This document shows positions 1-64,000 of a stretch of 64,000 bases of DNA, piece by piece (the first letter of the stretch is position 1; every line of letters starts with the position of its first letter). Below the pieces are notes generated by a model. It did not search any database and was not told the DNA's origin. It saw only the letters and a list, made by a program, of their open reading frames with translations. A program made the translations under genes and the position numbers. Source of the stretch: Demequina activiva (lineage in GTDB: Bacteria > Actinomycetota > Actinomycetes > Actinomycetales > Demequinaceae); the NCBI RefSeq assembly GCF_016862815.1, contig NZ_BONR01000002.1, positions 124,001 to 188,000 of the forward strand, given 5' to 3'.

Positions 1-267
1 CTGGACCGCGAGGGCTGCTCGCGCTACGTCGTCACCGACGTCAAGAAGGATGGCATGCTGTCCGGCCCCAACGTGGGACTGCTGCAGGAGGTCTGCGAGG
101 CCACCGATGCGCCCGTCGTGGCCAGCGGCGGCATCTCGAGCCTCGAGGACATCGCCGCGCTGCGGGCGATCACGGACCGCGGCGTCGAGGGCGCGATCGT
201 GGGCAAGGCGCTGTACAACGGCAACTTCACCCTGCCGCAGGCACTGGACGTGGCCGGCCGCCCGTAG
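1..267 (+). CDS. hisA: Phosphoribosyl isomerase HisA/PriA, C-terminal part (cut by window edge)
   Basis: The last 88 residues of a (beta-alpha)8-barrel isomerase of histidine biosynthesis, which isomerises the ProFAR intermediate. In actinobacteria the same enzyme (PriA) often also serves tryptophan synthesis as phosphoribosylanthranilate isomerase. The visible part carries the family's second half: [15 protein letters not shown], with the catalytic Asp of the DxxxDG loop, then [13 protein letters not shown] and [11 protein letters not shown], the C-terminal phosphate-binding loops. The reading frame is open from base 1, so the start lies upstream. The bifunctional role is inferred from the taxon. 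Confidence 0.9.
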
Positions 268-470
268 CGGGCACCTGCGTCCCGCGCCGGCCGTCCACCA
301 CACACCTGTGACGGGCGGTGCCACTGGGACGCGTGCGCCTGCACTCGCGTCCCTCCCGTCTCACGAGACACAGCCGTGTGGTGAGCGGTTCGCGCGCGTC
401 AGGGCACCGGGAGCGCGGCGTGCGTCACACCTGGGCGCCAGCGTCACCGGGAGCCCGTAGCATCGAAGCC

Positions 471-1199
471 ATGAGCGACGGCGAGCCTGCCAAGGACATC
501 CCGGAGTCGATCTTCGCGGACGACGACGGCAGTGCGGACGCGCGCCTCGCCCAGGCCCTCATCCGCTTCTCGCACGCGAAGACGACGCTGAGCGACGTGG
601 TCGACGCGCTCGCCTACGCGCGCGTGCTGATCCCGGTGCTGGCCAGTGGCGACAAGCGCGTCATGGGCGAGCACGGCGTCGAGAAGGACGAGGTCGCGAC
701 CACCGGCGTGGTGGCCGTCCAGATGCCGGACGGCCGCGCGGCGCTGCCCGTGTTCACAGATGTGGACGCGATGAAGGCGTGGAATGCGCAGGCCCGTCCC
801 ATCCCGGCGGAGGGGCCGCGGGCTGCGCTCGCCGCGATCGCGGAGGGCTGGTCGAGCCTGGTCATCAACCCCGGCATGGAGACCGTGCTGATCCCGCGCC
901 CAGCGGTGTGGGCGGTGGGTCAGGGTGAGGACTGGCGGCCTGCGGTCATCGATGGGACCGTCTCGGATGAGGTGAGGGAGGCGGTCGCCTCCGCCGTGAC
1001 CGTGGATGAGGCGCTGCGGCGAGTCGAGGCGGCCCCGGGGCGTGGTGCGGAGGTCGCGATCGTGCTGAGCCTGTCGCCGGGCCTGACGCAGCCCGAGCTG
1101 GATGCGGTGCTGGAGCGCGTGCAGCGCGAGCTCGCGCACTCCGACGTGGTCGCTCAGCGCGTGGACACGCTCGAGCTCAGGCTCGCGACCGCGCCGTAG
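471..1199 (+). CDS. SseB-domain protein
   Basis: A 242-residue cytoplasmic protein with an SseB-like core (about residues 15-130: QALIRFSH, VLIPVLASGD, DGRAALPVFTDVDAMKAW). Actinobacterial homologues usually sit next to hisA/priA and infC, as here; their function is unknown. The ATG at 471 is preferred because TAGCAT (458-463) lies seven bases upstream and there is no Shine-Dalgarno sequence, which fits leaderless transcription. The open frame extends upstream to 318, but that part has no family similarity that I recognise. Bases 268-470 upstream show no further gene. Confidence 0.85.
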   Translation: MSDGEPAKDIPESIFADDDGSADARLAQALIRFSHAKTTLSDVVDALAYARVLIPVLASGDKRVMGEHGVEKDEVATTGVVAVQMPDGRAALPVFTDVDAMKAWNAQARPIPAEGPRAALAAIAEGWSSLVINPGMETVLIPRPAVWAVGQGEDWRPAVIDGTVSDEVREAVASAVTVDEALRRVEAAPGRGAEVAIVLSLSPGLTQPELDAVLERVQRELAHSDVVAQRVDTLELRLATAP

Positions 1200-1217
1200 C
1201 ACCGGACGGCAGGCCCG

Positions 1218-1949
1218 TCACCACGAGCAGGCGGCCTCGTTGGGCTCGTGCGTCGACTCGTCCGTGAGGAAGTCCATGAGCGACTCGTGGGTCACCGAGG
1301 ACGCGCCTCCGCCGTCGTTGCCCGCGTAGATGACGCCCACGACCTCGCCGTTGACGTCCGCCAGGGGCGATCCCGAGTTGCCCTGCTTGATCTCCGCCCA
1401 CAGCACGTCGATGTCGTCCTGTCCCTCGCCGAGCGTCTCCGGCGCCTGGCCCTGGAACGTCGCCGGCGTGGTGGTGAGGATGTCGCCCTCCGGGTACCCG
1501 ACCACGTAGAGCTGCTCGCCCTGCTCGGCGGGATCCTGCGCGATGGTGGCCGCCTCGGGGAAGGTGCCGTCGATGGTCACCAGCGCGAGATCCGCGGTGG
1601 CATCCAGCACGGAGGAGGTCCCGGTGTAGTGGCGGCCGTCATAGCTGGTGAGCTCGATCTCGACGGCGTCCTCCACCACATGGCGATTGGTCACCACGGT
1701 GTTCTCGTCGAGCACCCACGCGGAACCGGTCTGGTAGGAGTCGCATGTCACCGCGGACACGCGCACGGCCACCCGCTCGACCACGGTGAAGCCGTCCTCG
1801 CCCACGGGCATCTCGGGCCATGGCGAGGGAGCCTCGACCTCTGGGATGAACGTCGCGGGCAGCTCCTGCGGCGCCGTCGGAAGAGGTGCGCAGCCCGCGA
1901 TCGCGAGCGTCCCTGTGGCCAGCGCCACGGCCAGAGGGGTACGCCTCAC
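1218..1949 (-). CDS. Secreted trypsin-like serine protease, lipoprotein (copy 1)
   Basis: A 243-residue protein starting at a GTG in a GTGA overlap with the stop of the upstream gene. The N-terminus VRRTPLAVALATGTLAIAGC is a lipoprotein signal with lipobox IAGC. The chymotrypsin/HtrA-like fold shows the triad His in TNRHVV, Asp in ADLALV and Ser in GNSGSPL. There is no PDZ domain. One Cys near the start of the domain (AVTCDS) and one near the C-terminus (EAACSW) recur in copy 2 and may form a disulfide. It is coupled to a membrane coiled-coil protein; the same two-gene arrangement is repeated at 2637-4258. Substrate unknown. Confidence 0.85.
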   Translation of the reverse strand: MRRTPLAVALATGTLAIAGCAPLPTAPQELPATFIPEVEAPSPWPEMPVGEDGFTVVERVAVRVSAVTCDSYQTGSAWVLDENTVVTNRHVVEDAVEIELTSYDGRHYTGTSSVLDATADLALVTIDGTFPEAATIAQDPAEQGEQLYVVGYPEGDILTTTPATFQGQAPETLGEGQDDIDVLWAEIKQGNSGSPLADVNGEVVGVIYAGNDGGGASSVTHESLMDFLTDESTHEPNEAACSW

Positions 1950-2527
1950 CTCTCGGCCTCGTACTCTTCCCAGGCCTCCTCGAGAGTGGAGCAGTACTCG
2001 TCGATGTTCGCCTCCACCGCCCGGAGGCTCTCGGTCGTGTAGCGCCAGGACTCCCGCAGGTGGTCCGCAAGGTCCGCCTGCTCGTCGATGCACACGATCA
2101 TGCGCTCGATCAGGTCCTCGGCGTAGACCAGGTCGTCGCTGGCGTTCGCGTCCGTGTTGGCGAACTCCGAGATGGTCGACTTCGCCTCGGTCAGCTGAGC
2201 CGAGACCTCATCGAGCGACTGCTCCGCTGCCTCCGCGTCGGAGCGCGCGACGGCCAGGCTCTCGCCCATCTCGAGCGCCTCGGCACGCAGCGCGTCGTTC
2301 TGGTCCACCCACTGCTCGTGGGTGAGCCACAGGTAGGCGCTGAGACCGGCCAGCGTCAGCACGCCGGCGGTCAGCGCGGTCCAGCCGAGGATCAGCGCTG
2401 TGAGGCGGCCCCCGCTGCGCTTGCGGGTGGCCGGCGCCGGCGGTACGGCCGATGCGACGGGTGGCACCCCGCCGGGCGCACCCGCCGGGGGCGGCGGCAC
2501 GGGAGAGGTGTAGTGGTCCTGGCTCAC
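1946..2527 (-). CDS. Membrane-anchored coiled-coil protein, partner of protease copy 1
   Basis: A 193-residue protein: a Pro-rich cytoplasmic N-terminus (1-35), one transmembrane helix (about 42-68, LTALILGWTALTAGVLTLAGLSAYLW), then an extracytoplasmic helical region rich in Ala/Glu/Ser that looks coiled-coil (about 75-190). Two Cys (MIVCIDEQADL and DEYCSTL) match positions in the longer paralogue at 3377-4258. Its stop overlaps the start of the protease gene by four bases, so the two proteins are probably made together. I recognise no named family. A scaffold or regulator of the protease is an inference from the duplicated context. Confidence 0.75.
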   Translation of the reverse strand: MSQDHYTSPVPPPPAGAPGGVPPVASAVPPAPATRKRSGGRLTALILGWTALTAGVLTLAGLSAYLWLTHEQWVDQNDALRAEALEMGESLAVARSDAEAAEQSLDEVSAQLTEAKSTISEFANTDANASDDLVYAEDLIERMIVCIDEQADLADHLRESWRYTTESLRAVEANIDEYCSTLEEAWEEYEAER

Positions 2528-2636
2528 GGCGCGTCCTCCTCAGCTCGGCGACCGATGACCGTCACCTTAGCCGCGGGTGCGGACAGGAGGCGAACCCCGG
2601 CACGCGTGGGGTGCATCGCTCAGCCCGAGAGTGCGC

Positions 2637-3380
2637 TCAGGCGGACGGTGCGGCCGCGCAGTCGATGGGCTCGGGCACCAGCAGCGAGGGCTGGGCGAGC
2701 AGCGTGTTGAGCATCGACACGGGCACGATGAAGCTCTGGTTCACGTCGTTCTTCGCGTAGACCACGCCCACCACCTCACCGGCGTCGTTGAGCACGGGGG
2801 AGCCGGAGGAGCCGGGCTCCACGATGGCGGTCGTGGCGAGCACCTGGTCGACGGCGCTCTCGAGCGGGTCCTTGGTGGGGCCCAGCACCACGCCGCTGAC
2901 GGTGGTGAGCCGGCCGCCGCCCGGGTAGCCCACCACGGTGATGACGTCGCCTTCGAGGGGGTCCTCCTGCGAGCGGATGGCGTACGCCCCGCCCAGCGGC
3001 TCGGTGGTCTTGATGATCGCGATGTCCGCGACCGTGGTGGTGGTCGCGGCGGTGGCCTCGATCACGCGGCCGTCGTGCGTCGAGATCTGGATGTCGGCGG
3101 AGTCGTTGATCACGTGCCGATTGGTGACGAGCGTGAACGCGTCGAGAGCGAAGCCGGTGCCCGTCTTGACGAACCCGCAGCCCACGTTGCGCACGCGCAC
3201 GGTCATGCGCTGCGCTGCCGTGAAGCCGTCGGGGGACAGACCCACGGTCTGCGCGACGGGCGTGGCGGTGGGCGTGGGGACCCAGTCCGAGGGCATGGGT
3301 GCAGGCCCTGCGGGGACGGTCGCGCAGCCGGCGAGCGCGACGGCTGCCGCGACCGCCGCGGTGATGACGCGGCGCCTCAT
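2637..3380 (-). CDS. Secreted trypsin-like serine protease, lipoprotein (copy 2)
   Basis: A 247-residue protein, ATG start in an ATGA overlap with the upstream gene. Signal peptide MRRRVITAAVAAAVALAGC with lipobox LAGC. Triad: His in TNRHVI, Asp in ADIAII, Ser in GSSGSPV. It is a clear paralogue of the protease at 1218-1949: the sequence around VRVRNVGCGFVKTGTGFALD matches VRVSAVTCDSYQTGSAWVLD, and a C-terminal Cys is also kept. No PDZ domain. The bases 2528-2636 between the two modules are short and show nothing clear. Confidence 0.85.
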   Translation of the reverse strand: MRRRVITAAVAAAVALAGCATVPAGPAPMPSDWVPTPTATPVAQTVGLSPDGFTAAQRMTVRVRNVGCGFVKTGTGFALDAFTLVTNRHVINDSADIQISTHDGRVIEATAATTTTVADIAIIKTTEPLGGAYAIRSQEDPLEGDVITVVGYPGGGRLTTVSGVVLGPTKDPLESAVDQVLATTAIVEPGSSGSPVLNDAGEVVGVVYAKNDVNQSFIVPVSMLNTLLAQPSLLVPEPIDCAAAPSA

Positions 3381-4258
3381 TCTGAGAGCGCCTCGCGCAG
3401 CTGCTCGTTGCTGCTCTCCGCGGCGGCGCACAGCTGCCGGACGCTCTGCGCGTAGTCCGCGAGCTCCTCGGGCTCGTAGTTGTCCGGGTTCTCGAGGTAG
3501 GTCACCAGCTGCTGCTGGCCGTCGACGCAGCGGTGCAGCGCGTTCGCGACGGCGCTCGCGTTCGTCAGCGAGGTGGTGAGCTGATCGATCTGCTGGCTGG
3601 CGTACTCGCTCGCGTCCTCTGCGGAGGCCTTGCTCGCTCCCAGGTCGATCACGCGCTGGTTCGACGTGGCGAGCTGCTGGGTGAGCAGGTCGATCTCGGA
3701 GCCGAGCTGCATCGTGGTCTGCTCCTCGCGCGAGAGCCGCTCGCCCAGGTCGTAGTTAACGTCGGTGAGCGCGTCGGCTCGCGCCTGCCACTCGTCGGTG
3801 GTGGTCCACAGATGCCAGTTGAGGAGCACGGAGCCCGTGAGCAGCAGGAGCAGCAGCACGGTCGTGACGATCCATCCGGCACGCCTGCCCCGGCGAGCGG
3901 GCTCGTGGTCCTGGGCGGGCAGCGGCGGGTCCGTCTTACGGCGGCGGTGGGGGCGGCCGTCCGGGGCGACGGCGGCGGGGACCGGAGCCACCACGGTGCC
4001 GGGCTCGTCGGCCTCGTCGGAATCCGAGGCATCCGACTCCGGGTCCGCGTCGGATTCGGGGGTGCCGTCGTCGAGATCGGCGGCGCTGAGGGCGGAGATG
4101 CTCGGCGAGGAGGCGGTGGCGGCCGATGCGGGGCTCGCGGCGGCGGGGGCGCTCGCCTCGTCCTCGGTAGGGGCGGGGGTATCGGGCTCCGTGGACACGT
4201 CGTCTGAGACGAGGTCGCTGGTGGTGCGCTCGTCGACAGCGTCCGTGTCGCGGTTCAT
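3377..4258 (-). CDS. Membrane-anchored coiled-coil protein, partner of protease copy 2
   Basis: A 293-residue protein with a disordered, Asp/Glu/Ser/Ala-rich N-terminus (about 1-105), a basic stretch, one transmembrane helix (about 127-150, GWIVTTVLLLLLLTGSVLLNW) and an extracytoplasmic coiled-coil region (about 155-290). The end shares LHRCVDGQQQLVTYL plus a second Cys with the paralogue at 1946-2527. It overlaps the protease start by four bases. It begins next to the stop of the DUF1844 gene, so it may be read from the same transcript. No recognised family; role inferred only from the duplicated arrangement. Confidence 0.72.
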   Translation of the reverse strand: MNRDTDAVDERTTSDLVSDDVSTEPDTPAPTEDEASAPAAASPASAATASSPSISALSAADLDDGTPESDADPESDASDSDEADEPGTVVAPVPAAVAPDGRPHRRRKTDPPLPAQDHEPARRGRRAGWIVTTVLLLLLLTGSVLLNWHLWTTTDEWQARADALTDVNYDLGERLSREEQTTMQLGSEIDLLTQQLATSNQRVIDLGASKASAEDASEYASQQIDQLTTSLTNASAVANALHRCVDGQQQLVTYLENPDNYEPEELADYAQSVRQLCAAAESSNEQLREALSE

Positions 4259-4630
4259 CTAGGTGACTGCCCCCGTGTACTTCTCCCCGGGTCCCTGACC
4301 GGGTGCGTCCGGGATGGCCGAGGCCTCCCGGAACGCCAACTGTACGCTTCGCAGTCCGTCGCGCAGCGCTCGTGCGTGAGTGTCGCCCAGATCAGGTGCG
4401 GACGCCGTGACCAGTCCCGCGAGGGCCTCGATCAGCTTGCGAGCCTCGTCGAGGTCCTCGTGGGCCTCGCCATCCTCGGCCAGCCCGCACCTGAGCGCAG
4501 CGGCACTCATGAGATGAACGCCTACCGTCGTGATAAGTTCCACGGCAGTGACGTCCGCCATGTCCCTGGCTGCGCGTGCGGACGCGTCGGAGAGCGCATC
4601 GGCGCTCGTTCCAGGTGAGTTCTCGCTCAT
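4259..4630 (-). CDS. DUF1844 family protein
   Basis: A 123-residue cytoplasmic protein. The core (about residues 20-100: ARDMADVTAVELITTVGVHLMSAAALRCGL, then DLDEARKLIEALAGLV) is the short alpha-helical DUF1844 domain that commonly sits beside infC in actinobacteria. No function is established. The ATG at 4630 fits the usual N-terminus. It is divergent from infC, sharing the roughly 220-base region upstream. Confidence 0.85.
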   Translation of the reverse strand: MSENSPGTSADALSDASARAARDMADVTAVELITTVGVHLMSAAALRCGLAEDGEAHEDLDEARKLIEALAGLVTASAPDLGDTHARALRDGLRSVQLAFREASAIPDAPGQGPGEKYTGAVT

Positions 4631-4642
4631 TCGTGTTATCCT

Positions 4643-4853
4643 TGATGACTGACCGGCCGGGGATCGCTCTCCGGCGCGCAAGTGGAGACCACCTCCCACC
4701 CTAGGGCCAAAGCAATGGGCCAGGGTTCGGTTGCGACAGTCGTCGCGCCCCAGGCGCGGCGTGGCGTCGTGGACCCGGTGGCCTCTGCTCGTGCTCGAGC
4801 AGGGGCTTTTTCCTTGCCCGGAGGCATTGACAGACGACGAATTGGAGCCACCC
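4643..4853. promoter_or_regulatory. infC leader region
   Basis: About 210 bases between the divergent DUF1844 gene and infC. A weak -10-like TATCCT lies at 4637-4642 on the plus strand. Further in, CCCTAGGGCC and GGGCCAGGG (about 4700-4736) can pair imperfectly, and a strong terminator hairpin follows at 4781-4811. Together these suggest an attenuated leader transcript for the infC-rpmI-rplT operon. In other bacteria this operon is autoregulated by L20 or IF3. The exact transcript start and the alternative pairing are inferred, not shown. Confidence 0.5.
4781..4811 (+). terminator. Intrinsic terminator/attenuator upstream of infC
   Basis: GCCTCTGCTCG (4781-4791) pairs over 11 bp (one G-U) with CGAGCAGGGGC (4796-4806) across a TGCT loop, followed by TTTTT (4807-4811). 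A U-run is unusual in this GC-rich sequence. The plus-strand gene it precedes starts only 43 bases later and the divergent gene reads away, so it most likely acts as an attenuator within the infC leader. Confidence 0.75.
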
Positions 4854-5486
4854 ATCAACGAGCCCCGCATCAATGAGCGCATCCGCGTCCCCGAGGTCCG
4901 CCTGGTCGGACCCAACGGTGAGCAGGTGGGAATCGTCCGCATCGAGGACGCCACCCGGCTCGCGCAGGAGGCGGATCTCGACCTCGTCGAGGTCGCGCCC
5001 AACTCGCGTCCCCCGGTCGTCAAGCTCATGGACTACGGCAAGTTCAAGTATGAGGCGGCGGTGAAGGCTCGCGAGGCTCGGCGCAACCAGGCGAACACCG
5101 AGATCAAGGAGATGCGCTTCCGTCTCAAGATCGACGAGCACGACTACGAGACCAAGAAGGGCCACATCGTCCGCTTCCTCAAGGGCGGCGACAAGGTCAA
5201 GGTCACGATCATGTTCCGCGGTCGCGAGCAGTCCCGTCCCGAGATGGGGCGCCGCCTGCTGCTGAAGCTGGCCGATGAGCTCCAGGACCTGAGCGTCGTG
5301 GAGAACATGCCGTCGCAGGAGGGGCGCAACATGTCCCTCGTGCTGGGGCCGCTCAAGAAGAAGGCCGAGGCCATGGAGGAGCAGCGCAAGGTCCGCGACG
5401 AGCGCAAGGCGGCCGACAAGGCCGAGCGCGCGGAGCGTGCAGCCGCCAAGGCCGCCAAGAAGACGTCGGGCGACGAGTCCGAGTAA
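4854..5486 (+). CDS. infC: Translation initiation factor IF-3, ATC start
   Basis: IF-3 binds the 30S subunit and rejects wrong start codons and initiator tRNAs. The protein has the IF3-N domain ([28 protein letters not shown]) and the IF3-C domain ([44 protein letters not shown]), plus a charged C-terminal tail, 210 residues in all. I chose the rare ATC at 4854: GGAG (4844-4847) lies six bases upstream, and the protein then begins exactly at the conserved INEPRIN. The alternative TTG at 4827 is only two bases from its GGAGG. Rare infC start codons are known to allow IF-3 autoregulation. Confidence 0.93.
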
Positions 5487-5535
5487 CGACCCGCACGTCC
5501 CGCACGGGGCGCGCAGAACGCAAGGAAGGGCAGTC

Positions 5536-5730
5536 ATGCCGAAGAACAAGACCCACTCGGGCGCCAAGAAGCGCTTCAAGCTCACCGGCACCGGCAAGGT
5601 GAAGCACGCGCACGCGATGAACGTGCACAAGTTCGAGGAGAAGACGTCCTCGCGCAAGCGCCGCGTGGCGCAGGACGCGATCCTGTCGGACGCCGACTCG
5701 AAGAAGATCAAGAAGCTGCTGGGCAAGTAA
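5536..5730 (+). CDS. rpmI: Ribosomal protein bL35
   Basis: A 64-residue basic 50S subunit protein, [24 protein letters not shown] to the C-terminal KKIKKLLGK; full family length. It has a good ribosome site, AAGGAAGGG (5522-5530). It lies 49 bases after infC and 28 bases before rplT in the conserved infC-rpmI-rplT operon. Confidence 0.97.
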
Positions 5731-5758
5731 CCGCCCGAGAACGCAAGGAGTAACAGAT

Positions 5759-6139
5759 ATGGCACGCGTCAAGCGGGCAGTCAACGCCCAGAAGAAGCGC
5801 CGCAGCACCCTCGAGCGGGCCCACGGCTACCGTGGCCAGCGCTCGCGCCTTTACCGCAAGGCGAAGGAGCAGGTCACCCACTCGATGGTCTACAGCTACA
5901 ACGACCGTCGCAAGCGCAAGGGCGAGTTCCGCAAGCTGTGGATCCAGCGCATCAACGCCGCGGCTCGCGCCAACGGCATGACCTACAACCGTTTCATCCA
6001 GGGCCTCAAGGCCGCTGAGATCGAGATGGACCGCCGCATGCTCGCCGAGCTCGCGGTGAACGACGCGCCGGCCTTCGCCGCCCTCGTGGAGACCGCCAAG
6101 AAGGCGCTCCCTGAGGACGTCAACGCGCCCGCCGCGTAA
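5759..6139 (+). CDS. rplT: Ribosomal protein bL20
   Basis: A 126-residue protein that binds 23S rRNA early in 50S assembly. [38 protein letters not shown] is the typical basic N-terminal extension; the globular part includes [23 protein letters not shown] and [29 protein letters not shown] lies eight bases before the ATG. In several bacteria L20 represses this operon through the leader; whether it does so here is unknown. Confidence 0.97.
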
Positions 6140-6148
6140 GTCTCAGGC

Positions 6149-6985
6149 ATGACAGGACGCCCCGCCAGCCCCGACGACCTCACGCTCACGTTCGAGAATC
6201 CTCGAGCGGAGCGCATCAAGAAGGTCGCTCAGCTGGCGGGGCGTTCTGCGCGTTCCCGGGCCGGGCAGTTCCTGGTCGAGGGTCCGCAGGGCGTGCGCGA
6301 GGCGGTCGCGTGCGCGCCCGCCCGCGTGCGCGACATCTATGTCACGGCCGATGCGCTGGCCAGGCACCGCGATGTGGTCGCTGATGCTCTGGCGGCAGAG
6401 CTGTGGGTGCACCTCGCCACGGATGCCGTGGTGCAGGCGATCAGCTCGGATGCCCAGGGCATCGTCGCCGTCGTCCAGACCTCCGGCGACTCGCTCGACG
6501 ACGTGCTCGCGCAGCAGCCGCGCCTGGTGGCTGTGCTCAGCAACGTGCGCGACCCCGGCAACGCCGGCACCGTCATCCGGGCGGCCGATGCGGCGGGAGC
6601 CCAGGCGGTGATCCTCGCCGGCGAGAGCGTGGACATCACCAACCCTAAGGTGGTGCGCTCCACGGCCGGCTCGCTGTTCCACCTGCCCATCGTGCGCGCG
6701 CCGCTGGCGGATGCGGTGGCGGCGCTGCACGACGCCGGCATCACGGTGCTCGCGGCGGATGGCAGCGGCGACGCCGAGCTGGGCGGGGAGGGCGCCGCTG
6801 ACGAGGACATCGCCGTGCCCACGGCGTGGGTGTTCGGCAACGAGGCCTGGGGACTCACGGCGGACGAGCTGGCTCTCGCGGACCTCGTGGTGCGCATCCC
6901 CATCTATGGCCGCGCGGAGAGCCTCAACCTCGCGACTGCCGCCTCCGTGTGCCTGTACGCCTCGGCGCGCGCCCAGCGCGCCTGA
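6149..6985 (+). CDS. TrmH/SpoU-family RNA 2'-O-ribose methyltransferase
   Basis: A 278-residue SAM-dependent enzyme of the trefoil-knot SPOUT fold. The N-terminal substrate-binding domain (about 1-110, VKKVAQLAGRSARSRAGQFLVEGPQGVREA style) is followed by the three SpoU motifs: NVRDPGNAGTVIRAADAAGA (about 131-150), VFGNEAWGL (about 229-237) and IPIYGRAESLNLATAASVCLY (about 251-271). It starts nine bases after rplT, as in many actinobacteria, and is likely cotranscribed. The target is probably 23S rRNA, but the exact nucleotide cannot be read from the sequence. Confidence 0.9.
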   Translation: MTGRPASPDDLTLTFENPRAERIKKVAQLAGRSARSRAGQFLVEGPQGVREAVACAPARVRDIYVTADALARHRDVVADALAAELWVHLATDAVVQAISSDAQGIVAVVQTSGDSLDDVLAQQPRLVAVLSNVRDPGNAGTVIRAADAAGAQAVILAGESVDITNPKVVRSTAGSLFHLPIVRAPLADAVAALHDAGITVLAADGSGDAELGGEGAADEDIAVPTAWVFGNEAWGLTADELALADLVVRIPIYGRAESLNLATAASVCLYASARAQRA

Positions 6986-7079
6986 GCCGCCGCACCGGCG
7001 TGTGACCGCTCCGGCGCGGGTGACGAAGATCACGCCCTCGATGTCGCAAGCGTCCCTGGTACGACCGTAATCTCGAACC

Positions 7080-8654
7080 ATGTCCTCGCCTCCGCAGAGG
7101 CTGCGCAGGCTGAGCCGCTCGCGCGGCTTCCTCATCGCTGCCGCGATGGTGATCACCATCCTGATCCTCCAGATCGTGACCACCATCGCAGGCGTGCTCG
7201 CGGTGACCCGTCAGGCCGATGCGGCCGCGATCGACACGTACGGGTACGTGGGCGACCTGACCGCCGAGCGCGTGGCTCGCTACGTCGAATCAGCCAGCGA
7301 CGTCACCGAGGGCACCGCGGTGCAGATCGAGCGTGAGCAGGACATCTCGATGGACCGGCTCGCGACGGCGATGTATCTGCGACTCGAGCGCGAGCCCACG
7401 GTGCGCTCCCTGTACGTGGGGTGGGCGGACGGGTCCTTCCTGGTGGTGCGCCGTGACGGCAGCGGCTTCGACGTCCAGCAGCGCAGCGGTCCGCCAGGCC
7501 AGCTGACCTCGAGCGGGGACTACGACTCGCAGTTCACGATGCTGGGCGAGCAGACCATCGAGTCCGAGTACGACCCCCGGGCACGGCCGTGGTACAAGGC
7601 AGGCGTCGGCGGTTCGGACGTTTCCTGGACGGACCCGTACCTGCAGTTCGGCTCCGACGAGACTCTGGTGTCCGCCGCGCGCGCCGCACGCGGCGGCGAG
7701 GGCCTGATCGCAGTGGCGGGAGCGGATCTCGAACTGGTGTCTCTCGGTCAGGTGCTCGACGATCTTCCGCTCGGCGAGGGCGCGGACGCCTACGTGCTGT
7801 CCCGCGGTGGAGTGATCATCGCGGTGCCGTCGGGTCAGCTGCGCGAGGTGGAGGAGATCTCCGCCCGCTACGGCAAGCCTGCACGGGCGGAGGACCTGGA
7901 CCTGCAGATGGCTCCACCGCCGCTGGAGCCGGGCCAGGACTACATCTCGGAGGACGGCCTCACGATCGTGCTGGAGCGCACGCTCGAGCCCGCCGCGGAC
8001 CTGGACTGGGTGCTGCACCTCAACGCGGACGCGAGCCAGCTCTCGCAGGGCCTGTCGAACCTGACGGGGACGGTGGTGGTGATCACGGCGTTCTCCGTGC
8101 TGATCACCATCGTCGCGATCCTGCTGGCGCTGCGCGTGTGGCGCCCGCTGCGCTCGCTGCGCCAGCGTGCGGCCACGGATCAGCTCACGGGGCTGGCCAA
8201 CCGACACGAGTACCTGCGCCGTGGCACGCCGCTTGTGGAGCGGGCGATCGCGCGCGGCGACATGGTCATCGCGGTGGTGGTGGACCTCGACAACTTCAAG
8301 CGCCTGAACGACACCTACGGACACGAGACCGGCGATCTCGCGCTCGAGACGGTGGCACTGTCGCTGCGCGCCAACATCAGGGCGAGCGACATCGCCGCGC
8401 GCACGGGCGGCGACGAGTTCGTCGTGGTGCAGGTGCTGAGTCCCGGCGGTGACGCGCACGCGATCGTGTCGCGCCTGCGCGACGAGATCGAGCATGACCT
8501 GCACGCGCGCGTCGACGGCGGGGAGGCCGTGGGCGTCACCGCGGGCTTCGCGGTCGCGCAGTGGGGCGACCGCCTCGACGGGCTCGTCGCGCGTGCGGAC
8601 GCGGCTCTCATCGAGGGCAAGCAGGCGGTCAAGGGGCGCGTCTACGCCAGCTGA
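7080..8654 (+). CDS. Membrane diguanylate cyclase with extracellular Cache-type sensor
   Basis: A 524-residue enzyme making cyclic di-GMP from two GTP. The two transmembrane helices (about 17-40 and 328-352) flank a large extracytoplasmic region with dCache features (STARPWYKAG-like DPRARPWYKAGVGGSDVSWTDPYL). The cytoplasmic GGDEF domain follows, with an intact active site GGDEF at 443-447. The inhibitory I-site RASD at 434-437 lies exactly five residues before it, so product feedback inhibition is expected. The -10-like TAATCT (7068-7073) is six bases from the ATG, suggesting leaderless mRNA. No EAL or HD-GYP phosphodiesterase occurs in the window. Confidence 0.92.
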   Translation: MSSPPQRLRRLSRSRGFLIAAAMVITILILQIVTTIAGVLAVTRQADAAAIDTYGYVGDLTAERVARYVESASDVTEGTAVQIEREQDISMDRLATAMYLRLEREPTVRSLYVGWADGSFLVVRRDGSGFDVQQRSGPPGQLTSSGDYDSQFTMLGEQTIESEYDPRARPWYKAGVGGSDVSWTDPYLQFGSDETLVSAARAARGGEGLIAVAGADLELVSLGQVLDDLPLGEGADAYVLSRGGVIIAVPSGQLREVEEISARYGKPARAEDLDLQMAPPPLEPGQDYISEDGLTIVLERTLEPAADLDWVLHLNADASQLSQGLSNLTGTVVVITAFSVLITIVAILLALRVWRPLRSLRQRAATDQLTGLANRHEYLRRGTPLVERAIARGDMVIAVVVDLDNFKRLNDTYGHETGDLALETVALSLRANIRASDIAARTGGDEFVVVQVLSPGGDAHAIVSRLRDEIEHDLHARVDGGEAVGVTAGFAVAQWGDRLDGLVARADAALIEGKQAVKGRVYAS

Positions 8655-8733
8655 AGGGGCGCATCCGCCGGGCCGAAACCTGCCGGAAGCGTGCGCGGTG
8701 CTAGCCTTCCGCGAGAACTGAGAGGGCTTCGAG

Positions 8734-9195
8734 ATGGCTGACACACCCACCACCACCGTGCCGCTGGACATTCCTGGGGCACGCGGCACCGTCGCGCTCA
8801 AGGGTGCGGACGGCATCTTCTACAGCGTGCTGATCGACGGCGAGCCCGTGAAGCGCCGCAAGGGCGGCTGGGCCATCCCCATGCGCAAGGGCGACACCTC
8901 GAAGCTCGAGGTGCGCGGGATCCTGTCGGGCTTCCAGACGCTCGTCATGGATGGCCGCGAGGTGCACCGCATGGGCGGGCACGCGTCCACCGTGGAGAAG
9001 GCGCTGATGTTCCTGCCGCTGATCCTGGTGGTCTTCGGATTCCTGGGCGCGGTGCTGGCGGTGCTCCTGTTCTTCATGAACGTGCTGGCCGTCAAGAACC
9101 CGCTGCTGCCGCGTGTGGCGCGCATCGCGATCCCCATCGTCAACACCATCGCGGGCGGCGTGATCCTGTTCGTGCTCGCGAACATGGGCGGCTGA
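8734..9195 (+). CDS. Small membrane protein of unknown function
   Basis: A 153-residue protein with a beta-rich soluble N-terminus (about 1-85) and two transmembrane segments (about 89-120 and 130-150), joined by a short loop VKNPLLPRVAR. I do not recognise the family. A TAGCCT hexamer lies about 32 bases upstream with a short leader containing GAGAGGG. It stands alone between the cyclase and the repeat cluster at 9212-9271. Confidence 0.7.
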   Translation: MADTPTTTVPLDIPGARGTVALKGADGIFYSVLIDGEPVKRRKGGWAIPMRKGDTSKLEVRGILSGFQTLVMDGREVHRMGGHASTVEKALMFLPLILVVFGFLGAVLAVLLFFMNVLAVKNPLLPRVARIAIPIVNTIAGGVILFVLANMGG

Positions 9196-9211
9196 GCGCC
9201 CCACCCCTCAC

Positions 9212-9271
9212 AGTAGGCAACTGATGTCCACGGTTCGCGGACACGACTGCCCGAGTAGGCAGCTCATGTCC
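9212..9271. repeat. Short repeated motif cluster
   Basis: AGTAGGCAACTGATGTCC (9212-9229) recurs as AGTAGGCAGCTCATGTCC (9254-9271), 16 of 18 identical. Between them GGACACGACTGCCCGA (about 9239-9254) is a looser inverted copy. It lies in the convergent gap between 9195 and 9278. It could be an insertion-sequence end remnant or a protein-binding site; no transposase is present. Confidence 0.6.
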
Positions 9272-9277
9272 AGACCG

Positions 9278-9793
9278 TCAGGGGTTCGGCTCCGGCTCCT
9301 CGAGCACGGGCGGCCGATGCGCGTCCGGACCCGCGCGGTTGGGGTCGAGCGACTCAGCCTCTCCGTCGCCGCTCTGGCGTCCCTCGACGAGCGCGACCAG
9401 CGCGGTGAGGTCCGCGGGCAGCGCGCGCTCCAGGACCGCGCGCATCTCCATCTCGTAGTCGCGCGCTCGCGGGCCCTCCAGCCAGGCGCGCAGCTCTACC
9501 CTGGTGCCGTTGGCGAAGGCGCGGGCCTCGTGATGCACGGTGAGCTCGGCGCCGTCGAGCTCGGTGGTGTCCGCGTAGACGTGGGGTGGGTCGAAGGCCG
9601 TGACGCGGAAGGACGCAGGCTCACCGGTCTTCGACTTCGACGTGCCGCTCGAACCCAGCTGCACGGGCGTGTCGACGTCGAACCAGTCCATGCTCGACGC
9701 CCATTCGGGGTGGGTGGGGAGATCCGCCCATCGCTCGAAGAACGCCTCGGGAGGGGCGGTGGACGTGTGGATGACGCTGCCGACTTCGATCAT
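9278..9793 (-). CDS. SRPBCC/START-like domain protein
   Basis: A 171-residue soluble protein. About residues 1-140 have the polyketide-cyclase/SRPBCC pattern: an opening strand GSVIHTSTAPPEAFFERWADLPTHPEWA, internal strands, and a long last helix YEMEMRAVLERALPADLTALVALVEG. Such folds form a hydrophobic pocket; no catalytic residues or ligand can be assigned. The tail (145-171) is disordered and Pro/Glu-rich. On the minus strand TAGCGT lies six bases before the ATG, suggesting a leaderless mRNA. Confidence 0.78.
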   Translation of the reverse strand: MIEVGSVIHTSTAPPEAFFERWADLPTHPEWASSMDWFDVDTPVQLGSSGTSKSKTGEPASFRVTAFDPPHVYADTTELDGAELTVHHEARAFANGTRVELRAWLEGPRARDYEMEMRAVLERALPADLTALVALVEGRQSGDGEAESLDPNRAGPDAHRPPVLEEPEPNP

Positions 9794-9836
9794 GCATCCA
9801 CGCTAACCCGGCTTCCTGGCCCGTGCGCGCCCACGT

Positions 9837-9842
9837 TACAGT
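9837..9842 (+). promoter_or_regulatory. -10 hexamer for the pheST leader transcript
   Basis: TACAGT ends seven bases before the ATG at 9850, so transcription would start on or next to that A. A poor -35 candidate (TTCCTG, 9813-9818) lies 18 bases upstream. Confidence 0.5.
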
Positions 9843-9849
9843 GGAGCCC

Positions 9850-9942
9850 ATGAGCACCAGCGCGCGCACCGCCATCACGGCCCGCCGCGCTGACGTGCGC
9901 CGGGAGTGGGCCACGCAGGCCGCACCTTCGCTGTTTATCTAG
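9850..9942 (+). CDS. Putative pheST leader peptide (30 residues)
   Basis: A 30-codon ORF starting directly at the predicted transcript start, MSTSARTAITARRADVRREW then ATQAAPSLFI. The only Phe codon (TTT, 9934-9936) is the penultimate sense codon. The TAG stop forms the first bases of a 10-bp hairpin (9941-9965) that precedes pheS. A ribosome waiting at TTT would cover the 5' arm of that hairpin. This is the layout expected for phenylalanine-dependent attenuation, although one Phe codon is few for such a peptide. Regulatory role inferred. Confidence 0.5.
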   Translation: MSTSARTAITARRADVRREWATQAAPSLFI

Positions 9943-9965
9943 GCCCAGGGAGAACCCCTGGGCCT
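9941..9965 (+). terminator. Attenuator hairpin between leader peptide and pheS
   Basis: AGGCCCAGGG (9941-9950) pairs perfectly with CCCTGGGCCT (9956-9965) over an AGAAC loop. The stem begins inside the TAG stop of the leader ORF. Only TT follows rather than a U-run, so it would act as a GC-rich actinobacterial-type terminator, or as a pause site. Confidence 0.6.
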
Positions 9966-9968
9966 TGA

Positions 9969-11141
<1,173 letters not shown>

Positions 11142-11143
11142 TC

Positions 11144-13765
11144 ATGCCCAAGATTCCGCTGAAGTGGCTCGAGGAGTCCGTGGACCTGGTCCCCGGACAC
11201 AGTGCCGAGGACGTCGCCGCCGCGCTCGCGAAGGTGGGGCTCGAGGAGGAGGGCATCGAGGGCGGTGGCATCACGGGACCGCTCGTGGTGGGCCGCGTGC
11301 TCTCGTTGGTCAAGGAAGAGGCCTCCAACGGCAAGACCATCAACTACTGCCGCGTGGACGTGGGGGAGCACAATGACCCCGCAGGACCCGGCCACAAGCC
11401 TGACAACAAGGACGAGTACCCCGCGTCCAAGGGCATCGTGTGCGGCGCGCACAACTTCGTGGAGGGCGACTGGGTGGTGTGCATCCTGCCCGGCGGCGTG
11501 CTGCCCGGGCCGTTCCCCATCGGTGGGCGCAAGACGTACGGTCACTGGTCGGACGGCATGATCTGCTCGTCCAAGGAGCTGGGGCTGGGCGATGACCACG
11601 ATGGCATCATCGTGCTCTCCTCGCCCTCCGGTCAGTCCGTGGAGACCTTCCCGGGACTGGTGACGGCCGATGCTCTGGTGCCTGGCGCATCGGCGCTGGG
11701 CCTGCTGGGGTTGGACGAGCAGACGCTCGAGATCAACGTCACCCCGGACCGCGGCTACAGCTTCTCCGTGCGCGGCGTCGCCCGCGAGTACAGCCACGCC
11801 ACCGGCCAGCCGTTCCGTGACCCTGCCGCCATCGAGGTGACGGGCACGCGCGTGGCCGACGGGTTCGGCTCCGATGCCTTCGCGGTGGAGATCGCGGACC
11901 AGGCGCCTGTGCGCGGGCGCGTGGGCTGCGACCGCTTCGCGGCGCGAGTCCTGCGCGGCTTCAACCCAGCCGCGCCCAGCCCCGCGTGGATGAAGCGACG
12001 CCTGGAGCAGTCCGGCATGCGCCCCATCTCGCTGGCGGTCGACGTCACCAACTACGTGATGCTCGAGACCGGTCACCCGCTGCACGCGTATGACCTGGAC
12101 AAGGTGGTGGAGCCCATCGTGGTTCGCCGCGCGGTCAAGGGCGAGCAGCTCGAGACGCTGGACGATGTGGTGCGCACGCTGGATCCGGAGGACCTGCTGG
12201 TGTGCGACAGCGCCGGCGGCGAGGGCTTCCGGCCCATTGGCCTCGGCGGCGTCATGGGAGGTGCGGCCACGGAGGTGTCCGCATCGACCACGGACATCCT
12301 GCTGGAGGCCGCCCACTGGGACCCCATCACCATCGCGCGCACCGCACGCCGTCACAAGCTGGGCTCCGAGGCCTCGCGCCGCTACGAGCGTGGCGTGGAC
12401 ACGGCCCTGGCGCCGGTGGCGATCGAGCGCGCCCTGCGGCTCATGCAGGAGCACGGCGGGGGACAGCTGGACGAGGTCTGGCTCGACCTCGACAACACCG
12501 TGGCGCCCGCGCAGATCGCGATGGACGTCTCGTATCCGAGCACCATCGTGGGCGTCGAGTACAGCGCCGATGCTGTGGTGGCGGCGCTCGAGACGGTGGG
12601 CTGCGTCGTGGACCGCGACGCCGAGTCGCTCCTGGTGACGCCGCCCACGTGGCGCCCGGACCTCGAGGAGGCCATCAACCTGGTTGAGGAGGTCGCGCGC
12701 CTGCAGGGCTACGACGACCTCCCCTCGGTGCTGCCGGTCGCGCCCCCGGGGCGCGGTCTCACGCACAGCCAGCGGGTGCGCCGCGCGGTGGCGCGCACGC
12801 TGGCCGAGTCCGGTCTCACGGAGGTGCTGACGTACCCGTTCATCTCCGAGGAGCGCCTGGACGAGCTGGGCATCCCCATGGAGGACCCGCGCCGCGACGT
12901 GGTGCGCCTGGCGAACCCGCTGAGCGCGGAGCAGCCGCTGATGCGCACCACGATGCTCGCGACGCTGGTGGATGCGGTGAAGGTCAACCTGGGCCGCGGC
13001 GAGCAGGATGTCGCGGTCTATGAGCTGGGACGTGCGTACCAGTCCAAGCACATTGGCCAGCTGCCCACGGTGGACAACACCGACGGCGGCATCCGTCCGG
13101 AGGAGGTCGAGGCTCTCAACGAGGCCCTGCCGGGCCAGCCGCGCCGTGTGGCCGGCATCATGGCGGGCAACCGCGTGCGCGCGGGCTGGAACGGCCACGC
13201 CACGGCATGGGGATGGGCCGATGCGCTCGCGGCCGTGGAGCGCGTGGTCGCCGCCGCTGGGGCCGATGTGGTGGTGACGCAGGGTGCGCGTATGCCGTGG
13301 CACCCGGGCCGTGGAGCGACGTACTGGCTGGAGTCCGGCCACTTCGTGGGCCACGCGGGAGAGCTGCACCCCAAGGTGTGCGAGACGCTGGGTCTGCCGG
13401 CCCGGTCCGTGGCCTTCGAGGTGGTGCTGGATCCGATGATCATCTCGACGGAGGGCCGCATCCAGGAGGCCGTGCCGGTGTCGCAGCAGGTGCTGGCGAA
13501 GGAGGACTTCGCGTTCGTCGTCGCCGATGACGTGGCCGCGGGCGACCTGGTGCGCGCGGTGCGCTCCGCTGGCGGCGAGGTTGTGCAGGATGCGCGGGTG
13601 TTCGACGTCTACCAGGGCGAGCAGGTGGGCGAGGGTAAGAAGTCGCTGGCCGTGAACGTCGTGATGCGCGCTTCGGATCACACCTTGTCCGCTGACGAGG
13701 TGCTCGCGGTGCGCGAGGCCATCATCGGGGCGGCGGAGCAGGAGTTCGCGGCGGTGCTGCGGTAG
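11144..13765 (+). CDS. pheT: Phenylalanine-tRNA ligase beta subunit
   Basis: An 873-residue partner of PheS, starting two bases after the pheS stop. Domain order: N-terminal B1, EMAP/tRNA-binding domain (about 40-150, CGAHNFVEGDWVVCILPGGVLPG), B3/B4 editing domain (about 210-400, with PISLAVDVTNYVMLETGHPLHAYDLDK and RRYERGVD), B5 domain (about 410-480), catalytic-like core (about 500-770) and FDX-ACB anticodon domain (about 780-873, SQQVLAKEDFAFVVADDVAAGDLV). Full length for the family. Confidence 0.97.
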   Translation: MPKIPLKWLEESVDLVPGHSAEDVAAALAKVGLEEEGIEGGGITGPLVVGRVLSLVKEEASNGKTINYCRVDVGEHNDPAGPGHKPDNKDEYPASKGIVCGAHNFVEGDWVVCILPGGVLPGPFPIGGRKTYGHWSDGMICSSKELGLGDDHDGIIVLSSPSGQSVETFPGLVTADALVPGASALGLLGLDEQTLEINVTPDRGYSFSVRGVAREYSHATGQPFRDPAAIEVTGTRVADGFGSDAFAVEIADQAPVRGRVGCDRFAARVLRGFNPAAPSPAWMKRRLEQSGMRPISLAVDVTNYVMLETGHPLHAYDLDKVVEPIVVRRAVKGEQLETLDDVVRTLDPEDLLVCDSAGGEGFRPIGLGGVMGGAATEVSASTTDILLEAAHWDPITIARTARRHKLGSEASRRYERGVDTALAPVAIERALRLMQEHGGGQLDEVWLDLDNTVAPAQIAMDVSYPSTIVGVEYSADAVVAALETVGCVVDRDAESLLVTPPTWRPDLEEAINLVEEVARLQGYDDLPSVLPVAPPGRGLTHSQRVRRAVARTLAESGLTEVLTYPFISEERLDELGIPMEDPRRDVVRLANPLSAEQPLMRTTMLATLVDAVKVNLGRGEQDVAVYELGRAYQSKHIGQLPTVDNTDGGIRPEEVEALNEALPGQPRRVAGIMAGNRVRAGWNGHATAWGWADALAAVERVVAAAGADVVVTQGARMPWHPGRGATYWLESGHFVGHAGELHPKVCETLGLPARSVAFEVVLDPMIISTEGRIQEAVPVSQQVLAKEDFAFVVADDVAAGDLVRAVRSAGGEVVQDARVFDVYQGEQVGEGKKSLAVNVVMRASDHTLSADEVLAVREAIIGAAEQEFAAVLR

Positions 13766-13768
13766 GCG

Positions 13769-14185
13769 TCAGGTCTCCTGACTCGTCAATCCAGCCCAGA
13801 AGTCGCCGAGCAGAGGACCGGCCCCCGCCGGCGCACGATCGACAGCCTCGAACAGACGGGTGCGTTGCTCCCGCGTCGCGCCCACGTCATCCAGATACCG
13901 CTCAAGAGAGAACCCGGAGTGCGCGCCTAGCGGGAGCCTGTCCTTAAGGGTGGGCGGGGCGCTCGGGTTCGTCGACGCGAGGTCAGTGAGCCTGGGGTAA
14001 GTCCGCGCGACCTGCTTGAGGGCGGCAGCGCTCAGGTGCTCATTCGCGGCAAGCGCCATGGCGACCTGCACGTTATCGGAGGCGAGGAGCTCCTGCGCGA
14101 CTGCGTCGTCAATATCGTCTGCGTACGCACGGTCGATCAACACGGAGAGTTGGTCCGCGTCTCGCCTCTCGGCGCCGCTGTTCAC
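13769..14185 (-). CDS. Unknown protein resembling variant leucine-rich repeats
   Basis: A 138-residue soluble protein, GTG start in a GTGA overlap with the gene upstream. The middle has short alpha-helical units (VAQELLASDNVQVAMALAAN, then LTDLASTNPSAPPTLKDRLP) reminiscent of variant leucine-rich repeats, whose hallmark is an A-x-NP-x-x-P pattern. No catalytic residues. GC content looks lower than in the neighbours. It is convergent with pheT, only three bases apart. Confidence 0.6.
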   Translation of the reverse strand: MNSGAERRDADQLSVLIDRAYADDIDDAVAQELLASDNVQVAMALAANEHLSAAALKQVARTYPRLTDLASTNPSAPPTLKDRLPLGAHSGFSLERYLDDVGATREQRTRLFEAVDRAPAGAGPLLGDFWAGLTSQET

Positions 14186-14376
14186 GGGAAGACATGCCTC
14201 AACGCGTCCTCGGAGGACTGAGTGGCAGGCGCGGTCCTGTATGTGCTGTACCTTTCGAAGCGACCACTGCGGCCATCGCGGAGGACCTGAATGTCGTGGC
14301 GTGCCAGCACGTTCTCACCATCGAGTTGCTCGAGCATGTGCAGCTCAAGGACGCCCTGCGTGGCGCTGGACTTCAT
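14182..14376 (-). CDS. Small unknown protein upstream of and coupled to the repeat protein
   Basis: A 64-residue protein (MKSSATQGVLELHMLEQLDG and onward) of no recognised family. Its stop overlaps the next gene by four bases. The ATG at 14376 is chosen because TACACT (minus strand, 14388-14383) lies six bases upstream, fitting leaderless transcription; the frame is open to 14409. Together with 13769-14185 it forms a two-gene unit inserted between pheT and the LOG-NUDIX gene. The spacer 14377-14526 upstream shows nothing else. Confidence 0.5.
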   Translation of the reverse strand: MKSSATQGVLELHMLEQLDGENVLARHDIQVLRDGRSGRFERYSTYRTAPATQSSEDALRHVFP

Positions 14377-14526
14377 GTTCGGAGTGTAGCCCGCGTCACT
14401 CGTCCTCACGTTGAGTGTTTCGGCTCTGAGGTCGGCCTCGGCCTTGGCGGCTGGAGTTGGATGCCCAACGGCGTACTGCTGTGCCCTGGGGGATCGCCCG
14501 CGAATAGGTGTCGCCCTCGACCTTGA

Positions 14527-15528
14527 CTAGCTGCCCGGGTTCCAGCCGGTTGCGACCAACGCGGCGACCGGCCCGAACAGCGGCTGGGGGAGTGTGTCCC
14601 AGTCGAACCACGCCCACTCGTCGATCTTGTCCGGCTCCGTGGTGACCGGCTCGCCCTCCGCCTCCACGGCGTAGTGCAGCGTGACGTAGTGCAGGCCGTG
14701 CTCGGGAAACACGTCGTCGGTCCAGGTGATCGGCTCGACGGAGGTGGCCATCAGCCCGGTCTCCTCCTCCAGCTCACGTGCTGCCGCATCGGCCGGTGCC
14801 TCGCCCGGCGCGACCTTGCCGCCGGGGAAGGACCACGTGCCGGCGCCGTGCGAGCCGCGACGTCGGCCCAGCAGCACTTTGCCATCCCTCACCACCACAG
14901 CGCTGGTGCCCACCAGCGGCCCGCGCGGCGGCACGTCCAACTCTGGCAGCCCGGCGTCCATCCACTTGTCGATGGCAAGCGGCTGCCACGCCTCCAGACG
15001 CTCCAGTAGACCCTCTGCGTCGTCCTCGGTCAGCAGCAGCGCGCGGTGCTCGGGGCGGATGAAGCGCTGCCGCACCGCGTGGTCGAGCAGCTGCTTGAGG
15101 TCGTCGTAGAAGCCGGCCACAGACAGCAGGCCCACCGGCTTGTCGTGAAAGCCCAGCTGCGTCCACGTCGTGACCTCCAGGACCTCCTCGAAGGTGCCGA
15201 GGCCGCCGGGAAGGGCGATGAACGCATCGGACAGGTCCGCCATCATCGCCTTGCGCTCGTGCATGGTGTCCACCACGTGCAACTGCGTCACGCCCCGGTG
15301 GCTCACCTCCCGGCGGTCCAGCGCCTCCGGGATCACGCCGATGACCTCGCCTCCGGCCTTGAGTGCGGCGTCCGCCACCGCGCCCATGAGGCCCACGCTG
15401 CCGCCACCGAACACGACGCCGATGCCGCGGCTCGCGAGCAACGTGCCCAGCGCCGTGGCCGACTCCATGAACCGGGGGTCGGCACCGGGGCTGGAGCCGG
15501 CGAACACGCACACGCGCTTGAGAGTCAT
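14527..15528 (-). CDS. LOG-family phosphoribohydrolase fused to a NUDIX hydrolase
   Basis: A 333-residue two-domain protein. The first (about 1-185) is a LOG/TIGR00730 Rossmann domain ([33 protein letters not shown], and the catalytic motif PGGLGTFEE), which cleaves nucleoside 5'-monophosphates to base and ribose 5-phosphate. The second (about 195-330) has a full NUDIX box ([20 protein letters not shown] then ETGL), whose Glu residues bind metal for hydrolysis of nucleoside diphosphate derivatives. No frameshift separates them. A linked nucleotide-salvage or house-cleaning role is inferred. The ATG at 15528 gives the usual LOG N-terminus. Confidence 0.9.
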
Positions 15529-15556
15529 GCGGACATCCTTGCATCCGGCGGGCCGA

Positions 15557-17455
15557 CTAGGCCCGCGCCCGCAGGCGCGCACCTGCGACCCCCAGGAACG
15601 CGATCACCACGGTGGCGCCCGCGAGCGAGGCGTAGAACACCGGGTCGAGCCCGAGGCTGAATCCGCGCACCATCGCCAGCGACGCGGCAATGAGCCCGGG
15701 CAGCGCCGTGAGGGTGCCGATCACCACCGCGCCCACGCCCACCAGCGCCGCCTCGACGCCCAGCATCGCGCGCAGCTGACGGCGCGTGGCGCCCAGCCGC
15801 CCCAGCAGGGCGAACTCGCCGGTCCTGGACCGCGTCGCGATCACCAGCGCATTCGCCGCCGCAATCCCGATGAACGCCAGCAGCACCATCAGCAGGACGT
15901 TGGACAGCCGCGAATCGTCGCTGCCACCCGCCACAGCCGCCTCCACGTACTCCGCAGCAGGGATCATCGGGAACCCGGCATCCGACGTCGACGCGGCCAC
16001 CGCATCGGCCGCGCCCGGCTCCGTCTCGACATACACAGTGGCACCACCGGACGAGCTCGCAGTCGCCGGACTCATGATGAGGCCGCCCAGTCCCAGACCG
16101 CGCTCGTACACGGCGACCACTCGAGGGCTGGTCTCGGTCCCATCGGGCCAGCGCAGCTCAAGCCGATCGCCCACGCCCATGCCGGGCAACGTGAGCCCGT
16201 CTGCGGCGATCGCGACCGTGTCCGGCTCGGCAAGATCAGCCATGTCGCCGGCAGTCACGCCCGGATCGACGAGCCCAGCCGGGTCCTCGAGCACCGTCAC
16301 CGCGCCCGCCTCCCAGTTCAGGCCGTCGAGGAAGGGGAGGTCCTCGTCGGCGGAATCGGTCCTGACCTGGACCATCGCCTGGCCCGTCGTGGCGACAGCC
16401 TCCACGCCGGGCGCTCCGGCGAGAGCCTCCCGCGCATCGACCGCCTGCTCGGACGGGCCCTGCCACACCAGGTCAGCGGCAAGCGCGTCGCCCAACTGCT
16501 GCGCCGCCGCCTGCGCGACCGTGTGATTCACACCCGTCTGCACCGAGCCCAGGGACACCAGCAGCGCCAGCGGCACCACGGCCGCCGTGAGGCGACGGGA
16601 GAAGCCGCGCGCGTTCGCGCTGGCCAGCACCGTCGCCGCGTGTCCCTGCAAAGAGCGTCGCCGCGTGAGCCACGTGGCTGCGCGGAGCACCAACGCCGGG
16701 CCCGCCAGGCCTACGGCGATCAGATACAGGAACGCCGATGCGGCACCCGCCGCGCCGCCCACGGCACCCGGGAGAAAGACGGGGGTGAGTGTCACCAGCA
16801 GCCCAGCGCCCGCGCAGATCCACGCCGCGACGATGCGTCCTGGGCTGAGCGCCCGTGCATCCGCGGTGGACGTGCCCACCGCCGCAGTGGGACTCAGCCG
16901 CGCCATCTCCCGCGCCGCGAGCCGTCCCGCGATCCACGCCGCCGGCAGCAGCAGCACGGCCGCCCCCAGCAGGGGCCACGGGGACGGCGAGGGCGCGAAG
17001 CCGGGCTCGACAATCCCGCTGGAGGTCAGCAGCGGCACCAGCGCGCCTGCGCCCCACCAGCCAGCGACCCCGCCCGCGAGCAGCGCCACGGCGGAGATCG
17101 CCATCACCTCGGTGGTGATCAGCGAGCGCACCTGCCTGCCCGTGGCGCCCACGGCGCGCAGCAGTGCGAACTCGCGGCGCCTGTCTCGCAGGGCCGCCGC
17201 GAAGGCCTGCGAGACCACGAAGACCGCGAGCATGAGGGCAACGCCCGCGAAGGAGCCCATCGCGGCAGGCAGCATCATCGCCGTGGGGGAGAAGGGATCG
17301 CTCTCGCGCAGCCCGGACTCGATGAGGACGCCAGAGGCGACCATCAGCGCCGCCGCGAGCACCACGGTGAGGAACACACCCGCTGCGCTGGGCCAGTGGG
17401 CTCGCAGCGCCCGGACTGACACCTGCCGCATCCCAGCGGCTGCCACGGCGGTCAC
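15557..17455 (-). CDS. ABC transporter permease, FtsX/MacB type
   Basis: A 632-residue membrane protein with two FtsX-like halves. A first transmembrane helix near the N-terminus and an extracytoplasmic part lead to three-helix FtsX domains ([37 protein letters not shown] and [27 protein letters not shown]). The duplicated [16 protein letters not shown] coupling motifs contact the ATPase. The GTG start overlaps the ATPase stop (GTGA), though an ATG nine codons in also fits. With 17452-18222 it forms an exporter or mechanotransmission system; substrate unknown. Confidence 0.88.
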
Positions 17456-18222
17456 CGTCCCAGCTCCAGCACGCGCTGCGACAGTTGCGGAGCCGTCAGT
17501 CCCGCGGCGCGGTCCACCACGGCGCCGTCCGCGAGGAACACGACCTCGTCCGCAGCGGCCGCCACCTGAGGATCGTGCGTGACCATCACGAGCGTCTGGT
17601 GGAAGGCGGTCACGGCCTCGCGGAGCGCATCCAGGATGGCGGCGCCGGTGTGGGAGTCGAGCGCACCCGTGGGCTCGTCCGCGAAGATCACCGCCGGCTG
17701 CGTCGCCAGCGCCCGCGCGATCGCGACGCGCTGCGCCTGCCCGCCGGATAGCTCGCTCGGCAGCCTGTGCGCCATGTCGCTGAGTCCCACGGCGGCCAGC
17801 AGCTCGGACTCGCGCCGCGCATCGGCCATCCTGCCGTCTAGCCACCACGGCAGGCGCAGGTTCTCGGCGACGGTGAGGTGGGGGAGCAGGTTGTAGGACT
17901 GGAAGATGAAGCCCACGTGGCGGCGTCGGAACTGCGTGAGCGCATCCGCGGACAGGTGGCTGACGTCCGTGTCGCCGATGACGATGCGTCCCGACGTGGG
18001 ACCGTCGAGCCCGGCGGCGACGTTCAGGAGCGTGGACTTGCCGGAGCCGGAAGGGCCCATCACGGCGGTGAAGGAGCCCGCCGCGATCGCGAGGGTCACG
18101 CCGCGCATTGCGTGCACCGGCTGCGCGCCGCCAGGGTAGGTCTTGTGCACGTCAGTCAGGCTCACGGCCGTGCGGTTCGTCGTGAGGGGAGCGGTGGCCG
18201 ATACGGCCGATGGGTGGGTCAT
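17452..18222 (-). CDS. ABC transporter ATP-binding protein, MacB/LolD type
   Basis: A 256-residue ATPase: Walker [10 protein letters not shown] (about 56-64), Q-loop [17 protein letters not shown], signature LSGGQ, Walker [13 protein letters not shown], and switch His in VMVTHD. The sequence after Walker A ([14 protein letters not shown]) is typical of the lipoprotein/antibiotic-export subfamily working with FtsX-like permeases. It is translated with the permease through a four-base overlap. The 210 bases up to the divergent GAF-ANTAR gene hold the likely promoters. Confidence 0.92.
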
Positions 18223-18432
18223 CGTGACCTCCAGGGTCGGGCCCGGCGCGGGGTGCGCCGGCTACGGCCACGCTAGGAATCCGGACCGCGCCCGCTCTAG
18301 CGGCAAAGGTGCCCATTCGACAGGCTCCGCCTTTAGGAGGAACGGTCCTGCGACGAGGTATGCGGACGTCGCGCGATGGGGGAGACTATTGCTCCATCAC
18401 GTAGTGACAGACTCCACGAGCGGAGGAGGACC

Positions 18433-19182
18433 ATGGACGCAGAGGCCAGGGAGCAGCGCATCAGCGCAGCGTTCGTTGCCGCCGCAGACACCCTGACGGC
18501 CGAGTTCGATGAGGTCGAGCTCCTTCACACAGTTCTCCAGGACTGTGTGGAGATCCTGGGGATGAAGGCAGGCGGGCTGCTGCTCGCTGACGCCGATGGC
18601 AAGCTCCAGCTCCTCACCTCCACGGGAAGTGCAGCGGCATTCGTCGAGGTGATGCAGCTGGGCGCCGATGCGGGTCCCTGCATCGACTGCTACGACCGAG
18701 GAGAGAGGGTCTCGGTGAGCGACATCGAAGGCGAGCGCGAACGGTGGCCTGAGTTCAGCCGCGCCGCGGTGGCCCAAGGGTTCCGTTCCGCGCTGGCCAC
18801 GCCGATGAGGCTGCGTGGAAGGGTCATCGGCTCGATGAACCTGTTCGGCGAGCACACGGGGCACGTCAGCGACCGAGACGCCGCCTTGGCCCAGGCCCTG
18901 GCCGATGTCGCCACGATCGGCCTGCTCCAAGAGCGCCTGGTCCGTGAAGGCAAGATGATCGAGGAGCAGCTCCAGCGCGCCTTGGACACCCGCGTCGCCA
19001 TCGAGCAGGCCAAGGGTGTCATCGCGGGCTCGCTCTCGGTCTCGATGGACGAGGCCTTCGGGCTCATGCGGACCTACTCGCGCGATCGGAACCTGACCCT
19101 GCACGGTGTCGCCCAGAGCCTGAGCGCCCGGGAGCTTACGGCCCACGACTTCCGCGTCTCGGCGGAGCAGACCGCCACGTAG
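18433..19182 (+). CDS. GAF and ANTAR domain regulator
   Basis: A 249-residue cytoplasmic protein: a GAF ligand-binding domain (about 10-165, LGMKAGGLLLADADGKLQLLTSTG to ALATPMRLRGRVIGSMNLF) followed by an ANTAR RNA-binding domain (about 185-245, RVAIEQAKGVIAGSLSVSMDEAF and AQSLSAREL). ANTAR proteins bind paired hairpins in nascent RNA and prevent termination. The signal and target are unknown. A strong site GGAGGAGGA precedes the ATG at 18433. Confidence 0.92.
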   Translation: MDAEAREQRISAAFVAAADTLTAEFDEVELLHTVLQDCVEILGMKAGGLLLADADGKLQLLTSTGSAAAFVEVMQLGADAGPCIDCYDRGERVSVSDIEGERERWPEFSRAAVAQGFRSALATPMRLRGRVIGSMNLFGEHTGHVSDRDAALAQALADVATIGLLQERLVREGKMIEEQLQRALDTRVAIEQAKGVIAGSLSVSMDEAFGLMRTYSRDRNLTLHGVAQSLSARELTAHDFRVSAEQTAT

Positions 19183-19270
19183 CAGGAGCGCTCCACCCGT
19201 GTTAGGGTCCGTAGCAGTCGCTCCAGACCTCGGCGACCGACCTTTTTTTGGTATGGAACCGAGGAGCATT

Positions 19271-19540
19271 GTGACTGATGTGTCTGCTGATGACACCCGT
19301 GCGACGACAACCAAGCCCCGGCGCTTGATCACCCTTCGGGAGCTGGAACACCGCCTCGACAGGCTCGAACGACTCCAGGAGCTCGATCGCCGCGCCGCGG
19401 CCGCCGCGTGCCCGCACGGCGGGGCGCCACACGACCGGACCGCGCCTGGCCCTGGCACCACCGTGATCTTCTCGGACGAGGTGTGCGACGAGTGCGGCGC
19501 ACAGTCCGCTCAGCCCGCTCAGCCCGCTCAGCCCGCTTGA
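19271..19540 (+). CDS. Small protein with Cys pairs and repeat tail
   Basis: An 89-residue hypothetical protein. GTG 19271 is preferred, with GAGGAG at 19261-19266; an in-frame ATG at 19253 is possible. The N-terminal part has a charged helix LRELEHRLDRLERLQELDRR. It is followed by CPHG and CDECG, which could form a small zinc site. The last 12 residues are QSAQPAQPAQPA, encoded by a 9-base tandem repeat. Function unknown. Confidence 0.6.
   Translation: MTDVSADDTRATTTKPRRLITLRELEHRLDRLERLQELDRRAAAAACPHGGAPHDRTAPGPGTTVIFSDEVCDECGAQSAQPAQPAQPA
19502..19537 (+). repeat. 9-base tandem repeat, four copies
   Basis: CAGCCCGCT occurs three times in a row (19511-19537), preceded by CAGTCCGCT (19502-19510). 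It encodes the C-terminal Gln-Pro-Ala units of the preceding gene and ends at its TGA, so copy-number change would lengthen the tail without a frameshift. Confidence 0.9.
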
Positions 19541-19561
19541 GGCTATCGTCCTCGTGATCGT

Positions 19562-20227
19562 CTAGCCGTCCACCTCGACCACGCGGTGCTGGTACGCCCA
19601 CACCACGGCCTGCAGGCGGGAGCGCACGCCGATCTTGGGCAGCATGCGCGAGATGTGCGACTTCACGGTGGACACCTCGAGCACCAGCTCACGCGCGATG
19701 TCCTCGTTGGACATGCCCTGTGCGAGCAGTAGCAGGATGTCGAGTTCGCGTGGTGACAGCAGCTCCGATCCTTGCGCGACAGTGACCGGCTGAGCCTGGC
19801 GGCGACGCGAGAACTCGCGAATGACCATGCGAGTGAGGCTGCCGTCGAGGGTGCCGTTGCCGGCCGCGACCGAGCGCACGGCGGCCAGGATGTCCGCCGG
19901 CTCGGAGTCCTTGAGCATGAAGCCAGAAGCGCCGGCCTCGAGCGCCGCGAACACGTAGTCGTCGATCGCGAAGGTGGTCAGGATCAGCACCGGGACCTGT
20001 CGCTCTGCGGCAGGGTCGCACAGCTCCTTGGTGACGCTGATGCCGTCACGGCCAGGCATGCGCACGTCTACGCAGGCGACGTCCGGGCTCAACTCGCGCG
20101 CCATCTCGACCGCCTGGTCGCCGTCCGCGGCCGTGCCCACCACCTCGAGGTCGGGCTCGGCGCCCAGCAGGGCGGCAAGGCCGGCCCGCACCAGGCCCTG
20201 GTCGTCGGCGATCAGCACGCGGATCAT
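19562..20227 (-). CDS. NarL/LuxR-family response regulator
   Basis: A 221-residue two-domain regulator. The receiver domain (about 1-120: IRVLIADDQGLVRAGL acidic pair, phospho-acceptor Asp in SPDVACVDVRMPGRDG, Lys in FMLKDSEP) is followed by a LuxR-type helix-turn-helix (about 155-215, LSPRELDILLLLAQGMSNEDIARE and VKSHISRMLPKIGV). It is the cognate partner of the kinase upstream, with an ATGA overlap. Target genes cannot be told from the sequence. Confidence 0.93.
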   Translation of the reverse strand: MIRVLIADDQGLVRAGLAALLGAEPDLEVVGTAADGDQAVEMARELSPDVACVDVRMPGRDGISVTKELCDPAAERQVPVLILTTFAIDDYVFAALEAGASGFMLKDSEPADILAAVRSVAAGNGTLDGSLTRMVIREFSRRRQAQPVTVAQGSELLSPRELDILLLLAQGMSNEDIARELVLEVSTVKSHISRMLPKIGVRSRLQAVVWAYQHRVVEVDG

Positions 20228-21522
20228 GGCGCCTCTCCTGGGATGGCGTCGGATGCGGGCGCGGCTACCGGGGTGGGCGCGGTCTCGCGGGGGATGCTCA
20301 GCCGTACCCGCCAGCCGCCGTCCTCGGTGGGGCCGTACGTGAGCGCGGACCGCGTGAGCGCCGCGCGCTCCTCCATGCCGCGCAGCCCGAAGCCGCCCGG
20401 CCCATCGCTCGAGGTCTCAGCGCCGGCCGAGCCCGGGCCGTTCGTGACCACCACCTCGAGAGCGTCGCCCGCATCGCGCAGCTCGATGGCGCATCGGCCG
20501 CCCGGCGCGTGTCGCGCCGCGTTCGCGAGCGCCTCCTGCACGGTCCGGTAGGCAGCGAACTGGGACAGAGGGCCGATGCCGTGGGCGAGATCGCGCACCG
20601 ACGCGCCCTGAGGGAGGCGCAACTCGACGTCGCGGCCGCGCTGTGTGGCCTCCGGCACGAGGGTCTCCAGCCCGGCGAGGGACTCGACAGCCGTGGAGAC
20701 GTCACCGTCCTGGCGCAGCAACGCGACCAGGCCGCGCAGTTCGTCCAGCAGCGTGCGCGTCTGGGCCCGGACATCGGCCAGGCCCTGCTTGGCCGTGGCC
20801 GGATCGGTGTCGATCTGCTGCGAGATTGCGGAGGACATCAGCGCGATGCCGGACAGGTGATGCGCGGCAATGTCGTGCAGCTCGCGGGCGATGGCCGTAC
20901 GCTCCGCCGCCAGCGCCGCCTCCGTGCGTGCCTCCAGTTCGCCCGCAAGCGCCGTAGCCTCACGCTCGCGGGAGGTGCGGACCTGCGCGCGGGCGTTCAC
21001 CGCGGCGGCGATCCCGGTCGGCACGCCCACCACCACCACGGCCTGTGCCACCGCGGCGGCGACGGGCACCAGCGCGCCCTCGTCGAGCCGCAGGTTCGCG
21101 ATCGCGCCGGCTGCTGCCGTCAGCGCGGCCGTGATCGCCCAAGGTGTCCACGTCTCGCTGACGCCGGTCTCGCCGGAGCTGCGGTGCCGCGTGGCCGCGT
21201 AGCTCGCGGCGATCACAGCGAGCAACGGGACGCTCGACGCGTCCCCCAAGCCCACTGCGGCCACGGCGAGCGCGAGCGCGCCCATCGCCACCAGCACGTG
21301 CCCCGGCGCCGAGCTCAGCCACGCCAGTCGCGCCCCCTGGACGATCACGGCGAGGACCGCGAACCACCACTGCCAGTCGCCGGGCCGTGGCATCGTGATC
21401 GCCGTTTCGGGATCCACGCTGGACAGCGCCGGCAACAGCAGCAGCATGGCCAGCGCCAGCGCGGTGACGGTCGCGCTGAGCGTCACATCGCGGCGCTCCG
21501 GGGCGCGTGGCGCGAAGGTCAT
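20224..21522 (-). CDS. Sensor histidine kinase, NarL-partner (HisKA_3) type
   Basis: A 432-residue membrane kinase. The N-terminal half has about five to six hydrophobic segments (about 15-190) with little outside the membrane. The dimerisation/phosphoacceptor region carries ERTAIARELHDIAAHHLSGIAL, with the conserved His in RELHD, and the ATPase domain shows HAPGGRCAIEL and DGPGGFGLRGMEERAA. The compact membrane sensor suggests an envelope or membrane-embedded signal. It is coupled to the response regulator at 19562-20227. Confidence 0.92.
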   Translation of the reverse strand: MTFAPRAPERRDVTLSATVTALALAMLLLLPALSSVDPETAITMPRPGDWQWWFAVLAVIVQGARLAWLSSAPGHVLVAMGALALAVAAVGLGDASSVPLLAVIAASYAATRHRSSGETGVSETWTPWAITAALTAAAGAIANLRLDEGALVPVAAAVAQAVVVVGVPTGIAAAVNARAQVRTSREREATALAGELEARTEAALAAERTAIARELHDIAAHHLSGIALMSSAISQQIDTDPATAKQGLADVRAQTRTLLDELRGLVALLRQDGDVSTAVESLAGLETLVPEATQRGRDVELRLPQGASVRDLAHGIGPLSQFAAYRTVQEALANAARHAPGGRCAIELRDAGDALEVVVTNGPGSAGAETSSDGPGGFGLRGMEERAALTRSALTYGPTEDGGWRVRLSIPRETAPTPVAAPASDAIPGEAP

Positions 21523-21678
21523 GTGCCTAGGTTCTCACGGGGTGTCCATGGTGCGACGTCCCAGGTTCTGTATGACCCCGTCGAAACGATCGGGAAGATA
21601 CCTCGGCCTTTGTGCGTTGACGACGGCGACCCGACCACCACGGTCCCATCGATGGGGCCGCGACAGATTGGAAACACC

Positions 21679-21834
21679 GTGATCATTCTTGGTCTGATTC
21701 TCTTCCTGATCGGCGTTCTCGCGTCGATCCCGATCCTGACGACCATCGGAATCGTGCTCCTCGTGGTCGGCCTCGTCCTGCTGCTCCTCGGCCGCTCCGG
21801 CCGCAGCCTTGGCGGGCGAAAGCACTGGTTCTGA
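21679..21834 (+). CDS. DUF6131-type small membrane protein
   Basis: A 51-residue protein made of two hydrophobic segments (VIILGLILFLIGVL and ILTTIGIVLLVVGLVLLLLG) and a basic tail RSGRSLGGRKHWF. This matches the short actinobacterial family DUF6131 in pattern and length. GTG start with GGAAA eight bases upstream. Function unknown. Confidence 0.7.
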   Translation: MIILGLILFLIGVLASIPILTTIGIVLLVVGLVLLLLGRSGRSLGGRKHWF

Positions 21835-21877
21835 ACCACCCCTGACTTCCCCAGCCACGTCGTGAGACTCCGCTGAC

Positions 21878-21923
21878 CACGAGGCGGGCTCCGCAGGGAC
21901 ATCCCTGCAGGGCCCGCCTCGTG
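21878..21923. terminator. Bidirectional terminator
   Basis: CACGAGGCGGGC (21878-21889) pairs over 12 bp with GCCCGCCTCGTG (21912-21923), with an inner stem GCAGGG/CCCTGC. It lies between the converging genes ending at 21834 and 21958, so it can serve both strands. Confidence 0.8.
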
Positions 21924-21957
21924 CTGTGTCCGGGTGCGGGACCGGGAGCCGGCGCGG

Positions 21958-22827
21958 CTACTCGGCGCTCGCGCGGTAGGCGGCCGCCATGTCCTCGTTG
22001 CCGTAGCCGGCCGCGACGGCGCGAGCGAAGCGCTCGGCCGCCGCCTCGGCGCCGTCCAGCCGCACGCCGTGGGCGGTCGCCGCGGCCACGATCAGTTCCG
22101 CGTCCTTGCCGGCCGCCGCGACCGAGAAGCTCGGGGGAGTGAGCGCATCGTCCAGGATGAGGCCCGCCTTGGCTCGCAGGTACCCGCTGTCGAGCGGTCC
22201 GCCCTCGATCAGGTCGAGGAACTGGCGCGGGTCCACGCCCAGCGCCTGCGCCAGCGCGACCATCTCGCCCGCGGCGTTCGACACGGCGATCACCCAGCTG
22301 TTGGCCACGAGCTTGAGGCGCGTGGAGGCGGCCGATGCGCCATCGAGCCCCGTCCAGACCGTGCGGCTTCCCACGGCCTCCAGCACGGGCGCGAGGGTCG
22401 CCCGGACGTTCTCCGGCCCGGCGGAGAGCACCGTGAGCTGACCCGCCTCCGCGGGAGCGCGCGTGCCGAGCACGGGGGCGTCGACGAAGGTCACGCCGTG
22501 TCGCTGGGCAAGCGCGGCGAAGTCGGGCACCTCGTCCACGCCCACCGTCGTGCACTGCAGCCAGACGGCGCCTTGCCGCATCGCGGGAGCGGCCTCCTCC
22601 ATCACCTCGCGCACCGCCGGGCCGTCGAAGAGCATGGTGAGCACCACATCGGCCCTAGCGACTGCATCGGCCGCCATCTCGACCACGATCGCGCCGTCCG
22701 CCTCGAGCGGGCGCGCGCGCTCGACAGTGCGGTTCCAGACGGTGACGTCCAGCCCCGCGCGCGCGAGGTTGCGCGCCATGGCCGCGCCCATGATGCCGGT
22801 GCCGAGGACTGCGATGGAGATGCTCAT
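21958..22827 (-). CDS. NAD(P)-dependent beta-hydroxyacid dehydrogenase family protein
   Basis: A 289-residue dehydrogenase of the 3-hydroxyisobutyrate/6-phosphogluconate-like superfamily. The Rossmann motif is GTGIMG (9-14) and the substrate loop DAPVLGTRAPAEAGQLTVLSAGP replaces the usual DAPVSGG. The catalytic Lys is in STRLKLVANSW and the C-terminal helical domain follows. Substrate unknown. It stands alone between the terminator and the divergent kinase. Confidence 0.85.
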   Translation of the reverse strand: MSISIAVLGTGIMGAAMARNLARAGLDVTVWNRTVERARPLEADGAIVVEMAADAVARADVVLTMLFDGPAVREVMEEAAPAMRQGAVWLQCTTVGVDEVPDFAALAQRHGVTFVDAPVLGTRAPAEAGQLTVLSAGPENVRATLAPVLEAVGSRTVWTGLDGASAASTRLKLVANSWVIAVSNAAGEMVALAQALGVDPRQFLDLIEGGPLDSGYLRAKAGLILDDALTPPSFSVAAAGKDAELIVAAATAHGVRLDGAEAAAERFARAVAAGYGNEDMAAAYRASAE

Positions 22828-22862
22828 GCGCCCATCGTGGCACGGCGCGCTAGCGTCCTGTC

Positions 22863-23330
22863 ATGACGACGCTGCACCTCCTGACAGGCCTCCCAGGCTC
22901 CGGCAAGACCCACTACGCCGCGCAGCTCCTCGCGCGCGAGTCCGGCCGCCACGTCGCGATGGACGATGCGGTGCTGGCGCGCGGCCTCAGCCTCGTCGAC
23001 TACGAGGCTCGCTTCGCGCTGCAGCCGGAGGTCGAGGCCACCATCCCGCCGCTGCTGGCGAGCGGGGTGACGGTGGTGGCCGAGTTCGGCTCGTGGTCGC
23101 GGGAGGAGCGGGACCGCCTGCGAGCGCTCGCCCACGGCACCGGCGCCCGCACCGTGCTGCACTTCGTGGACATGCCCGTGGACGTCTGCATCGCGCGGGT
23201 GCTCCAGCGCGGCGGCGACGATGCGCAGGCGCTCGCGGATACCGTGCTGCGCGACTCCGCGCACCTGTACGAGCGGCCCACCGAGGACGAGGGCGCCGCC
23301 TACGACGCGTTCGAGATCGTGCGCGGCTGA
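22863..23330 (+). CDS. Small P-loop kinase/ATPase
   Basis: A 155-residue protein with Walker A GLPGSGKTHYAAQLL at the N-terminus and an AAA_33/zeta-toxin-like kinase pattern: DD in HVAMDDAVLARG, a central strand VTVVAEFGSWSREERDRLR, and VLHFVDMPVDVCIARVLQR. Its likely activity is phosphorylation of a small molecule or nucleic-acid end. No antitoxin gene lies beside it, so I do not call it a toxin. TAGCGT is six bases before the ATG (leaderless). Confidence 0.78.
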   Translation: MTTLHLLTGLPGSGKTHYAAQLLARESGRHVAMDDAVLARGLSLVDYEARFALQPEVEATIPPLLASGVTVVAEFGSWSREERDRLRALAHGTGARTVLHFVDMPVDVCIARVLQRGGDDAQALADTVLRDSAHLYERPTEDEGAAYDAFEIVRG

Positions 23331-23416
23331 CGTCATCGGTGACGCGCGCATCGCCACGCGGTGGGACTGGCGGCGCGACGGCGGGCGATGTCAGACCCCC
23401 CTGTTTGACTGTTCTC

Positions 23417-24955
23417 ATGGCCAATGACACGGCAGAGATCGAGCGGGTGAGCACCCTCCTGGGCGAGCTCGCCGCGCGCGATGTCTCCGGCCTGTCCACG
23501 GACGTGCTGCTGGCGCAGAACGCGGCGATCGCGAGGCTCGAGCGCCTCGTGGGTGCGCTCGGCTCGCGCTATGCGGGCGAGATCGCGCGCCGCTCCGCGC
23601 CCGAGCTTCCCGGCGGCGGCCTCGCGCGGCGCACCGGTCAGGGCAACGCCGCGACGCTCGTGTCGACGGTCCGCGGCGGCACCGTGGCGGGCGCCAAGCG
23701 CTCGATCAGCGCCGGTGGCGCCTTCTTCCCGGCCGATGCGCCTGCTGGGCTCGGCGGTGAGAGGGCCGATGCGCCGGCCAAGGCTCCGGCACCCCGGTAC
23801 CCGGCGGTCGCTCGGGCCTCGGTGACGGGGGAGCTGTCGGTGGATGCGGCAGGCCTGATCGTGGACGGACTCGACAAGGTTCGCGCGCACGTCGAGGCCG
23901 CAGTGCTGGCGGAGGTCGAGGAGCGGCTGGTCACGCGAGCGGTGACCATGAGCGCCCACGACGTGCGCAAGATGGTGCTGCGCGCCCTCGCCCGGGTGGA
24001 CCGCGTCGCGCACGAGCGCCGCGAGCGCGAGCAGCACGAGGCGCGCTACCTGTGGTGGAAGCAGGACCACGAGGGCACGGTGGTGATCCACGGCCAGATG
24101 GACGCGGTCACGGCCGCGCCGGTCATCGCGGTCCTCGAGCAGATGACCACACGCGACGTGCGCCGGCAGGGCCGCGACCACGGTGAGGACGGCGAGGGCC
24201 GCACGCCGGACGGGAGGACCGTTGGCCAGATGCGCGTCGACGCCCTCCACGACCTCGCGCGCCACGCGCTCGGGTGCACGGAGACCACGCGCTCGGGGGT
24301 GCGCACGTCGATCGTGGTCCGCATGTCGCTCAACGACCTCCGCACCGGTGACGGGCAGGGCAGCATCGACGGGATCGACCAGCCGGTGTCGGTGCGCGAG
24401 CTCCGCCGCCTGGCAGGCGACGCCGGAGTGATCCCGCAGGTGCTCGCCGGGGACGGCGCGGTGCTGGACATGGGGCGCACGGTGCGGCTGTTCACCGCCG
24501 CTCAGCGGCTCGCGCTCCTGGAACGAGACGGAGGGTGCGCCAAGTGCCACGCCCCGCCCGAGCACTGCGAGGCGCACCACATCGAGTGGTGGGATCACGG
24601 AGGCCGCACGGACCTCGCGAACGGCGTGATGCTCTGCACCCGCTGCCACCACGACGTGCACCGTCAGGGCTGGGAGATCCGCGCGAGCGCGACCGCCGTG
24701 ACCTTCATCCCGCCGCCACACCTCGACCAGGGGAGAGCTCCGTCTCCGGGAGGGACGCGAGCGCTCGACATCGACATCCCGCCGCCGCCGGACATCCGCT
24801 GGCCAGAGGTCACCCCGGAGGACGAGGCGATGGTGCGCGCCTGGGTCGCCGCCGACCGAGCCGCCAGGGGAGAGCCCAGGGGAGAGCCCTGGGAAGAGCA
24901 GTACGCAGCGATGCGGGTAGTTGCTGCGTGGCACGAGGAGCGAGCAGAGGCGTAG
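23417..24955 (+). CDS. DUF222/HNH endonuclease domain protein (13E12-like)
   Basis: A 512-residue protein with a long helical DUF222 region (about 1-330) and a C-terminal HNH nuclease (about 370-425): CAKCHAPPEHCEAHHIEWWD and NGVMLCTRCHHDVHRQGW, with zinc Cys pairs and catalytic His present. Such genes are multicopy in actinobacteria, and the mycobacterial 13E12 repeats belong here; their role is unsettled. TGTCAGACCCCC lies 17-28 bases upstream of the ATG, a motif I recall from this gene type. The coding end carries a 12-base duplication. Confidence 0.88.
   Translation: MANDTAEIERVSTLLGELAARDVSGLSTDVLLAQNAAIARLERLVGALGSRYAGEIARRSAPELPGGGLARRTGQGNAATLVSTVRGGTVAGAKRSISAGGAFFPADAPAGLGGERADAPAKAPAPRYPAVARASVTGELSVDAAGLIVDGLDKVRAHVEAAVLAEVEERLVTRAVTMSAHDVRKMVLRALARVDRVAHERREREQHEARYLWWKQDHEGTVVIHGQMDAVTAAPVIAVLEQMTTRDVRRQGRDHGEDGEGRTPDGRTVGQMRVDALHDLARHALGCTETTRSGVRTSIVVRMSLNDLRTGDGQGSIDGIDQPVSVRELRRLAGDAGVIPQVLAGDGAVLDMGRTVRLFTAAQRLALLERDGGCAKCHAPPEHCEAHHIEWWDHGGRTDLANGVMLCTRCHHDVHRQGWEIRASATAVTFIPPPHLDQGRAPSPGGTRALDIDIPPPPDIRWPEVTPEDEAMVRAWVAADRAARGEPRGEPWEEQYAAMRVVAAWHEERAEA
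24866..24889 (+). repeat. 12-base tandem duplication in the HNH gene
   Basis: AGGGGAGAGCCC occurs twice in a row (24866-24877, 24878-24889), giving RGEPRGEP near the C-terminus. In frame, so it only changes length. Confidence 0.85.
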
Positions 24956-25028
24956 CAGGGCGCGCCCGTCCGGGTGGTAGAGCGCCCCGGCCCGGTTCAC
25001 CTGCGGGTGGCTTGCCCGATCAGCGGCT

Positions 25029-25064
25029 GGAACTGCCGGTGGAACTGCCGGTGGAGCTACGGCT
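25029..25064. repeat. 12-base tandem repeat at the 3' end of the maltokinase gene
   Basis: GGAACTGCCGGT is present twice (25029-25040, 25041-25052), then a degenerate unit GGAGCTACGGCT (25053-25064) that runs into the maltokinase stop. The rest of the 24956-25062 gap between converging genes shows nothing else clear. Confidence 0.8.
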
Positions 25065-26375
25065 AGAGCAGCCGCTCGAGCGCCCGCAGCGGAATCTGCA
25101 CCCAGTCGGGCCGATAGTTGGACTCGTAGACCACCTCGTACAGCGCCTTGTCGATCTCGTACGCATGCAGCAGTGCCGCGGCCGCGGGGGAGTCCTCGTA
25201 GCCGTAGCCGCGCAGGAACGCGTTGCGGTTGCGCCGCACCCAGTCGTCGATGAACGCCGTGTCCTCGATGCCGTTGACGATCGCCACGGAGTGCGCCGCG
25301 TAGTCGAGCGACCGCAGCAGGCCCGCGACGTCCCGCGCCGCGGCATCCAGCCGCACGCGGTCCTCGAGAGGCTGAGCCGGCTCGCCCTCGAAGTCGATGA
25401 TCTTCCAGCCGTTGGTGGTGCGCAGCGTCTGGCCCAGATGGAAGTCACCGTGCACGCGCTGCACCTCGATGGGTGCGGCATCCTCGAGCGCCGCATACGC
25501 GTCCCGAGCGCGCGGTGCGAATGCGGCGACGTTCTCGTGCATCGTCACCGCGGTGTCCGCACGTGCATGGAATCGCGCCACCAGGGCGGATACGTCCTCC
25601 GCCCCCCAGGTGGCCGTGCCCAGCGCCTCGCGCATCTCCCGGTGCACCACGGCCAGCGTGGCGCCCAGGCGCTCCGACTCGCCGGCATAGTCGCCGCCGG
25701 CCTCGCGCGCCCGCACCTCGTCGTCCTGGAGTGCACGCACGCTCGTGCGCGCCGTGTCCCAGCCGTCCGTGGCAGACCGCTCGAACACGCCGGCCATCGC
25801 GAGGTCGATGTCCCCCGCGGAGATCCAGCCCAGCAGCGGCGAGATCTGCTCGGAGCCCATGCGCGTGAGCGCGGCCTGGATCTCGATGTCAGGGTTGCGC
25901 CCCGGCGCGAGCTTGCGGAAGAACTTCACCAGCGCATCGCCCACGATCACCGACGTGTTGGACTGCTCGGCGGACAGCAGCACGGAGCTCTCGGGGTCCT
26001 CGAGCGCGAATCCCTCGAGACGCTCGTACGCGAGCCCCGCCGGCGCATCGGCCGTGTCCGAGAACCCGCGCAGCAGCAGCGCGCGTGCCTCCGGGTCATG
26101 CATCGCGTCGTACACGTAGAGCACCTGGCCGTCCAGCGTCGTGGCTCCCACGAAGCCATATGACAGATCCTCGCGAGGCTGCTGGCGGTAGGACAGCGGC
26201 ACGTTGAACAGCGCCCCGGCCTGGACCAGCTCGAAGCGCACTCCCACCCCGGAGGCGGGGTCGCTCAGCCACGGCAGCTCGTGCACCGACTCGATGGCGA
26301 CCTGCTCGCCGCCCTGACCGGACCAGCGCTGACGAGCGATGTACGCGGCCAGCTCGTCACGTTCCATCCACTGAC

Positions 26376-26379
<4 letters not shown>
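25063..26379 (-). CDS. mak: Maltokinase
   Basis: A 438-residue ATP-dependent kinase making maltose 1-phosphate, the donor precursor for GlgE-type alpha-glucan synthesis. The N-terminal cap domain carries [22 protein letters not shown]. The kinase lobe carries [11 protein letters not shown] (about 309, catalytic Asp) and KIIDFEGEP (metal-binding Asp). The start ATG overlaps the treS stop (ATGA). The pair converts trehalose to maltose to maltose 1-phosphate; glgE and glgB are not in the window. Confidence 0.92.
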
Positions 26380-28070
<1,691 letters not shown>

Positions 28071-28204
28071 GTCCCCAACGTATGCAGGTATCTCCTCAGA
28101 TGCCAGGGCGAAGGGCCGACAGGCGCCGTTTTGGGGTCGCAACGAGCCGAACGCACCCCGGCGCCCAGGTCGCGCTCGCGCGACCGACGGGCGATGCTGG
28201 AGGG

Positions 28205-28534
28205 ATGGCGAAGCTCACCATCCCCGAACCCGTCGCGTCCTTCATCGATGCGGTCAACCGGCACGACGAGGAGGCGTTCCTCGACGCGTTCGTCGCCGGC
28301 GGCTACGTCGACGACTGGGGCCGCACGTTCCACGGTCGGGACCAGCTCAAGGCGTGGAGCGACACGGAGTTCATCGGCGCGCACGGCACCCTGACGCCGC
28401 GCGAGGTGGACATCGAGGGCGACGTCATCACGGTGAAGGGCGACTGGGAGGCCACGCACGCGAACGGATTCTCGAGCTTCGAGTTCGTGCCCGAGGACGG
28501 CTCGATCGCGTCCCTGACCATCCGGGAGGGCTGA
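28205..28534 (+). CDS. NTF2-like (SnoaL-type) small protein
   Basis: A 109-residue protein with the cone-shaped NTF2-like pattern: helix [21 protein letters not shown], then strands with [29 protein letters not shown]. Function unknown; members range from isomerases to binding proteins. The ATG at 28205 follows GGAGGG. Confidence 0.78.
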
Positions 28535-28581
28535 GAGCGCGTGGGTGAGGGTCGAAGCAGCCCACCCTCGTGGAGGAACCC

Positions 28582-29334
28582 GTGAGACGCACCGCACGCT
28601 CCCTCGTCGCCGTCGCCCTCGCAGCCGCGCTCACCGCGGGCCTCGACGGCTGTGACAGCCTCCCGGAGATCGACCCCTCACGACTGCCCGACATCACCAG
28701 CGTGCCGCTTCCCACGGACACGGCCGGCCCCGCGCCGGAGCCCACCGCGCCTGAGCCCACCGAGGCGGTGACCGAGGAGCCGGAGCCCGTCCCCACGGAG
28801 ACCGACACGGAGGAGCCCGAGCCGGAGCCTACCGCGACCGCCGCGCCGTCCGAGGAGCCCGCGGAGGAGCCCGCCGCGGAGGAGGACGCGACCGTATGGT
28901 GGCCGTGGGTCCTGGCCGCCCTCGTGGCGCTGGTGATCATCGTGGCGATCTGGCGGTTCCGGCAGAGGCGTCGCGCCTGGGACAAGCGGCTGTCGCACGC
29001 CGCTGGTGAGATGTCGTGGCTCGAGGAGTCGCTGATTCCGCAGGTCCTGTCCAAGCCCAGCGCCGCCGAGGCGTCAACGCTGTGGCGGGCGGCCCGCCCC
29101 CGGGTCCTCGAGCTCGATCGCGAGCTCCACGACCTGGGCCAGAGCGGCCCCACCGATGCGCGCACCGCTGCCGCCGGCGAGGGCTCGCAGGTGCTGGGCG
29201 GGCTCGCCGCCGCCGTGGATGCCGAGACCTCGACCGAGCCCGGCATGGGCGCCGATGCGCTGCGAGCGTCCCGCGCTCAGCTCGACCAGGCACGGGCTCA
29301 GGCGCGCGGGTGGATCGAGGAGGTGCGGCGGTAG
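28582..29334 (+). CDS. Exported membrane protein with acidic Pro/Glu-rich linker
   Basis: A 250-residue protein. The GTG at 28582 is chosen because GGAGGA (28571-28576) lies six bases upstream and it begins a signal sequence, VRRTARSLVAVALAAALTAG. The following LDGC resembles a lipobox but with Asp at -2, so lipidation is doubtful. About 35-100 is a Pro/Glu/Thr linker, then comes one transmembrane helix (about 110-130, VWWPWVLAALVALVIIVAIW) and a cytoplasmic helical domain. No recognised family. Confidence 0.7.
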   Translation: MRRTARSLVAVALAAALTAGLDGCDSLPEIDPSRLPDITSVPLPTDTAGPAPEPTAPEPTEAVTEEPEPVPTETDTEEPEPEPTATAAPSEEPAEEPAAEEDATVWWPWVLAALVALVIIVAIWRFRQRRRAWDKRLSHAAGEMSWLEESLIPQVLSKPSAAEASTLWRAARPRVLELDRELHDLGQSGPTDARTAAAGEGSQVLGGLAAAVDAETSTEPGMGADALRASRAQLDQARAQARGWIEEVRR

Positions 29335-29348
29335 GCGAGGGGCGCTCC

Positions 29349-30542
29349 TCAGGCGCCGAACTCGCGCCTGCTCTCCGGCATCATCCAGTCCTCGTCCGCC
29401 ACGCGCGTGCTGAGCAGCGGGTCGCCATCCTTGACCAGCAGGTACTCGGTGCTGATGTCCCGCGGACCCTGGTCCGGATCGTCCCAGGTGGTGTCGACCA
29501 GCACCCAGCGCCCGTCCACGAGCACCTTGTTCCACGCATGTCCCGCGGACAGCTCGCTCGTGCTGTCGGTGCCGGTGACCGTCACGGCGTCGAGGCCCGC
29601 GAGCTCGGCCATCGCGGTGAACGCCATCGCGTATCCCGTGCACACGGCGCTTCCCTCGACGAGGATCCCGTAGGCCTCCTGGGACTGCTGGACGATGGGA
29701 AGTGCCCGGCCCACCTCCAGCGCATCGGACGCCTGAGTGTCGTACGTGGCCGCGGTGACGATGTAGTGATGGATCAGGCTCGCCTTCTCCGCGTCGCTCG
29801 CGGCGCCGGCGACACCGGCGGCGACCAGGGCGTCGGCTGCGGCCTGGCGCGTCTCGCTGCGACGGCGCTCCGCCTCCTCGTCGTCGTACACGTAGTTCGG
29901 CTGCAGGGTGAACGTGCCCGCGAGCTCCCGGACGGTCCACAGGTCGACGTACACGTACGGGCTCTGGATCGCGGCCTCGCCCACGGCCGCGAGGATCGCG
30001 TCCGTGCCGTGCTCGTGCGCCCACTGCGTCACGTCGATCGCCGGCGCCTGCGTGACCAGCAGTGGCTCGAGCGCGACGGCCATGGGCGTCGAGCTGTAGG
30101 TCCCGTAGGGCGTGTCCGGCGCGATGGGGGCAGCCGTCGCGTCCTCGACCACCGTGAACTGAACCCGCTCGGGCGTCGAGCCCCAGCCGCCGGACACCAT
30201 GGACGCGATGCCCGCCGCGACCGCGACCGGCACCAGCAGGCCGAGCGCACGGCTGGCACGCGATCGGCGCGGCGGGACCGTAGCCGGGTACGCAGGCGCT
30301 GAGAAGGACGGCCCGTGGCTCGTAGGCGTGTGCGGGGACCAGGCAGGTCCGGGTGCCGGTGCGGTCACCGGCGCCGCCACGGCGGTGCGCGGCCGGGTGT
30401 GCGTGGTCCAGCGCTGACCGTCCCAGTAGCGCTCGTACGTCGGCGAGCTCGGGTCCGGCATCCATCCGGCCTGTGGCAGCGGCGCAGGCGCTGGCGCCGG
30501 CGCGGCAGCGCTCTCGCCGGCCCCCCCGTCGGGATAGAACAT
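29349..30542 (-). CDS. DUF2510 and transglutaminase-like membrane protein
   Basis: A 397-residue protein. The N-terminal DUF2510 motif is AGWMPDPSSPTYERYWDGQRWTTHT (about 25-50), then comes a Pro-rich linker, one transmembrane helix (about 103-125), and an extracytoplasmic transglutaminase/protease-like domain. The putative triad is intact: Cys in GSAVCTGYAMAF, His in SAGHAWNKV, Asp in VLVDTTWDD. Related domains cross-link or cleave peptides at the envelope; the activity here is inferred. The ATG at 30542 begins just before the DUF2510 motif. Confidence 0.82.
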   Translation of the reverse strand: MFYPDGGAGESAAAPAPAPAPLPQAGWMPDPSSPTYERYWDGQRWTTHTRPRTAVAAPVTAPAPGPAWSPHTPTSHGPSFSAPAYPATVPPRRSRASRALGLLVPVAVAAGIASMVSGGWGSTPERVQFTVVEDATAAPIAPDTPYGTYSSTPMAVALEPLLVTQAPAIDVTQWAHEHGTDAILAAVGEAAIQSPYVYVDLWTVRELAGTFTLQPNYVYDDEEAERRRSETRQAAADALVAAGVAGAASDAEKASLIHHYIVTAATYDTQASDALEVGRALPIVQQSQEAYGILVEGSAVCTGYAMAFTAMAELAGLDAVTVTGTDSTSELSAGHAWNKVLVDGRWVLVDTTWDDPDQGPRDISTEYLLVKDGDPLLSTRVADEDWMMPESRREFGA

Positions 30543-30658
30543 CACGCGGCCACCGTCCTCGCGGGCCAGGCGCCGCCCCCACGGCCGCGCGTGGATGAGA
30601 CAGTACCTCACCACTCCGCCCTCGCCACGCTGGTGCGGGCCGCGTCGATCGGCGAGGG

Positions 30659-31747
30659 CTAGGCCTGCTCCGCCGTGGCCACCTGGCCGGCGTCCACGAC
30701 CTCGCCCACGAGGCGCTCGATGACGTCCTCGAGCATCGCGGCTCCGATCACCGTGCCAGCGGGCTCATCGGTCGCGCTCGAGCCGTCGCCCCCGTCCTCG
30801 CGCACCAGGGCGATGTGGGTGCCACGCACCTGCATCGCCGTCAGCGCCTCCTCGAGCGACGTGTCGGGCGTCAGGAAGGTGATGGGACGGACCGCATCCT
30901 CCGGGATGGGCTTGCTGGCGTGACCACGCGGCACCTCGACGAAGTCCTTGAGGTGCAGGTAGCCCACGTACTCGCCGTCCGCGTCGATCAGCGGGAACCG
31001 CGAGAAGCCCGTCCTCACGCACTCCTTCTGCGCGCGCTGCGGCGTCACGTCGACGGGCAGGGTCACGAGGTCCTCGCACGGCGTCAGCACATCCATGACC
31101 GTCTCGAAGGACAGCTGGATCGATCCCGACATCACGCGGTGCTCCTCCTCATCGAGCAGGCCCTCCTGGCGCGACTCGGCCACGAACGCGGACACCTGGT
31201 CTGCATTGAACGCACTGGCGACCTCGTCCCGAGGCGTCACGCGCAGGATCTTGAGCACGCCGTTCGCGAACCAGTTCAGGGCCCAGATCACCGGCTTGAG
31301 CACCCACACGATCGCGTACATCGGGGGTCCGAGCAGGATCGCGGAACGCTCCGGTCCGGCGATCGCGATGTTCTTGGGAACCATCTCGCCCAGGACCATG
31401 TGCAGGGCGACCACGATCACGAGCGCGATCGCGAACGCGATCCCGTGCAGCCAGGCCCCCTCGACGCCGATCGCGGCGAGAGGCTTCTCCAGCTGATGCG
31501 CCACCGCGGGCTCACCGATCGCGCCCAGGCCCAGCGAGCACATCGTGATGCCCAGCTGTGCGCCGGCCATCATGAGGGACACCTTCTCCATGGCACGCAC
31601 GGTGATGCGCGCGGGGTAGGAGCCCTCCGCGGCGCGAGGCTCGATCTGCGTGCGGCGAGCGGAGACGAGCGCGAACTCCGCGCCCACGAAGAACGCGTTG
31701 CCCGCGAGCAGCGCGACGGCGATGAGGATCGCGGTGAGGTCAGACAT
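30659..31747 (-). CDS. CNNM-type (HlyC/CorC) CBS-domain membrane protein, copy 2
   Basis: A 362-residue integral membrane protein. The DUF21/CNNM domain has about four transmembrane segments (1-160, with GNAFFVGAEFALVSARRTQIE and LGEMVPKNIAIAGPE), followed by a cytoplasmic CBS pair (about 215-345). It lacks the C-terminal CorC/HlyC domain of its neighbour. Family members act in Mg2+/Co2+/Mn2+ export or homeostasis. Its start overlaps the end of copy 1 by eight bases, so both are read in one operon, possibly as a heteromeric transporter. Confidence 0.88.
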   Translation of the reverse strand: MSDLTAILIAVALLAGNAFFVGAEFALVSARRTQIEPRAAEGSYPARITVRAMEKVSLMMAGAQLGITMCSLGLGAIGEPAVAHQLEKPLAAIGVEGAWLHGIAFAIALVIVVALHMVLGEMVPKNIAIAGPERSAILLGPPMYAIVWVLKPVIWALNWFANGVLKILRVTPRDEVASAFNADQVSAFVAESRQEGLLDEEEHRVMSGSIQLSFETVMDVLTPCEDLVTLPVDVTPQRAQKECVRTGFSRFPLIDADGEYVGYLHLKDFVEVPRGHASKPIPEDAVRPITFLTPDTSLEEALTAMQVRGTHIALVREDGGDGSSATDEPAGTVIGAAMLEDVIERLVGEVVDAGQVATAEQA

Positions 31748-33176
31748 CCGCGGCCTCCCTGTCGCCGTCCTCGCCACGCGAACGGCGCGAGCGTGGCGAG
31801 TCCTCGTCCCCGTCGTCGTCCTCGTCGTCCTCACGCGGCACGACCTCGAGGATCACCCTGTCCACACGGTGGCCGTCACGCCGCGTGACGCGCAGGCGCA
31901 CCTTCACGGGCGTGGGGATGTCGTCCTCGTCGCGGTGGTCCTCGTCGCGCGCGTCCACCTCGATCACGTCGCCCACGTGCGGGAAGCGCTCGAGGTGCTC
32001 CGTGATGAAGCCACCGAGCGTGTCCGACTCGCGCGCCTCCGGCATCTCGATGTGCGCGATGTCTCCGGCCTCGTCCGGTCGCAGCAGGCCGGACAGCGAC
32101 CAGCGCCGCTCGTCCAGCTGCCGGAAGCGGGCGACGGGACGGTCCTGCTCGTCCTCGATCTCGCCCACGATCTCCTCGACCAGGTCCTCGAGCGTGACGA
32201 CGCCATCGGTGCCGCCGTACTCGTCCACGACGATCGCCACCTGCGAACCCTTGCGCAGCGCGTCGAGCACGGCGCTGAGCGGCATGGTGGACGGCACGGA
32301 CTCCACGGGCAGCATGATGTCGCGCATCGTCATGCCCTTGCGCTGGCGCGGCGGGACCGCGAGCGCCTTCTTGAAGTGCGCCACGCCCAGGATCTCGTCC
32401 ACGTTCTCGCCCATGACGGGGAAGCGCGCGTGCCCCGTGCGCGAGGCGAGCGCGAGCAGGTCCGCCACGGAGTCGTCTGCCTCGACGAACGTGACGCGCG
32501 TGCGCGGGGTCATCGCATCGGACGCCGTGCGGTCCTTCATCTCGGCCGCTCTCGCGAGCCTGCGCGCCACCCGGGGCTCGAGCGTGCCCTGGGCGGCCGA
32601 GCGCTCAGCGAGCGACTCGAGCTCCTGGGCCGAGCGCGCCGAGGCGAGCTCCTCGCGCGGCTCGATCCCGAACCGGCGCACCACCCAGTTGGCGGAGCCG
32701 TTCAGCACTCGCAGCAGGGGGCCTGCGAACCACGTGAAGCCCCGCTGGGCTCCGGCGACGGCACGGCCGATGCGCAGCGGCTCCGCGATCGCCCAGTTCT
32801 TGGGCACCAGCTCCCCGAAGATCATCTGTGTCGCCGTCGCGATGATGAACGCGGCCGTGAAGGACACGGCGACGGATGTGGCCTCCGGCAGTCCCAGCGA
32901 CTCGATGGGTCCGCGCAGCAGCGTCGCGATCGACGGCTCCGCGATGAATCCCACCAGCAGCGAGGTGACGGTGATGCCCAGCTGAGCACCGGACAGCTCG
33001 GTCGAGAGTTTCTTGAGCCCGGCCTGGAGCGACGCCGCGCGCTTGTCGCCCGACTTCGCCGCGCGGTCCACCGTGGGCCTGTCGACCGTGACGAACGCGA
33101 ACTCCGCAGCGACGAACAGCCCGTTCGCGGCGATCAGCGCCACGGCCAGCAGCAACAGCAGCCAGGCCTGGGTCAT
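31740..33176 (-). CDS. CNNM-type (HlyC/CorC) CBS-domain membrane protein, copy 1
   Basis: A 478-residue protein: CNNM membrane domain (about 1-190, with AANGLFVAAEFAFVTVDRPTVD and FGELVPKNWAIAEP), tandem CBS domains (about 205-330, including VVDEYGGTDGVVTLEDLVEEIVGEI) and a CorC_HlyC C-terminal domain (about 340-430), then an acidic and Arg-rich tail. A divalent-cation export or homeostasis role is known for the family. Its ATG overlaps the stop of a 40-codon leader ORF (ATGA), a feature easily missed. Confidence 0.88.
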   Translation of the reverse strand: MTQAWLLLLLAVALIAANGLFVAAEFAFVTVDRPTVDRAAKSGDKRAASLQAGLKKLSTELSGAQLGITVTSLLVGFIAEPSIATLLRGPIESLGLPEATSVAVSFTAAFIIATATQMIFGELVPKNWAIAEPLRIGRAVAGAQRGFTWFAGPLLRVLNGSANWVVRRFGIEPREELASARSAQELESLAERSAAQGTLEPRVARRLARAAEMKDRTASDAMTPRTRVTFVEADDSVADLLALASRTGHARFPVMGENVDEILGVAHFKKALAVPPRQRKGMTMRDIMLPVESVPSTMPLSAVLDALRKGSQVAIVVDEYGGTDGVVTLEDLVEEIVGEIEDEQDRPVARFRQLDERRWSLSGLLRPDEAGDIAHIEMPEARESDTLGGFITEHLERFPHVGDVIEVDARDEDHRDEDDIPTPVKVRLRVTRRDGHRVDRVILEVVPREDDEDDDGDEDSPRSRRSRGEDGDREAADV

Positions 33177-33295
33177 GACAGGTCGCCTGTGCGAGAGCCG
33201 GTGGCGGCTCGATGAATGAGGGCAGGCGCCGGGCCGCGCGTCATCGCCAGGGGCGAGGCAACGGGCCGGCGCTCAGGACTATGGCCGTCGGGCAT
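33173..33295 (-). CDS. 40-residue leader ORF coupled to the CNNM operon
   Basis: MPDGHSPERRPVASPLAMTR and onward, 40 residues, Pro/Arg-rich, no family. TACACT (minus strand, 33307-33302) lies exactly six bases upstream, so the transcript would begin at this ATG. Its TGA overlaps the ATG of the first CNNM gene (ATGA), coupling their translation. The start codon sits inside a box resembling the one at the mntH start. Whether the peptide itself matters, or only the coupling, cannot be told. Confidence 0.5.
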   Translation of the reverse strand: MPDGHSPERRPVASPLAMTRGPAPALIHRAATGSRTGDLS

Positions 33296-33307
33296 GCCGA
33301 AAGTGTA
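33287..33307 (-). promoter_or_regulatory. Leaderless promoter and MntR-like box of the CNNM leader ORF
   Basis: Minus strand TTTCGGCATGCCCGAC (33302-33287) shares the 11-mer TTCGGCATGCC with the mntH start-codon palindrome at 48026-48049, and like it is centred on the ATG of a leaderless start. The right arm is degenerate. TACACT at 33307-33302 is the -10. Binding by the same regulator is an inference. Confidence 0.4.
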
Positions 33308-33417
33308 CGCGAGGCGCGCGCGCTCGCACGCGATCGCTCGTGACCTTGGTCCCATGCTGCGTGCGTGAGCGCTTCTACGCTCGTGTGCAGGAAGCACCGC
33401 GAGGAGGTGGGGCAGCC

Positions 33418-34530
33418 GTGGGCGCCGAGCATTGCTCTCATGTCGACGACCGTGCGGGACATGAGCCCGTGCGGCGGCCGTCGTGTCCCATCGCCCTGCG
33501 CACCACCACCATGGCGGCGATGCTCAACGGAGAGCTCGCCGACCATGGCGTGTACGACGGCTTCGAGCTGCAGTGGTTCGACGATGCGCTCCACGGCACG
33601 GGCATGGCGGTGCTGCTGAGCCGCCGCGAGGATCGCTCCGTCGACTGCTACGTTCACCACGACATCTGCCTCGATCGCGCCATGTACGGCATCGGCGCGG
33701 GCGTGCGGACGTGGAACCGCGTCGACCTGCGCGGCGCGCACCTCGAGGTGCACGCGGACGGCGTGTCCGCCGAGGTCGCCTTCCTTGACGTCGACGGACG
33801 CCAGGTGATGATCGACATCGACGATCGCGATGGCGTCGCTCGCCGCCCAGCCGCCATGCTCGCGCCGGTGGGCGCGGGGACCGTGCGGCCCTCGTCCTTG
33901 ATGCTCGTCTGGATGCCGCGCTTCGACCTGGTGCGATCGGCGCCCGGCCGCGGCCCTGTCGTCCGCATCGACGGCGAGGACGTGGCGCTCGGCACGCTGC
34001 CCGGCGCCCGATGGCACGGTCGCCACCTCCTCAAGTACGCGGCGCCCGTGTGGCCCATCGAGCTGTGCCGCGACGGGGACGCCCCTGCGGTGAGCGGGGG
34101 ACAGGGCCGTGCCTGCCTCACGGGCGACGGTCGCGCCGTGAAGGCCATCAGCGCCGCCGCCGAGGGCCACGCCGCCCACATCGTGTTCGACCCCGCCTTC
34201 CCTGACCTGCGCGCCCTCGACGCCGGTCAGGCGCGGGAAGGACGGTGGACGGTCGCCGTCAACGACGTCGACCTCACGGGCGGCGTCTGGACCGCGACCC
34301 CAGGCCCTGGTCGCACGGAGGTCCATCTCGAGGTGACGCGCTCCTGGCGCCCCGGCGCGCTGCCATGGCTCATGCGCGTGGTCACCACGCTCATGCCGGT
34401 GTTCCGCCGGTGGCCACGCACCTACGCGTGGCGCGCGACCGTGCCCGACGGGGGCGGCCCGCCGCACGGGCGATGGCTGCGCACGGGCGGGCAGGACGGC
34501 ACCGCCTACCGCCGCGCCACCCGCACCTGA
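33418..34530 (+). CDS. Unknown protein, possibly lipocalin-like/all-beta
   Basis: A roughly 370-residue soluble protein of no recognised family. Beta-strand-rich segments (HGVYDGFELQWFDDALHGTG, MLVWMPRFDLVRSAPG, GVWTATPGPGRTEVHLEV) recall the repeated two-domain lipocalin-like fold of AttH/CrtC proteins, but I cannot confirm this. The start is uncertain: GTG 33418 has GAGGAGG about ten bases upstream, while ATG 33511 has no ribosome site but begins the better-looking part. Bases 33296-33417 upstream hold the divergent promoter region. Confidence 0.6.
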   Translation: MGAEHCSHVDDRAGHEPVRRPSCPIALRTTTMAAMLNGELADHGVYDGFELQWFDDALHGTGMAVLLSRREDRSVDCYVHHDICLDRAMYGIGAGVRTWNRVDLRGAHLEVHADGVSAEVAFLDVDGRQVMIDIDDRDGVARRPAAMLAPVGAGTVRPSSLMLVWMPRFDLVRSAPGRGPVVRIDGEDVALGTLPGARWHGRHLLKYAAPVWPIELCRDGDAPAVSGGQGRACLTGDGRAVKAISAAAEGHAAHIVFDPAFPDLRALDAGQAREGRWTVAVNDVDLTGGVWTATPGPGRTEVHLEVTRSWRPGALPWLMRVVTTLMPVFRRWPRTYAWRATVPDGGGPPHGRWLRTGGQDGTAYRRATRT

Positions 34531-34651
34531 AGGCGCTCGCGGCACCGGACCTTCGCCGCGCATCGGCCCAGGTGCGCGGGGTAGCGTGGCGGTCATCGGC
34601 CTCGACGCATGCGGCCGTGTCACCGTCCGTCCCAGCACCGTGAGGTCCTCG

Positions 34652-36274
34652 ATGGCAGCCCCGACTGGCCGCGCCTCAGGCGCGTCGCCCGCCAAGCGCG
34701 AGCATTGGAGCGGACAGACCGCGTTCATCCTCGCGGCCGTGGGCTCCGCGGTGGGCCTGGGCAACATCTGGCGCTTCCCCGGCCAGGCCTACGAGGCCGG
34801 CGGCGGCGCGTTCATGATCCCGTACCTCGTCGCGCTGGTCGCCGCCGGCATTCCCATCCTGTTCCTCGAGAACGGCATCGGACACCGGTTCCGCGGCTCC
34901 GCACCGCTCGCGATGCGTCGGTCCACGCGCCGCGGCACCAGCCGGGCGGGCGAGGGCGTGGGCTGGTGGCACGTCGCCGTGTGCTTCGTCATCGGGCTGT
35001 ACTACACCGCGGTGATCGCGTGGGCGGCCAGCTACTTCTTCTTCAGCTTCGACCTGCGCTATGCGGACGATCCCGGTGGCTTCTTCCTGGACCAGTACCT
35101 GCGCCTGGGGGAGCCGGGCACGGTGTCGCTCGAGTTCGTGCCCGGGGTGCTGTGGCCGCTGCTGGGCGTGTGGGCCGTTGCGATCGCCATCCTCGCGCTG
35201 GGCGTCGCCCACGGCGTCGAGCGCCTCAACGTCATCGGCATCCCGCTGCTGGTGGTGACCTTCCTCATCCTCGCGGCGCGAGCCCTCACCCTCGAGGGCG
35301 CAGGAGACGGCCTGAGCGCGCTCTTCACGCCGGACTTCGCGGCGCTGCGCGACGTGGACGTGTGGATCGCGGCCTTCGGGCAGGTGTTCTTCTCGCTGTC
35401 GCTGGCCTACGGCGTGATGATCACCTACGCGTCGTACCGCCGCCGGCGCTCCAACATCACCGGCCCGGCGCTCGTGGTCGCGTTCGGCAACAGCTCCTTC
35501 TCGATGCTCGCGGGCATCGCCGTGTTCTCCGCGCTGGGCTTCCTCGCGCACCAGGAGGGCGTCGCCGTCGCGGACCTCGAGGGCTACTCCGGCGTCGACC
35601 TGTCCTTCGTGACCTTCCCCGCCGTCATCGCGCAGATGCCCGGCGGCGCCTTCTTCGGCGCCCTGTTCTTCGCGGGGCTGGTGATCGCCGGCCTGACCTC
35701 GCTGATCTCCGTGCTGCAGACCATCTCCGCCGCCCTCCAGGACAAGTTCGGCTGGAACCCGCGCGTCTCCGCGGTGGTGGTGGGCGTGATCTCCGCGGTG
35801 CTGTCCGCCGTGGGCTTCGCGACCACCACGGGGCTGTTCCTGCTGGACGTCGTGGATCAGTGGTCCAACCAGCTCGGGATCGTGGCCGGCGCTGTCGCGA
35901 TGATCGCCGCGGCTCTGTGGTTCGGACGCCGCGGCACCGAGCTCAGGCGTCACCTGTCCACGGTGTCGACCTTCCGGCTGGGCCGGGCGTGGGTGGTGCT
36001 CGTCAACGTGGTCGCGCTGGTGCTGATCTTCATGTTCGTGTCCAAGGCCGTGACGCTCGGCGCCTACGGCTACGGTGACTATCCCACCTGGTATGTCGTG
36101 GTGTTCGGATGGGGGACGGCGGCCTTCCTGCTCGCCGTCGCAGCGGTCCTGTCGCTGGTGAGATGGCGGCGCGACGTGCGCGACTTCTCGCCGTGGCCCA
36201 CCCGAGCCCAGCTGAACCTGCCGGCCCAGCCCGACCCCACCGGCGCATCGGCCGGTCGCGAGGAGCACCAATGA
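34652..36274 (+). CDS. metP: Neurotransmitter:sodium symporter-family transporter, MetP-like
   Basis: A 540-residue integral membrane protein with about 12 transmembrane helices. SNF hallmarks are AAVGSAVGLGNIWRFPGQAYEAGGGAFMIPYL in helix 1-2 (sodium and substrate site) and ISVLQTISAALQDKFG later. It resembles the Na+-coupled methionine/alanine importers, and the small MetS-like gene overlapping its end supports that subgroup. Substrate inferred. The ATG at 34652 is followed by a short basic N-tail. TAGCGT (34581-34586) is a possible -10. Confidence 0.87.
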   Translation: MAAPTGRASGASPAKREHWSGQTAFILAAVGSAVGLGNIWRFPGQAYEAGGGAFMIPYLVALVAAGIPILFLENGIGHRFRGSAPLAMRRSTRRGTSRAGEGVGWWHVAVCFVIGLYYTAVIAWAASYFFFSFDLRYADDPGGFFLDQYLRLGEPGTVSLEFVPGVLWPLLGVWAVAIAILALGVAHGVERLNVIGIPLLVVTFLILAARALTLEGAGDGLSALFTPDFAALRDVDVWIAAFGQVFFSLSLAYGVMITYASYRRRRSNITGPALVVAFGNSSFSMLAGIAVFSALGFLAHQEGVAVADLEGYSGVDLSFVTFPAVIAQMPGGAFFGALFFAGLVIAGLTSLISVLQTISAALQDKFGWNPRVSAVVVGVISAVLSAVGFATTTGLFLLDVVDQWSNQLGIVAGAVAMIAAALWFGRRGTELRRHLSTVSTFRLGRAWVVLVNVVALVLIFMFVSKAVTLGAYGYGDYPTWYVVVFGWGTAAFLLAVAAVLSLVRWRRDVRDFSPWPTRAQLNLPAQPDPTGASAGREEHQ

Positions 36275-36417
36275 CGGCCGATGCACTGGTGCTGATGATC
36301 GCGACCCTCGTCGTGGTCTGGGGCGGCCTGGGCGCGTCGATCGCCTTCCTGGCGCGGCGCCCGGACCGCACGGATCTGCCCGAGGGCGGCGAGGACGATC
36401 CCGCGGCGCAGTCCTGA
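36271..36417 (+). CDS. metS: MetS-like small subunit of the NSS transporter
   Basis: A 48-residue protein with one transmembrane helix (MTADALVLMIATLVVVWGGL then GASIAFLARRPD) and a short acidic tail. It overlaps the transporter stop by four bases (ATGA). In Corynebacterium a similar tiny protein is needed for methionine import by MetP. Identity rests on size, topology and position. Confidence 0.8.
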   Translation: MTADALVLMIATLVVVWGGLGASIAFLARRPDRTDLPEGGEDDPAAQS

Positions 36418-36437
36418 CGTCGGTCGCTGAGGCCGCA

Positions 36438-37496
36438 TCATCCGAGCAGGCACGAGGCGACGCCCACCGCGACCTCCCGCTGGGCCATCGTCACGTTCCC
36501 GGCCGCGTCGCGCACCTCGATGTCGACCACGACGAGCGAGCTCAGCAGCCCCAGGTCGAGCGCCGTGATCGGAGCGAGCACACCGCTCCACGTGCCGCCC
36601 GCCCCGCTCAACGGGATGAGCTGAGAGTGTCCGGTGGCGGTCGTCACCCGCAACGATGCCGCAGTCACCGCCCTGTTGTCGCTCGCCTGCACGCTGACGG
36701 GGGCGGGCTCGCCGCACACCAGGGAGTCGACCGCCCACGAGGCGAGCCCGCTGACGTTCACGGCGTGGATCACGGGTGCGACCGTGTCCTGCAGCGGTCC
36801 CTCGGGCAGCACGCCCTCCACCGTGTCCTTCACCGCATCCTCGACGTCGCCGAGCGAGACGTCGACGTCCAGCTGCACGTCGAGCAGTCCGTCGGCGGCC
36901 GATGTCGAGCCGCCGCCATCGCTGCCGCGTCCGCCCTGACCCGACCCGCCCCCGGGCGAGTCCTGCCGCGCGTCGCCGGGCTCGACGCCGGGCGCCGGAA
37001 CCGGACCTGCTCCCGGACCGGTGGAGCCCGCGCCGTCGCGGGGCCCTGACGTCGCCGCCGCGGCCTCGCCGCGCGCCGCCTCCGGCGCCGTGATGCCGGG
37101 GATCACCGCCTCGATCGTGGGAGCGGGCTCGACGCGCACGTCGACGATGCTGGGGGGCGCGCTCACGCCCGGCACCGGTTCCGCATCGAACGGCGCGCGA
37201 TCCACGAACCACGCGCTCGCCGCTGCGGCCGCCGCCGCGCCGGCCGCCAGCGCCAGCCATCCACCCACCCCGATCCCCGCGGCGCGCGCGGTGCGCCGAG
37301 CAGGGCTCGGCGCCCCCACCCCTGCGGGGTCGACGGCATCGAGGAAGGTGGGAGACGCTGGGGCCAGCGCGACGTCCGCGCCGCCGCTGTCGATGCGCGC
37401 CGTGAGGCTCGCCAGCAGCTCTTCGCGGCCCGCCACGGTGGGGGAGCCCGCCGCGGAGGTCAGCAGTGCGCGCAGTGCGGCATCGATGTCGTCCAT
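36438..37496 (-). CDS. Membrane protein encoded with the ECF sigma factor, putative anti-sigma partner
   Basis: A 352-residue protein. The cytoplasmic N-terminus (about 1-80) begins MDDIDAALRALLTSAAGSPT and has no HxxxCxxC zinc motif. One transmembrane helix (about 85-105) leads to a Gly/Pro/Ala-rich linker and an extracytoplasmic C-terminal domain with an Ig-like pattern (SVQASDNRAVTAASLRVTTA, VDIEVRDAAGNVTMAQREVAV). The ATG at 37496 has AAGGAGG seven bases upstream and touches the sigma stop; a GTG at 37499 is the alternative. An anti-sigma role is inferred from position and topology. Confidence 0.7.
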   Translation of the reverse strand: MDDIDAALRALLTSAAGSPTVAGREELLASLTARIDSGGADVALAPASPTFLDAVDPAGVGAPSPARRTARAAGIGVGGWLALAAGAAAAAAASAWFVDRAPFDAEPVPGVSAPPSIVDVRVEPAPTIEAVIPGITAPEAARGEAAAATSGPRDGAGSTGPGAGPVPAPGVEPGDARQDSPGGGSGQGGRGSDGGGSTSAADGLLDVQLDVDVSLGDVEDAVKDTVEGVLPEGPLQDTVAPVIHAVNVSGLASWAVDSLVCGEPAPVSVQASDNRAVTAASLRVTTATGHSQLIPLSGAGGTWSGVLAPITALDLGLLSSLVVVDIEVRDAAGNVTMAQREVAVGVASCLLG

Positions 37497-37993
37497 CACG
37501 CCACCTCCTTGCGCAGTTCCTTGGCCAGCGACCCGCGGCCGCGGCTCAGTTGGGTCTTGACGGTTCCGGAGCTGATGCCCATCACCTGGGCGATCTCGTC
37601 GACCGCAAGGCCATCGAGGTAGTGCAGGACCACCGCGGTCCGCTGACGATCCGGCAGGTGAGTGAGCGCCTCGTGCACCGCGAGCGAGTCCACCACGTGC
37701 TCGGCCTCGTCGTCCGCCGGCTCGTCCCACTCGACCGCCTTGACGTACGCGCGTCCCTGGGCCCCGTCTCGCCGCCAGCCCTGCTTGACGTAGTTGATGG
37801 CGACCACGGTGATCCAGCCCGAGAGATTGTCGGGCTCGGTGTCGCAGGACAGGGTCTTGACGATCGCGTCCTGCACGGCGTCCTCGGCACGCTGGCGGTC
37901 CCCGGTCGCGACAGCGACCGCTCCGACCACACGTGCGTAGTCGGAGTCCAGGAAGGCGGCCACGCGAGCCCGCGTGGCCGCCGTCGCCGTCAT
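37496..37993 (-). CDS. ECF RNA polymerase sigma factor, SigE/SigM-like
   Basis: A 165-residue sigma-70-family protein with region 2 (about 10-80: DYARVVGAVAVATGDRQRAEDAVQDAIVKTL, LSGWITVVAINYVKQGWRR) and region 4 (about 108-160: ALTHLPDRQRTAVVLHYLDG, VDEIAQVMGISSGTVKTQLSRGRGSLAKEL). Extracytoplasmic-function type. It is coupled to the putative membrane partner, which would release it on an envelope signal. The neighbouring secreted protein at 38053 may be a target. Confidence 0.92.
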   Translation of the reverse strand: MTATAATRARVAAFLDSDYARVVGAVAVATGDRQRAEDAVQDAIVKTLSCDTEPDNLSGWITVVAINYVKQGWRRDGAQGRAYVKAVEWDEPADDEAEHVVDSLAVHEALTHLPDRQRTAVVLHYLDGLAVDEIAQVMGISSGTVKTQLSRGRGSLAKELRKEVA

Positions 37994-38052
37994 CGCGAAT
38001 CAGCCTCCCTCAGCACCATTGCTGGTCTTTTCAACCTAGACCCGCGGATATG

Positions 38053-38814
38053 TCACCTGTCCAGCCCAAGAAGCGCGGATGTGTCAATGTCCACAAGAGC
38101 GGGGTCGTCCTGATCGTCGCCCACGAACACGTTGGCATCCGCGTCGAGCAGGCCACCGACGGCCGCGCCGAGGTCCACGTCCAGCAGGTTCTTGTGATGC
38201 GTCACCGCAGGCAGCAGGCCGTCGACGTCGACATCGACGTCCGCGTCGATCAGCGGGCCGTGATCGTGGTCGGAGCCGCCATCGCCGGACCCGGAGCCAT
38301 TCCCTGAGCCGCCGCTGCCGCCGCTGCCGCCGTTGGCGCCGCTTCCGCTGTCACCGGACCCGGACCCGGACCCGGAGTCCGACCCGGAACCGCCCGAGCC
38401 GCTACCGGACCCGCTTCCGGAGCGCGCGCCGCCTGCGAGCACGCCGTCCAGAAGGTCCGCGTCGACACGGGCGTCGAGCACGCTCACGCCGCCCGATCCG
38501 TCGCGGGAATCGTCATCGGAGCCGGTCTGTGGGTCGTCGTCCACTTCCACGGGCGGGAGGCAGACGGGGAGGTCCTCGGCACGCTCGCCCGCGCCCAGGA
38601 TGCTGACGTCGGCGTCGACGGAAGCGCCTCCGCTGCCGTCATGGGAGCCGATGGTCACGAGGCCGTCGACATCGACCAAGCCCTCGTCGTCGGCGGTGGC
38701 CGGGCTGCTGAGCGCCCAGGAGGTGAGGAGAGCGATGAACGCTCCCGCGGCAGCCGAGCTCGTCACGATCGACACGGTGCCGTTGCGGTGAGTGAGTGCG
38801 CGAGTGGTGGACAT
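38053..38814 (-). CDS. Secreted Ser-Gly-rich, Asp-rich protein
   Basis: A 253-residue exported protein. The signal peptide (about 1-42) ends SSPATADDEG with a probable AxA cleavage. The mature part alternates short Val/Asp strands (VDGLVTIGSHDGSGGASVDADV) with a long SG/GSG low-complexity tract (about 130-178), and ends in DADVDVDVDGLL and DVDLGAAVGGLLDAD. No catalytic motif. AAAGGGGACGACC precedes the ATG. The DVDV style recalls the extracytoplasmic part of the protein at 36438, so the two may work together (inference). Confidence 0.7.
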   Translation of the reverse strand: MSTTRALTHRNGTVSIVTSSAAAGAFIALLTSWALSSPATADDEGLVDVDGLVTIGSHDGSGGASVDADVSILGAGERAEDLPVCLPPVEVDDDPQTGSDDDSRDGSGGVSVLDARVDADLLDGVLAGGARSGSGSGSGSGGSGSDSGSGSGSGDSGSGANGGSGGSGGSGNGSGSGDGGSDHDHGPLIDADVDVDVDGLLPAVTHHKNLLDVDLGAAVGGLLDADANVFVGDDQDDPALVDIDTSALLGLDR

Positions 38815-39083
38815 GGTCGTCCCCTTTCCGGACTGCGCCGTTGCAATCCTGTTTTCCTCTGCACTGGTCAGATGCGCCACGAGCAGGAAAGGTTGACAGG
38901 AAACGCGAGAAAACGTTGTCGAGATCGTTTCGAGAAGTGCGGACGATCGGCGCGGCGGCGCGCGCATCGGCCTGCTTCCAGGCCCTTCGACGACCAGCGG
39001 GACCAAGGGCCCGCCCCCGCCGGCTGGGACCGGCGGACACTGCACAGAACAGCGCCACGGCGGCGCCCGCAGAGGAGGTCACC

Positions 39084-39320
39084 ATGACCATCGAGATCCT
39101 GGGGCCCGCGTGCCCCACGAACGACGGCCTCGAGCGGCTGATCCGAGACGTGGCCGCGCAGGACCATCGAGACATTCGCGTCTTCACCATCACCGATCCC
39201 GCACAGGTCGCCGCCTACGGCGCGCGGTCCACGCCGGGACTCGCGGTCAACGGCCTCCTCAAGGTCGTCGGCCGCGTTCCGACCGCCGAGGAGATCCGCG
39301 CGCTGCTGTCTGACGACTGA
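39084..39320 (+). CDS. Thioredoxin-fold small protein with a single Cys
   Basis: A 78-residue protein of the redox-active-disulfide/glutaredoxin-like group: MTIEILGPACPTNDGLERLI, then a strand RVFTITDPAQVAAYGARSTPGLAVNG with the cis-Pro typical of the fold. The usual CxxC is CPTN, so only the first Cys remains and it can act at most as a monothiol. GAGGAGG lies five bases before the ATG. The 269-base gap 38815-39083 holds divergent promoter sequence and one GCGCATCGGCC copy. Confidence 0.75.
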   Translation: MTIEILGPACPTNDGLERLIRDVAAQDHRDIRVFTITDPAQVAAYGARSTPGLAVNGLLKVVGRVPTAEEIRALLSDD

Positions 39321-39361
39321 GCGCCCGGCGGTCGGGCTCGAGCTGTCGCTAGGCTCGCCCC

Positions 39362-39763
39362 ATGACAGGCGAGACCGACCTCGACACCCTCCTCACGTCG
39401 ATGCGCCCCGAGCTCGATCCCGTCACGTACGTGTGGGCGAGCGTCGACGGCCTGGCGTCCGCCGCGGCGCTCATCGACGCCGTCGCCACCGTCCGCGAGG
39501 CGGAGGGCCTCACGCTGGTGCTGCCCATCGATGCCGCCGGCCGCCACGGACTGGAGTTCGAGTTCCCGAGCGCGCGCATCAGCCTCACCGTGCACTCGTC
39601 GCTCGAGGCCGTGGGGCTCACGGCGGCCTTCGCGCGCGCCCTCGCAGACGTGGGCATCAGCGCGAACGTGGTGGCCGGCTTCCATCACGACCATCTGTTC
39701 GTCCCTCAGGACCGCGCGGCGGAGGCCATGACGGCCCTGCGTCGCCTCGCGTCCGAGCGGTAG
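39362..39763 (+). CDS. ACT-domain protein (DUF2241-like)
   Basis: A 133-residue protein with two ACT-like halves: TYVWASVDGLASAAALIDAVATVREAEGLTLV, then ISLTVHSSLEAVGLTAAFARALADVGISANVVAGFHHDHLFV. Such domains bind amino acids or similar effectors; no enzyme is attached. TAGGCT (39350-39355) is six bases before the ATG, suggesting leaderless mRNA. Confidence 0.82.
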   Translation: MTGETDLDTLLTSMRPELDPVTYVWASVDGLASAAALIDAVATVREAEGLTLVLPIDAAGRHGLEFEFPSARISLTVHSSLEAVGLTAAFARALADVGISANVVAGFHHDHLFVPQDRAAEAMTALRRLASER

Positions 39764-39983
39764 CGGGCCCGAGCACGTCGCCGCCGGCGAGGACCGCCCG
39801 CCAGCCCGGTGGAGGGCACGTGCGGTAAGGTGGCGGCGGTTCGGTCGCCAGCGCCGCGTGCGCGCCCGAGCCCGTCCCCACCCAGCCACCTCGCGACGTC
39901 GCGTGCGCTGCCAACCAGGCCCGCGCATCGGCCCGGATCCATGGCGCGCGCAGTGGAGCCGCCCACGACCCTGAGGAGCACGC

Positions 39984-41537
39984 ATGCCCGATCAGCCCCG
40001 ACCGTACGTCGCCGATCCAGCGCCCGAGCCGCAGCCCGTGACGGGTGCTCCGGAGGCCGACGAGTCGTTCTCCGTCAAGGCCGCGCTCCGCAACCCCCGG
40101 CGTCTGCGCACCGAGGTGCTCGCCGGCCTGGTGGTCGCACTCGCACTGATTCCCGAGGCGATCGCCTTCTCGATCATCGCCGGCGTCGATCCGCGCCTGG
40201 GGCTGTTCGCCTCCTTCACGATGGCCGTGACCATCGCGTTCGTGGGCGGCCGTCCCGCGATGATCTCCGCCGCCACCGGCGCCGTCGCGCTCGTGATCGC
40301 TCCCGTGGCCCGTGACTACGGCGTCGACTACTTCATCGCCACCGTCATCCTCGCCGGCGTGCTCCAGATCGTGCTGAGCCTGCTGGGCGTCGCGAAGATG
40401 ATGCGCTTCATCCCGCGCTCGGTGATGGTGGGATTCGTCAACGCGCTCGCGATCCTCATCTTCATGTCGCAGCTGCCGCACCTGACGGGCGTGCCCTGGG
40501 TGGTGTACCCGCTGGTCGCCGTCGGCATCATCGTGATGGTCCTGCTGCCGCGCTGGACCACGGTGGTCCCCGCGCCGCTGGTCGCGATCGCGCTCATCAC
40601 CGCGGCCGTGATCATCGCCGCGATCAGCGTGCCCACGGTGGGCGACGAGGGCGAGCTGCCCGAGTCGTGGCCGCAGCTGCTGTTCCCCGACGTCCCGCTG
40701 ACGTTCGAGACGCTGCAGATCATCGCTCCGTTCGCGCTCGCGATGGCGCTGGTGGGGCTCATCGAGTCGCTGCTGACCGCGAAGCTCGTGGACGACGTGA
40801 CCGACACCCACTCGAACAAGACCCGCGAGTCCTGGGGTCAGGGCGTCGCGAACATCGTGACGGGGTTCTTCGGCGGCATGGGCGGCTGCGCGATGATCGG
40901 CCAGACCATGATCAACGTGAAGGTCTCCGGAGCCCGCACGCGCATCTCGACCTTCCTGGCGGGAGTGTTCCTGCTGCTGCTCGTCGTGGGCCTGGGCGAC
41001 CTCGTCGCGATCATCCCCATGGCGGCGCTCGTGGCCGTCATGATCATGGTCGCGGTCGGCACGTTCGACTGGCACTCGGTGCGGCTCGGAACGCTGCGCA
41101 CCATGCCCAAGTCCGAGCTCGCCGTGATGCTCGCGACCGTCGTCGTGACCGTGTGGACCCACAACCTCGCGATCGGCGTGGGCGTGGGCGTGCTCACCGC
41201 GATGGTGCTGTTCGCCCGCCGGGTCGCGCACCTGACAACGGTGACCCGCCTGGATGCCTCGGACGACGACGACCAGCGCGTCTACGCCGTGGAGGGTGAG
41301 CTGTTCTTCCTGTCCTCGAACGACCTCGTGTACCAGTTCGACTACTCGGGGGATCCTCACCGCATCGTGATCGACATCTCGCAGGCGCACGTGTGGGACG
41401 CCTCGACCGTGGCCACGCTCGACGCGATCATCCACAAGTACGAGTCCAAGGGGAAGACGGTCACGATCGTCGGAGCCAACGAGGACACGCAGATGCGCCT
41501 CGACCGCCTCGCGGGGAAGCTGGGCGCCGGTCACTAG
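39984..41537 (+). CDS. SulP-family anion transporter with STAS domain
   Basis: A 517-residue membrane protein, about 12-14 helices (about 30-415) with family signatures [30 protein letters not shown] and [25 protein letters not shown]-terminal STAS domain follows (about 425-510, [24 protein letters not shown]). Moves sulfate, bicarbonate or related anions; the substrate cannot be assigned. The 220-base region upstream (39764-39983) has a TAAGGT -10 candidate near 39826 and one GCGCATCGGCC motif. Confidence 0.92.
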
Positions 41538-41561
41538 GCCGTCGCCGGCGGCGCCCCGCTC

Positions 41562-42032
41562 TCACGCGAGCTCGCGGTAGATGTGGAACGCGCGATCGCC
41601 CGTCTCGGGATCGCGGTGCACGAACCCGTGCCGGACGTAGAACCGCATCGCGTCGACATCAGGCTCGTCCACGCCGATCTCGACGAGGCCGGCGCCACGC
41701 CGCTCGGACTCGGTGATCAGCAGCGCCATGATGGCTGACCCGATGCCAGTGCCGCGCATGTCCTGCACCACGTAGAGGTCCTCGAGGTACGCGACCCGGC
41801 CTTCGTAGTAGGGCGAGTCGCGCATCGCCAGCGTCGCGAAGCCCACTGCCGGGACGCCCGCCAGGATCGCCCAGAAGCCATCCCCGGCGAGCAGTGCCTG
41901 CAGCCGTCGCTCGAGCGTCGCGATGGAGGGCGTGCTCTCGTCGTACTCGGCGTTGAAGTCCCACAGCAGCTGCGCGAGCACGGGCGCATCCTCAGGGGTC
42001 GCCAACCGGGTGGCGACAGCGGCACGGTCCAT
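41562..42032 (-). CDS. GNAT-family N-acetyltransferase
   Basis: A 156-residue acetyl-CoA-dependent transferase: N-terminal helices WDFNAEYDESTPSIATLERRL, strand 4 VAYLEDLYVVQDMRGTGIGSAIM with the pyrophosphate-binding RGTGIG, and C-terminal VDAMRFYVRHGFVHRD. Acceptor unknown. On the minus strand TAGCGT lies seven bases before the ATG (leaderless). Confidence 0.88.
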   Translation of the reverse strand: MDRAAVATRLATPEDAPVLAQLLWDFNAEYDESTPSIATLERRLQALLAGDGFWAILAGVPAVGFATLAMRDSPYYEGRVAYLEDLYVVQDMRGTGIGSAIMALLITESERRGAGLVEIGVDEPDVDAMRFYVRHGFVHRDPETGDRAFHIYRELA

Positions 42033-42150
42033 GCGTCCGACGCTACGCCCGTCGCGCTTCCCCCGTGGTCCTTCCGCTCGCGCGGCGGTGGCCCTATGCT
42101 CGGCTCAGAATCGGCCGTGCGTCGCGGGCCGCACATGCCAGGGGGTGCAG

Positions 42151-42204
42151 ATGAGTGCGTGGCGGAGGCTGCAGGTGACGGCAGCGATCGAGTGTCCGGC
42201 GTGA
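42151..42204 (+). CDS. 17-residue upstream ORF coupled to the next gene
   Basis: MSAWRRLQVTAAIECPA, with GGGGGTG just upstream. Its TGA (42202-42204) overlaps the GTG start of the following gene (GTGA). TATGCT at 42095-42100 would serve as -10. It looks like a translation-coupling leader ORF; a coincidental ORF is possible. Confidence 0.35.
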   Translation: MSAWRRLQVTAAIECPA

Positions 42205-42935
42205 CGATTCGTCGCCGGGGGCGCGTCGCCGTCGCCGCGGCGTGCGTCGTGCTGATCGTCGCGATGGTCGGCATCTGGTTCACGGCTCGCAGCCATCTGC
42301 TGACGCAGGACGCGCCCGAGGACGAGGTGGCCCAGGTGCCCACGCCGGTGCTGAAGCGCGTCGATGGCGAGGCGCCCGTGCAGAGCCTGTGCGCCGAGCC
42401 CGTGAGCTGGGCCTCGACCGTCTCGCACCCCGCGCTGCTGGCCGTGCAGCGGTTCGGCGGCGAGACGAACGCATGCGTCGACGTCTACCGCGTGCTCGAC
42501 GAGGATCCGGCCAAGGACTACTACCAGGCGCTGGTCGGCGCGTCGTGGGTCACCTGGGGGCTGGAGCTCCGATGGCCGTGGAGCGTGCAGGGCGAGCCCG
42601 AGGGAGAGCTGTGGGTGGAGCTCACCTGGGACCAGCGGGTCGCCGGCCGCCACTGGCAGACCGAGTGGGTGCAGCTCGAGGCGTGCCCGCCGGAGGGCGC
42701 TGCCGAGCTCGTGACGGTCCCGTGGGCGGACCACTACGCACCGGCCGCAGGGCTCGAGTGCCTGCAGTCGCCCGTCACCATCGGGCAGCCGCTCGCGGAC
42801 GAGCAGCAGGTGACGTGGAGCGTGGTCGATCCGCAGGAGCTCACTGGCACCGGCATGCTCGTGGAGATCGCGGTGCCCGAGGGGGAGGTCCCGCTCTTCG
42901 ACCTCGAGGTGCGGCAGGTCGACCTCGAGGGCTGA
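42201..42935 (+). CDS. Membrane-anchored extracytoplasmic protein, unknown
   Basis: A 244-residue protein: basic start, one transmembrane helix (about 8-27, VAVAAACVVLIVAMVGIWFT), then an extracytoplasmic domain with several Cys (QSLCAEP, TNACVD, LEACPP, GLECLQ) that may form two disulfides, and many Trp. No recognised family. GTG 42201 is taken because it overlaps a coupled upstream ORF; GTG 42192 is the alternative. Confidence 0.65.
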   Translation: MTIRRRGRVAVAAACVVLIVAMVGIWFTARSHLLTQDAPEDEVAQVPTPVLKRVDGEAPVQSLCAEPVSWASTVSHPALLAVQRFGGETNACVDVYRVLDEDPAKDYYQALVGASWVTWGLELRWPWSVQGEPEGELWVELTWDQRVAGRHWQTEWVQLEACPPEGAAELVTVPWADHYAPAAGLECLQSPVTIGQPLADEQQVTWSVVDPQELTGTGMLVEIAVPEGEVPLFDLEVRQVDLEG

Positions 42936-42966
42936 CCGCGCTGTCCCGCGCTGTCCGGCGCGCCGC

Positions 42967-42995
42967 TTGACCCTGGATCGAACACGTGTTCGAAT
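42967..42995 (+). promoter_or_regulatory. LexA (SOS) box over a leaderless promoter
   Basis: TCGAACACGTGTTCGA (42978-42993) is a perfect 16-bp palindrome matching the actinobacterial/mycobacterial SOS box TCGAAC-N4-GTTCGA. It lies between TTGACC (-35, 42967-42972) and TCGAAT (-10, 42990-42995, 17-base spacer) and overlaps the latter. The ATG at 43002 is seven bases beyond, so mRNA would be leaderless. LexA bound here would block polymerase. Confidence 0.85.
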
Positions 42996-43001
42996 GGCGC
43001 C

Positions 43002-44108
43002 ATGCGGTGGGAAGGGCAGGCGATCGCCACGGAGAGCGCGGAGGCGCTGCCCGGTCTCGCGCGCCTCAACAACCTCGTGCGCTCGGTGCGCACCCCCGAG
43101 TTCGAAGGCGTCACGTTCCATGAGGTGCTCGCCAAGAGCGCGCTGAACAAGGTGGGCCAGTCCAGCGCCGTCCCCTTCACGTGGACCATCAACCCGTATC
43201 GCGGCTGCACCCACGCGTGCGTCTACTGCTTCGCGCGCCCCAGTCACCAGTACCTGGAGCTCGACGCGGGCAAGGACTTCGACAGTCAGCTGATCGTCAA
43301 GGTCAACATCGTCGAGGCGCTGCGCCAGGACCTCGCCAAGAGGTCCTGGACGCGCGAGCACGTGGCGCTCGGCACCAACACGGATCCCTATCAGCGGGCA
43401 GAGGGCCGCTACCGACTCATGCCGGGCATCATCGACGCGCTCGCGGACTCCGGGACGCCGTTCTCGATCCTCACCAAGGGCTCGCTGCTGCGCCGCGACC
43501 TGCCTCGCCTGACCGATGCGCGGGCATCGGTTCCAGTGGATCTCGCCTTGTCGATCGCGATCGCGGACGACGACCTCCAGCAGTCGATCGAGCCCGGAAC
43601 CCCCACGACGCAGGCGCGGCTCGCCACCGTGACGGCAGCGGCGGAGGCGGGCTTCGACGTCGCCGTGTTCATGATGCCCATCCTGCCCTTCCTCACCGAC
43701 TCCGAGGAGCACCTCGACGGCGCCCTGCGTCGCATCAAGGAGGCCGGCGCCACCTCCGTGACGTACACCGCGCTGCACCTGAGGCCAGGCGTCAAGGAGT
43801 GGTACGCCCGCTGGCTCAACACCCACCGGCCGGACCTGACGCCCCGGTATCGAGAGCTCTACGGCGACGGCGCGTACGCCCCCAAGGAGTACCGTCGCGC
43901 GCTGGCCGATCGACTCAGGCCGCTCATCCGCGCGCACGGTCTCGAGCGCGCTCCCGAGGATCCGAACACCGGGTCGATGGGCTCCACGCAGCCGCGTCGC
44001 GTGGATGCACGCGACCGCGACGGGGAGTGGCGCACCACCTCCGCGGCGATGCAGGGCTCGCGCGCGAACCTCGCCGAGCTGAACCAGCCCGAGCCCACGC
44101 TCTTCTGA
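43002..44108 (+). CDS. Rv2578c-type radical SAM protein, SOS-controlled
   Basis: A 368-residue enzyme with the 4Fe-4S motif CTHACVYC (Cys 69, 73, 76) in NPYRGCTHACVYCFARPSHQYLELD. It is related to spore photoproduct lyase-like proteins and to mycobacterial Rv2578c. Later conserved parts are LGTNTDPYQRAEGRYRLMPGII and VFMMPILPFLTDSEEHLD. The substrate is unknown; a perfect LexA box in its promoter points to a DNA-damage role. It starts directly at its predicted transcription start. Confidence 0.92.
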   Translation: MRWEGQAIATESAEALPGLARLNNLVRSVRTPEFEGVTFHEVLAKSALNKVGQSSAVPFTWTINPYRGCTHACVYCFARPSHQYLELDAGKDFDSQLIVKVNIVEALRQDLAKRSWTREHVALGTNTDPYQRAEGRYRLMPGIIDALADSGTPFSILTKGSLLRRDLPRLTDARASVPVDLALSIAIADDDLQQSIEPGTPTTQARLATVTAAAEAGFDVAVFMMPILPFLTDSEEHLDGALRRIKEAGATSVTYTALHLRPGVKEWYARWLNTHRPDLTPRYRELYGDGAYAPKEYRRALADRLRPLIRAHGLERAPEDPNTGSMGSTQPRRVDARDRDGEWRTTSAAMQGSRANLAELNQPEPTLF

Positions 44109-44121
44109 GTCGAGCCAGCCC

Positions 44122-44415
44122 CTACCAGGGTGCGACGTTGAGCTCGGTGCCCGCGATCACGATGGTGCCGCCGTCGTGGATGTCGAGTGCGGAGATCCCC
44201 AGCGCCAGAGCCTGCTCGACCGCGTGGCGCGACCGCTCGTCGATGACCCACACGGCGGCGCCCTCGCCGTCGCTGACCATCATGCCGCGTTGCGTGAGGC
44301 CCGTGACCCACATGCGCATCGGCGCCCTGCCCTCACCCATCGCCGACCTGAAGGTGGGTACAGGGGTGCGGGCTCGCAGGCGAGCGCGCGCGGCGGGGTG
44401 CTGCACGGCGGTCAT
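44122..44415 (-). CDS. Small unknown protein
   Basis: A 97-residue protein with a basic N-terminus and a C-terminal part RGMMVSDGEGAAVWVIDERS to TIVIAGTELNVAPW. No family recognised. The ATG has GAGGAGG six bases upstream. The longer open frame reaching 45282 is antisense to the antiporter and is not used. A 14-bp palindrome overlaps its likely promoter. Confidence 0.6.
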   Translation of the reverse strand: MTAVQHPAARARLRARTPVPTFRSAMGEGRAPMRMWVTGLTQRGMMVSDGEGAAVWVIDERSRHAVEQALALGISALDIHDGGTIVIAGTELNVAPW

Positions 44416-44428
44416 GGCGCCTCCTCTC

Positions 44429-44442
44429 ACGTTCGCGAACGT
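44429..44442. promoter_or_regulatory. 14-bp perfect palindrome, probable operator
   Basis: ACGTTCGCGAACGT lies 13 bases upstream of the minus-strand ATG at 44415, overlapping its -10 candidate TACGTT, and about 100 bases upstream of the antiporter start. The GTTC-GC-GAAC spacing differs from the LexA box, so a TetR- or MarR-type binder is more likely. Confidence 0.5.
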
Positions 44443-44542
44443 ATCACCCTCCGCAGGAGGTTCGCGACGGCCGGAGGTCCCGATGGGTCCGGCCGCCGCC
44501 GCTACGATGTCGTGACCGCCAAGAACGCTCACGAGGAGGCAC

Positions 44543-46177
44543 GTGGTGGAGGTCCTCGTCATCGGCGTGATCGCGCTCATCGCGATCGCCTTCGCGACCG
44601 CGGTGAGCCCGCGCGTGGGCGTCGCCGCGCCGTTGATCCTCGTGGCGCTCGGCGTGGCGGTGAGCCTGATCCCGGGCATGCCGGCCGTCGAGATCGAGCC
44701 AGAGGTCATCCTCGCGGGCGTGCTGCCCCCGCTGCTGTACGCCGCCGGCGCATCGATACCGGCCACCGACTTCCGTCGCGAGTTCAGGTCCATCGGCGCC
44801 CTGTCCGTGCTGCTCACGATCCTCTCCACGGTGTTGGTGGGCGTGCTCGTCCACGCGCTCATCCCGGACCTCGCGTGGCCGTGGGCCTTCGCGATCGGCG
44901 CCATCGTGTCGCCCTCCGACCCGGTGGCCACGGGCATCATCAAGAGGCTGGGCGTGTCTCCGCGCGTGGTGGGCCTGCTCGAGGGCGAGAGCCTGCTGAA
45001 CGACGCCACCGCACTGGTGCTGCTGCGCGGCGCCATCGTGGCCGCCGCATCGGCCGTCACGCTGTGGGACATCGCGTGGCACTTCGTGCTGGCGATGGCG
45101 CTCGCCGTCGCGATCGGCTGGCTCGTGGGACGCGTCAACCTGTCCGTGAGCGCGCGCATCAAGGACCCCACGGCCAACACCGTCTTCACGTTCACGGTGC
45201 CCTTCCTGGCATCCATCCCGGCGGAGCTGCTCAACGCGTCCGGCCTGGTCGCGGCGGTGGTGGCGGGTCTCGTGACCGGCAACGGCGCTGCACGCCGGCT
45301 GTCGCCGCAGGCGCGCCAGTCGGATCACCAGACCTGGCATGCGATCGAGCTGATGCTCGAGGGCGCCGTCTACCTCATCCTGGGCCTGGAGCTGCTGGGC
45401 ACCATCGAGGACGTGGAGCGCGACCATGAGGGCGTCGGGCACGCGCTCGGCATCGCAGTGGTGCTGCTGGTGGGCGTGCTGGTTGTCCGCGCGGCGTTCA
45501 TCGCCCCGCTGCTGTGGGTGCAGGCGCGCCGTGCCCGCCGTGCCCGTGAGCTGCAGCCGCACGTCGAGCACGTCCGTGAGCTGCTCCAGGATCCCGAGCG
45601 GCGCGAGGCGGCAGGGCGCCGGCTGGGCTGGCGTGCCCGCATGCGGCATCGCGGCGCAGGTTCCGATCACGTCGAGCGCCGCCTCGCCCGCGTCCAGGCG
45701 GACCTGTCGTACCTGGTGCGCGGCACGCTCGGGCCCCGCGAGGGCGCCATCATGGTGTGGGCCGGCATGCGCGGCGTGGTGACGGTCGCCGCCGCGCAGA
45801 CGCTGCCCACCGACACGCCCGGCCGCTCGCTGCTGGTCCTGGTGGCGTACCTGGTCGCCATCCTGTCGCTCGTCATCCAGGGCGGAACCGTCGCGTGGGT
45901 GGTGCGATGGGTGAAGCCGTCGATGGGCGCCTCGCCTGCCGAGCGACGCGCCGAGCGCGAGCGGCTCGACGCGCTTATGGACGAGGCGTCCGCTCGCGTC
46001 AGGCGCGAGTTCGCGTCGCAGGAGCATCACGGGCGCGGCGGCGCGCAGCACCTCGCGGTCATCCGCGCGCGCAGGGATGCCCTGCTCGACGCCCGGGACG
46101 TGGGCACCTTCTCGTCGCCGGTCCTGTCGCAGGCGCTGCACGAGCTGGACGTCGAGCAGATCCGGCTGGAGCTGTGA
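44543..46177 (+). CDS. CPA1-type Na+/H+ antiporter
   Basis: A 544-residue protein with about 12 transmembrane helices: PPLLYAAGASIPATDFRREF, the ion-binding GAIVSPSDPVATGIIKRLGVSPRVVGLLEGESLLNDATALV (Asp pair), GLVTGNG and GMRGVVTVAAAQTLP. It ends in a charged cytoplasmic tail. Exchanges Na+ or K+ for protons. Start GTG 44543 (or GTG 44546), both behind GAGGAG at 44533-44538. TACGAT near 44503 is a -10 candidate. Confidence 0.92.
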   Translation: MVEVLVIGVIALIAIAFATAVSPRVGVAAPLILVALGVAVSLIPGMPAVEIEPEVILAGVLPPLLYAAGASIPATDFRREFRSIGALSVLLTILSTVLVGVLVHALIPDLAWPWAFAIGAIVSPSDPVATGIIKRLGVSPRVVGLLEGESLLNDATALVLLRGAIVAAASAVTLWDIAWHFVLAMALAVAIGWLVGRVNLSVSARIKDPTANTVFTFTVPFLASIPAELLNASGLVAAVVAGLVTGNGAARRLSPQARQSDHQTWHAIELMLEGAVYLILGLELLGTIEDVERDHEGVGHALGIAVVLLVGVLVVRAAFIAPLLWVQARRARRARELQPHVEHVRELLQDPERREAAGRRLGWRARMRHRGAGSDHVERRLARVQADLSYLVRGTLGPREGAIMVWAGMRGVVTVAAAQTLPTDTPGRSLLVLVAYLVAILSLVIQGGTVAWVVRWVKPSMGASPAERRAERERLDALMDEASARVRREFASQEHHGRGGAQHLAVIRARRDALLDARDVGTFSSPVLSQALHELDVEQIRLEL

Positions 46178-47061
46178 GCCTGTTGTCCCGGTCGCGGCGA
46201 ATGCGGCCGCTGCGCGTGGGCCCGGGCGCGGCCCTCGCCCTCGCGGTCGCCGTCCTCGCTGTCCCCGTCGTCGCGGGATGCAGCGCAGACGCGCCGGTGC
46301 CCCCACGCGTCACCGCCACTGCGGCCAGGGACGCCTCCGAGCCCGCCACGTCAGGATCGCCGAGTCCCGCTGCGACCAGCAAGGCGGTCCCGGGCACGGG
46401 GGACGTCGACGCGCGCATCGTGGAGCACGCGGGGCGGCGCTACGCCGTGGTGACGCTGCCGCTGGAGGAGTGGGACGTGCGTGTGGACTGGGATCCGGAC
46501 GCCGGGGGAGTGATGCTGGCGGACGTCCTCGCCGCGAGCGGCGAGATCCAGGTCGCCACGAACGCGGGGATCTTCACGCCGGAGATGGTCCCTGGCGGCC
46601 TTCTCGTCAGCGACGGCGAGGAGCTCGTGGGGCTCAACCTCGCGGACGGCGGCGGCAACTTCCACCTCAAGCCCAATGCCGTGTTCGCCGTCCTCGACGA
46701 TGGCACCGCGACCGTCGTGGACAGCGTGGACTACGACCCCTCGGGCGTGCTCCACGCGACGCAGTCGGGGCCGGCGCTGCTGCTGGACGGCGAGGTGCAC
46801 CCCGAGTTCCGCGAGGGCTCGACGAATCTTGCGGTCCGCAGCGGGGTGGGCGTCAGCACCACGGGAGACGTGGTGTATCTCGCGATCTCGACGGGACTGA
46901 CCAACCTGTGGGACTTCGCCACGCTGTTCAGCGACCAGCTGGGGGTCGAGGACGCGCTCTACCTCGACGGACAGATCTCTGACCTGTGGGTGACGGGCCA
47001 GCCCGAGCCGAGCGTGCTGTCCGGACCCTACGCGGGCGTGATCACGGCGACCCTCCGGTAG
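46174..47061 (+). CDS. Phosphodiester glycosidase-family lipoprotein (NAGPA domain)
   Basis: A 295-residue secreted lipoprotein: the signal ends LAVAVLAVPVVAGC, followed by a Thr/Ser/Ala linker and a domain (about 80-295) with ATNAGIFTPEMVPGGLLVSDGEELVGLN and ALYLDGQISDLW, as in the exported phosphodiester glycosidase/YrrL-NAGPA family. The GTG start overlaps the antiporter TGA (GTGA); ATG 46201 is possible. Envelope glycan or teichoic-acid processing is inferred. Confidence 0.78.
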   Translation: MSLLSRSRRMRPLRVGPGAALALAVAVLAVPVVAGCSADAPVPPRVTATAARDASEPATSGSPSPAATSKAVPGTGDVDARIVEHAGRRYAVVTLPLEEWDVRVDWDPDAGGVMLADVLAASGEIQVATNAGIFTPEMVPGGLLVSDGEELVGLNLADGGGNFHLKPNAVFAVLDDGTATVVDSVDYDPSGVLHATQSGPALLLDGEVHPEFREGSTNLAVRSGVGVSTTGDVVYLAISTGLTNLWDFATLFSDQLGVEDALYLDGQISDLWVTGQPEPSVLSGPYAGVITATLR

Positions 47062-47128
47062 GCACGGCGACCCGCGCATCGGCCGTCCTCGCCTGCGATC
47101 TCAGCCGCGGTGAGACAGACTGGGAGGC

Positions 47129-47635
47129 ATGACGCACCTGCGCGCAATCCGAGACGACATCACGACGCTCAAGGTCGACGCGATCGTCAACGCCGCGAAC
47201 GAGACCCTGCTGGGCGGGTCCGGCGTGGACGGCGCGATCCACGCTGCGGCCGGGCGCGGCCTGCACGACGAGTGCCGCGAGCTCGGCGGCTGCGAGCCGG
47301 GCGAGGCCAAGATGACCGGCGGGTACCGGCTGCCCGCCACGCACGTGATCCACACCGTGGGGCCCTTCTGGCGCGGCGGCGGCCATGGCGAGGACCAGGT
47401 GCTGGCGGACTGCTACCGGCACGCGATCGCGCTGGCTGCCGGACATGGACTGCGCACGGTGGCCTTCCCCTGCATCTCCACAGGAACCTACGGCTACCCG
47501 CAGGACTACGCCGCGGAGGTCGCCGTGGCCGCGGTGCGCGAGGCCGTCGAGCAGCACCCGTCGATCGAGGAGGTCACGTTCTGCTGCTTCTCGGACTACG
47601 ACCTCGAGCTGTACGAGGCGCTGATCGCCGACTGA
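47129..47635 (+). CDS. Macro-domain ADP-ribose deacetylase
   Basis: A 168-residue protein: VDAIVNAANETLLGGSGVDGAIHAAAG (Asn and Asp of the ADP-ribose pocket), GYRLPATHVIHTVGP, and ISTGTYGYPQDYAAEVAVAAV. Typical YmdB-like enzyme removing acetyl from O-acetyl-ADP-ribose or ADP-ribose from proteins. GGGAGG is five bases upstream of the ATG. Confidence 0.93.
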   Translation: MTHLRAIRDDITTLKVDAIVNAANETLLGGSGVDGAIHAAAGRGLHDECRELGGCEPGEAKMTGGYRLPATHVIHTVGPFWRGGGHGEDQVLADCYRHAIALAAGHGLRTVAFPCISTGTYGYPQDYAAEVAVAAVREAVEQHPSIEEVTFCCFSDYDLELYEALIAD

Positions 47636-47670
47636 TCTCGCGATGACGGTCGCGCACTAGGGTGTGCCGC

Positions 47671-48000
47671 ATGCACACCCTCCGCGTCATCGCCCTGTTC
47701 GTGCTTGCCGCCTTCGCGGAGATCGGCGGCGCCTGGCTGGTCTGGCAGGGCATCCGCGAGCATCGCGGAGCGGTCTTCGTGGGTCTCGGCGTGGTCGCAT
47801 TGGCGCTGTACGGCGTGATCGCGACCTTTCAGCCGGACCCGCACTTCGGGCGCATCCTCGCGGCCTATGGCGGGATCTTCGTCGCCGGGTCACTGGCGTG
47901 GGGCATCGTGGTCGACAAGTTCCAGCCGGACGTGTGGGACTGGACCGGCGCGGCGCTGTGCCTGCTGGGCGCGGGGATCATGATGCTCGCCCCTCGATGA
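47671..48000 (+). CDS. YnfA-family small membrane protein
   Basis: A 109-residue protein of four transmembrane helices ([23 protein letters not shown] to [18 protein letters not shown]), with the family's AEIGG and [10 protein letters not shown] patterns. Proposed as a small-multidrug-resistance relative; function not settled. TAGGGT (47658-47663) is seven bases before the ATG (leaderless). Confidence 0.88.
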
Positions 48001-48023
48001 CGGGGACGCTCCACGGGCGATGC

Positions 48024-48049
48024 TAGATTGTTCGGCATGCCGAACAATC
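48024..48049 (+). promoter_or_regulatory. Palindromic operator and leaderless promoter on the mntH start codon
   Basis: A 24-bp perfect palindrome (48026-48049), each arm GATTGTTCGGCA, is centred on the mntH ATG (48037-48039). TAGATT (48024-48029) overlaps its left edge as -10, seven bases before the start. Position over the transcription start and a DtxR-family regulator gene next door argue for a manganese-responsive operator. Confidence 0.75.
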
Positions 48050-49425
48050 GCTCCGAGGCGGCCGATGCGGGCGTGACGGGCCGCCCCGGCGCGACCGGGC
48101 GCGGTCCCCGGCCCGAGCATCGGCTGTGGGCCCTGCTCGGTCCCGCCTTCGTCGCCGCGGTCGCCTACGTCGACCCCGGGAACGTCGCCGCGAACCTCAC
48201 CGCGGGCGCCGAGTACGGCTACCTCCTGGTCTGGGTGCTGGTGGTCTCGAACGCGATGGCGGTGCTCATCCAGTACCTGAGCGCCAAGCTGGGCCTGGTC
48301 ACTGGCCGGTCGCTCCCGGAGCTTCTCGGACAGCGGCTGCGCCGCGGCACCCGACTGACGTATTGGGGTCAGGCGGAGGTCGTCGCCGCCGCCACGGATC
48401 TCGCCGAGGTGATCGGCGGAGCGATCGCCCTCCACCTGCTGTTCGGCCTGCCGCTGATCTGGGGAGGGCTCATCACCGGTGTGGTCTCGATGATCCTGCT
48501 GGCGGTGCACTCGCGCCGCGGACAGCGCCCGTTCGAGTTCGTGATCATGGGCTTCCTGGCCATCATCGCTGTGGGATTCCTGGCAGGCCTGTTCGTGTCG
48601 CCCGTGAGCTGGAGCGAGGTCGCCGGCGGCCTGGTGCCGCGCTTCGGCGACGCGGGCACGGTGCTGTTGGCGGCCTCGATGCTGGGCGCCACGGTGATGC
48701 CGCACGCGATCTACCTTCACTCTGCGCTGGCTCGCGACCGGCACCTGCCGGGGGAGCCGGGCGTCGACAACGAGGTCGTGGCCGCCGAGCCGCGGGCGCT
48801 GCCGCCTGGCCAGGGCGTCGGTGGAGCGAACCCCGTCACTGCGGCCGCCGCGGACCCGTCGTGGAAGGATCGCCTGCCGCGACTGCTGCGCGCCACCAAG
48901 GCGGACGTGCTCTGGTCGCTGCTCATCGCCGGGTCCGTCAACATCGCGATGCTGCTCCTCGCCGCGGCGTCTCTGCGCGGCGTGAGCGGCACGGACTCGA
49001 TCGAAGGCGCGCACGCCGCCATCGAGGCCAACCTCGGGCCCGCGATCGGCGTGATCTTCGCGGTCGGGCTGCTGGCCTCGGGACTCGCGGCGACATCCGT
49101 GGGCGCCTACGCCGGCGCGGTCATCATGGGCGGCCTGCTCCACCGGCGCATCCCGTTGCTCACCAGGCGCCTCATCACGCTCATCCCGGCGCTCGTGATC
49201 GTCGGCATGGGCGTCGACCCCACCTGGGCGCTGGTGCTGAGCCAGGTGGTGCTGAGCCTGGGGATCCCGTTCGCGCTCATCCCGCTGGTGCGCCTCACGA
49301 GCTCGCGCGCGGTCATGGGGGAGCACGCGAGCGGCCTGCCGGTGCGAGTGATCGGCTGGGTGGTGGTCGCGCTCATCGTGGCGCTCAACCTCGCGCTGAT
49401 CGTCATCACGATCACCGGCGGCTGA
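48037..49425 (+). CDS. mntH: NRAMP-family manganese/divalent metal transporter
   Basis: A 462-residue proton-coupled importer with about 11 transmembrane helices. The metal-binding DPGN is in VAYVDPGNVAANLTAG (helix 1) and MPHAIYLHSAL (helix 6); the transport signature is in GLASGLAATSVGAYAGAVIMGG. The ATG at 48037 lies at the centre of a palindromic operator. The convergent DtxR-family gene is its likely regulator. Confidence 0.93.
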   Translation: MPNNRSEAADAGVTGRPGATGRGPRPEHRLWALLGPAFVAAVAYVDPGNVAANLTAGAEYGYLLVWVLVVSNAMAVLIQYLSAKLGLVTGRSLPELLGQRLRRGTRLTYWGQAEVVAAATDLAEVIGGAIALHLLFGLPLIWGGLITGVVSMILLAVHSRRGQRPFEFVIMGFLAIIAVGFLAGLFVSPVSWSEVAGGLVPRFGDAGTVLLAASMLGATVMPHAIYLHSALARDRHLPGEPGVDNEVVAAEPRALPPGQGVGGANPVTAAAADPSWKDRLPRLLRATKADVLWSLLIAGSVNIAMLLLAAASLRGVSGTDSIEGAHAAIEANLGPAIGVIFAVGLLASGLAATSVGAYAGAVIMGGLLHRRIPLLTRRLITLIPALVIVGMGVDPTWALVLSQVVLSLGIPFALIPLVRLTSSRAVMGEHASGLPVRVIGWVVVALIVALNLALIVITITGG

Positions 49426-49467
49426 CGCCGCCGCGACCGCACCGACGGATGGGTGACTCCCGCGGCG

Positions 49468-50136
49468 TCACGCCCGCGCTGGAGTCACCCAGATCGCGCC
49501 GGCATCCTCGCCGTCGAGAGCGACGTCGGTGACCACGCCGTCCAGGCGGATGCGCACGCCGTCGACGTCGCTGGCGACCTCGACGCGTGCATCGGGGACC
49601 AGTCCCACCTGGGCGAACGCGCGCAGCCTGTCCGGGTCGTCGTCCGCGATGCGCGCGATGGTCGCAGTGCCGTCGCCGGCCTGTGCGAGCGGCACCGCGT
49701 CCGGCAGGTGCGCGGCGCCGTCCGCGGACGGGATCGGGTCGCCGTGCGGGTCCCGGGTGGGGTGCCCCAGGCGCGCGTCGATGGCGGCCACGAGGCGATC
49801 CGACACCGCGTGCTCGAGCACCTCGGCCTCGTCGTGGACCTCGTCCCAGTCGTAGCCCAGCTCCTGCACCAGGTACGTCTCGAGCAGCCGGTGGCGTCGC
49901 ACCATCGCGAGGGCGTGCGAGCGCCCCGCCTCGGTGAGCGTGATGCCTCCGTAGTGGGCGTGCTCGACCAGGCCGTTGGCGGAGAGCTTCTTGATGCCGT
50001 CGGAGACGGTCGAGGTGCGCACGCCCAGTCGCTCCGCCAGCGCCGTGACGGACACGGGTCCGCTCGCCCACTCCTGGAGGTTCCAAATGCTCTTCAGGTA
50101 GTCCTGGGTGGACGGGGACAGGTCGGTGACAGGCAC
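49468..50136 (-). CDS. mntR: DtxR-family metal-dependent repressor
   Basis: A 222-residue regulator: winged helix (about 1-70, STQDYLKSIWNLQEW, VTALAERLGVRTSTVSDGIKKLSANGLVEH), metal-binding/dimer domain (about 70-140, HRLLETYLVQELGYDWDEVHDEAEVLEHAVSDRL), and a C-terminal SH3/FeoA-like domain (about 155-220). It pairs with mntH by position, so Mn2+ sensing is favoured over iron. GTG start with TAGGAT six bases upstream (leaderless). Confidence 0.88.
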   Translation of the reverse strand: MPVTDLSPSTQDYLKSIWNLQEWASGPVSVTALAERLGVRTSTVSDGIKKLSANGLVEHAHYGGITLTEAGRSHALAMVRRHRLLETYLVQELGYDWDEVHDEAEVLEHAVSDRLVAAIDARLGHPTRDPHGDPIPSADGAAHLPDAVPLAQAGDGTATIARIADDDPDRLRAFAQVGLVPDARVEVASDVDGVRIRLDGVVTDVALDGEDAGAIWVTPARA

Positions 50137-50206
50137 CGTGCCATCCTACGGAAGCGACGCGCACCGCGCCTCGTTCGCGCGAAGGACCCGTGCCGCCCCT
50201 CGCGGG

Positions 50207-51103
50207 TCACGGCACCGGCAGGCCGCCGTTGACATTGATGGTCTCGCCCACCACGTAGCTGGACTCGGGCGACGCCAGGAACACGTATGCGGGAGCCATC
50301 TCGACTGGCTGCCCGGCCCGGCCCAGCGCGGTGTTGTCGCCGAACCCGTCGAGCTTCTCCGGCGGCTGCCCCTCGGTCACCTGCAACGGAGTCCACACCG
50401 GGCCGGGAGCCACCGCGTTGACGCGGATGCCCTTCTCCGCGAGCTGCATCGCGAGTCCCTTGGTGAACCCATTGATACCGGCCTTCGAGGTCGCGTAGTC
50501 CACGATGATCGGCGAGGGCTTGTAGGCCTGCACCGACGTGGTGTTGATGATGGTCGAGCCGGGGCCCATGAGCTGGAGGGCGTCCTGGGTGAGCCACACC
50601 ATGGCGTACAGGTTGGTCTTGAAGGTCCGGTCGAGATCCTCCTCGGTGATGTCCGTGAAGTCCTTGTGGTACTCCTGGTGCCCGGCGTTGTTCACGAGGA
50701 TGTCGAGACCACCCAGGGCGTCCACTGCCTTCGCCACGAGAGTGCGGCAGAAGTCGCGGTGGCGGATGTCGCCGGCGATCAGGATGGCGCGGCGGCCCTC
50801 GCTCTCGATGAGCCCGCCAATGCGCTCGGCGTCCTCCCGCTCGGGCTCGAGGTAGTTGATGACCACGTCCGCACCTTCGCGGGCGAACGCGATCGCGACG
50901 GCCGCGCCGATACCGGAGTCGCCACCCGTGATGAGCGCCTTGCGGCCCTCGAGCCGGCCAGTGCCGCGGTAGCTCTCCTCGCCGTGATCGGCCTGAGGGT
51001 CGAGGTCGCGGTCAAGCCCGGGGAAGGGCTGCTCCTGGGCCTGCGGCCGGATATGCGCGTAGCGCTTGCTCGGATCGTCGAAGGTGAGCTGGTCGAAGGA
51101 CAT
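50207..51103 (-). CDS. Short-chain dehydrogenase, YhdF/general-stress type
   Basis: A 298-residue NAD(P)-dependent SDR with a 50-residue N-terminal extension (QEQPFPGLDRDLDPQADHGEESY) typical of the general-stress-protein 39 group. Motifs TGGDSGIG, NNAG and the catalytic YATSK are present, as is INTTSVQAY (Ser). Substrate unknown. GGGAGG precedes the ATG. Confidence 0.88.
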   Translation of the reverse strand: MSFDQLTFDDPSKRYAHIRPQAQEQPFPGLDRDLDPQADHGEESYRGTGRLEGRKALITGGDSGIGAAVAIAFAREGADVVINYLEPEREDAERIGGLIESEGRRAILIAGDIRHRDFCRTLVAKAVDALGGLDILVNNAGHQEYHKDFTDITEEDLDRTFKTNLYAMVWLTQDALQLMGPGSTIINTTSVQAYKPSPIIVDYATSKAGINGFTKGLAMQLAEKGIRVNAVAPGPVWTPLQVTEGQPPEKLDGFGDNTALGRAGQPVEMAPAYVFLASPESSYVVGETINVNGGLPVP

Positions 51104-51238
51104 GGGTACCTCCCTGAGGGGTGGGTGGTGGACACGATCGTCGCGTCCCTGTCCCAGGGGACAACCGTCATGTGCCGGCGAGGATTCCGCCGCGCGGACG
51201 ATGGCACGGCGGCCGATGCGCGTGCCAGGGTTGAGGCC

Positions 51239-51703
51239 ATGGTCGCGTATCGGTCCCGTCAGCTCGCGTACGAGAACAGGTTCGCCTTGGTGCTCCTGCT
51301 GGGGTGCGCCGGGCTCTGTGCAGCGATCTTCACCGTCGGGGCCGGGTGGCGGCAGGCGCCATGGCTGTGCGCGGGCACGCTCGCCCTGCTTCTGTGCCTG
51401 CTCGCAGTGCCGCTCACGGTCACCGTCGACGACACCCACCTGCGGGTGCGGCTCGCCGGGGCGCTGCGGCGCGACATCGCGCTCGCCGATGTCCGCGCGG
51501 TCGAGCGCCGCGAGTACGCCCCGGTGCGGGAGTTCGGGGGCTGGGGCTGGCGCTGGGGTCTCACCCACCGCAACGCCCGGGCCTACACGACCACCGGCAC
51601 CACCGCCGTGGTGCTGACGCTGCGCGACAGCCAGGAGGTCTACCTGGGCGTCGAGGACGAGGCCGCGCTGCTCGACCTGCTGTCCGCACGAATCGCCTCC
51701 TGA
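51239..51703 (+). CDS. Small membrane protein with PH-like soluble part
   Basis: A 154-residue protein, two transmembrane helices near the N-terminus (about 15-60), then a strand-rich domain (VTVDDTHLRVRLAGALRRDIALADVRAVERREY, TGTTAVVLTLRDSQEVYLGVEDEAALLDLL) resembling bacterial PH domains. The start is uncertain: ATG 51170 is also in frame. Function unknown. Confidence 0.62.
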   Translation: MVAYRSRQLAYENRFALVLLLGCAGLCAAIFTVGAGWRQAPWLCAGTLALLLCLLAVPLTVTVDDTHLRVRLAGALRRDIALADVRAVERREYAPVREFGGWGWRWGLTHRNARAYTTTGTTAVVLTLRDSQEVYLGVEDEAALLDLLSARIAS

Positions 51704-51817
51704 TCACGGTTCGGTAAAATCTTCTTCCGATCGAGCCGGCACCCTGCTACCGTCCTCTCCGGACGTTCGTGCTGAGCGTTCGACTGTTCACCCCCAGGCA
51801 TGCGAAAGGAGGCTCCG

Positions 51818-51940
51818 ATGATGGACATCGACCTGAACACCACCGCCGCGAACGCGGCCACGTGGCGCTTCCTGTCCTCTCCCGAGCCCCGCAGCCTGCG
51901 AGGGGACAAGCGCCGCTTCGGCGCCGCCCAGCTCGGCTAG
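51818..51940 (+). CDS. 40-residue small protein with strong ribosome site
   Basis: MMDIDLNTTAANAATWRFLS and 20 more residues, with a basic RGDKRRFG near the end. AAAGGAGG (51805-51812) lies five bases before the ATG. TTCCGA (51725-51730) and TACCGT (51748-51753), 17 bases apart, form a plausible promoter. No family recognised. It forms a pair with the small gene at 52211; the 270-base spacer between them shows no convincing gene. Confidence 0.6.
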   Translation: MMDIDLNTTAANAATWRFLSSPEPRSLRGDKRRFGAAQLG

Positions 51941-52210
51941 CCCGCAGCAGCTCCGCATCCTGATGGCCCCCTTGGGCCGCCGACGCATGCGGACCGTGAT
52001 CGCACCCTGGCGCGTCAGGCCCCTCGCCTGCGCCCGCCAGCACCGGTCCGCTGCTGCGCCCTTTCGCTCACGCCCCCGGGCCTGAGTCTCGCGTCCCGCA
52101 TGCGCGCCCACCACGGGCGCGGCGTGCCGGACTCCCCGCACGCTGGTGTCCGACAACCGCCAGCGCGTGCCCTGCCGGCCCTCGATCCTGTCGAGAGGAG
52201 GTGAACTGCC

Positions 52211-52423
52211 ATGACTCATTACGAAGCTCTCGGGAAGCTCGCGGCGTACTACGCCGAGCGCCCCGACCTCATGCACGCCGATCGCGCCGAGGCGCGGCTC
52301 GGGCCGCTGCCCAGCGGCCTCGCCCGCCTGCGACGGCGCGTGCGTCTGGTGCGCCTGCGGGCGCGTCGCCGCGCGCGCATCGCCGTGAGCGCCACCGCGC
52401 TTCCCGGTCGCGCCACCCCTTGA
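52211..52423 (+). CDS. 70-residue very basic protein
   Basis: MTHYEALGKLAAYYAERPDL, then an Arg-rich tail (LRRRVRLVRLRARRRARIAV). AGGAGGTGA (52196-52204), a nine-base perfect complement to the 16S anti-Shine-Dalgarno, lies six bases before the ATG, the strongest ribosome site I found in the window. The tail suggests nucleic-acid or ribosome binding (inference). A hairpin terminator encloses its stop codon. Confidence 0.65.
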   Translation: MTHYEALGKLAAYYAERPDLMHADRAEARLGPLPSGLARLRRRVRLVRLRARRRARIAVSATALPGRATP

Positions 52424-52433
52424 GGGTGGCGCG
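52409..52433. terminator. Hairpin terminator around the 52211 gene's stop codon
   Basis: CGCGCCACCC (52409-52418) pairs perfectly with GGGTGGCGCG (52424-52433); the loop CTTGA contains the TGA stop. It lacks a U-run but lies between converging genes and can serve both. Confidence 0.7.
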
Positions 52434-52446
52434 GCTGGGGGGCCGC

Positions 52447-53487
52447 CTACTCCCCGGTGGGCTTCTCCTCGTGCCCGCCGAACCCCTTGCGCATCGCGCT
52501 CAGCACCTTCTCCGCGTAGATGTCCAGGTCGCGCGACGCGAAGCGCGAATACAGGGCGGTCGTGAGCACCGGCGTGGGCACGCCCTCGTCGATGGCCGCG
52601 ATCGACGTCCAACGACCCTCGCCCGAGTCGGACACGTTGCCAGAGAACTCCGCGAGATCGGGGTCCTCGTGCAGGGCCTCGGCGGTGAGATCCAGCAGCC
52701 ACGAGCCCACGACGGAGCCGCGACGCCACACCTCGGCGACGGCGGCGGTGTCGATGTCGTACTGATAGAACTCGGGGTTCGCCAACGGCGCCGTCTCGGC
52801 ATCGGCCTGGCGCGTGGCCTTGCCCACGTTCGCATTGCGCAGCACGTTGAAGCCCTCGGCGTATGCCGCCATCAGGCCGTACTCGACGCCGTTGTGGACC
52901 ATCTTCACGAAGTGCCCCGCGCCGTTGGGCCCACAGTGCAGCCACCCCTTCTCGGCGTCCACCGGCGTGCCCTCGCGCCCCGGGGTGCGCTCCGCGGCGT
53001 CGACGCCCGGCGCGATCGTGTCCCAGATGGGCGCGAGGCGCGAGACCGTCTCACGCTCGCCTCCCACCATCAGGCAGAAGCCGCGCTCGAGTCCATGCAC
53101 GCCACCCGACGTGCCGCAGTCCACGTGATGGATGCCGCGCTCTCCCAAGGCGCTCGCATGCGCGATGTCGTCCCGGTAGTAGCTGTTGCCGCCGTCGATG
53201 ACGGTGTCGCCGGGCTCGAGCACCTGAGCGAGCGCGTCGATCACGGACTGGGTGATCTGCCCCGCGGGCACCATGACCCACACCGAGCGAGGTGCGTCGA
53301 GCGCGGTGAGGAACTCGGTGAGCTCGCGCACCGGGATCGCGCCCTCGGCCGCGAGCGCGTCGATCGCGGCGGGGGAGACGTCGTGGACCGCGACGGTGTG
53401 GCCGTCGCGCATGAGCCGGCGGCTCAGTCCGGCTCCCATGCGTCCCAGGCCGATCATTCCCAGCTGCATCGGGGCGGTGGTCGTCAT
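52447..53487 (-). CDS. gnd: 6-phosphogluconate dehydrogenase, short decarboxylating type
   Basis: A 346-residue oxidative pentose-phosphate enzyme (6-phosphogluconate to ribulose 5-phosphate, CO2 and NAD(P)H). Rossmann GLGRMGAGLSRRL (13-25), DGGNSYYRDD, catalytic Lys in GPNGAGHFVKMVHNGVEYG, and helical C-domain. It is about 120 residues shorter than the E. coli Gnd, as in the YqeC/GndA subgroup, which often uses NAD+. It follows zwf by 48 bases. Confidence 0.92.
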   Translation of the reverse strand: MTTTAPMQLGMIGLGRMGAGLSRRLMRDGHTVAVHDVSPAAIDALAAEGAIPVRELTEFLTALDAPRSVWVMVPAGQITQSVIDALAQVLEPGDTVIDGGNSYYRDDIAHASALGERGIHHVDCGTSGGVHGLERGFCLMVGGERETVSRLAPIWDTIAPGVDAAERTPGREGTPVDAEKGWLHCGPNGAGHFVKMVHNGVEYGLMAAYAEGFNVLRNANVGKATRQADAETAPLANPEFYQYDIDTAAVAEVWRRGSVVGSWLLDLTAEALHEDPDLAEFSGNVSDSGEGRWTSIAAIDEGVPTPVLTTALYSRFASRDLDIYAEKVLSAMRKGFGGHEEKPTGE

Positions 53488-53535
53488 GTGTGTCTCCTCG
53501 CGGTCGTCTGTGGTGAGTCGTGTCCTGGGGGCGTG

Positions 53536-54936
53536 TCAGGGCCGGGGATTGTGCCACGGCCCGTCGTGCCCGATGAGCCGCCCGGCGGCCTCCTCCGGGC
53601 CCCAGGAGCCGGGGGCGTAGGGGATGGCGGGGGTGTGGTCGGTGAGCACGCCGTCGACCACCCGCCACGCGGCCTCGACCGAGTCCTCGTGCGTGAACAG
53701 CGCGCTGTCGCCCTTGAGCGCGTCGGCCAGCAGGCGCTCGTACGGCTCGCGCTCGAGCTCGCTCTCCGTGGGCAGCAGCAGCTCCCGCTCATGGCCCACG
53801 AACTCCTCGCCCGGGCGCTTCACCCGCACGCCCAGGCCGATCTCGCCTTCGGGTGACAGCCGGAAGCGCAGCCGGTTGGGATGCTGATCCGGGTCGGACG
53901 CATCCGCAAACAGCGCCTGCGGCGGGCGCTTGAAGTCCACCACCACCTCGCCCACGGAGACGGCCAGGCACTTCCCGGTGCGCAGGTAGAACGGCACGCC
54001 GGCCCAGCGCCACGAGTCGATGTGCAGCCGCACCGCGGCGTAGGTCTCGACGTCGGATCCGGGCGCGACGCCCTCCTCGTCGCGGTAGCCCTCGAACTGC
54101 CCGCGCACGTAGTCGGAACGGGTGAGCGGGCGCATCGCCTTGAAGACGTTGGACTTCGCCGACTGCACGGCTCCGTACCCCTGGTACGTGGGCGCCTCCA
54201 TGGTCAGCAGGGCCACGATCTGGAACAGATGGTTCTCGACGACGTCGCGCAACGCGCCCGCGGACTCGTAGAACGAGCCGCGCCCCTTGACCCCGAAGTC
54301 CTCCGCGAGCGTGATCTGCACGGACTTGATGTAGTTGCGGTTCCAGATCGGCTCGAACATCGCGTTCGCGAAGCGGAAGTAGAGGAGGTTCATGATCTCC
54401 TCCTTGCCCAGGAAGTGGTCGATGCGGAAGATCGCGTGCTCGTCGAACACGCTCGTGATGTCCGCGTTCAGCGTCTTCGCGCTCGCAAGGTCCCTGCCGA
54501 AGGGCTTCTCGACCACGACGCGCGCGTTGGTGTTGAGCCCCACGCTCTCCAGTCCCTGCACCACGGTGCCGAACAGGGTCGGCGGGATCGCGAGGTAGTG
54601 CGTGGGAGATCCGCATTCGGCGAGCTGCTCCCGCAGCCGCTCGAAGGTCGAGGGATCGTTGTAGTCGCCGTCGACGTAGCGCAGCAGGCTCACGAGCCGC
54701 TCGAGCGCCTCGGGGTCATCGACTCCGCCCTTGGACGCGCCGACGGCCTCGCGGGCACGCTGCTGGAGGTCCGCGAGCTCCCACTGGGAGTACGCCACGC
54801 CCACGACCGGCACCGTGAGGGTGCCGGACTTCACCATCCGGTACAGGGACGGGAAGATCGACTTGCGGGCGAGGTCTCCGCTGGCGCCGAAGAACACCAG
54901 TGAGTCGGAGCTCGTCTCGGGCAACGCACCTGGCAT
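53536..54936 (-). CDS. zwf: Glucose-6-phosphate dehydrogenase
   Basis: A 466-residue enzyme oxidising glucose 6-phosphate to the lactone. Cofactor loop GASGDLARKSIFPSL, the signature RIDHFLGKE with catalytic His, and EKPFGRD are present. Start ATG 54936 with GAGGAG upstream. The window lacks opcA and pgl, which often accompany zwf in actinobacteria. Confidence 0.94.
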   Translation of the reverse strand: MPGALPETSSDSLVFFGASGDLARKSIFPSLYRMVKSGTLTVPVVGVAYSQWELADLQQRAREAVGASKGGVDDPEALERLVSLLRYVDGDYNDPSTFERLREQLAECGSPTHYLAIPPTLFGTVVQGLESVGLNTNARVVVEKPFGRDLASAKTLNADITSVFDEHAIFRIDHFLGKEEIMNLLYFRFANAMFEPIWNRNYIKSVQITLAEDFGVKGRGSFYESAGALRDVVENHLFQIVALLTMEAPTYQGYGAVQSAKSNVFKAMRPLTRSDYVRGQFEGYRDEEGVAPGSDVETYAAVRLHIDSWRWAGVPFYLRTGKCLAVSVGEVVVDFKRPPQALFADASDPDQHPNRLRFRLSPEGEIGLGVRVKRPGEEFVGHERELLLPTESELEREPYERLLADALKGDSALFTHEDSVEAAWRVVDGVLTDHTPAIPYAPGSWGPEEAAGRLIGHDGPWHNPRP

Positions 54937-55006
54937 GGCACTCCTCACAGGGATGGGACGGTGGTCAGTCTCCACACTAGGGGCGGCCGTCGCCCGGCGC
55001 CTGCGG

Positions 55007-55945
55007 TCACGTCCCGACCACGGTCGGCACCGTCATGGACGCGCCGGTGAGGCGCTGCGAGACGTCCCACAGCACCTCGATGGACCGTGACAGGCCGATG
55101 CGCCGGTACAGCGGGAGCCGCACCGCACGTCCCGTGACCACCCACCGCGGCCCGTACAGCTGGCCACCCTTCGCACGGGGGTCCGTCGCGGCGCGCAGCT
55201 GGGGCAGCGCCGCTCGCTCGGCAGGCATGCCGTAGTCCGCGGTGACCCGCTCCCAGAACGGTCCGGCGGATCCGCCTCCGCCTTCGCGCACCGTGCGCTT
55301 CTGCAGGTCTGTGTGCGCCAGTCCAGGGTGTGCGGCCAGCGACCTCGCGCGCACGCCAGCAGCCCGGAGCTGGCGGTCGAGCCCCAGGGCGAAGTGCAGG
55401 TTCGCGAGCTTGGCCTGGCCGTACGCGCCCCAGTCGTCGTAGCGGCCCTCGAGGTGCGGGTTGTCGGGGTCGATGCGCCTGCCGCTGTGGCGCGCGAAGC
55501 TCGTGACCGTCACGACGCGCGCCCGGTCCGCTCGCACCAGCGGCGCCAGCAGCCCGTCGGTCAGGGTCCAGTGACCCAGGTGGTCGATCGCGAGCTGGGT
55601 CTCGAAGCCGTCCTCGGTGCGCCGCTCCGGCATCGCCATCACGCCCGCATTGTTGATCAGCAGATCGACCTGGTCGTGCGACGCGGCGATCCGGGCGGCG
55701 GCCTCCCGGGTGCCCTCCTGCGACGCGAGGTCGAGCGGAACCACCTCGAGCGAGGCGCCGGGGTGAGCGGCGAGGATGCTCGCGCGCGCATCGGCCGTCT
55801 TGTCGGGATCTCGCGCCGCCATCACCACATGGGCGCCGGCGCCCGCGAGGGCGCTCGCGGTCACCAGGCCCAGGCCTCCGTTGGCTCCGGTGACGACGGC
55901 CACGCGACCGGTCTGATCGGGGATGTCCGTGATGGACCAGGGCAT
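55007..55945 (-). CDS. Short-chain dehydrogenase/reductase, retinol-dehydrogenase-like
   Basis: A 312-residue SDR: TGANGGLGL, NNAGVMAMP, VTVTSFAR (Ser), catalytic YGQAK in WGAYGQAKLANLHFAL. This larger subgroup includes light-dependent and retinol-type reductases. Substrate unknown. It lies between zwf and the divergent tal. Confidence 0.87.
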   Translation of the reverse strand: MPWSITDIPDQTGRVAVVTGANGGLGLVTASALAGAGAHVVMAARDPDKTADARASILAAHPGASLEVVPLDLASQEGTREAAARIAASHDQVDLLINNAGVMAMPERRTEDGFETQLAIDHLGHWTLTDGLLAPLVRADRARVVTVTSFARHSGRRIDPDNPHLEGRYDDWGAYGQAKLANLHFALGLDRQLRAAGVRARSLAAHPGLAHTDLQKRTVREGGGGSAGPFWERVTADYGMPAERAALPQLRAATDPRAKGGQLYGPRWVVTGRAVRLPLYRRIGLSRSIEVLWDVSQRLTGASMTVPTVVGT

Positions 55946-56149
55946 TGCGGCCTCCTCAGCTGGCAGTGCCCACGCTAACGCCGCGCACGAGGCCCACGAT
56001 TCCGCCGCCCCGTGCGACCGGGGTCTCGGGAGAGCACGGGGCGTCCGCGGCTGCGATCCTGGACGGGGCACCGCCCGTCCGTGGAATGCCGCGCACCGGA
56101 CCGGGGTTGCCTGAGAGAGCAATCCGGACGCCGAGCGAAGGAGCACGCC

Positions 56150-57274
56150 ATGACCGCCACCACTCAGACCCAGCCGCTGGCAGCACTGTCCGAGGCCGGA
56201 GTGTCGATCTGGCTCGACGACCTCTCCCGCGAGCGTCTGCGCAGCGGCTCGCTCGCTCAGGACATCGAGGACAGCTCGATCGTGGGCGTCACCACGAACC
56301 CGTCGATCTTCGCCGCCGCCGTGTCCGGATCGGACCAGTACGACGCGCAGATCGGCGATCTCGCGGCGCGGGGCGTGGAGGTCGACGAGGCCGTGCGCAT
56401 GATCACCACAGCGGACGTGCGCGAGGCCTGCGACGTGCTGCGACCCGTCTACGACCGCACCGACGGCGTCGACGGGCGCGTGTCGATCGAGGTGGACCCG
56501 CGTTTCGCGCGTGACACCGGGGCGACGATCGCGGAGGCCCGTCAGCTGTGGTGGCTGGTGGACCGCCCCAACGCGATGGTGAAGATCCCCGGCACGCGTG
56601 AGGGACTGCCGGCGATCACCCAAGCGCTGGTGGAGGGCATCTCGGTCAACGTCACCCTCATCTTCTCCCTCGAGCGCTACGCCGAGGTGGTCGACGCGTT
56701 CCTGGACGGGCTGGAGGCCGCGCACGCCGCGGGACACGACCTGTCGCGCATCGGCTCCGTCGCGTCCTTCTTCGTGTCGCGTGTGGACGCGGAGGTCGAC
56801 AAGCGTCTCGACGCCGGGGGCGTGGGCTCTGGTGTGCGCGGCACCGCGGCGATCGCGAACGCTCGGCTCGCCTTCGAGCACCACGAGCAGGTGCTCGCGT
56901 CCGAGCGCTGGCAGCGCCTCGCGTCCGCCGGCGCGCACCCGCAGCGGCCGCTGTGGGCGTCGACGTCCGTCAAGGACGATGCCTACCCGGACACCATGTA
57001 CGTCGACGAGCTCGTGACAGCGGGCACCGTCAACACCATGCCGCAGGGCACCATCGACGCGTTCGCGGACCACGGCCAGGTGCCGTCCGACCCCGAGGAC
57101 TGGGACACGGTGCGCGGCACGTACGACGAGGCGCGATCGGCGTTCGAGCGCCTCGAGTCCGCCGGCGTGGACCTCGCAGACGTCACCGCGCAGCTCGAGG
57201 ACGAGGGCATCCAGAAGTTCGCCGACTCCTGGGAGGAGCTGCTCGATCGCGTCCGGGAGCAGATGGGCGCCTGA
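56150..57274 (+). CDS. tal: Transaldolase
   Basis: A 374-residue enzyme of the non-oxidative pentose-phosphate branch, transferring dihydroxyacetone between sugar phosphates. Motifs: [21 protein letters not shown], the Schiff-base Lys in [16 protein letters not shown], and [20 protein letters not shown]. Length fits the actinobacterial TalB-like group. GAAGGAG lies upstream of the ATG. It is divergent from the SDR and zwf-gnd. Confidence 0.95.
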
Positions 57275-57284
57275 GCGCCAGCGG

Positions 57285-57956
57285 TCACACCGCGGGCAGG
57301 TCCCCGCAGCGTTCGATCGTGTAGCCCAGGACCACGCTGAGACCCTCGCCGCCGCTGGCGGCGGCGTCGATCGCCCGCTCGTCCGCGAGCAGTGCGAGCA
57401 CCCCGGCGTCGTACTGGGCGATCGAGGACGACTCGGCCGCGATGCGCGCCTCCGGGTCGACCCACGCGTCCAGATGGTCGAGCACGTGCTGGAACCCCTC
57501 GCCCGCCTCCTGAGCGGAGTAGCCCTCCGTCACGGGGGAGCCGTCGGACTCGAGCAGTGCCCGTGCCTGCGTCCACTCCGCGCGCACCCGCGCGCTCGCC
57601 GCGAGGATCTCCTCGCCCGCGGCGTTCATGGCTGCGACGTCGCCCCCGTCGTCCTCGACGCCCGTCTCGGCGGACTTGCGATCGGTCGCGTCCAGCAGCT
57701 CGCCCATCGCGACGTAGCCGTCCTGGGCCGGACCGCAGTAGGGGTCGATGCCGGCCTCGATCGGATCGGGCTGAGCGTCGCTGGTCGCGTCGGGGGAGGC
57801 GGACGCCGCGCTCGTGGCGCCCGTCGGGGCATCGGCCGATGCGCCCGGCGTCGGTGACCCCGTGGTGGAGGGCGACGGCGGCGCGGGATCGGGAGCCGAG
57901 CACGCCACGAGCAGGGCGGCAGCGATCAGCGTGGCGGTCAGGAGGTTCGCGCGCAT
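57285..57956 (-). CDS. Lipoprotein of unknown function
   Basis: A 223-residue secreted lipoprotein: MRANLLTATLIAAALLVACS, lipobox LVAC, a Ser/Thr/Pro/Ala linker (about 22-60) and a helical domain with Cys in DPYCGPAQDG and IERCGDLP. No family recognised. Confidence 0.72.
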   Translation of the reverse strand: MRANLLTATLIAAALLVACSAPDPAPPSPSTTGSPTPGASADAPTGATSAASASPDATSDAQPDPIEAGIDPYCGPAQDGYVAMGELLDATDRKSAETGVEDDGGDVAAMNAAGEEILAASARVRAEWTQARALLESDGSPVTEGYSAQEAGEGFQHVLDHLDAWVDPEARIAAESSSIAQYDAGVLALLADERAIDAAASGGEGLSVVLGYTIERCGDLPAV

Positions 57957-58005
57957 GGCGTCGAGTGTTCCAGAGATGCGCGCAGGCCCCAAGAGCGATG
58001 CCGGG

Positions 58006-59007
58006 TCAGCGGTGGACCACGACCTTGCCGATCATCGAGCCGCTCTCGACCAGGCGGTGCGCCTCGCGCAGTCCGGCGGCGGAGAAGTCATCGATGCGCT
58101 CGGTCGCGGTCGTGGTGATCTCGCCCCGATCGACGAGGTCCGCGACGGCGTCGAGGATGCGCCGCTGCTCGGCGATGTCCCACGCGTCGTAGCGGGCCCT
58201 CGCGAACATGTACTCCCAGTGGATCGTGGCGGACTTCGCGAACAGCGGCAGCAGCGACTCGTCCGTCCCGTCGATCGAGACGACGTGGCCGAACGGCTTC
58301 AGCAGCGACGCGTACGCACCGATGTTGCCCGGGGTGTAGGAGGAGAAGACGTACTCGAGGCCGTGCGGAGCCAGTTGGCGTGCCGAGGCGAGAAGGTCGC
58401 GATGGTCAGCCACCGCATCGGCTCCCATGCGCAGGCACCAGTCCCGCGACTCGTCGCGGGAGGCGGTGGCGATGACCCGCAGCGCCGTCAGGCGTGAGGC
58501 GAGCTGCGTGAGGACGGACCCCACTCCTCCCGCACCGCCCACGATCAGCAGCGTCCCGGAGTCCTCGCGGTTGAGACGCAGGTGATCGAACATCGTCTCC
58601 CAGGCCGTGAGCGCGGTCAGCGGCAGCGATGCCGCGTCCGCGAAGCCCACCGACGAGGGCTTGAGCGCCACGATGCGATGGTCCACGGCCTGCAGGTCCG
58701 CGTTGGAGCCGGCGCGCGTGGCGTCGCCGGACCACCACACCTCGTCGCCTGGCTCGAGACCCTCGACCTCGGGACCCGCGGACACCACGGTGCCAGCGCC
58801 GTCGTAGCCCAGGACGCGCGGCTCGGAGTCCGTCTGGCTGCGGCCGTATCCGCCGGCGCGCTTCTTGACGTCGACGGGGTTCACGGACACCGCCTCGACG
58901 CGGATCACCACATCCGTGGGGCGTGGCTCCGGCTCAGGGACGTCGACGTCGCGCAGCGACGCGGGATCGTCGATGGGAAGCGGCTCGTAGGCGGCGATGG
59001 CACGCAT
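58006..59007 (-). CDS. Zinc-free quinone oxidoreductase-like dehydrogenase
   Basis: A 333-residue MDR-family reductase: GroES-like N-domain (VEAVSVNPVDVKKRAG, GYDGAGTVVSAG), NADPH-binding GGAGGVGSVLTQLAS, C-terminal IDDFSAAGLREAHRLVESG. The catalytic zinc ligands of alcohol dehydrogenases are absent, so a quinone or enal reductase is likely. The TetR gene upstream may control it. Confidence 0.87.
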   Translation of the reverse strand: MRAIAAYEPLPIDDPASLRDVDVPEPEPRPTDVVIRVEAVSVNPVDVKKRAGGYGRSQTDSEPRVLGYDGAGTVVSAGPEVEGLEPGDEVWWSGDATRAGSNADLQAVDHRIVALKPSSVGFADAASLPLTALTAWETMFDHLRLNREDSGTLLIVGGAGGVGSVLTQLASRLTALRVIATASRDESRDWCLRMGADAVADHRDLLASARQLAPHGLEYVFSSYTPGNIGAYASLLKPFGHVVSIDGTDESLLPLFAKSATIHWEYMFARARYDAWDIAEQRRILDAVADLVDRGEITTTATERIDDFSAAGLREAHRLVESGSMIGKVVVHR

Positions 59008-59026
59008 GGCGGTCTCCTCCGTGTGT

Positions 59027-59650
59027 TCAGGCGCCGGCGACGCGGTGCTCGACGGCGGTGGCGACATCGCCGGCGTGGTCCCAGGACAGTCCGGCGGCGG
59101 CGAGGGCGTGGGTGATCGCCAGCCTGCGTCCCGTGTCCGCCGCCACGGCGCCGTCGGCGACGCCCGTGAGGCAGGTGAGGACCGCGTGCTCGACCAGCCA
59201 CGCGACCGAGGATGCGGGTAGGTCTGCGCGCAGCCCGCCCGGGCCCGCACCGCGTCCGATGGCATCCGCGAGCAGCGCGCGCACCGGCTCCAGCGCACCC
59301 TCCACCTCCGCCCGCAGATGCGAGCGCATCCACATGGCCGTGAAGGGTGCCACGGGGGCCTGGTCCTCCCAGATGCGTGCGACCAGCAGTCCGATCTGCT
59401 CGGCGGGGCCGCCGTCCTCGATCACCGCCGCGTGAGCGATCCGCCGGGCGCCGCGCATGACGGTGGCATCCACCAGCGCCTGCCGGCTCGGATAGAGCGC
59501 CCGCACCTGCCGAGGGTCCGTGCCCGCTCGGGCGGCGATGCGCTCGAGCGGTGCCCCGGGCTCGCGCGACAGCACGGCCACGGCGGCGTCGAGGACGGCG
59601 TCGAGGCTGACGCCGCCGTCCTCGCGGCGCCGCGACCGTCCCAGTCTCAC
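59027..59650 (-). CDS. TetR-family transcriptional regulator
   Basis: A 207-residue regulator: N-terminal helix-turn-helix (about 12-60, AVLDAAVAVLSREPGAPLERIAARAGTDPRQVRALYPSRQALVDA) and a C-terminal ligand domain (WMRSHLRAEVEGALEPVRALLADA). The GTG start overlaps the epimerase stop (GTGA). It probably regulates the surrounding reductase and epimerase genes; ligand unknown. Confidence 0.85.
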   Translation of the reverse strand: MRLGRSRRREDGGVSLDAVLDAAVAVLSREPGAPLERIAARAGTDPRQVRALYPSRQALVDATVMRGARRIAHAAVIEDGGPAEQIGLLVARIWEDQAPVAPFTAMWMRSHLRAEVEGALEPVRALLADAIGRGAGPGGLRADLPASSVAWLVEHAVLTCLTGVADGAVAADTGRRLAITHALAAAGLSWDHAGDVATAVEHRVAGA

Positions 59651-60702
59651 GGCGCGAAGATCCCGTCGACGGCGCGCGTGTACTGGTCCGCGACGCGGTC
59701 CCACAGGGCGTTCGCGTCGTGGTCGATGCCGCGTCGTGCCTCGTCCGCCTCGAACCATGCCACGGACTCGTGGATCGAGTCGCGGAACCAGTGGCGGGTG
59801 CCGAAGTCGGGGACCGCGGCGCGCAGCTTCGCGGTGTCGAAGATGGCCGCGTTCATCTTGTCGCCCTTGAGCGGTCCCTCGAATGCCTCGCGGTCGAAGC
59901 GGATCAGCGTCTCCGTGGGGACGTGCACCGTCTGCTCCTCGAGCGCGTCGCGCGAGACGCCCAAGGCGTCCGCGACGTGACCGTGGATCTGGTTCCAGGC
60001 CAGGACGTCGTCGCTGGTGATGTGGAAGTCCTCGCCCAGCGCGGCTGGATTGCCCAGCAGTCCCACCAGGCCCACCGCGAAGTCCCGGTGGTCCGTGACC
60101 GTCCACAGCGATGTCCCGTCGCCGTGGACCAGCACCGGCCGTCCCGCTCGGAGGCGGTCCGCGATGGTCCAGGGCTGGGCCCACGAGGTGATCCCGAAGA
60201 TGATGTCGGAGTAGCCGTACGTGTGCGACGGGCGCACGATGGTGAAGGGGAAGTCCCGCTCGGCGCCGGCCTCGCGCAGCAGCCGCTCGCACTCCGCCTT
60301 GTCGCGGCTGTACTGCCAGTACGGGTTCGACAGCGGCGTGGTGTCCTCGCGCACCACGTAGTTCGTCGGCGGGGTCTCGTAGGCGCTCGCGGAGGAGATG
60401 AACACGTACTGCCGGGTGAGGCCGGAGAACGTCTCGATGTCCTGGGCGACGTGCTCGGGGGAGAAGCCGATCCACTGGACCACCGCGTCGTACTCGCCGT
60501 GCGCCGCGACATCCTCCCGCAGCGCCTCGCGCAGCGCCGCGGTGTCGTGCACGTCCGCGTGGATCGCTCGGGCGCCGTCCGGCACCGTGCCCTTGATGGA
60601 CGTGCCGCGGTTGACGAGGGTGAGGTCCATGCCTCGCTCGACGGCCAGCGGGGAGCAGGCGGAAGAGATGAGGCCGGTGCCTCCGATGAACAGCACGCGC
60701 AC
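59647..60702 (-). CDS. NAD-dependent epimerase/dehydratase, copy 1
   Basis: A 351-residue extended SDR starting at GTG: GGTGLISSACSPLA in place of the classical GxxGxxG, catalytic YSRDK in YWQYSRDKAECERLL, and TIVRPSHTYG. It is a paralogue of 61632-62678, with the shared end HWFRDSIHESVAWFE. Substrate probably a nucleotide sugar or related compound; unassigned. AGGAG lies six bases upstream. Confidence 0.85.
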   Translation of the reverse strand: MRVLFIGGTGLISSACSPLAVERGMDLTLVNRGTSIKGTVPDGARAIHADVHDTAALREALREDVAAHGEYDAVVQWIGFSPEHVAQDIETFSGLTRQYVFISSASAYETPPTNYVVREDTTPLSNPYWQYSRDKAECERLLREAGAERDFPFTIVRPSHTYGYSDIIFGITSWAQPWTIADRLRAGRPVLVHGDGTSLWTVTDHRDFAVGLVGLLGNPAALGEDFHITSDDVLAWNQIHGHVADALGVSRDALEEQTVHVPTETLIRFDREAFEGPLKGDKMNAAIFDTAKLRAAVPDFGTRHWFRDSIHESVAWFEADEARRGIDHDANALWDRVADQYTRAVDGIFAP

Positions 60703-60761
60703 GGGCGACTCCTGACGATGGTGGGGAGGGACGGTCCCAGGTTACGCCGCGAGCGCAGCGG

Positions 60762-61529
60762 TCACAGCGCGCACAGCTCGCCGGCGATGCCGCCGTCCAG
60801 ACCGCGACCCCAGGTGACCTCGGCGACCACGTCGCCCACGAGGTCGAACACGTACCAGTGGCCTGGCGCCTCCTCGACCACGAGCTGGTCGCGCATCCCT
60901 CGCGAGGGGTCCTCCTGCACCACTGGCGCGGCCATCGGGTAGGCCGCCGCGACATCCGCGCGCGCGGAGCCGATCGACACGCCCTCAGCCGTCGCCGGCA
61001 CCTCGTGCGGCGGCGCGGTCGCAGGGTCGCCGATGTACAGCATGCGGAACAGGCGAATGCCGCCCAGCGGGTCCTCGGGGTCGGTGATGGCCTGGATGTA
61101 GAGCGGATCCGCGTCGACGATCGCGCCGACCCACGGGCACTGAGCCTCGCCGGAGATCTCGACGCCCGGAAGTGCGGAGGAGGCCTCCTCGAAGGTCATG
61201 CCGGTGCAGACCGAGGCGAAGCGATGGCTGTCGAGGGCCACGTACGACACGTCGAGCCCGTCGTCGTACTGCGGGCAGTCGAGCGCGGCCGCGCTCCCGG
61301 TCGGGGCTGGCGTCGCCGGCGCCGACGGACCTGGCACCGGGGTGGACGCGGAGGTCGGAACGGGCGGGGGCGTCGACGGCTCGGGGGAGCCGGTCACCGA
61401 CGGCGTCGCGGTCCACGGGGAAGGGTCCGTCGTATCGGGGCCGCTGGGGATGCAGCCTGCGGCGAGCGCCACCACCGCGGCGGCGAGCGCCACCGCACGC
61501 ACGCGCTGCGTCACCCGTGGCATCGGCAT
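60762..61529 (-). CDS. Lipoprotein of unknown function
   Basis: A 255-residue lipoprotein: basic start, hydrophobic ALAAAVVALAAGC with lipobox AAGC, a Pro/Thr/Ser linker (about 28-80), then a domain with CPQYDDGLDVSYVALDSH and QCPWVGAI. It lies between the two epimerase paralogues. No recognised family. Confidence 0.72.
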   Translation of the reverse strand: MPMPRVTQRVRAVALAAAVVALAAGCIPSGPDTTDPSPWTATPSVTGSPEPSTPPPVPTSASTPVPGPSAPATPAPTGSAAALDCPQYDDGLDVSYVALDSHRFASVCTGMTFEEASSALPGVEISGEAQCPWVGAIVDADPLYIQAITDPEDPLGGIRLFRMLYIGDPATAPPHEVPATAEGVSIGSARADVAAAYPMAAPVVQEDPSRGMRDQLVVEEAPGHWYVFDLVGDVVAEVTWGRGLDGGIAGELCAL

Positions 61530-61631
61530 CACCCCCGTAGTGCCGGGACACCGGCGGGACCGGTTCCTTGAGGCTCACGCTAGTCCTCTTTGCCCCGTTC
61601 GTGAACCCGGACGTCCGATGCGCGGGTTTCG

Positions 61632-62678
61632 TCAGGCGCGCGCCTGCTCCAGCGCGGCGCGATAGATCGCGGCGAGGCGGTCGGCCATCGCGTTCGCATC
61701 GGCGTCGATGGTCTGGCGCGCCGTGTCGGCCTCGAACCATGCGATGGCCTCTGCCATGCCGTCCTCGAAGGCGATGCGCGCCTCCCAGCCGGGCACCAGC
61801 GCCTTGATGAGGGAGGTGTCGTACACGGCGGGGTGCATCTTGTCGCCGTAGATCGACCCTGCCTGATCTGGCGCCGCCGCGACCAGCGCATCGGAGGGCA
61901 CGCACACGCGCTGGGCCGCGAATGCCTCTGGGTCGATTCCGGCCGCGGTCGCGATGGCGCCGTAGAGGCCGTTCCAGGTCAGCGCCTCGTCGCCGGTGAT
62001 GTGCACCGCCCGTCCCAGGGCCTCGTCGTTGCCCACCAGCCCCAGGATGCCCGCGGCGACATCGCGAGCGTGCGTGATGGTCCACAGCGCGGTGCCGTCC
62101 CCGGGGATCACGATGTCCGCTCCCCGGCGCATGCGATCCACGATGGTCCAGGGGTGGCGGGAGTTGCCGGTGAACGCGGGGATCTTGGACGGCCCGTAGG
62201 TGTGCGCCGGGCGCACGATCGTGAACCCGAGGCCCGCGGCGGGCGCCGCGGTGCGCAGGGCCTCCTCGGCTGCCTGCTTGAGCCGGGCGTACTCCCAGTG
62301 CGGGTTGTCCTGGGCGGTGTCCTCCGTGAGCGGGTCCAGGCGGTCAGGGGTGCGGTAGGACGCGCCCGTGGCGATCAGCACGTACTGCTGCGTGAGCGGA
62401 GCGAAGGTCTCGACGTCGGCGCTCACGTGGTCGGGCCCGAACGCGACGAACTGCACCACAGCGTCGAAGCGCTCTCGGCGCAGGCGCATCCCGTGCAGCG
62501 TCGCTCGCAGCGCCGCGGCGTCCGTGGCATCCGCGTGGATCACACGGGCGCCGGCGGGCGGCGCGGCCACCGGCGACCGGCCGCGGTTGACGAGGGTCAG
62601 GGAGTCTCCGCGCTCGTGTGCGAGCGCCGCGAGCTCGGAGGAGATCAGACCGGTGCCGCCGACGATGAGGATGTCCAT
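61632..62678 (-). CDS. NAD-dependent epimerase/dehydratase, copy 2
   Basis: A 348-residue paralogue of 59647-60702: GGTGLISSELAALA, catalytic YARLK in HWEYARLKQAAEEAL, TIVRPAHTYGPS, and GDKMHPAVYDTSLIKALVPGW. On the minus strand TAGGCT is six bases before the ATG (leaderless). The intervening lipoprotein separates the duplicates. Confidence 0.86.
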   Translation of the reverse strand: MDILIVGGTGLISSELAALAHERGDSLTLVNRGRSPVAAPPAGARVIHADATDAAALRATLHGMRLRRERFDAVVQFVAFGPDHVSADVETFAPLTQQYVLIATGASYRTPDRLDPLTEDTAQDNPHWEYARLKQAAEEALRTAAPAAGLGFTIVRPAHTYGPSKIPAFTGNSRHPWTIVDRMRRGADIVIPGDGTALWTITHARDVAAGILGLVGNDEALGRAVHITGDEALTWNGLYGAIATAAGIDPEAFAAQRVCVPSDALVAAAPDQAGSIYGDKMHPAVYDTSLIKALVPGWEARIAFEDGMAEAIAWFEADTARQTIDADANAMADRLAAIYRAALEQARA

Positions 62679-62781
62679 GCCTCGAGCCTACGGCCCGGTT
62701 CTCGCGGGACATCTGGGATGAACCGGACTGATGTCGGTCACGCCCTTCCGAGCCGCTGCCGCCAGCACTACCGTGGGCCGC

Positions 62782-63492
62782 ATGAGGGACGAGTGGGCGG
62801 TCGCGCTGCAGCGCGCGTTGAGGGATGGACTTCCTGCGGGGTGGCGGGAGAGCGCGCCATGGGGGTACCCGCAGCAGGCCGAGCTCGCGGTGATCGCTGG
62901 CGTGTTCGCTGCGCAGCTGCCGCAGTCGACTGCGGAGGAGGTCGCCGCGTCCTACATGATGGCGCGACCCGGTCGCATGCTCGACGACCTGTCCGCGTTG
63001 GCCGAGGTGCCGGTCGACGACCTCAGCGAGATGCTCGGCGCCGCCTGGGGGTCGAGCCGTGTGCTCGGCGTGACACGGCTGAGGGCGGCCGTGATCGCCG
63101 ATGCCGCGCAGCAGCTCGTCGGCGAGGGCGTGCGCAGCGCTCGGCAGTATCGCGACGCCGTCGCGGGGGACGCGACGGCGATCGACGAGGCGTTGCGGCG
63201 CGTGCGTGGGCTCGGTGGGGTCAGCAGCGAGGCGATCTCCACGATGATGCAGGCCGAGCACAGGCCGGGCGCGGTGGTGGTCGCCCACGTGCGCGCGCTG
63301 CTGGGCGATGACGGCGACGCCGTCGCGGACGATGACGTGTTGCCGCTGCTGCGCGCGACGGCGAGACGGCTCACGGTCGAGCCGCGGGTGCTGCTGTACG
63401 CGCTGTGGCGGCTGTCGAGCGTGCCCGTCTCGGACGGCCAGGAGTACGTGCCGCAGACGGTGGTGGCGGACCTGCGGTCCGAGTCCGCCTAG
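62782..63492 (+). CDS. Unknown alpha-helical protein
   Basis: A 236-residue soluble protein, helix-rich, with two GL/GV-type loops (GLPAGWRESAPWGYPQQ and RVRGLGGVSSEAISTMMQ). The second recalls a helix-hairpin-helix but I see no catalytic motif. TACCGT (62769-62774) is seven bases before the ATG (leaderless). Its end overlaps the convergent acetyltransferase by four bases. Confidence 0.6.
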   Translation: MRDEWAVALQRALRDGLPAGWRESAPWGYPQQAELAVIAGVFAAQLPQSTAEEVAASYMMARPGRMLDDLSALAEVPVDDLSEMLGAAWGSSRVLGVTRLRAAVIADAAQQLVGEGVRSARQYRDAVAGDATAIDEALRRVRGLGGVSSEAISTMMQAEHRPGAVVVAHVRALLGDDGDAVADDDVLPLLRATARRLTVEPRVLLYALWRLSSVPVSDGQEYVPQTVVADLRSESA

Positions 63493-63992
63493 CCGTCGAC
63501 GGGACGGGTCAGGAGCGCGACGCGCACCTGACCTCCCTTGGTCTCCTGCTCTCCGAGCTGCCGGAACCCCAGGTGCTCGTGGAAGGCGATCGAGCGTGCG
63601 TTGAGCGGTCGCGTGTTGACCTCGGCCGTCACCTCGCTCGCGCCGCGCTCGCGGGCCCGCTCGAAGACGGACTCGTACATGGCCCGGCCCACGCCGGTGC
63701 CGCGAGCGCTCTCACCCACCACGATGCGGTCGATGTACTGGTGGCGCACGCCGCGGGACTCGAACCAGCGGTAGTTCTCGGACTGGTACGGCTGGCCGCT
63801 GCCGAGACTGAGCAGGAAGGCGATCACCGCGCCGTCCCGGTTGGTCGCGACCAGCGCGACGTCGCACCACTCCAGCAGCTCGACCAGCTCGTCCTTGCTC
63901 AAGTCGTTGACGGCGGGCACGGCGGCGGTGTTGAGCACCAGCACCTGGTCGAGGTCGGAGTCACGCATCACACGGAGCCTGAGGTTCTGCAT
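63489..63992 (-). CDS. GNAT-family N-acetyltransferase
   Basis: A 167-residue transferase: strand 4 YIDRIVVGESARGTGVGRAMYESVFERAR with the acetyl-CoA loop RGTGVG, and C-terminal NTRPLNARSIAFHEHLGFRQLGEQ. Acceptor unknown. The ATG at 63992 lies at the window edge, so an upstream extension cannot be excluded. Confidence 0.86.
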   Translation of the reverse strand: MQNLRLRVMRDSDLDQVLVLNTAAVPAVNDLSKDELVELLEWCDVALVATNRDGAVIAFLLSLGSGQPYQSENYRWFESRGVRHQYIDRIVVGESARGTGVGRAMYESVFERARERGASEVTAEVNTRPLNARSIAFHEHLGFRQLGEQETKGGQVRVALLTRPVDG

Positions 63993-64000
63993 GGCGCCAT

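Follow-up and report, generated by a model that had tools for sequence, protein, structure and literature searches.

The mntH gene of Demequina activiva starts in the middle of a conserved palindrome, which is probably the operator of a manganese-dependent repressor. In the window, by which we mean the whole stretch of 64,000 nucleotides analyzed here, mntH occupies positions 48037–49425 on the plus strand. Its product was identified as an Nramp-family Mn(2+) importer by the models NF001923 (453.3 bits; cut-off 430) and PF01566 (Nramp domain, 362.5 bits; cut-off 29.8). Inspection of the sequence revealed a perfect 24-bp palindrome, GATTGTTCGGCATGCCGAACAATC, at 48026–48049. We propose, with a probability of roughly 0.83, that it is the operator of the Mn-dependent repressor MntR encoded at 49468–50136, and that it lies over the –10/+1 region of a leaderless mntH, where it would serve to block initiation. 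The observations behind this proposal are the site itself, its conservation, its coupling to the reading frame, the spacing of the –10 element, the absence of an SD sequence, and the covariation with an MntR-type protein.

A preliminary description of this DNA had reported a perfect 24-bp palindrome at 48024–48049, centered on the mntH start codon and overlapped in its left arm by the –10. The palindrome exists, but its bounds are 48026–48049; the two extra bases are part of the –10. Its axis runs between 48037 and 48038 and is indeed located within the ATG (48037–48039, plus strand), and the hexamer TAGATT (48024–48029) of the extended –10, TG-C-TAGATT (48021–48029, plus strand), does extend into the left arm. 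Taken alone, the length of the palindrome is only moderately unusual and represents weak evidence, because perfect palindromes of at least 24 bp occurred twice in 60 windows simulated with a first-order Markov model (0.033 per window; GC content of the window, 71%), and because another perfect palindrome of 22 bp is present at 10210–10231. The latter sits in probable coding sequence. These two facts are what can be said for a functionless chance palindrome. Such an origin is contradicted by the conservation of a 16-bp core, which recurs 5′ of mntH across families with its arms kept and with symmetric variants, and we regard it as next to impossible.

By comparison with relatives, the functional unit is the inner 16 bp, GTTCGG-CATG-CCGAAC (48030–48045), rather than the 24 bp, because the four outer pairs are not constant in the 10 Demequina-family genes whose start codon forms the center of the box. 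All four are paired in this genome alone. The best matches of the window's mntH were Demequina records, and among the sampled relatives GTTCGG-N4-CCGAAC or a near variant is a constant element 5′ of mntH in many Micrococcales. The strict pattern GTTMGGNNNNCCKAAC, which corresponds to the proposed MntR site, occurs only once in this genome (2.47 Mb, seven contigs), namely at mntH. In 47 genomes of the family it was found at 33 places, compared with 18 for a reversed control pattern. Twenty-two of these places precede mntH, one is on the start of an ABC transporter gene (genome G046, see below), and 10 are elsewhere; five of the six inspected places elsewhere lay within long open frames. The single one-mismatch match in this genome (C3:139571) is surrounded by sequence that resembles the coding part of a transporter-like gene and is not located 5′ of such a gene, as read by eye in stretch L003 without a gene call. 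A loose search with the core pattern and three mismatches was uninformative, with 158 matches per strand versus 161 for the reversed control.

The arms of the box are kept across families and change symmetrically, as in GTTCGC/GCGAAC and GTTCGA/TCGAAC. Three Demequina mntH genes with such symmetric changes (L071, L073, and L075) also carry a conserved GTATAG upstream, an arrangement that looks as if the operator were placed downstream of the promoter. Another 13 Demequina mntH genes, designated group B, possess GTTCGG-N4-CCTAAC 161–227 bp 5′ of the anchor motif and in varying frame. Boxes away from start codons are likewise conserved.

For the analysis of the start codon, 211 mntH loci were taken, one of which lacked the anchor (L048), leaving 210 loci with 200 distinct proteins and 116 boxes scoring at least 10.8; 137 stretches came from part of the matches listed in an order-wide search. 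Both the box score and the cut-off of 10.8 were chosen by us, and six other cut-offs gave the same picture. Of the mntH genes with these 116 boxes, 25 have ATG or GTG at the box center. In 23 of these 25 the central codon is in frame with, and open into, mntH, compared with 29 of 91 boxes with other centers, which is the one-third expected (Fisher p = 7e-8, a value that ignores the relatedness of the genes). The two out-of-frame exceptions (L239 and L243) both belong to family f6, as does L267, which has the layout but scored 10.4 and was left out of the counts. The 23 in-frame layout genes comprise 10 from the Demequina family, 11 from family f19, and two MAG genes (L025 and L041), and they form three groups on the tree. 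The distance between the box and the DPGN motif takes four values in the Demequina group and eight in family f19. All differences are multiples of three, which is what a translation start at the box would predict.

The layout genes also resemble leaderless genes in their upstream sequences. A TANNNT hexamer ends 5–7 nt 5′ of the central codon in all 23 of them, but in the same place in only 37 of 93 other boxes, against a background of 0.7%. An SD-like 5-mer precedes the codon in none of the 23, whereas in 57 of the 93 others an in-frame start is accompanied by such a 5-mer. This combination of –10 spacing and missing SD sequence is as it should be for leaderless genes, and the window's mntH belongs to the class that displays it. 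The comparison thus supports the earlier suggestion that mntH is probably leaderless. As a consequence of leaderlessness, with +1 at the A of the ATG, the operator axis would lie in the start codon and the right half of the operator would encode codons 1–3 (M-P-N). A consensus scan of 47850–50300 revealed neither a –35 element nor a full sigma-70-type promoter. The lack of a visible –35 would also agree with transcription that begins farther upstream, leaving the operator within a leader, and D. aestuarii and most sampled relatives do look leadered. The upstream stop codon is only 36 bp away from the ATG, however, and together with the uniform TANNNT spacing and the missing SD-like 5-mers of the layout genes this makes a leadered mntH unlikely.

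A quick MntH tree calls for at least six changes in the layout, compared with a minimum of 16 and a mean of 21.3 in 200 label shuffles. It therefore clusters by lineage, with unrooted counts that fit gain and loss alike. Only 10 of the 33 mntH-bearing Demequina-family genomes have the layout, and it is apparently not fixed among close relatives: Demequina aestuarii, the closest named relative (81% identity), groups with the window's mntH on the tree but has TGTC instead of a start codon at the box center and, 30 nt downstream, an ATG preceded by GAGGGG. In family f19, the boxes are arranged in tandem, with a second box 27–32 bp upstream in 10 of the 10 genes scored (perfect or near-perfect in L165, L181, L184, L197, L207, L216, L234, L237, L253, and L259). 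No second box was seen by eye in L221, an f19 gene outside the scored set. The center of the second box is ATG or GTG in two of 10 cases, versus 11 of 15 start-proximal boxes (Fisher p = 0.015). Unlike the f19 genes, the window's mntH has no tandem upstream operator. Six Nramp genes of family f7 (L175, L188, L204, L211, L214, and L218) carry a different palindrome-like element, GTTAATGTACCTTAAC, which lies just 5′ of an in-frame start that reads TTTATG or TTCATG.

The gene at 49468–50136 is located on the minus strand, convergent with and downstream of mntH, and encodes a DtxR-family protein, as the preliminary description had stated. Family membership was evident from the HTH domain PF01325 (Fe_dep_repress, 69.3 bits; cut-off 26) and the metal-binding/dimerization domain PF02742 (Fe_dep_repr_C, 110.1 bits; cut-off 27), and a FeoA domain from PF04023 (35.7 bits; cut-off 23). 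Asp and Glu at the positions of DtxR Met10 and Cys102 mark MntR. The protein has Asp and Glu at these positions (DYLK, HDEAEVLEH), and a second DtxR-family protein encoded in the genome, an IdeR-like paralogue (G000:C1:471213), has Met and Cys (MYLR, HEEACRWEH), as does 7b24. Glu11, a metal ligand in B. subtilis MntR, is replaced by Lys (DYLK), and on these residues we classify the protein as MntR type rather than as a B. subtilis-like MntR. Its scores fell below the cut-offs of the NCBIfam MntR models NF047407 (198 of 350 bits), NF008273 (65.4 of 153 bits), and NF003025 (58.1 of 138 bits). The best solved relative is PDB 5zr4 (E = 1.3e-69), a metal-dependent transcriptional regulator that is presumably M. 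tuberculosis MntR. It shares both the DYLK motif, including the Lys, and the HDEAEVLEH motif. Eight of the 10 layout genomes have mntR as the convergent neighbor, whereas it lies ~2 kb off in G034 and is on another contig in G033. Of the 13 group B genomes, 12 carry it on a different contig, and in G022 the distance is ~680 kb.

The recognition helix of the MntR-type protein and the class of the box agreed in all 28 genomes in which both were seen, out of 33 mntH-bearing genomes. The helix reads R-x-STxSDGxxKL in 10 of 10 layout genomes and SAPTVSENVRKL in 13 of 13 group B genomes, and it differs from both in five genomes with other arms (GTTCGC, GTTCGA, and GTTGGG). The remaining five mntH-bearing genomes are G001 and G015, whose MntR sequences were not included, G040, which has no good box, and G044 and G045, each with mntH and one DtxR-family match (33–34% identity) and without a box (best score 7.7 of 12). 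The agreement between helix and box fits MntR as the binder, although it is confounded with lineage, and it argues for the neighboring regulator as the likely repressor, as had been proposed from the window alone.

The presence of the paralogue, whose Met and Cys residues assign it to the iron type, could instead point to an iron-responsive, IdeR/DtxR-like protein as the ligand of the mntH site, and the group B boxes (GTTCGGCTAGCCTAAC) are partly similar to iron boxes. The DtxR consensus given in the available sections of PMC1382209, however, comprises 19 bp, TTAGGTTAG(G/C)CTAACCTAA, and differs from the even-length mntH site. Furthermore, the box tracks the MntR-type helix, and G044 and G045 combine mntH and their single DtxR-family match with the lack of a box. 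Control by the iron-type paralogue is thus very unlikely. A possible iron-type box, GTTAGGGCACCCTAAC, was noticed in another stretch (L106, 1501–1516) ~24 bp 5′ of a GTG-started open frame that resembles an FTR1-type iron permease by eye.

According to the comparison, the box also occupies the start of a transporter gene that is unrelated to mntH. In G046, a genome without mntH, a substrate-binding lipoprotein of the Mn/Zn type, whose best matches were the EfaA and AztC models, both below cut-off, is encoded by a gene with GTTCGGTATGCCGAAC centered on its ATG. The substrate-binding gene is followed by genes for an ATPase and a permease and, in last position, by an MntR-type gene. The promoter is less clear in this case, because the –10-like TAGAAA lacks the final T.

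The preliminary description had proposed that a repressor site covers the promoter together with the start codon and had added that the transcript might fold into the same hairpin at its 5′ end. While the position of the operator is backed by the comparison, the hairpin was not supported. It conflicts with leaderlessness, because a transcript starting at the A of the ATG contains the right arm only. In the minimum-energy fold of a 60-nt RNA from 48037, the first 11 nt are unpaired. The 24-nt palindrome RNA, for which both arms are needed, gave –13.2 kcal/mol (z = –5.33) with the AUG in the 4-nt loop region. Only read-through RNA from the UPF0060/YnfA-family gene (47662–48000, plus strand; PF02694, 134.9 bits), which ends 36 bp before the mntH ATG on the same strand and is a possible source of such RNA, would contain both arms. 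A Macro-domain gene (47129–47635) lies upstream of the UPF0060 gene on the same strand as mntH. Control at the RNA level, in which a two-arm transcript folds and is poorly translated, would draw on the stability of this hairpin and on the nearby UPF0060 gene. It is at odds with the variable outer pairs, with the upstream genes, which differ among relatives as judged by their last residues, and with the conserved boxes away from start codons, which folding at the AUG leaves unexplained. We therefore consider it highly improbable as the function of the palindrome.

A broader reading would combine both levels, with a start-codon operator that recurs in actinobacterial manganese import and a palindrome that guards the gene as DNA and as RNA. 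An MntR box would then be found on the start of mntH in at least three lineages and on that of an unrelated ABC transporter gene, the resulting N-termini would be M/V-P-N or M/V-P-K, and the AUG would be buried in a hairpin in RNA that enters from upstream, so that only RNA from the repressible promoter is translated well. Taken together, we find this reading doubtful.

In the proposed action of MntR at the DNA level, the operator would overlap the –10 and be centered on +1, the A of the start codon. When Mn(II) is plentiful, metal-loaded MntR would bind as a symmetric complex, cover the region from –10 to +9, and prevent promoter opening or escape by RNA polymerase. When Mn(II) is scarce, MntR would be off, and the leaderless mRNA would be transcribed, with translation beginning at its 5′ AUG. 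We infer MntR binding, its metal specificity, the repression, and the transcription start at mntH from sequence comparisons. If the proposal is true, the –10, the transcription start, the repressor axis, and the start codon are superposed in ~26 bp, and the first transporter residues are dictated by the preference of the repressor. The box would further make leaderless Mn-controlled genes recognizable from sequence alone, so that start annotations can be corrected. It would also allow a test of how leadered promoters turn leaderless with the operator kept, because closely related Demequina differ in their layout.

Similar arrangements have been described for other metal-dependent repressors. 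Our literature search, which did not extend to the primary papers on Corynebacterium and Mycobacterium MntR, yielded no MntR operator with its axis on a start codon. In actinobacteria, MntR is a repressor of mntABCD or mntH, and an operator at the start codon is not mentioned in the available parts of the respective publications (PMC13001254, PMC3022926, PMC5855569). According to the accessible text of PMC5784534, leaderless genes account for 20% of the genes in C. diphtheriae, and the genes repressed by DtxR carry their sites either across the –10 or downstream of the start. The C. glutamicum Zur regulon, as far as covered in the sections at hand (PMC2823685), includes cg0042, cg0043, and cg2911, whose transcription reportedly starts at the A of the ATG. 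As proposed for the mntH site, the Zur motif overlaps the core promoter of leaderless genes; the system differs in that it involves a Zur/Fur-family protein, a 21-bp motif, and zinc. DtxR of C. glutamicum is, like the presumed regulator of mntH, a metal-dependent repressor of the DtxR family with motifs over start codons: in the portions of PMC1382209 available, the predicted motifs of cg3404, cg0160, and cg2311 overlap the start codon, and the leaderless cg0527 has a DtxR site within its promoter that ends 11 nt before the start codon. It differs in its response to iron and its 19-bp iron box, and no symmetry axis is placed on a start codon in these portions. We conclude that this kind of switch is known and that the exact superposition proposed at mntH is a variant of it in compact form.
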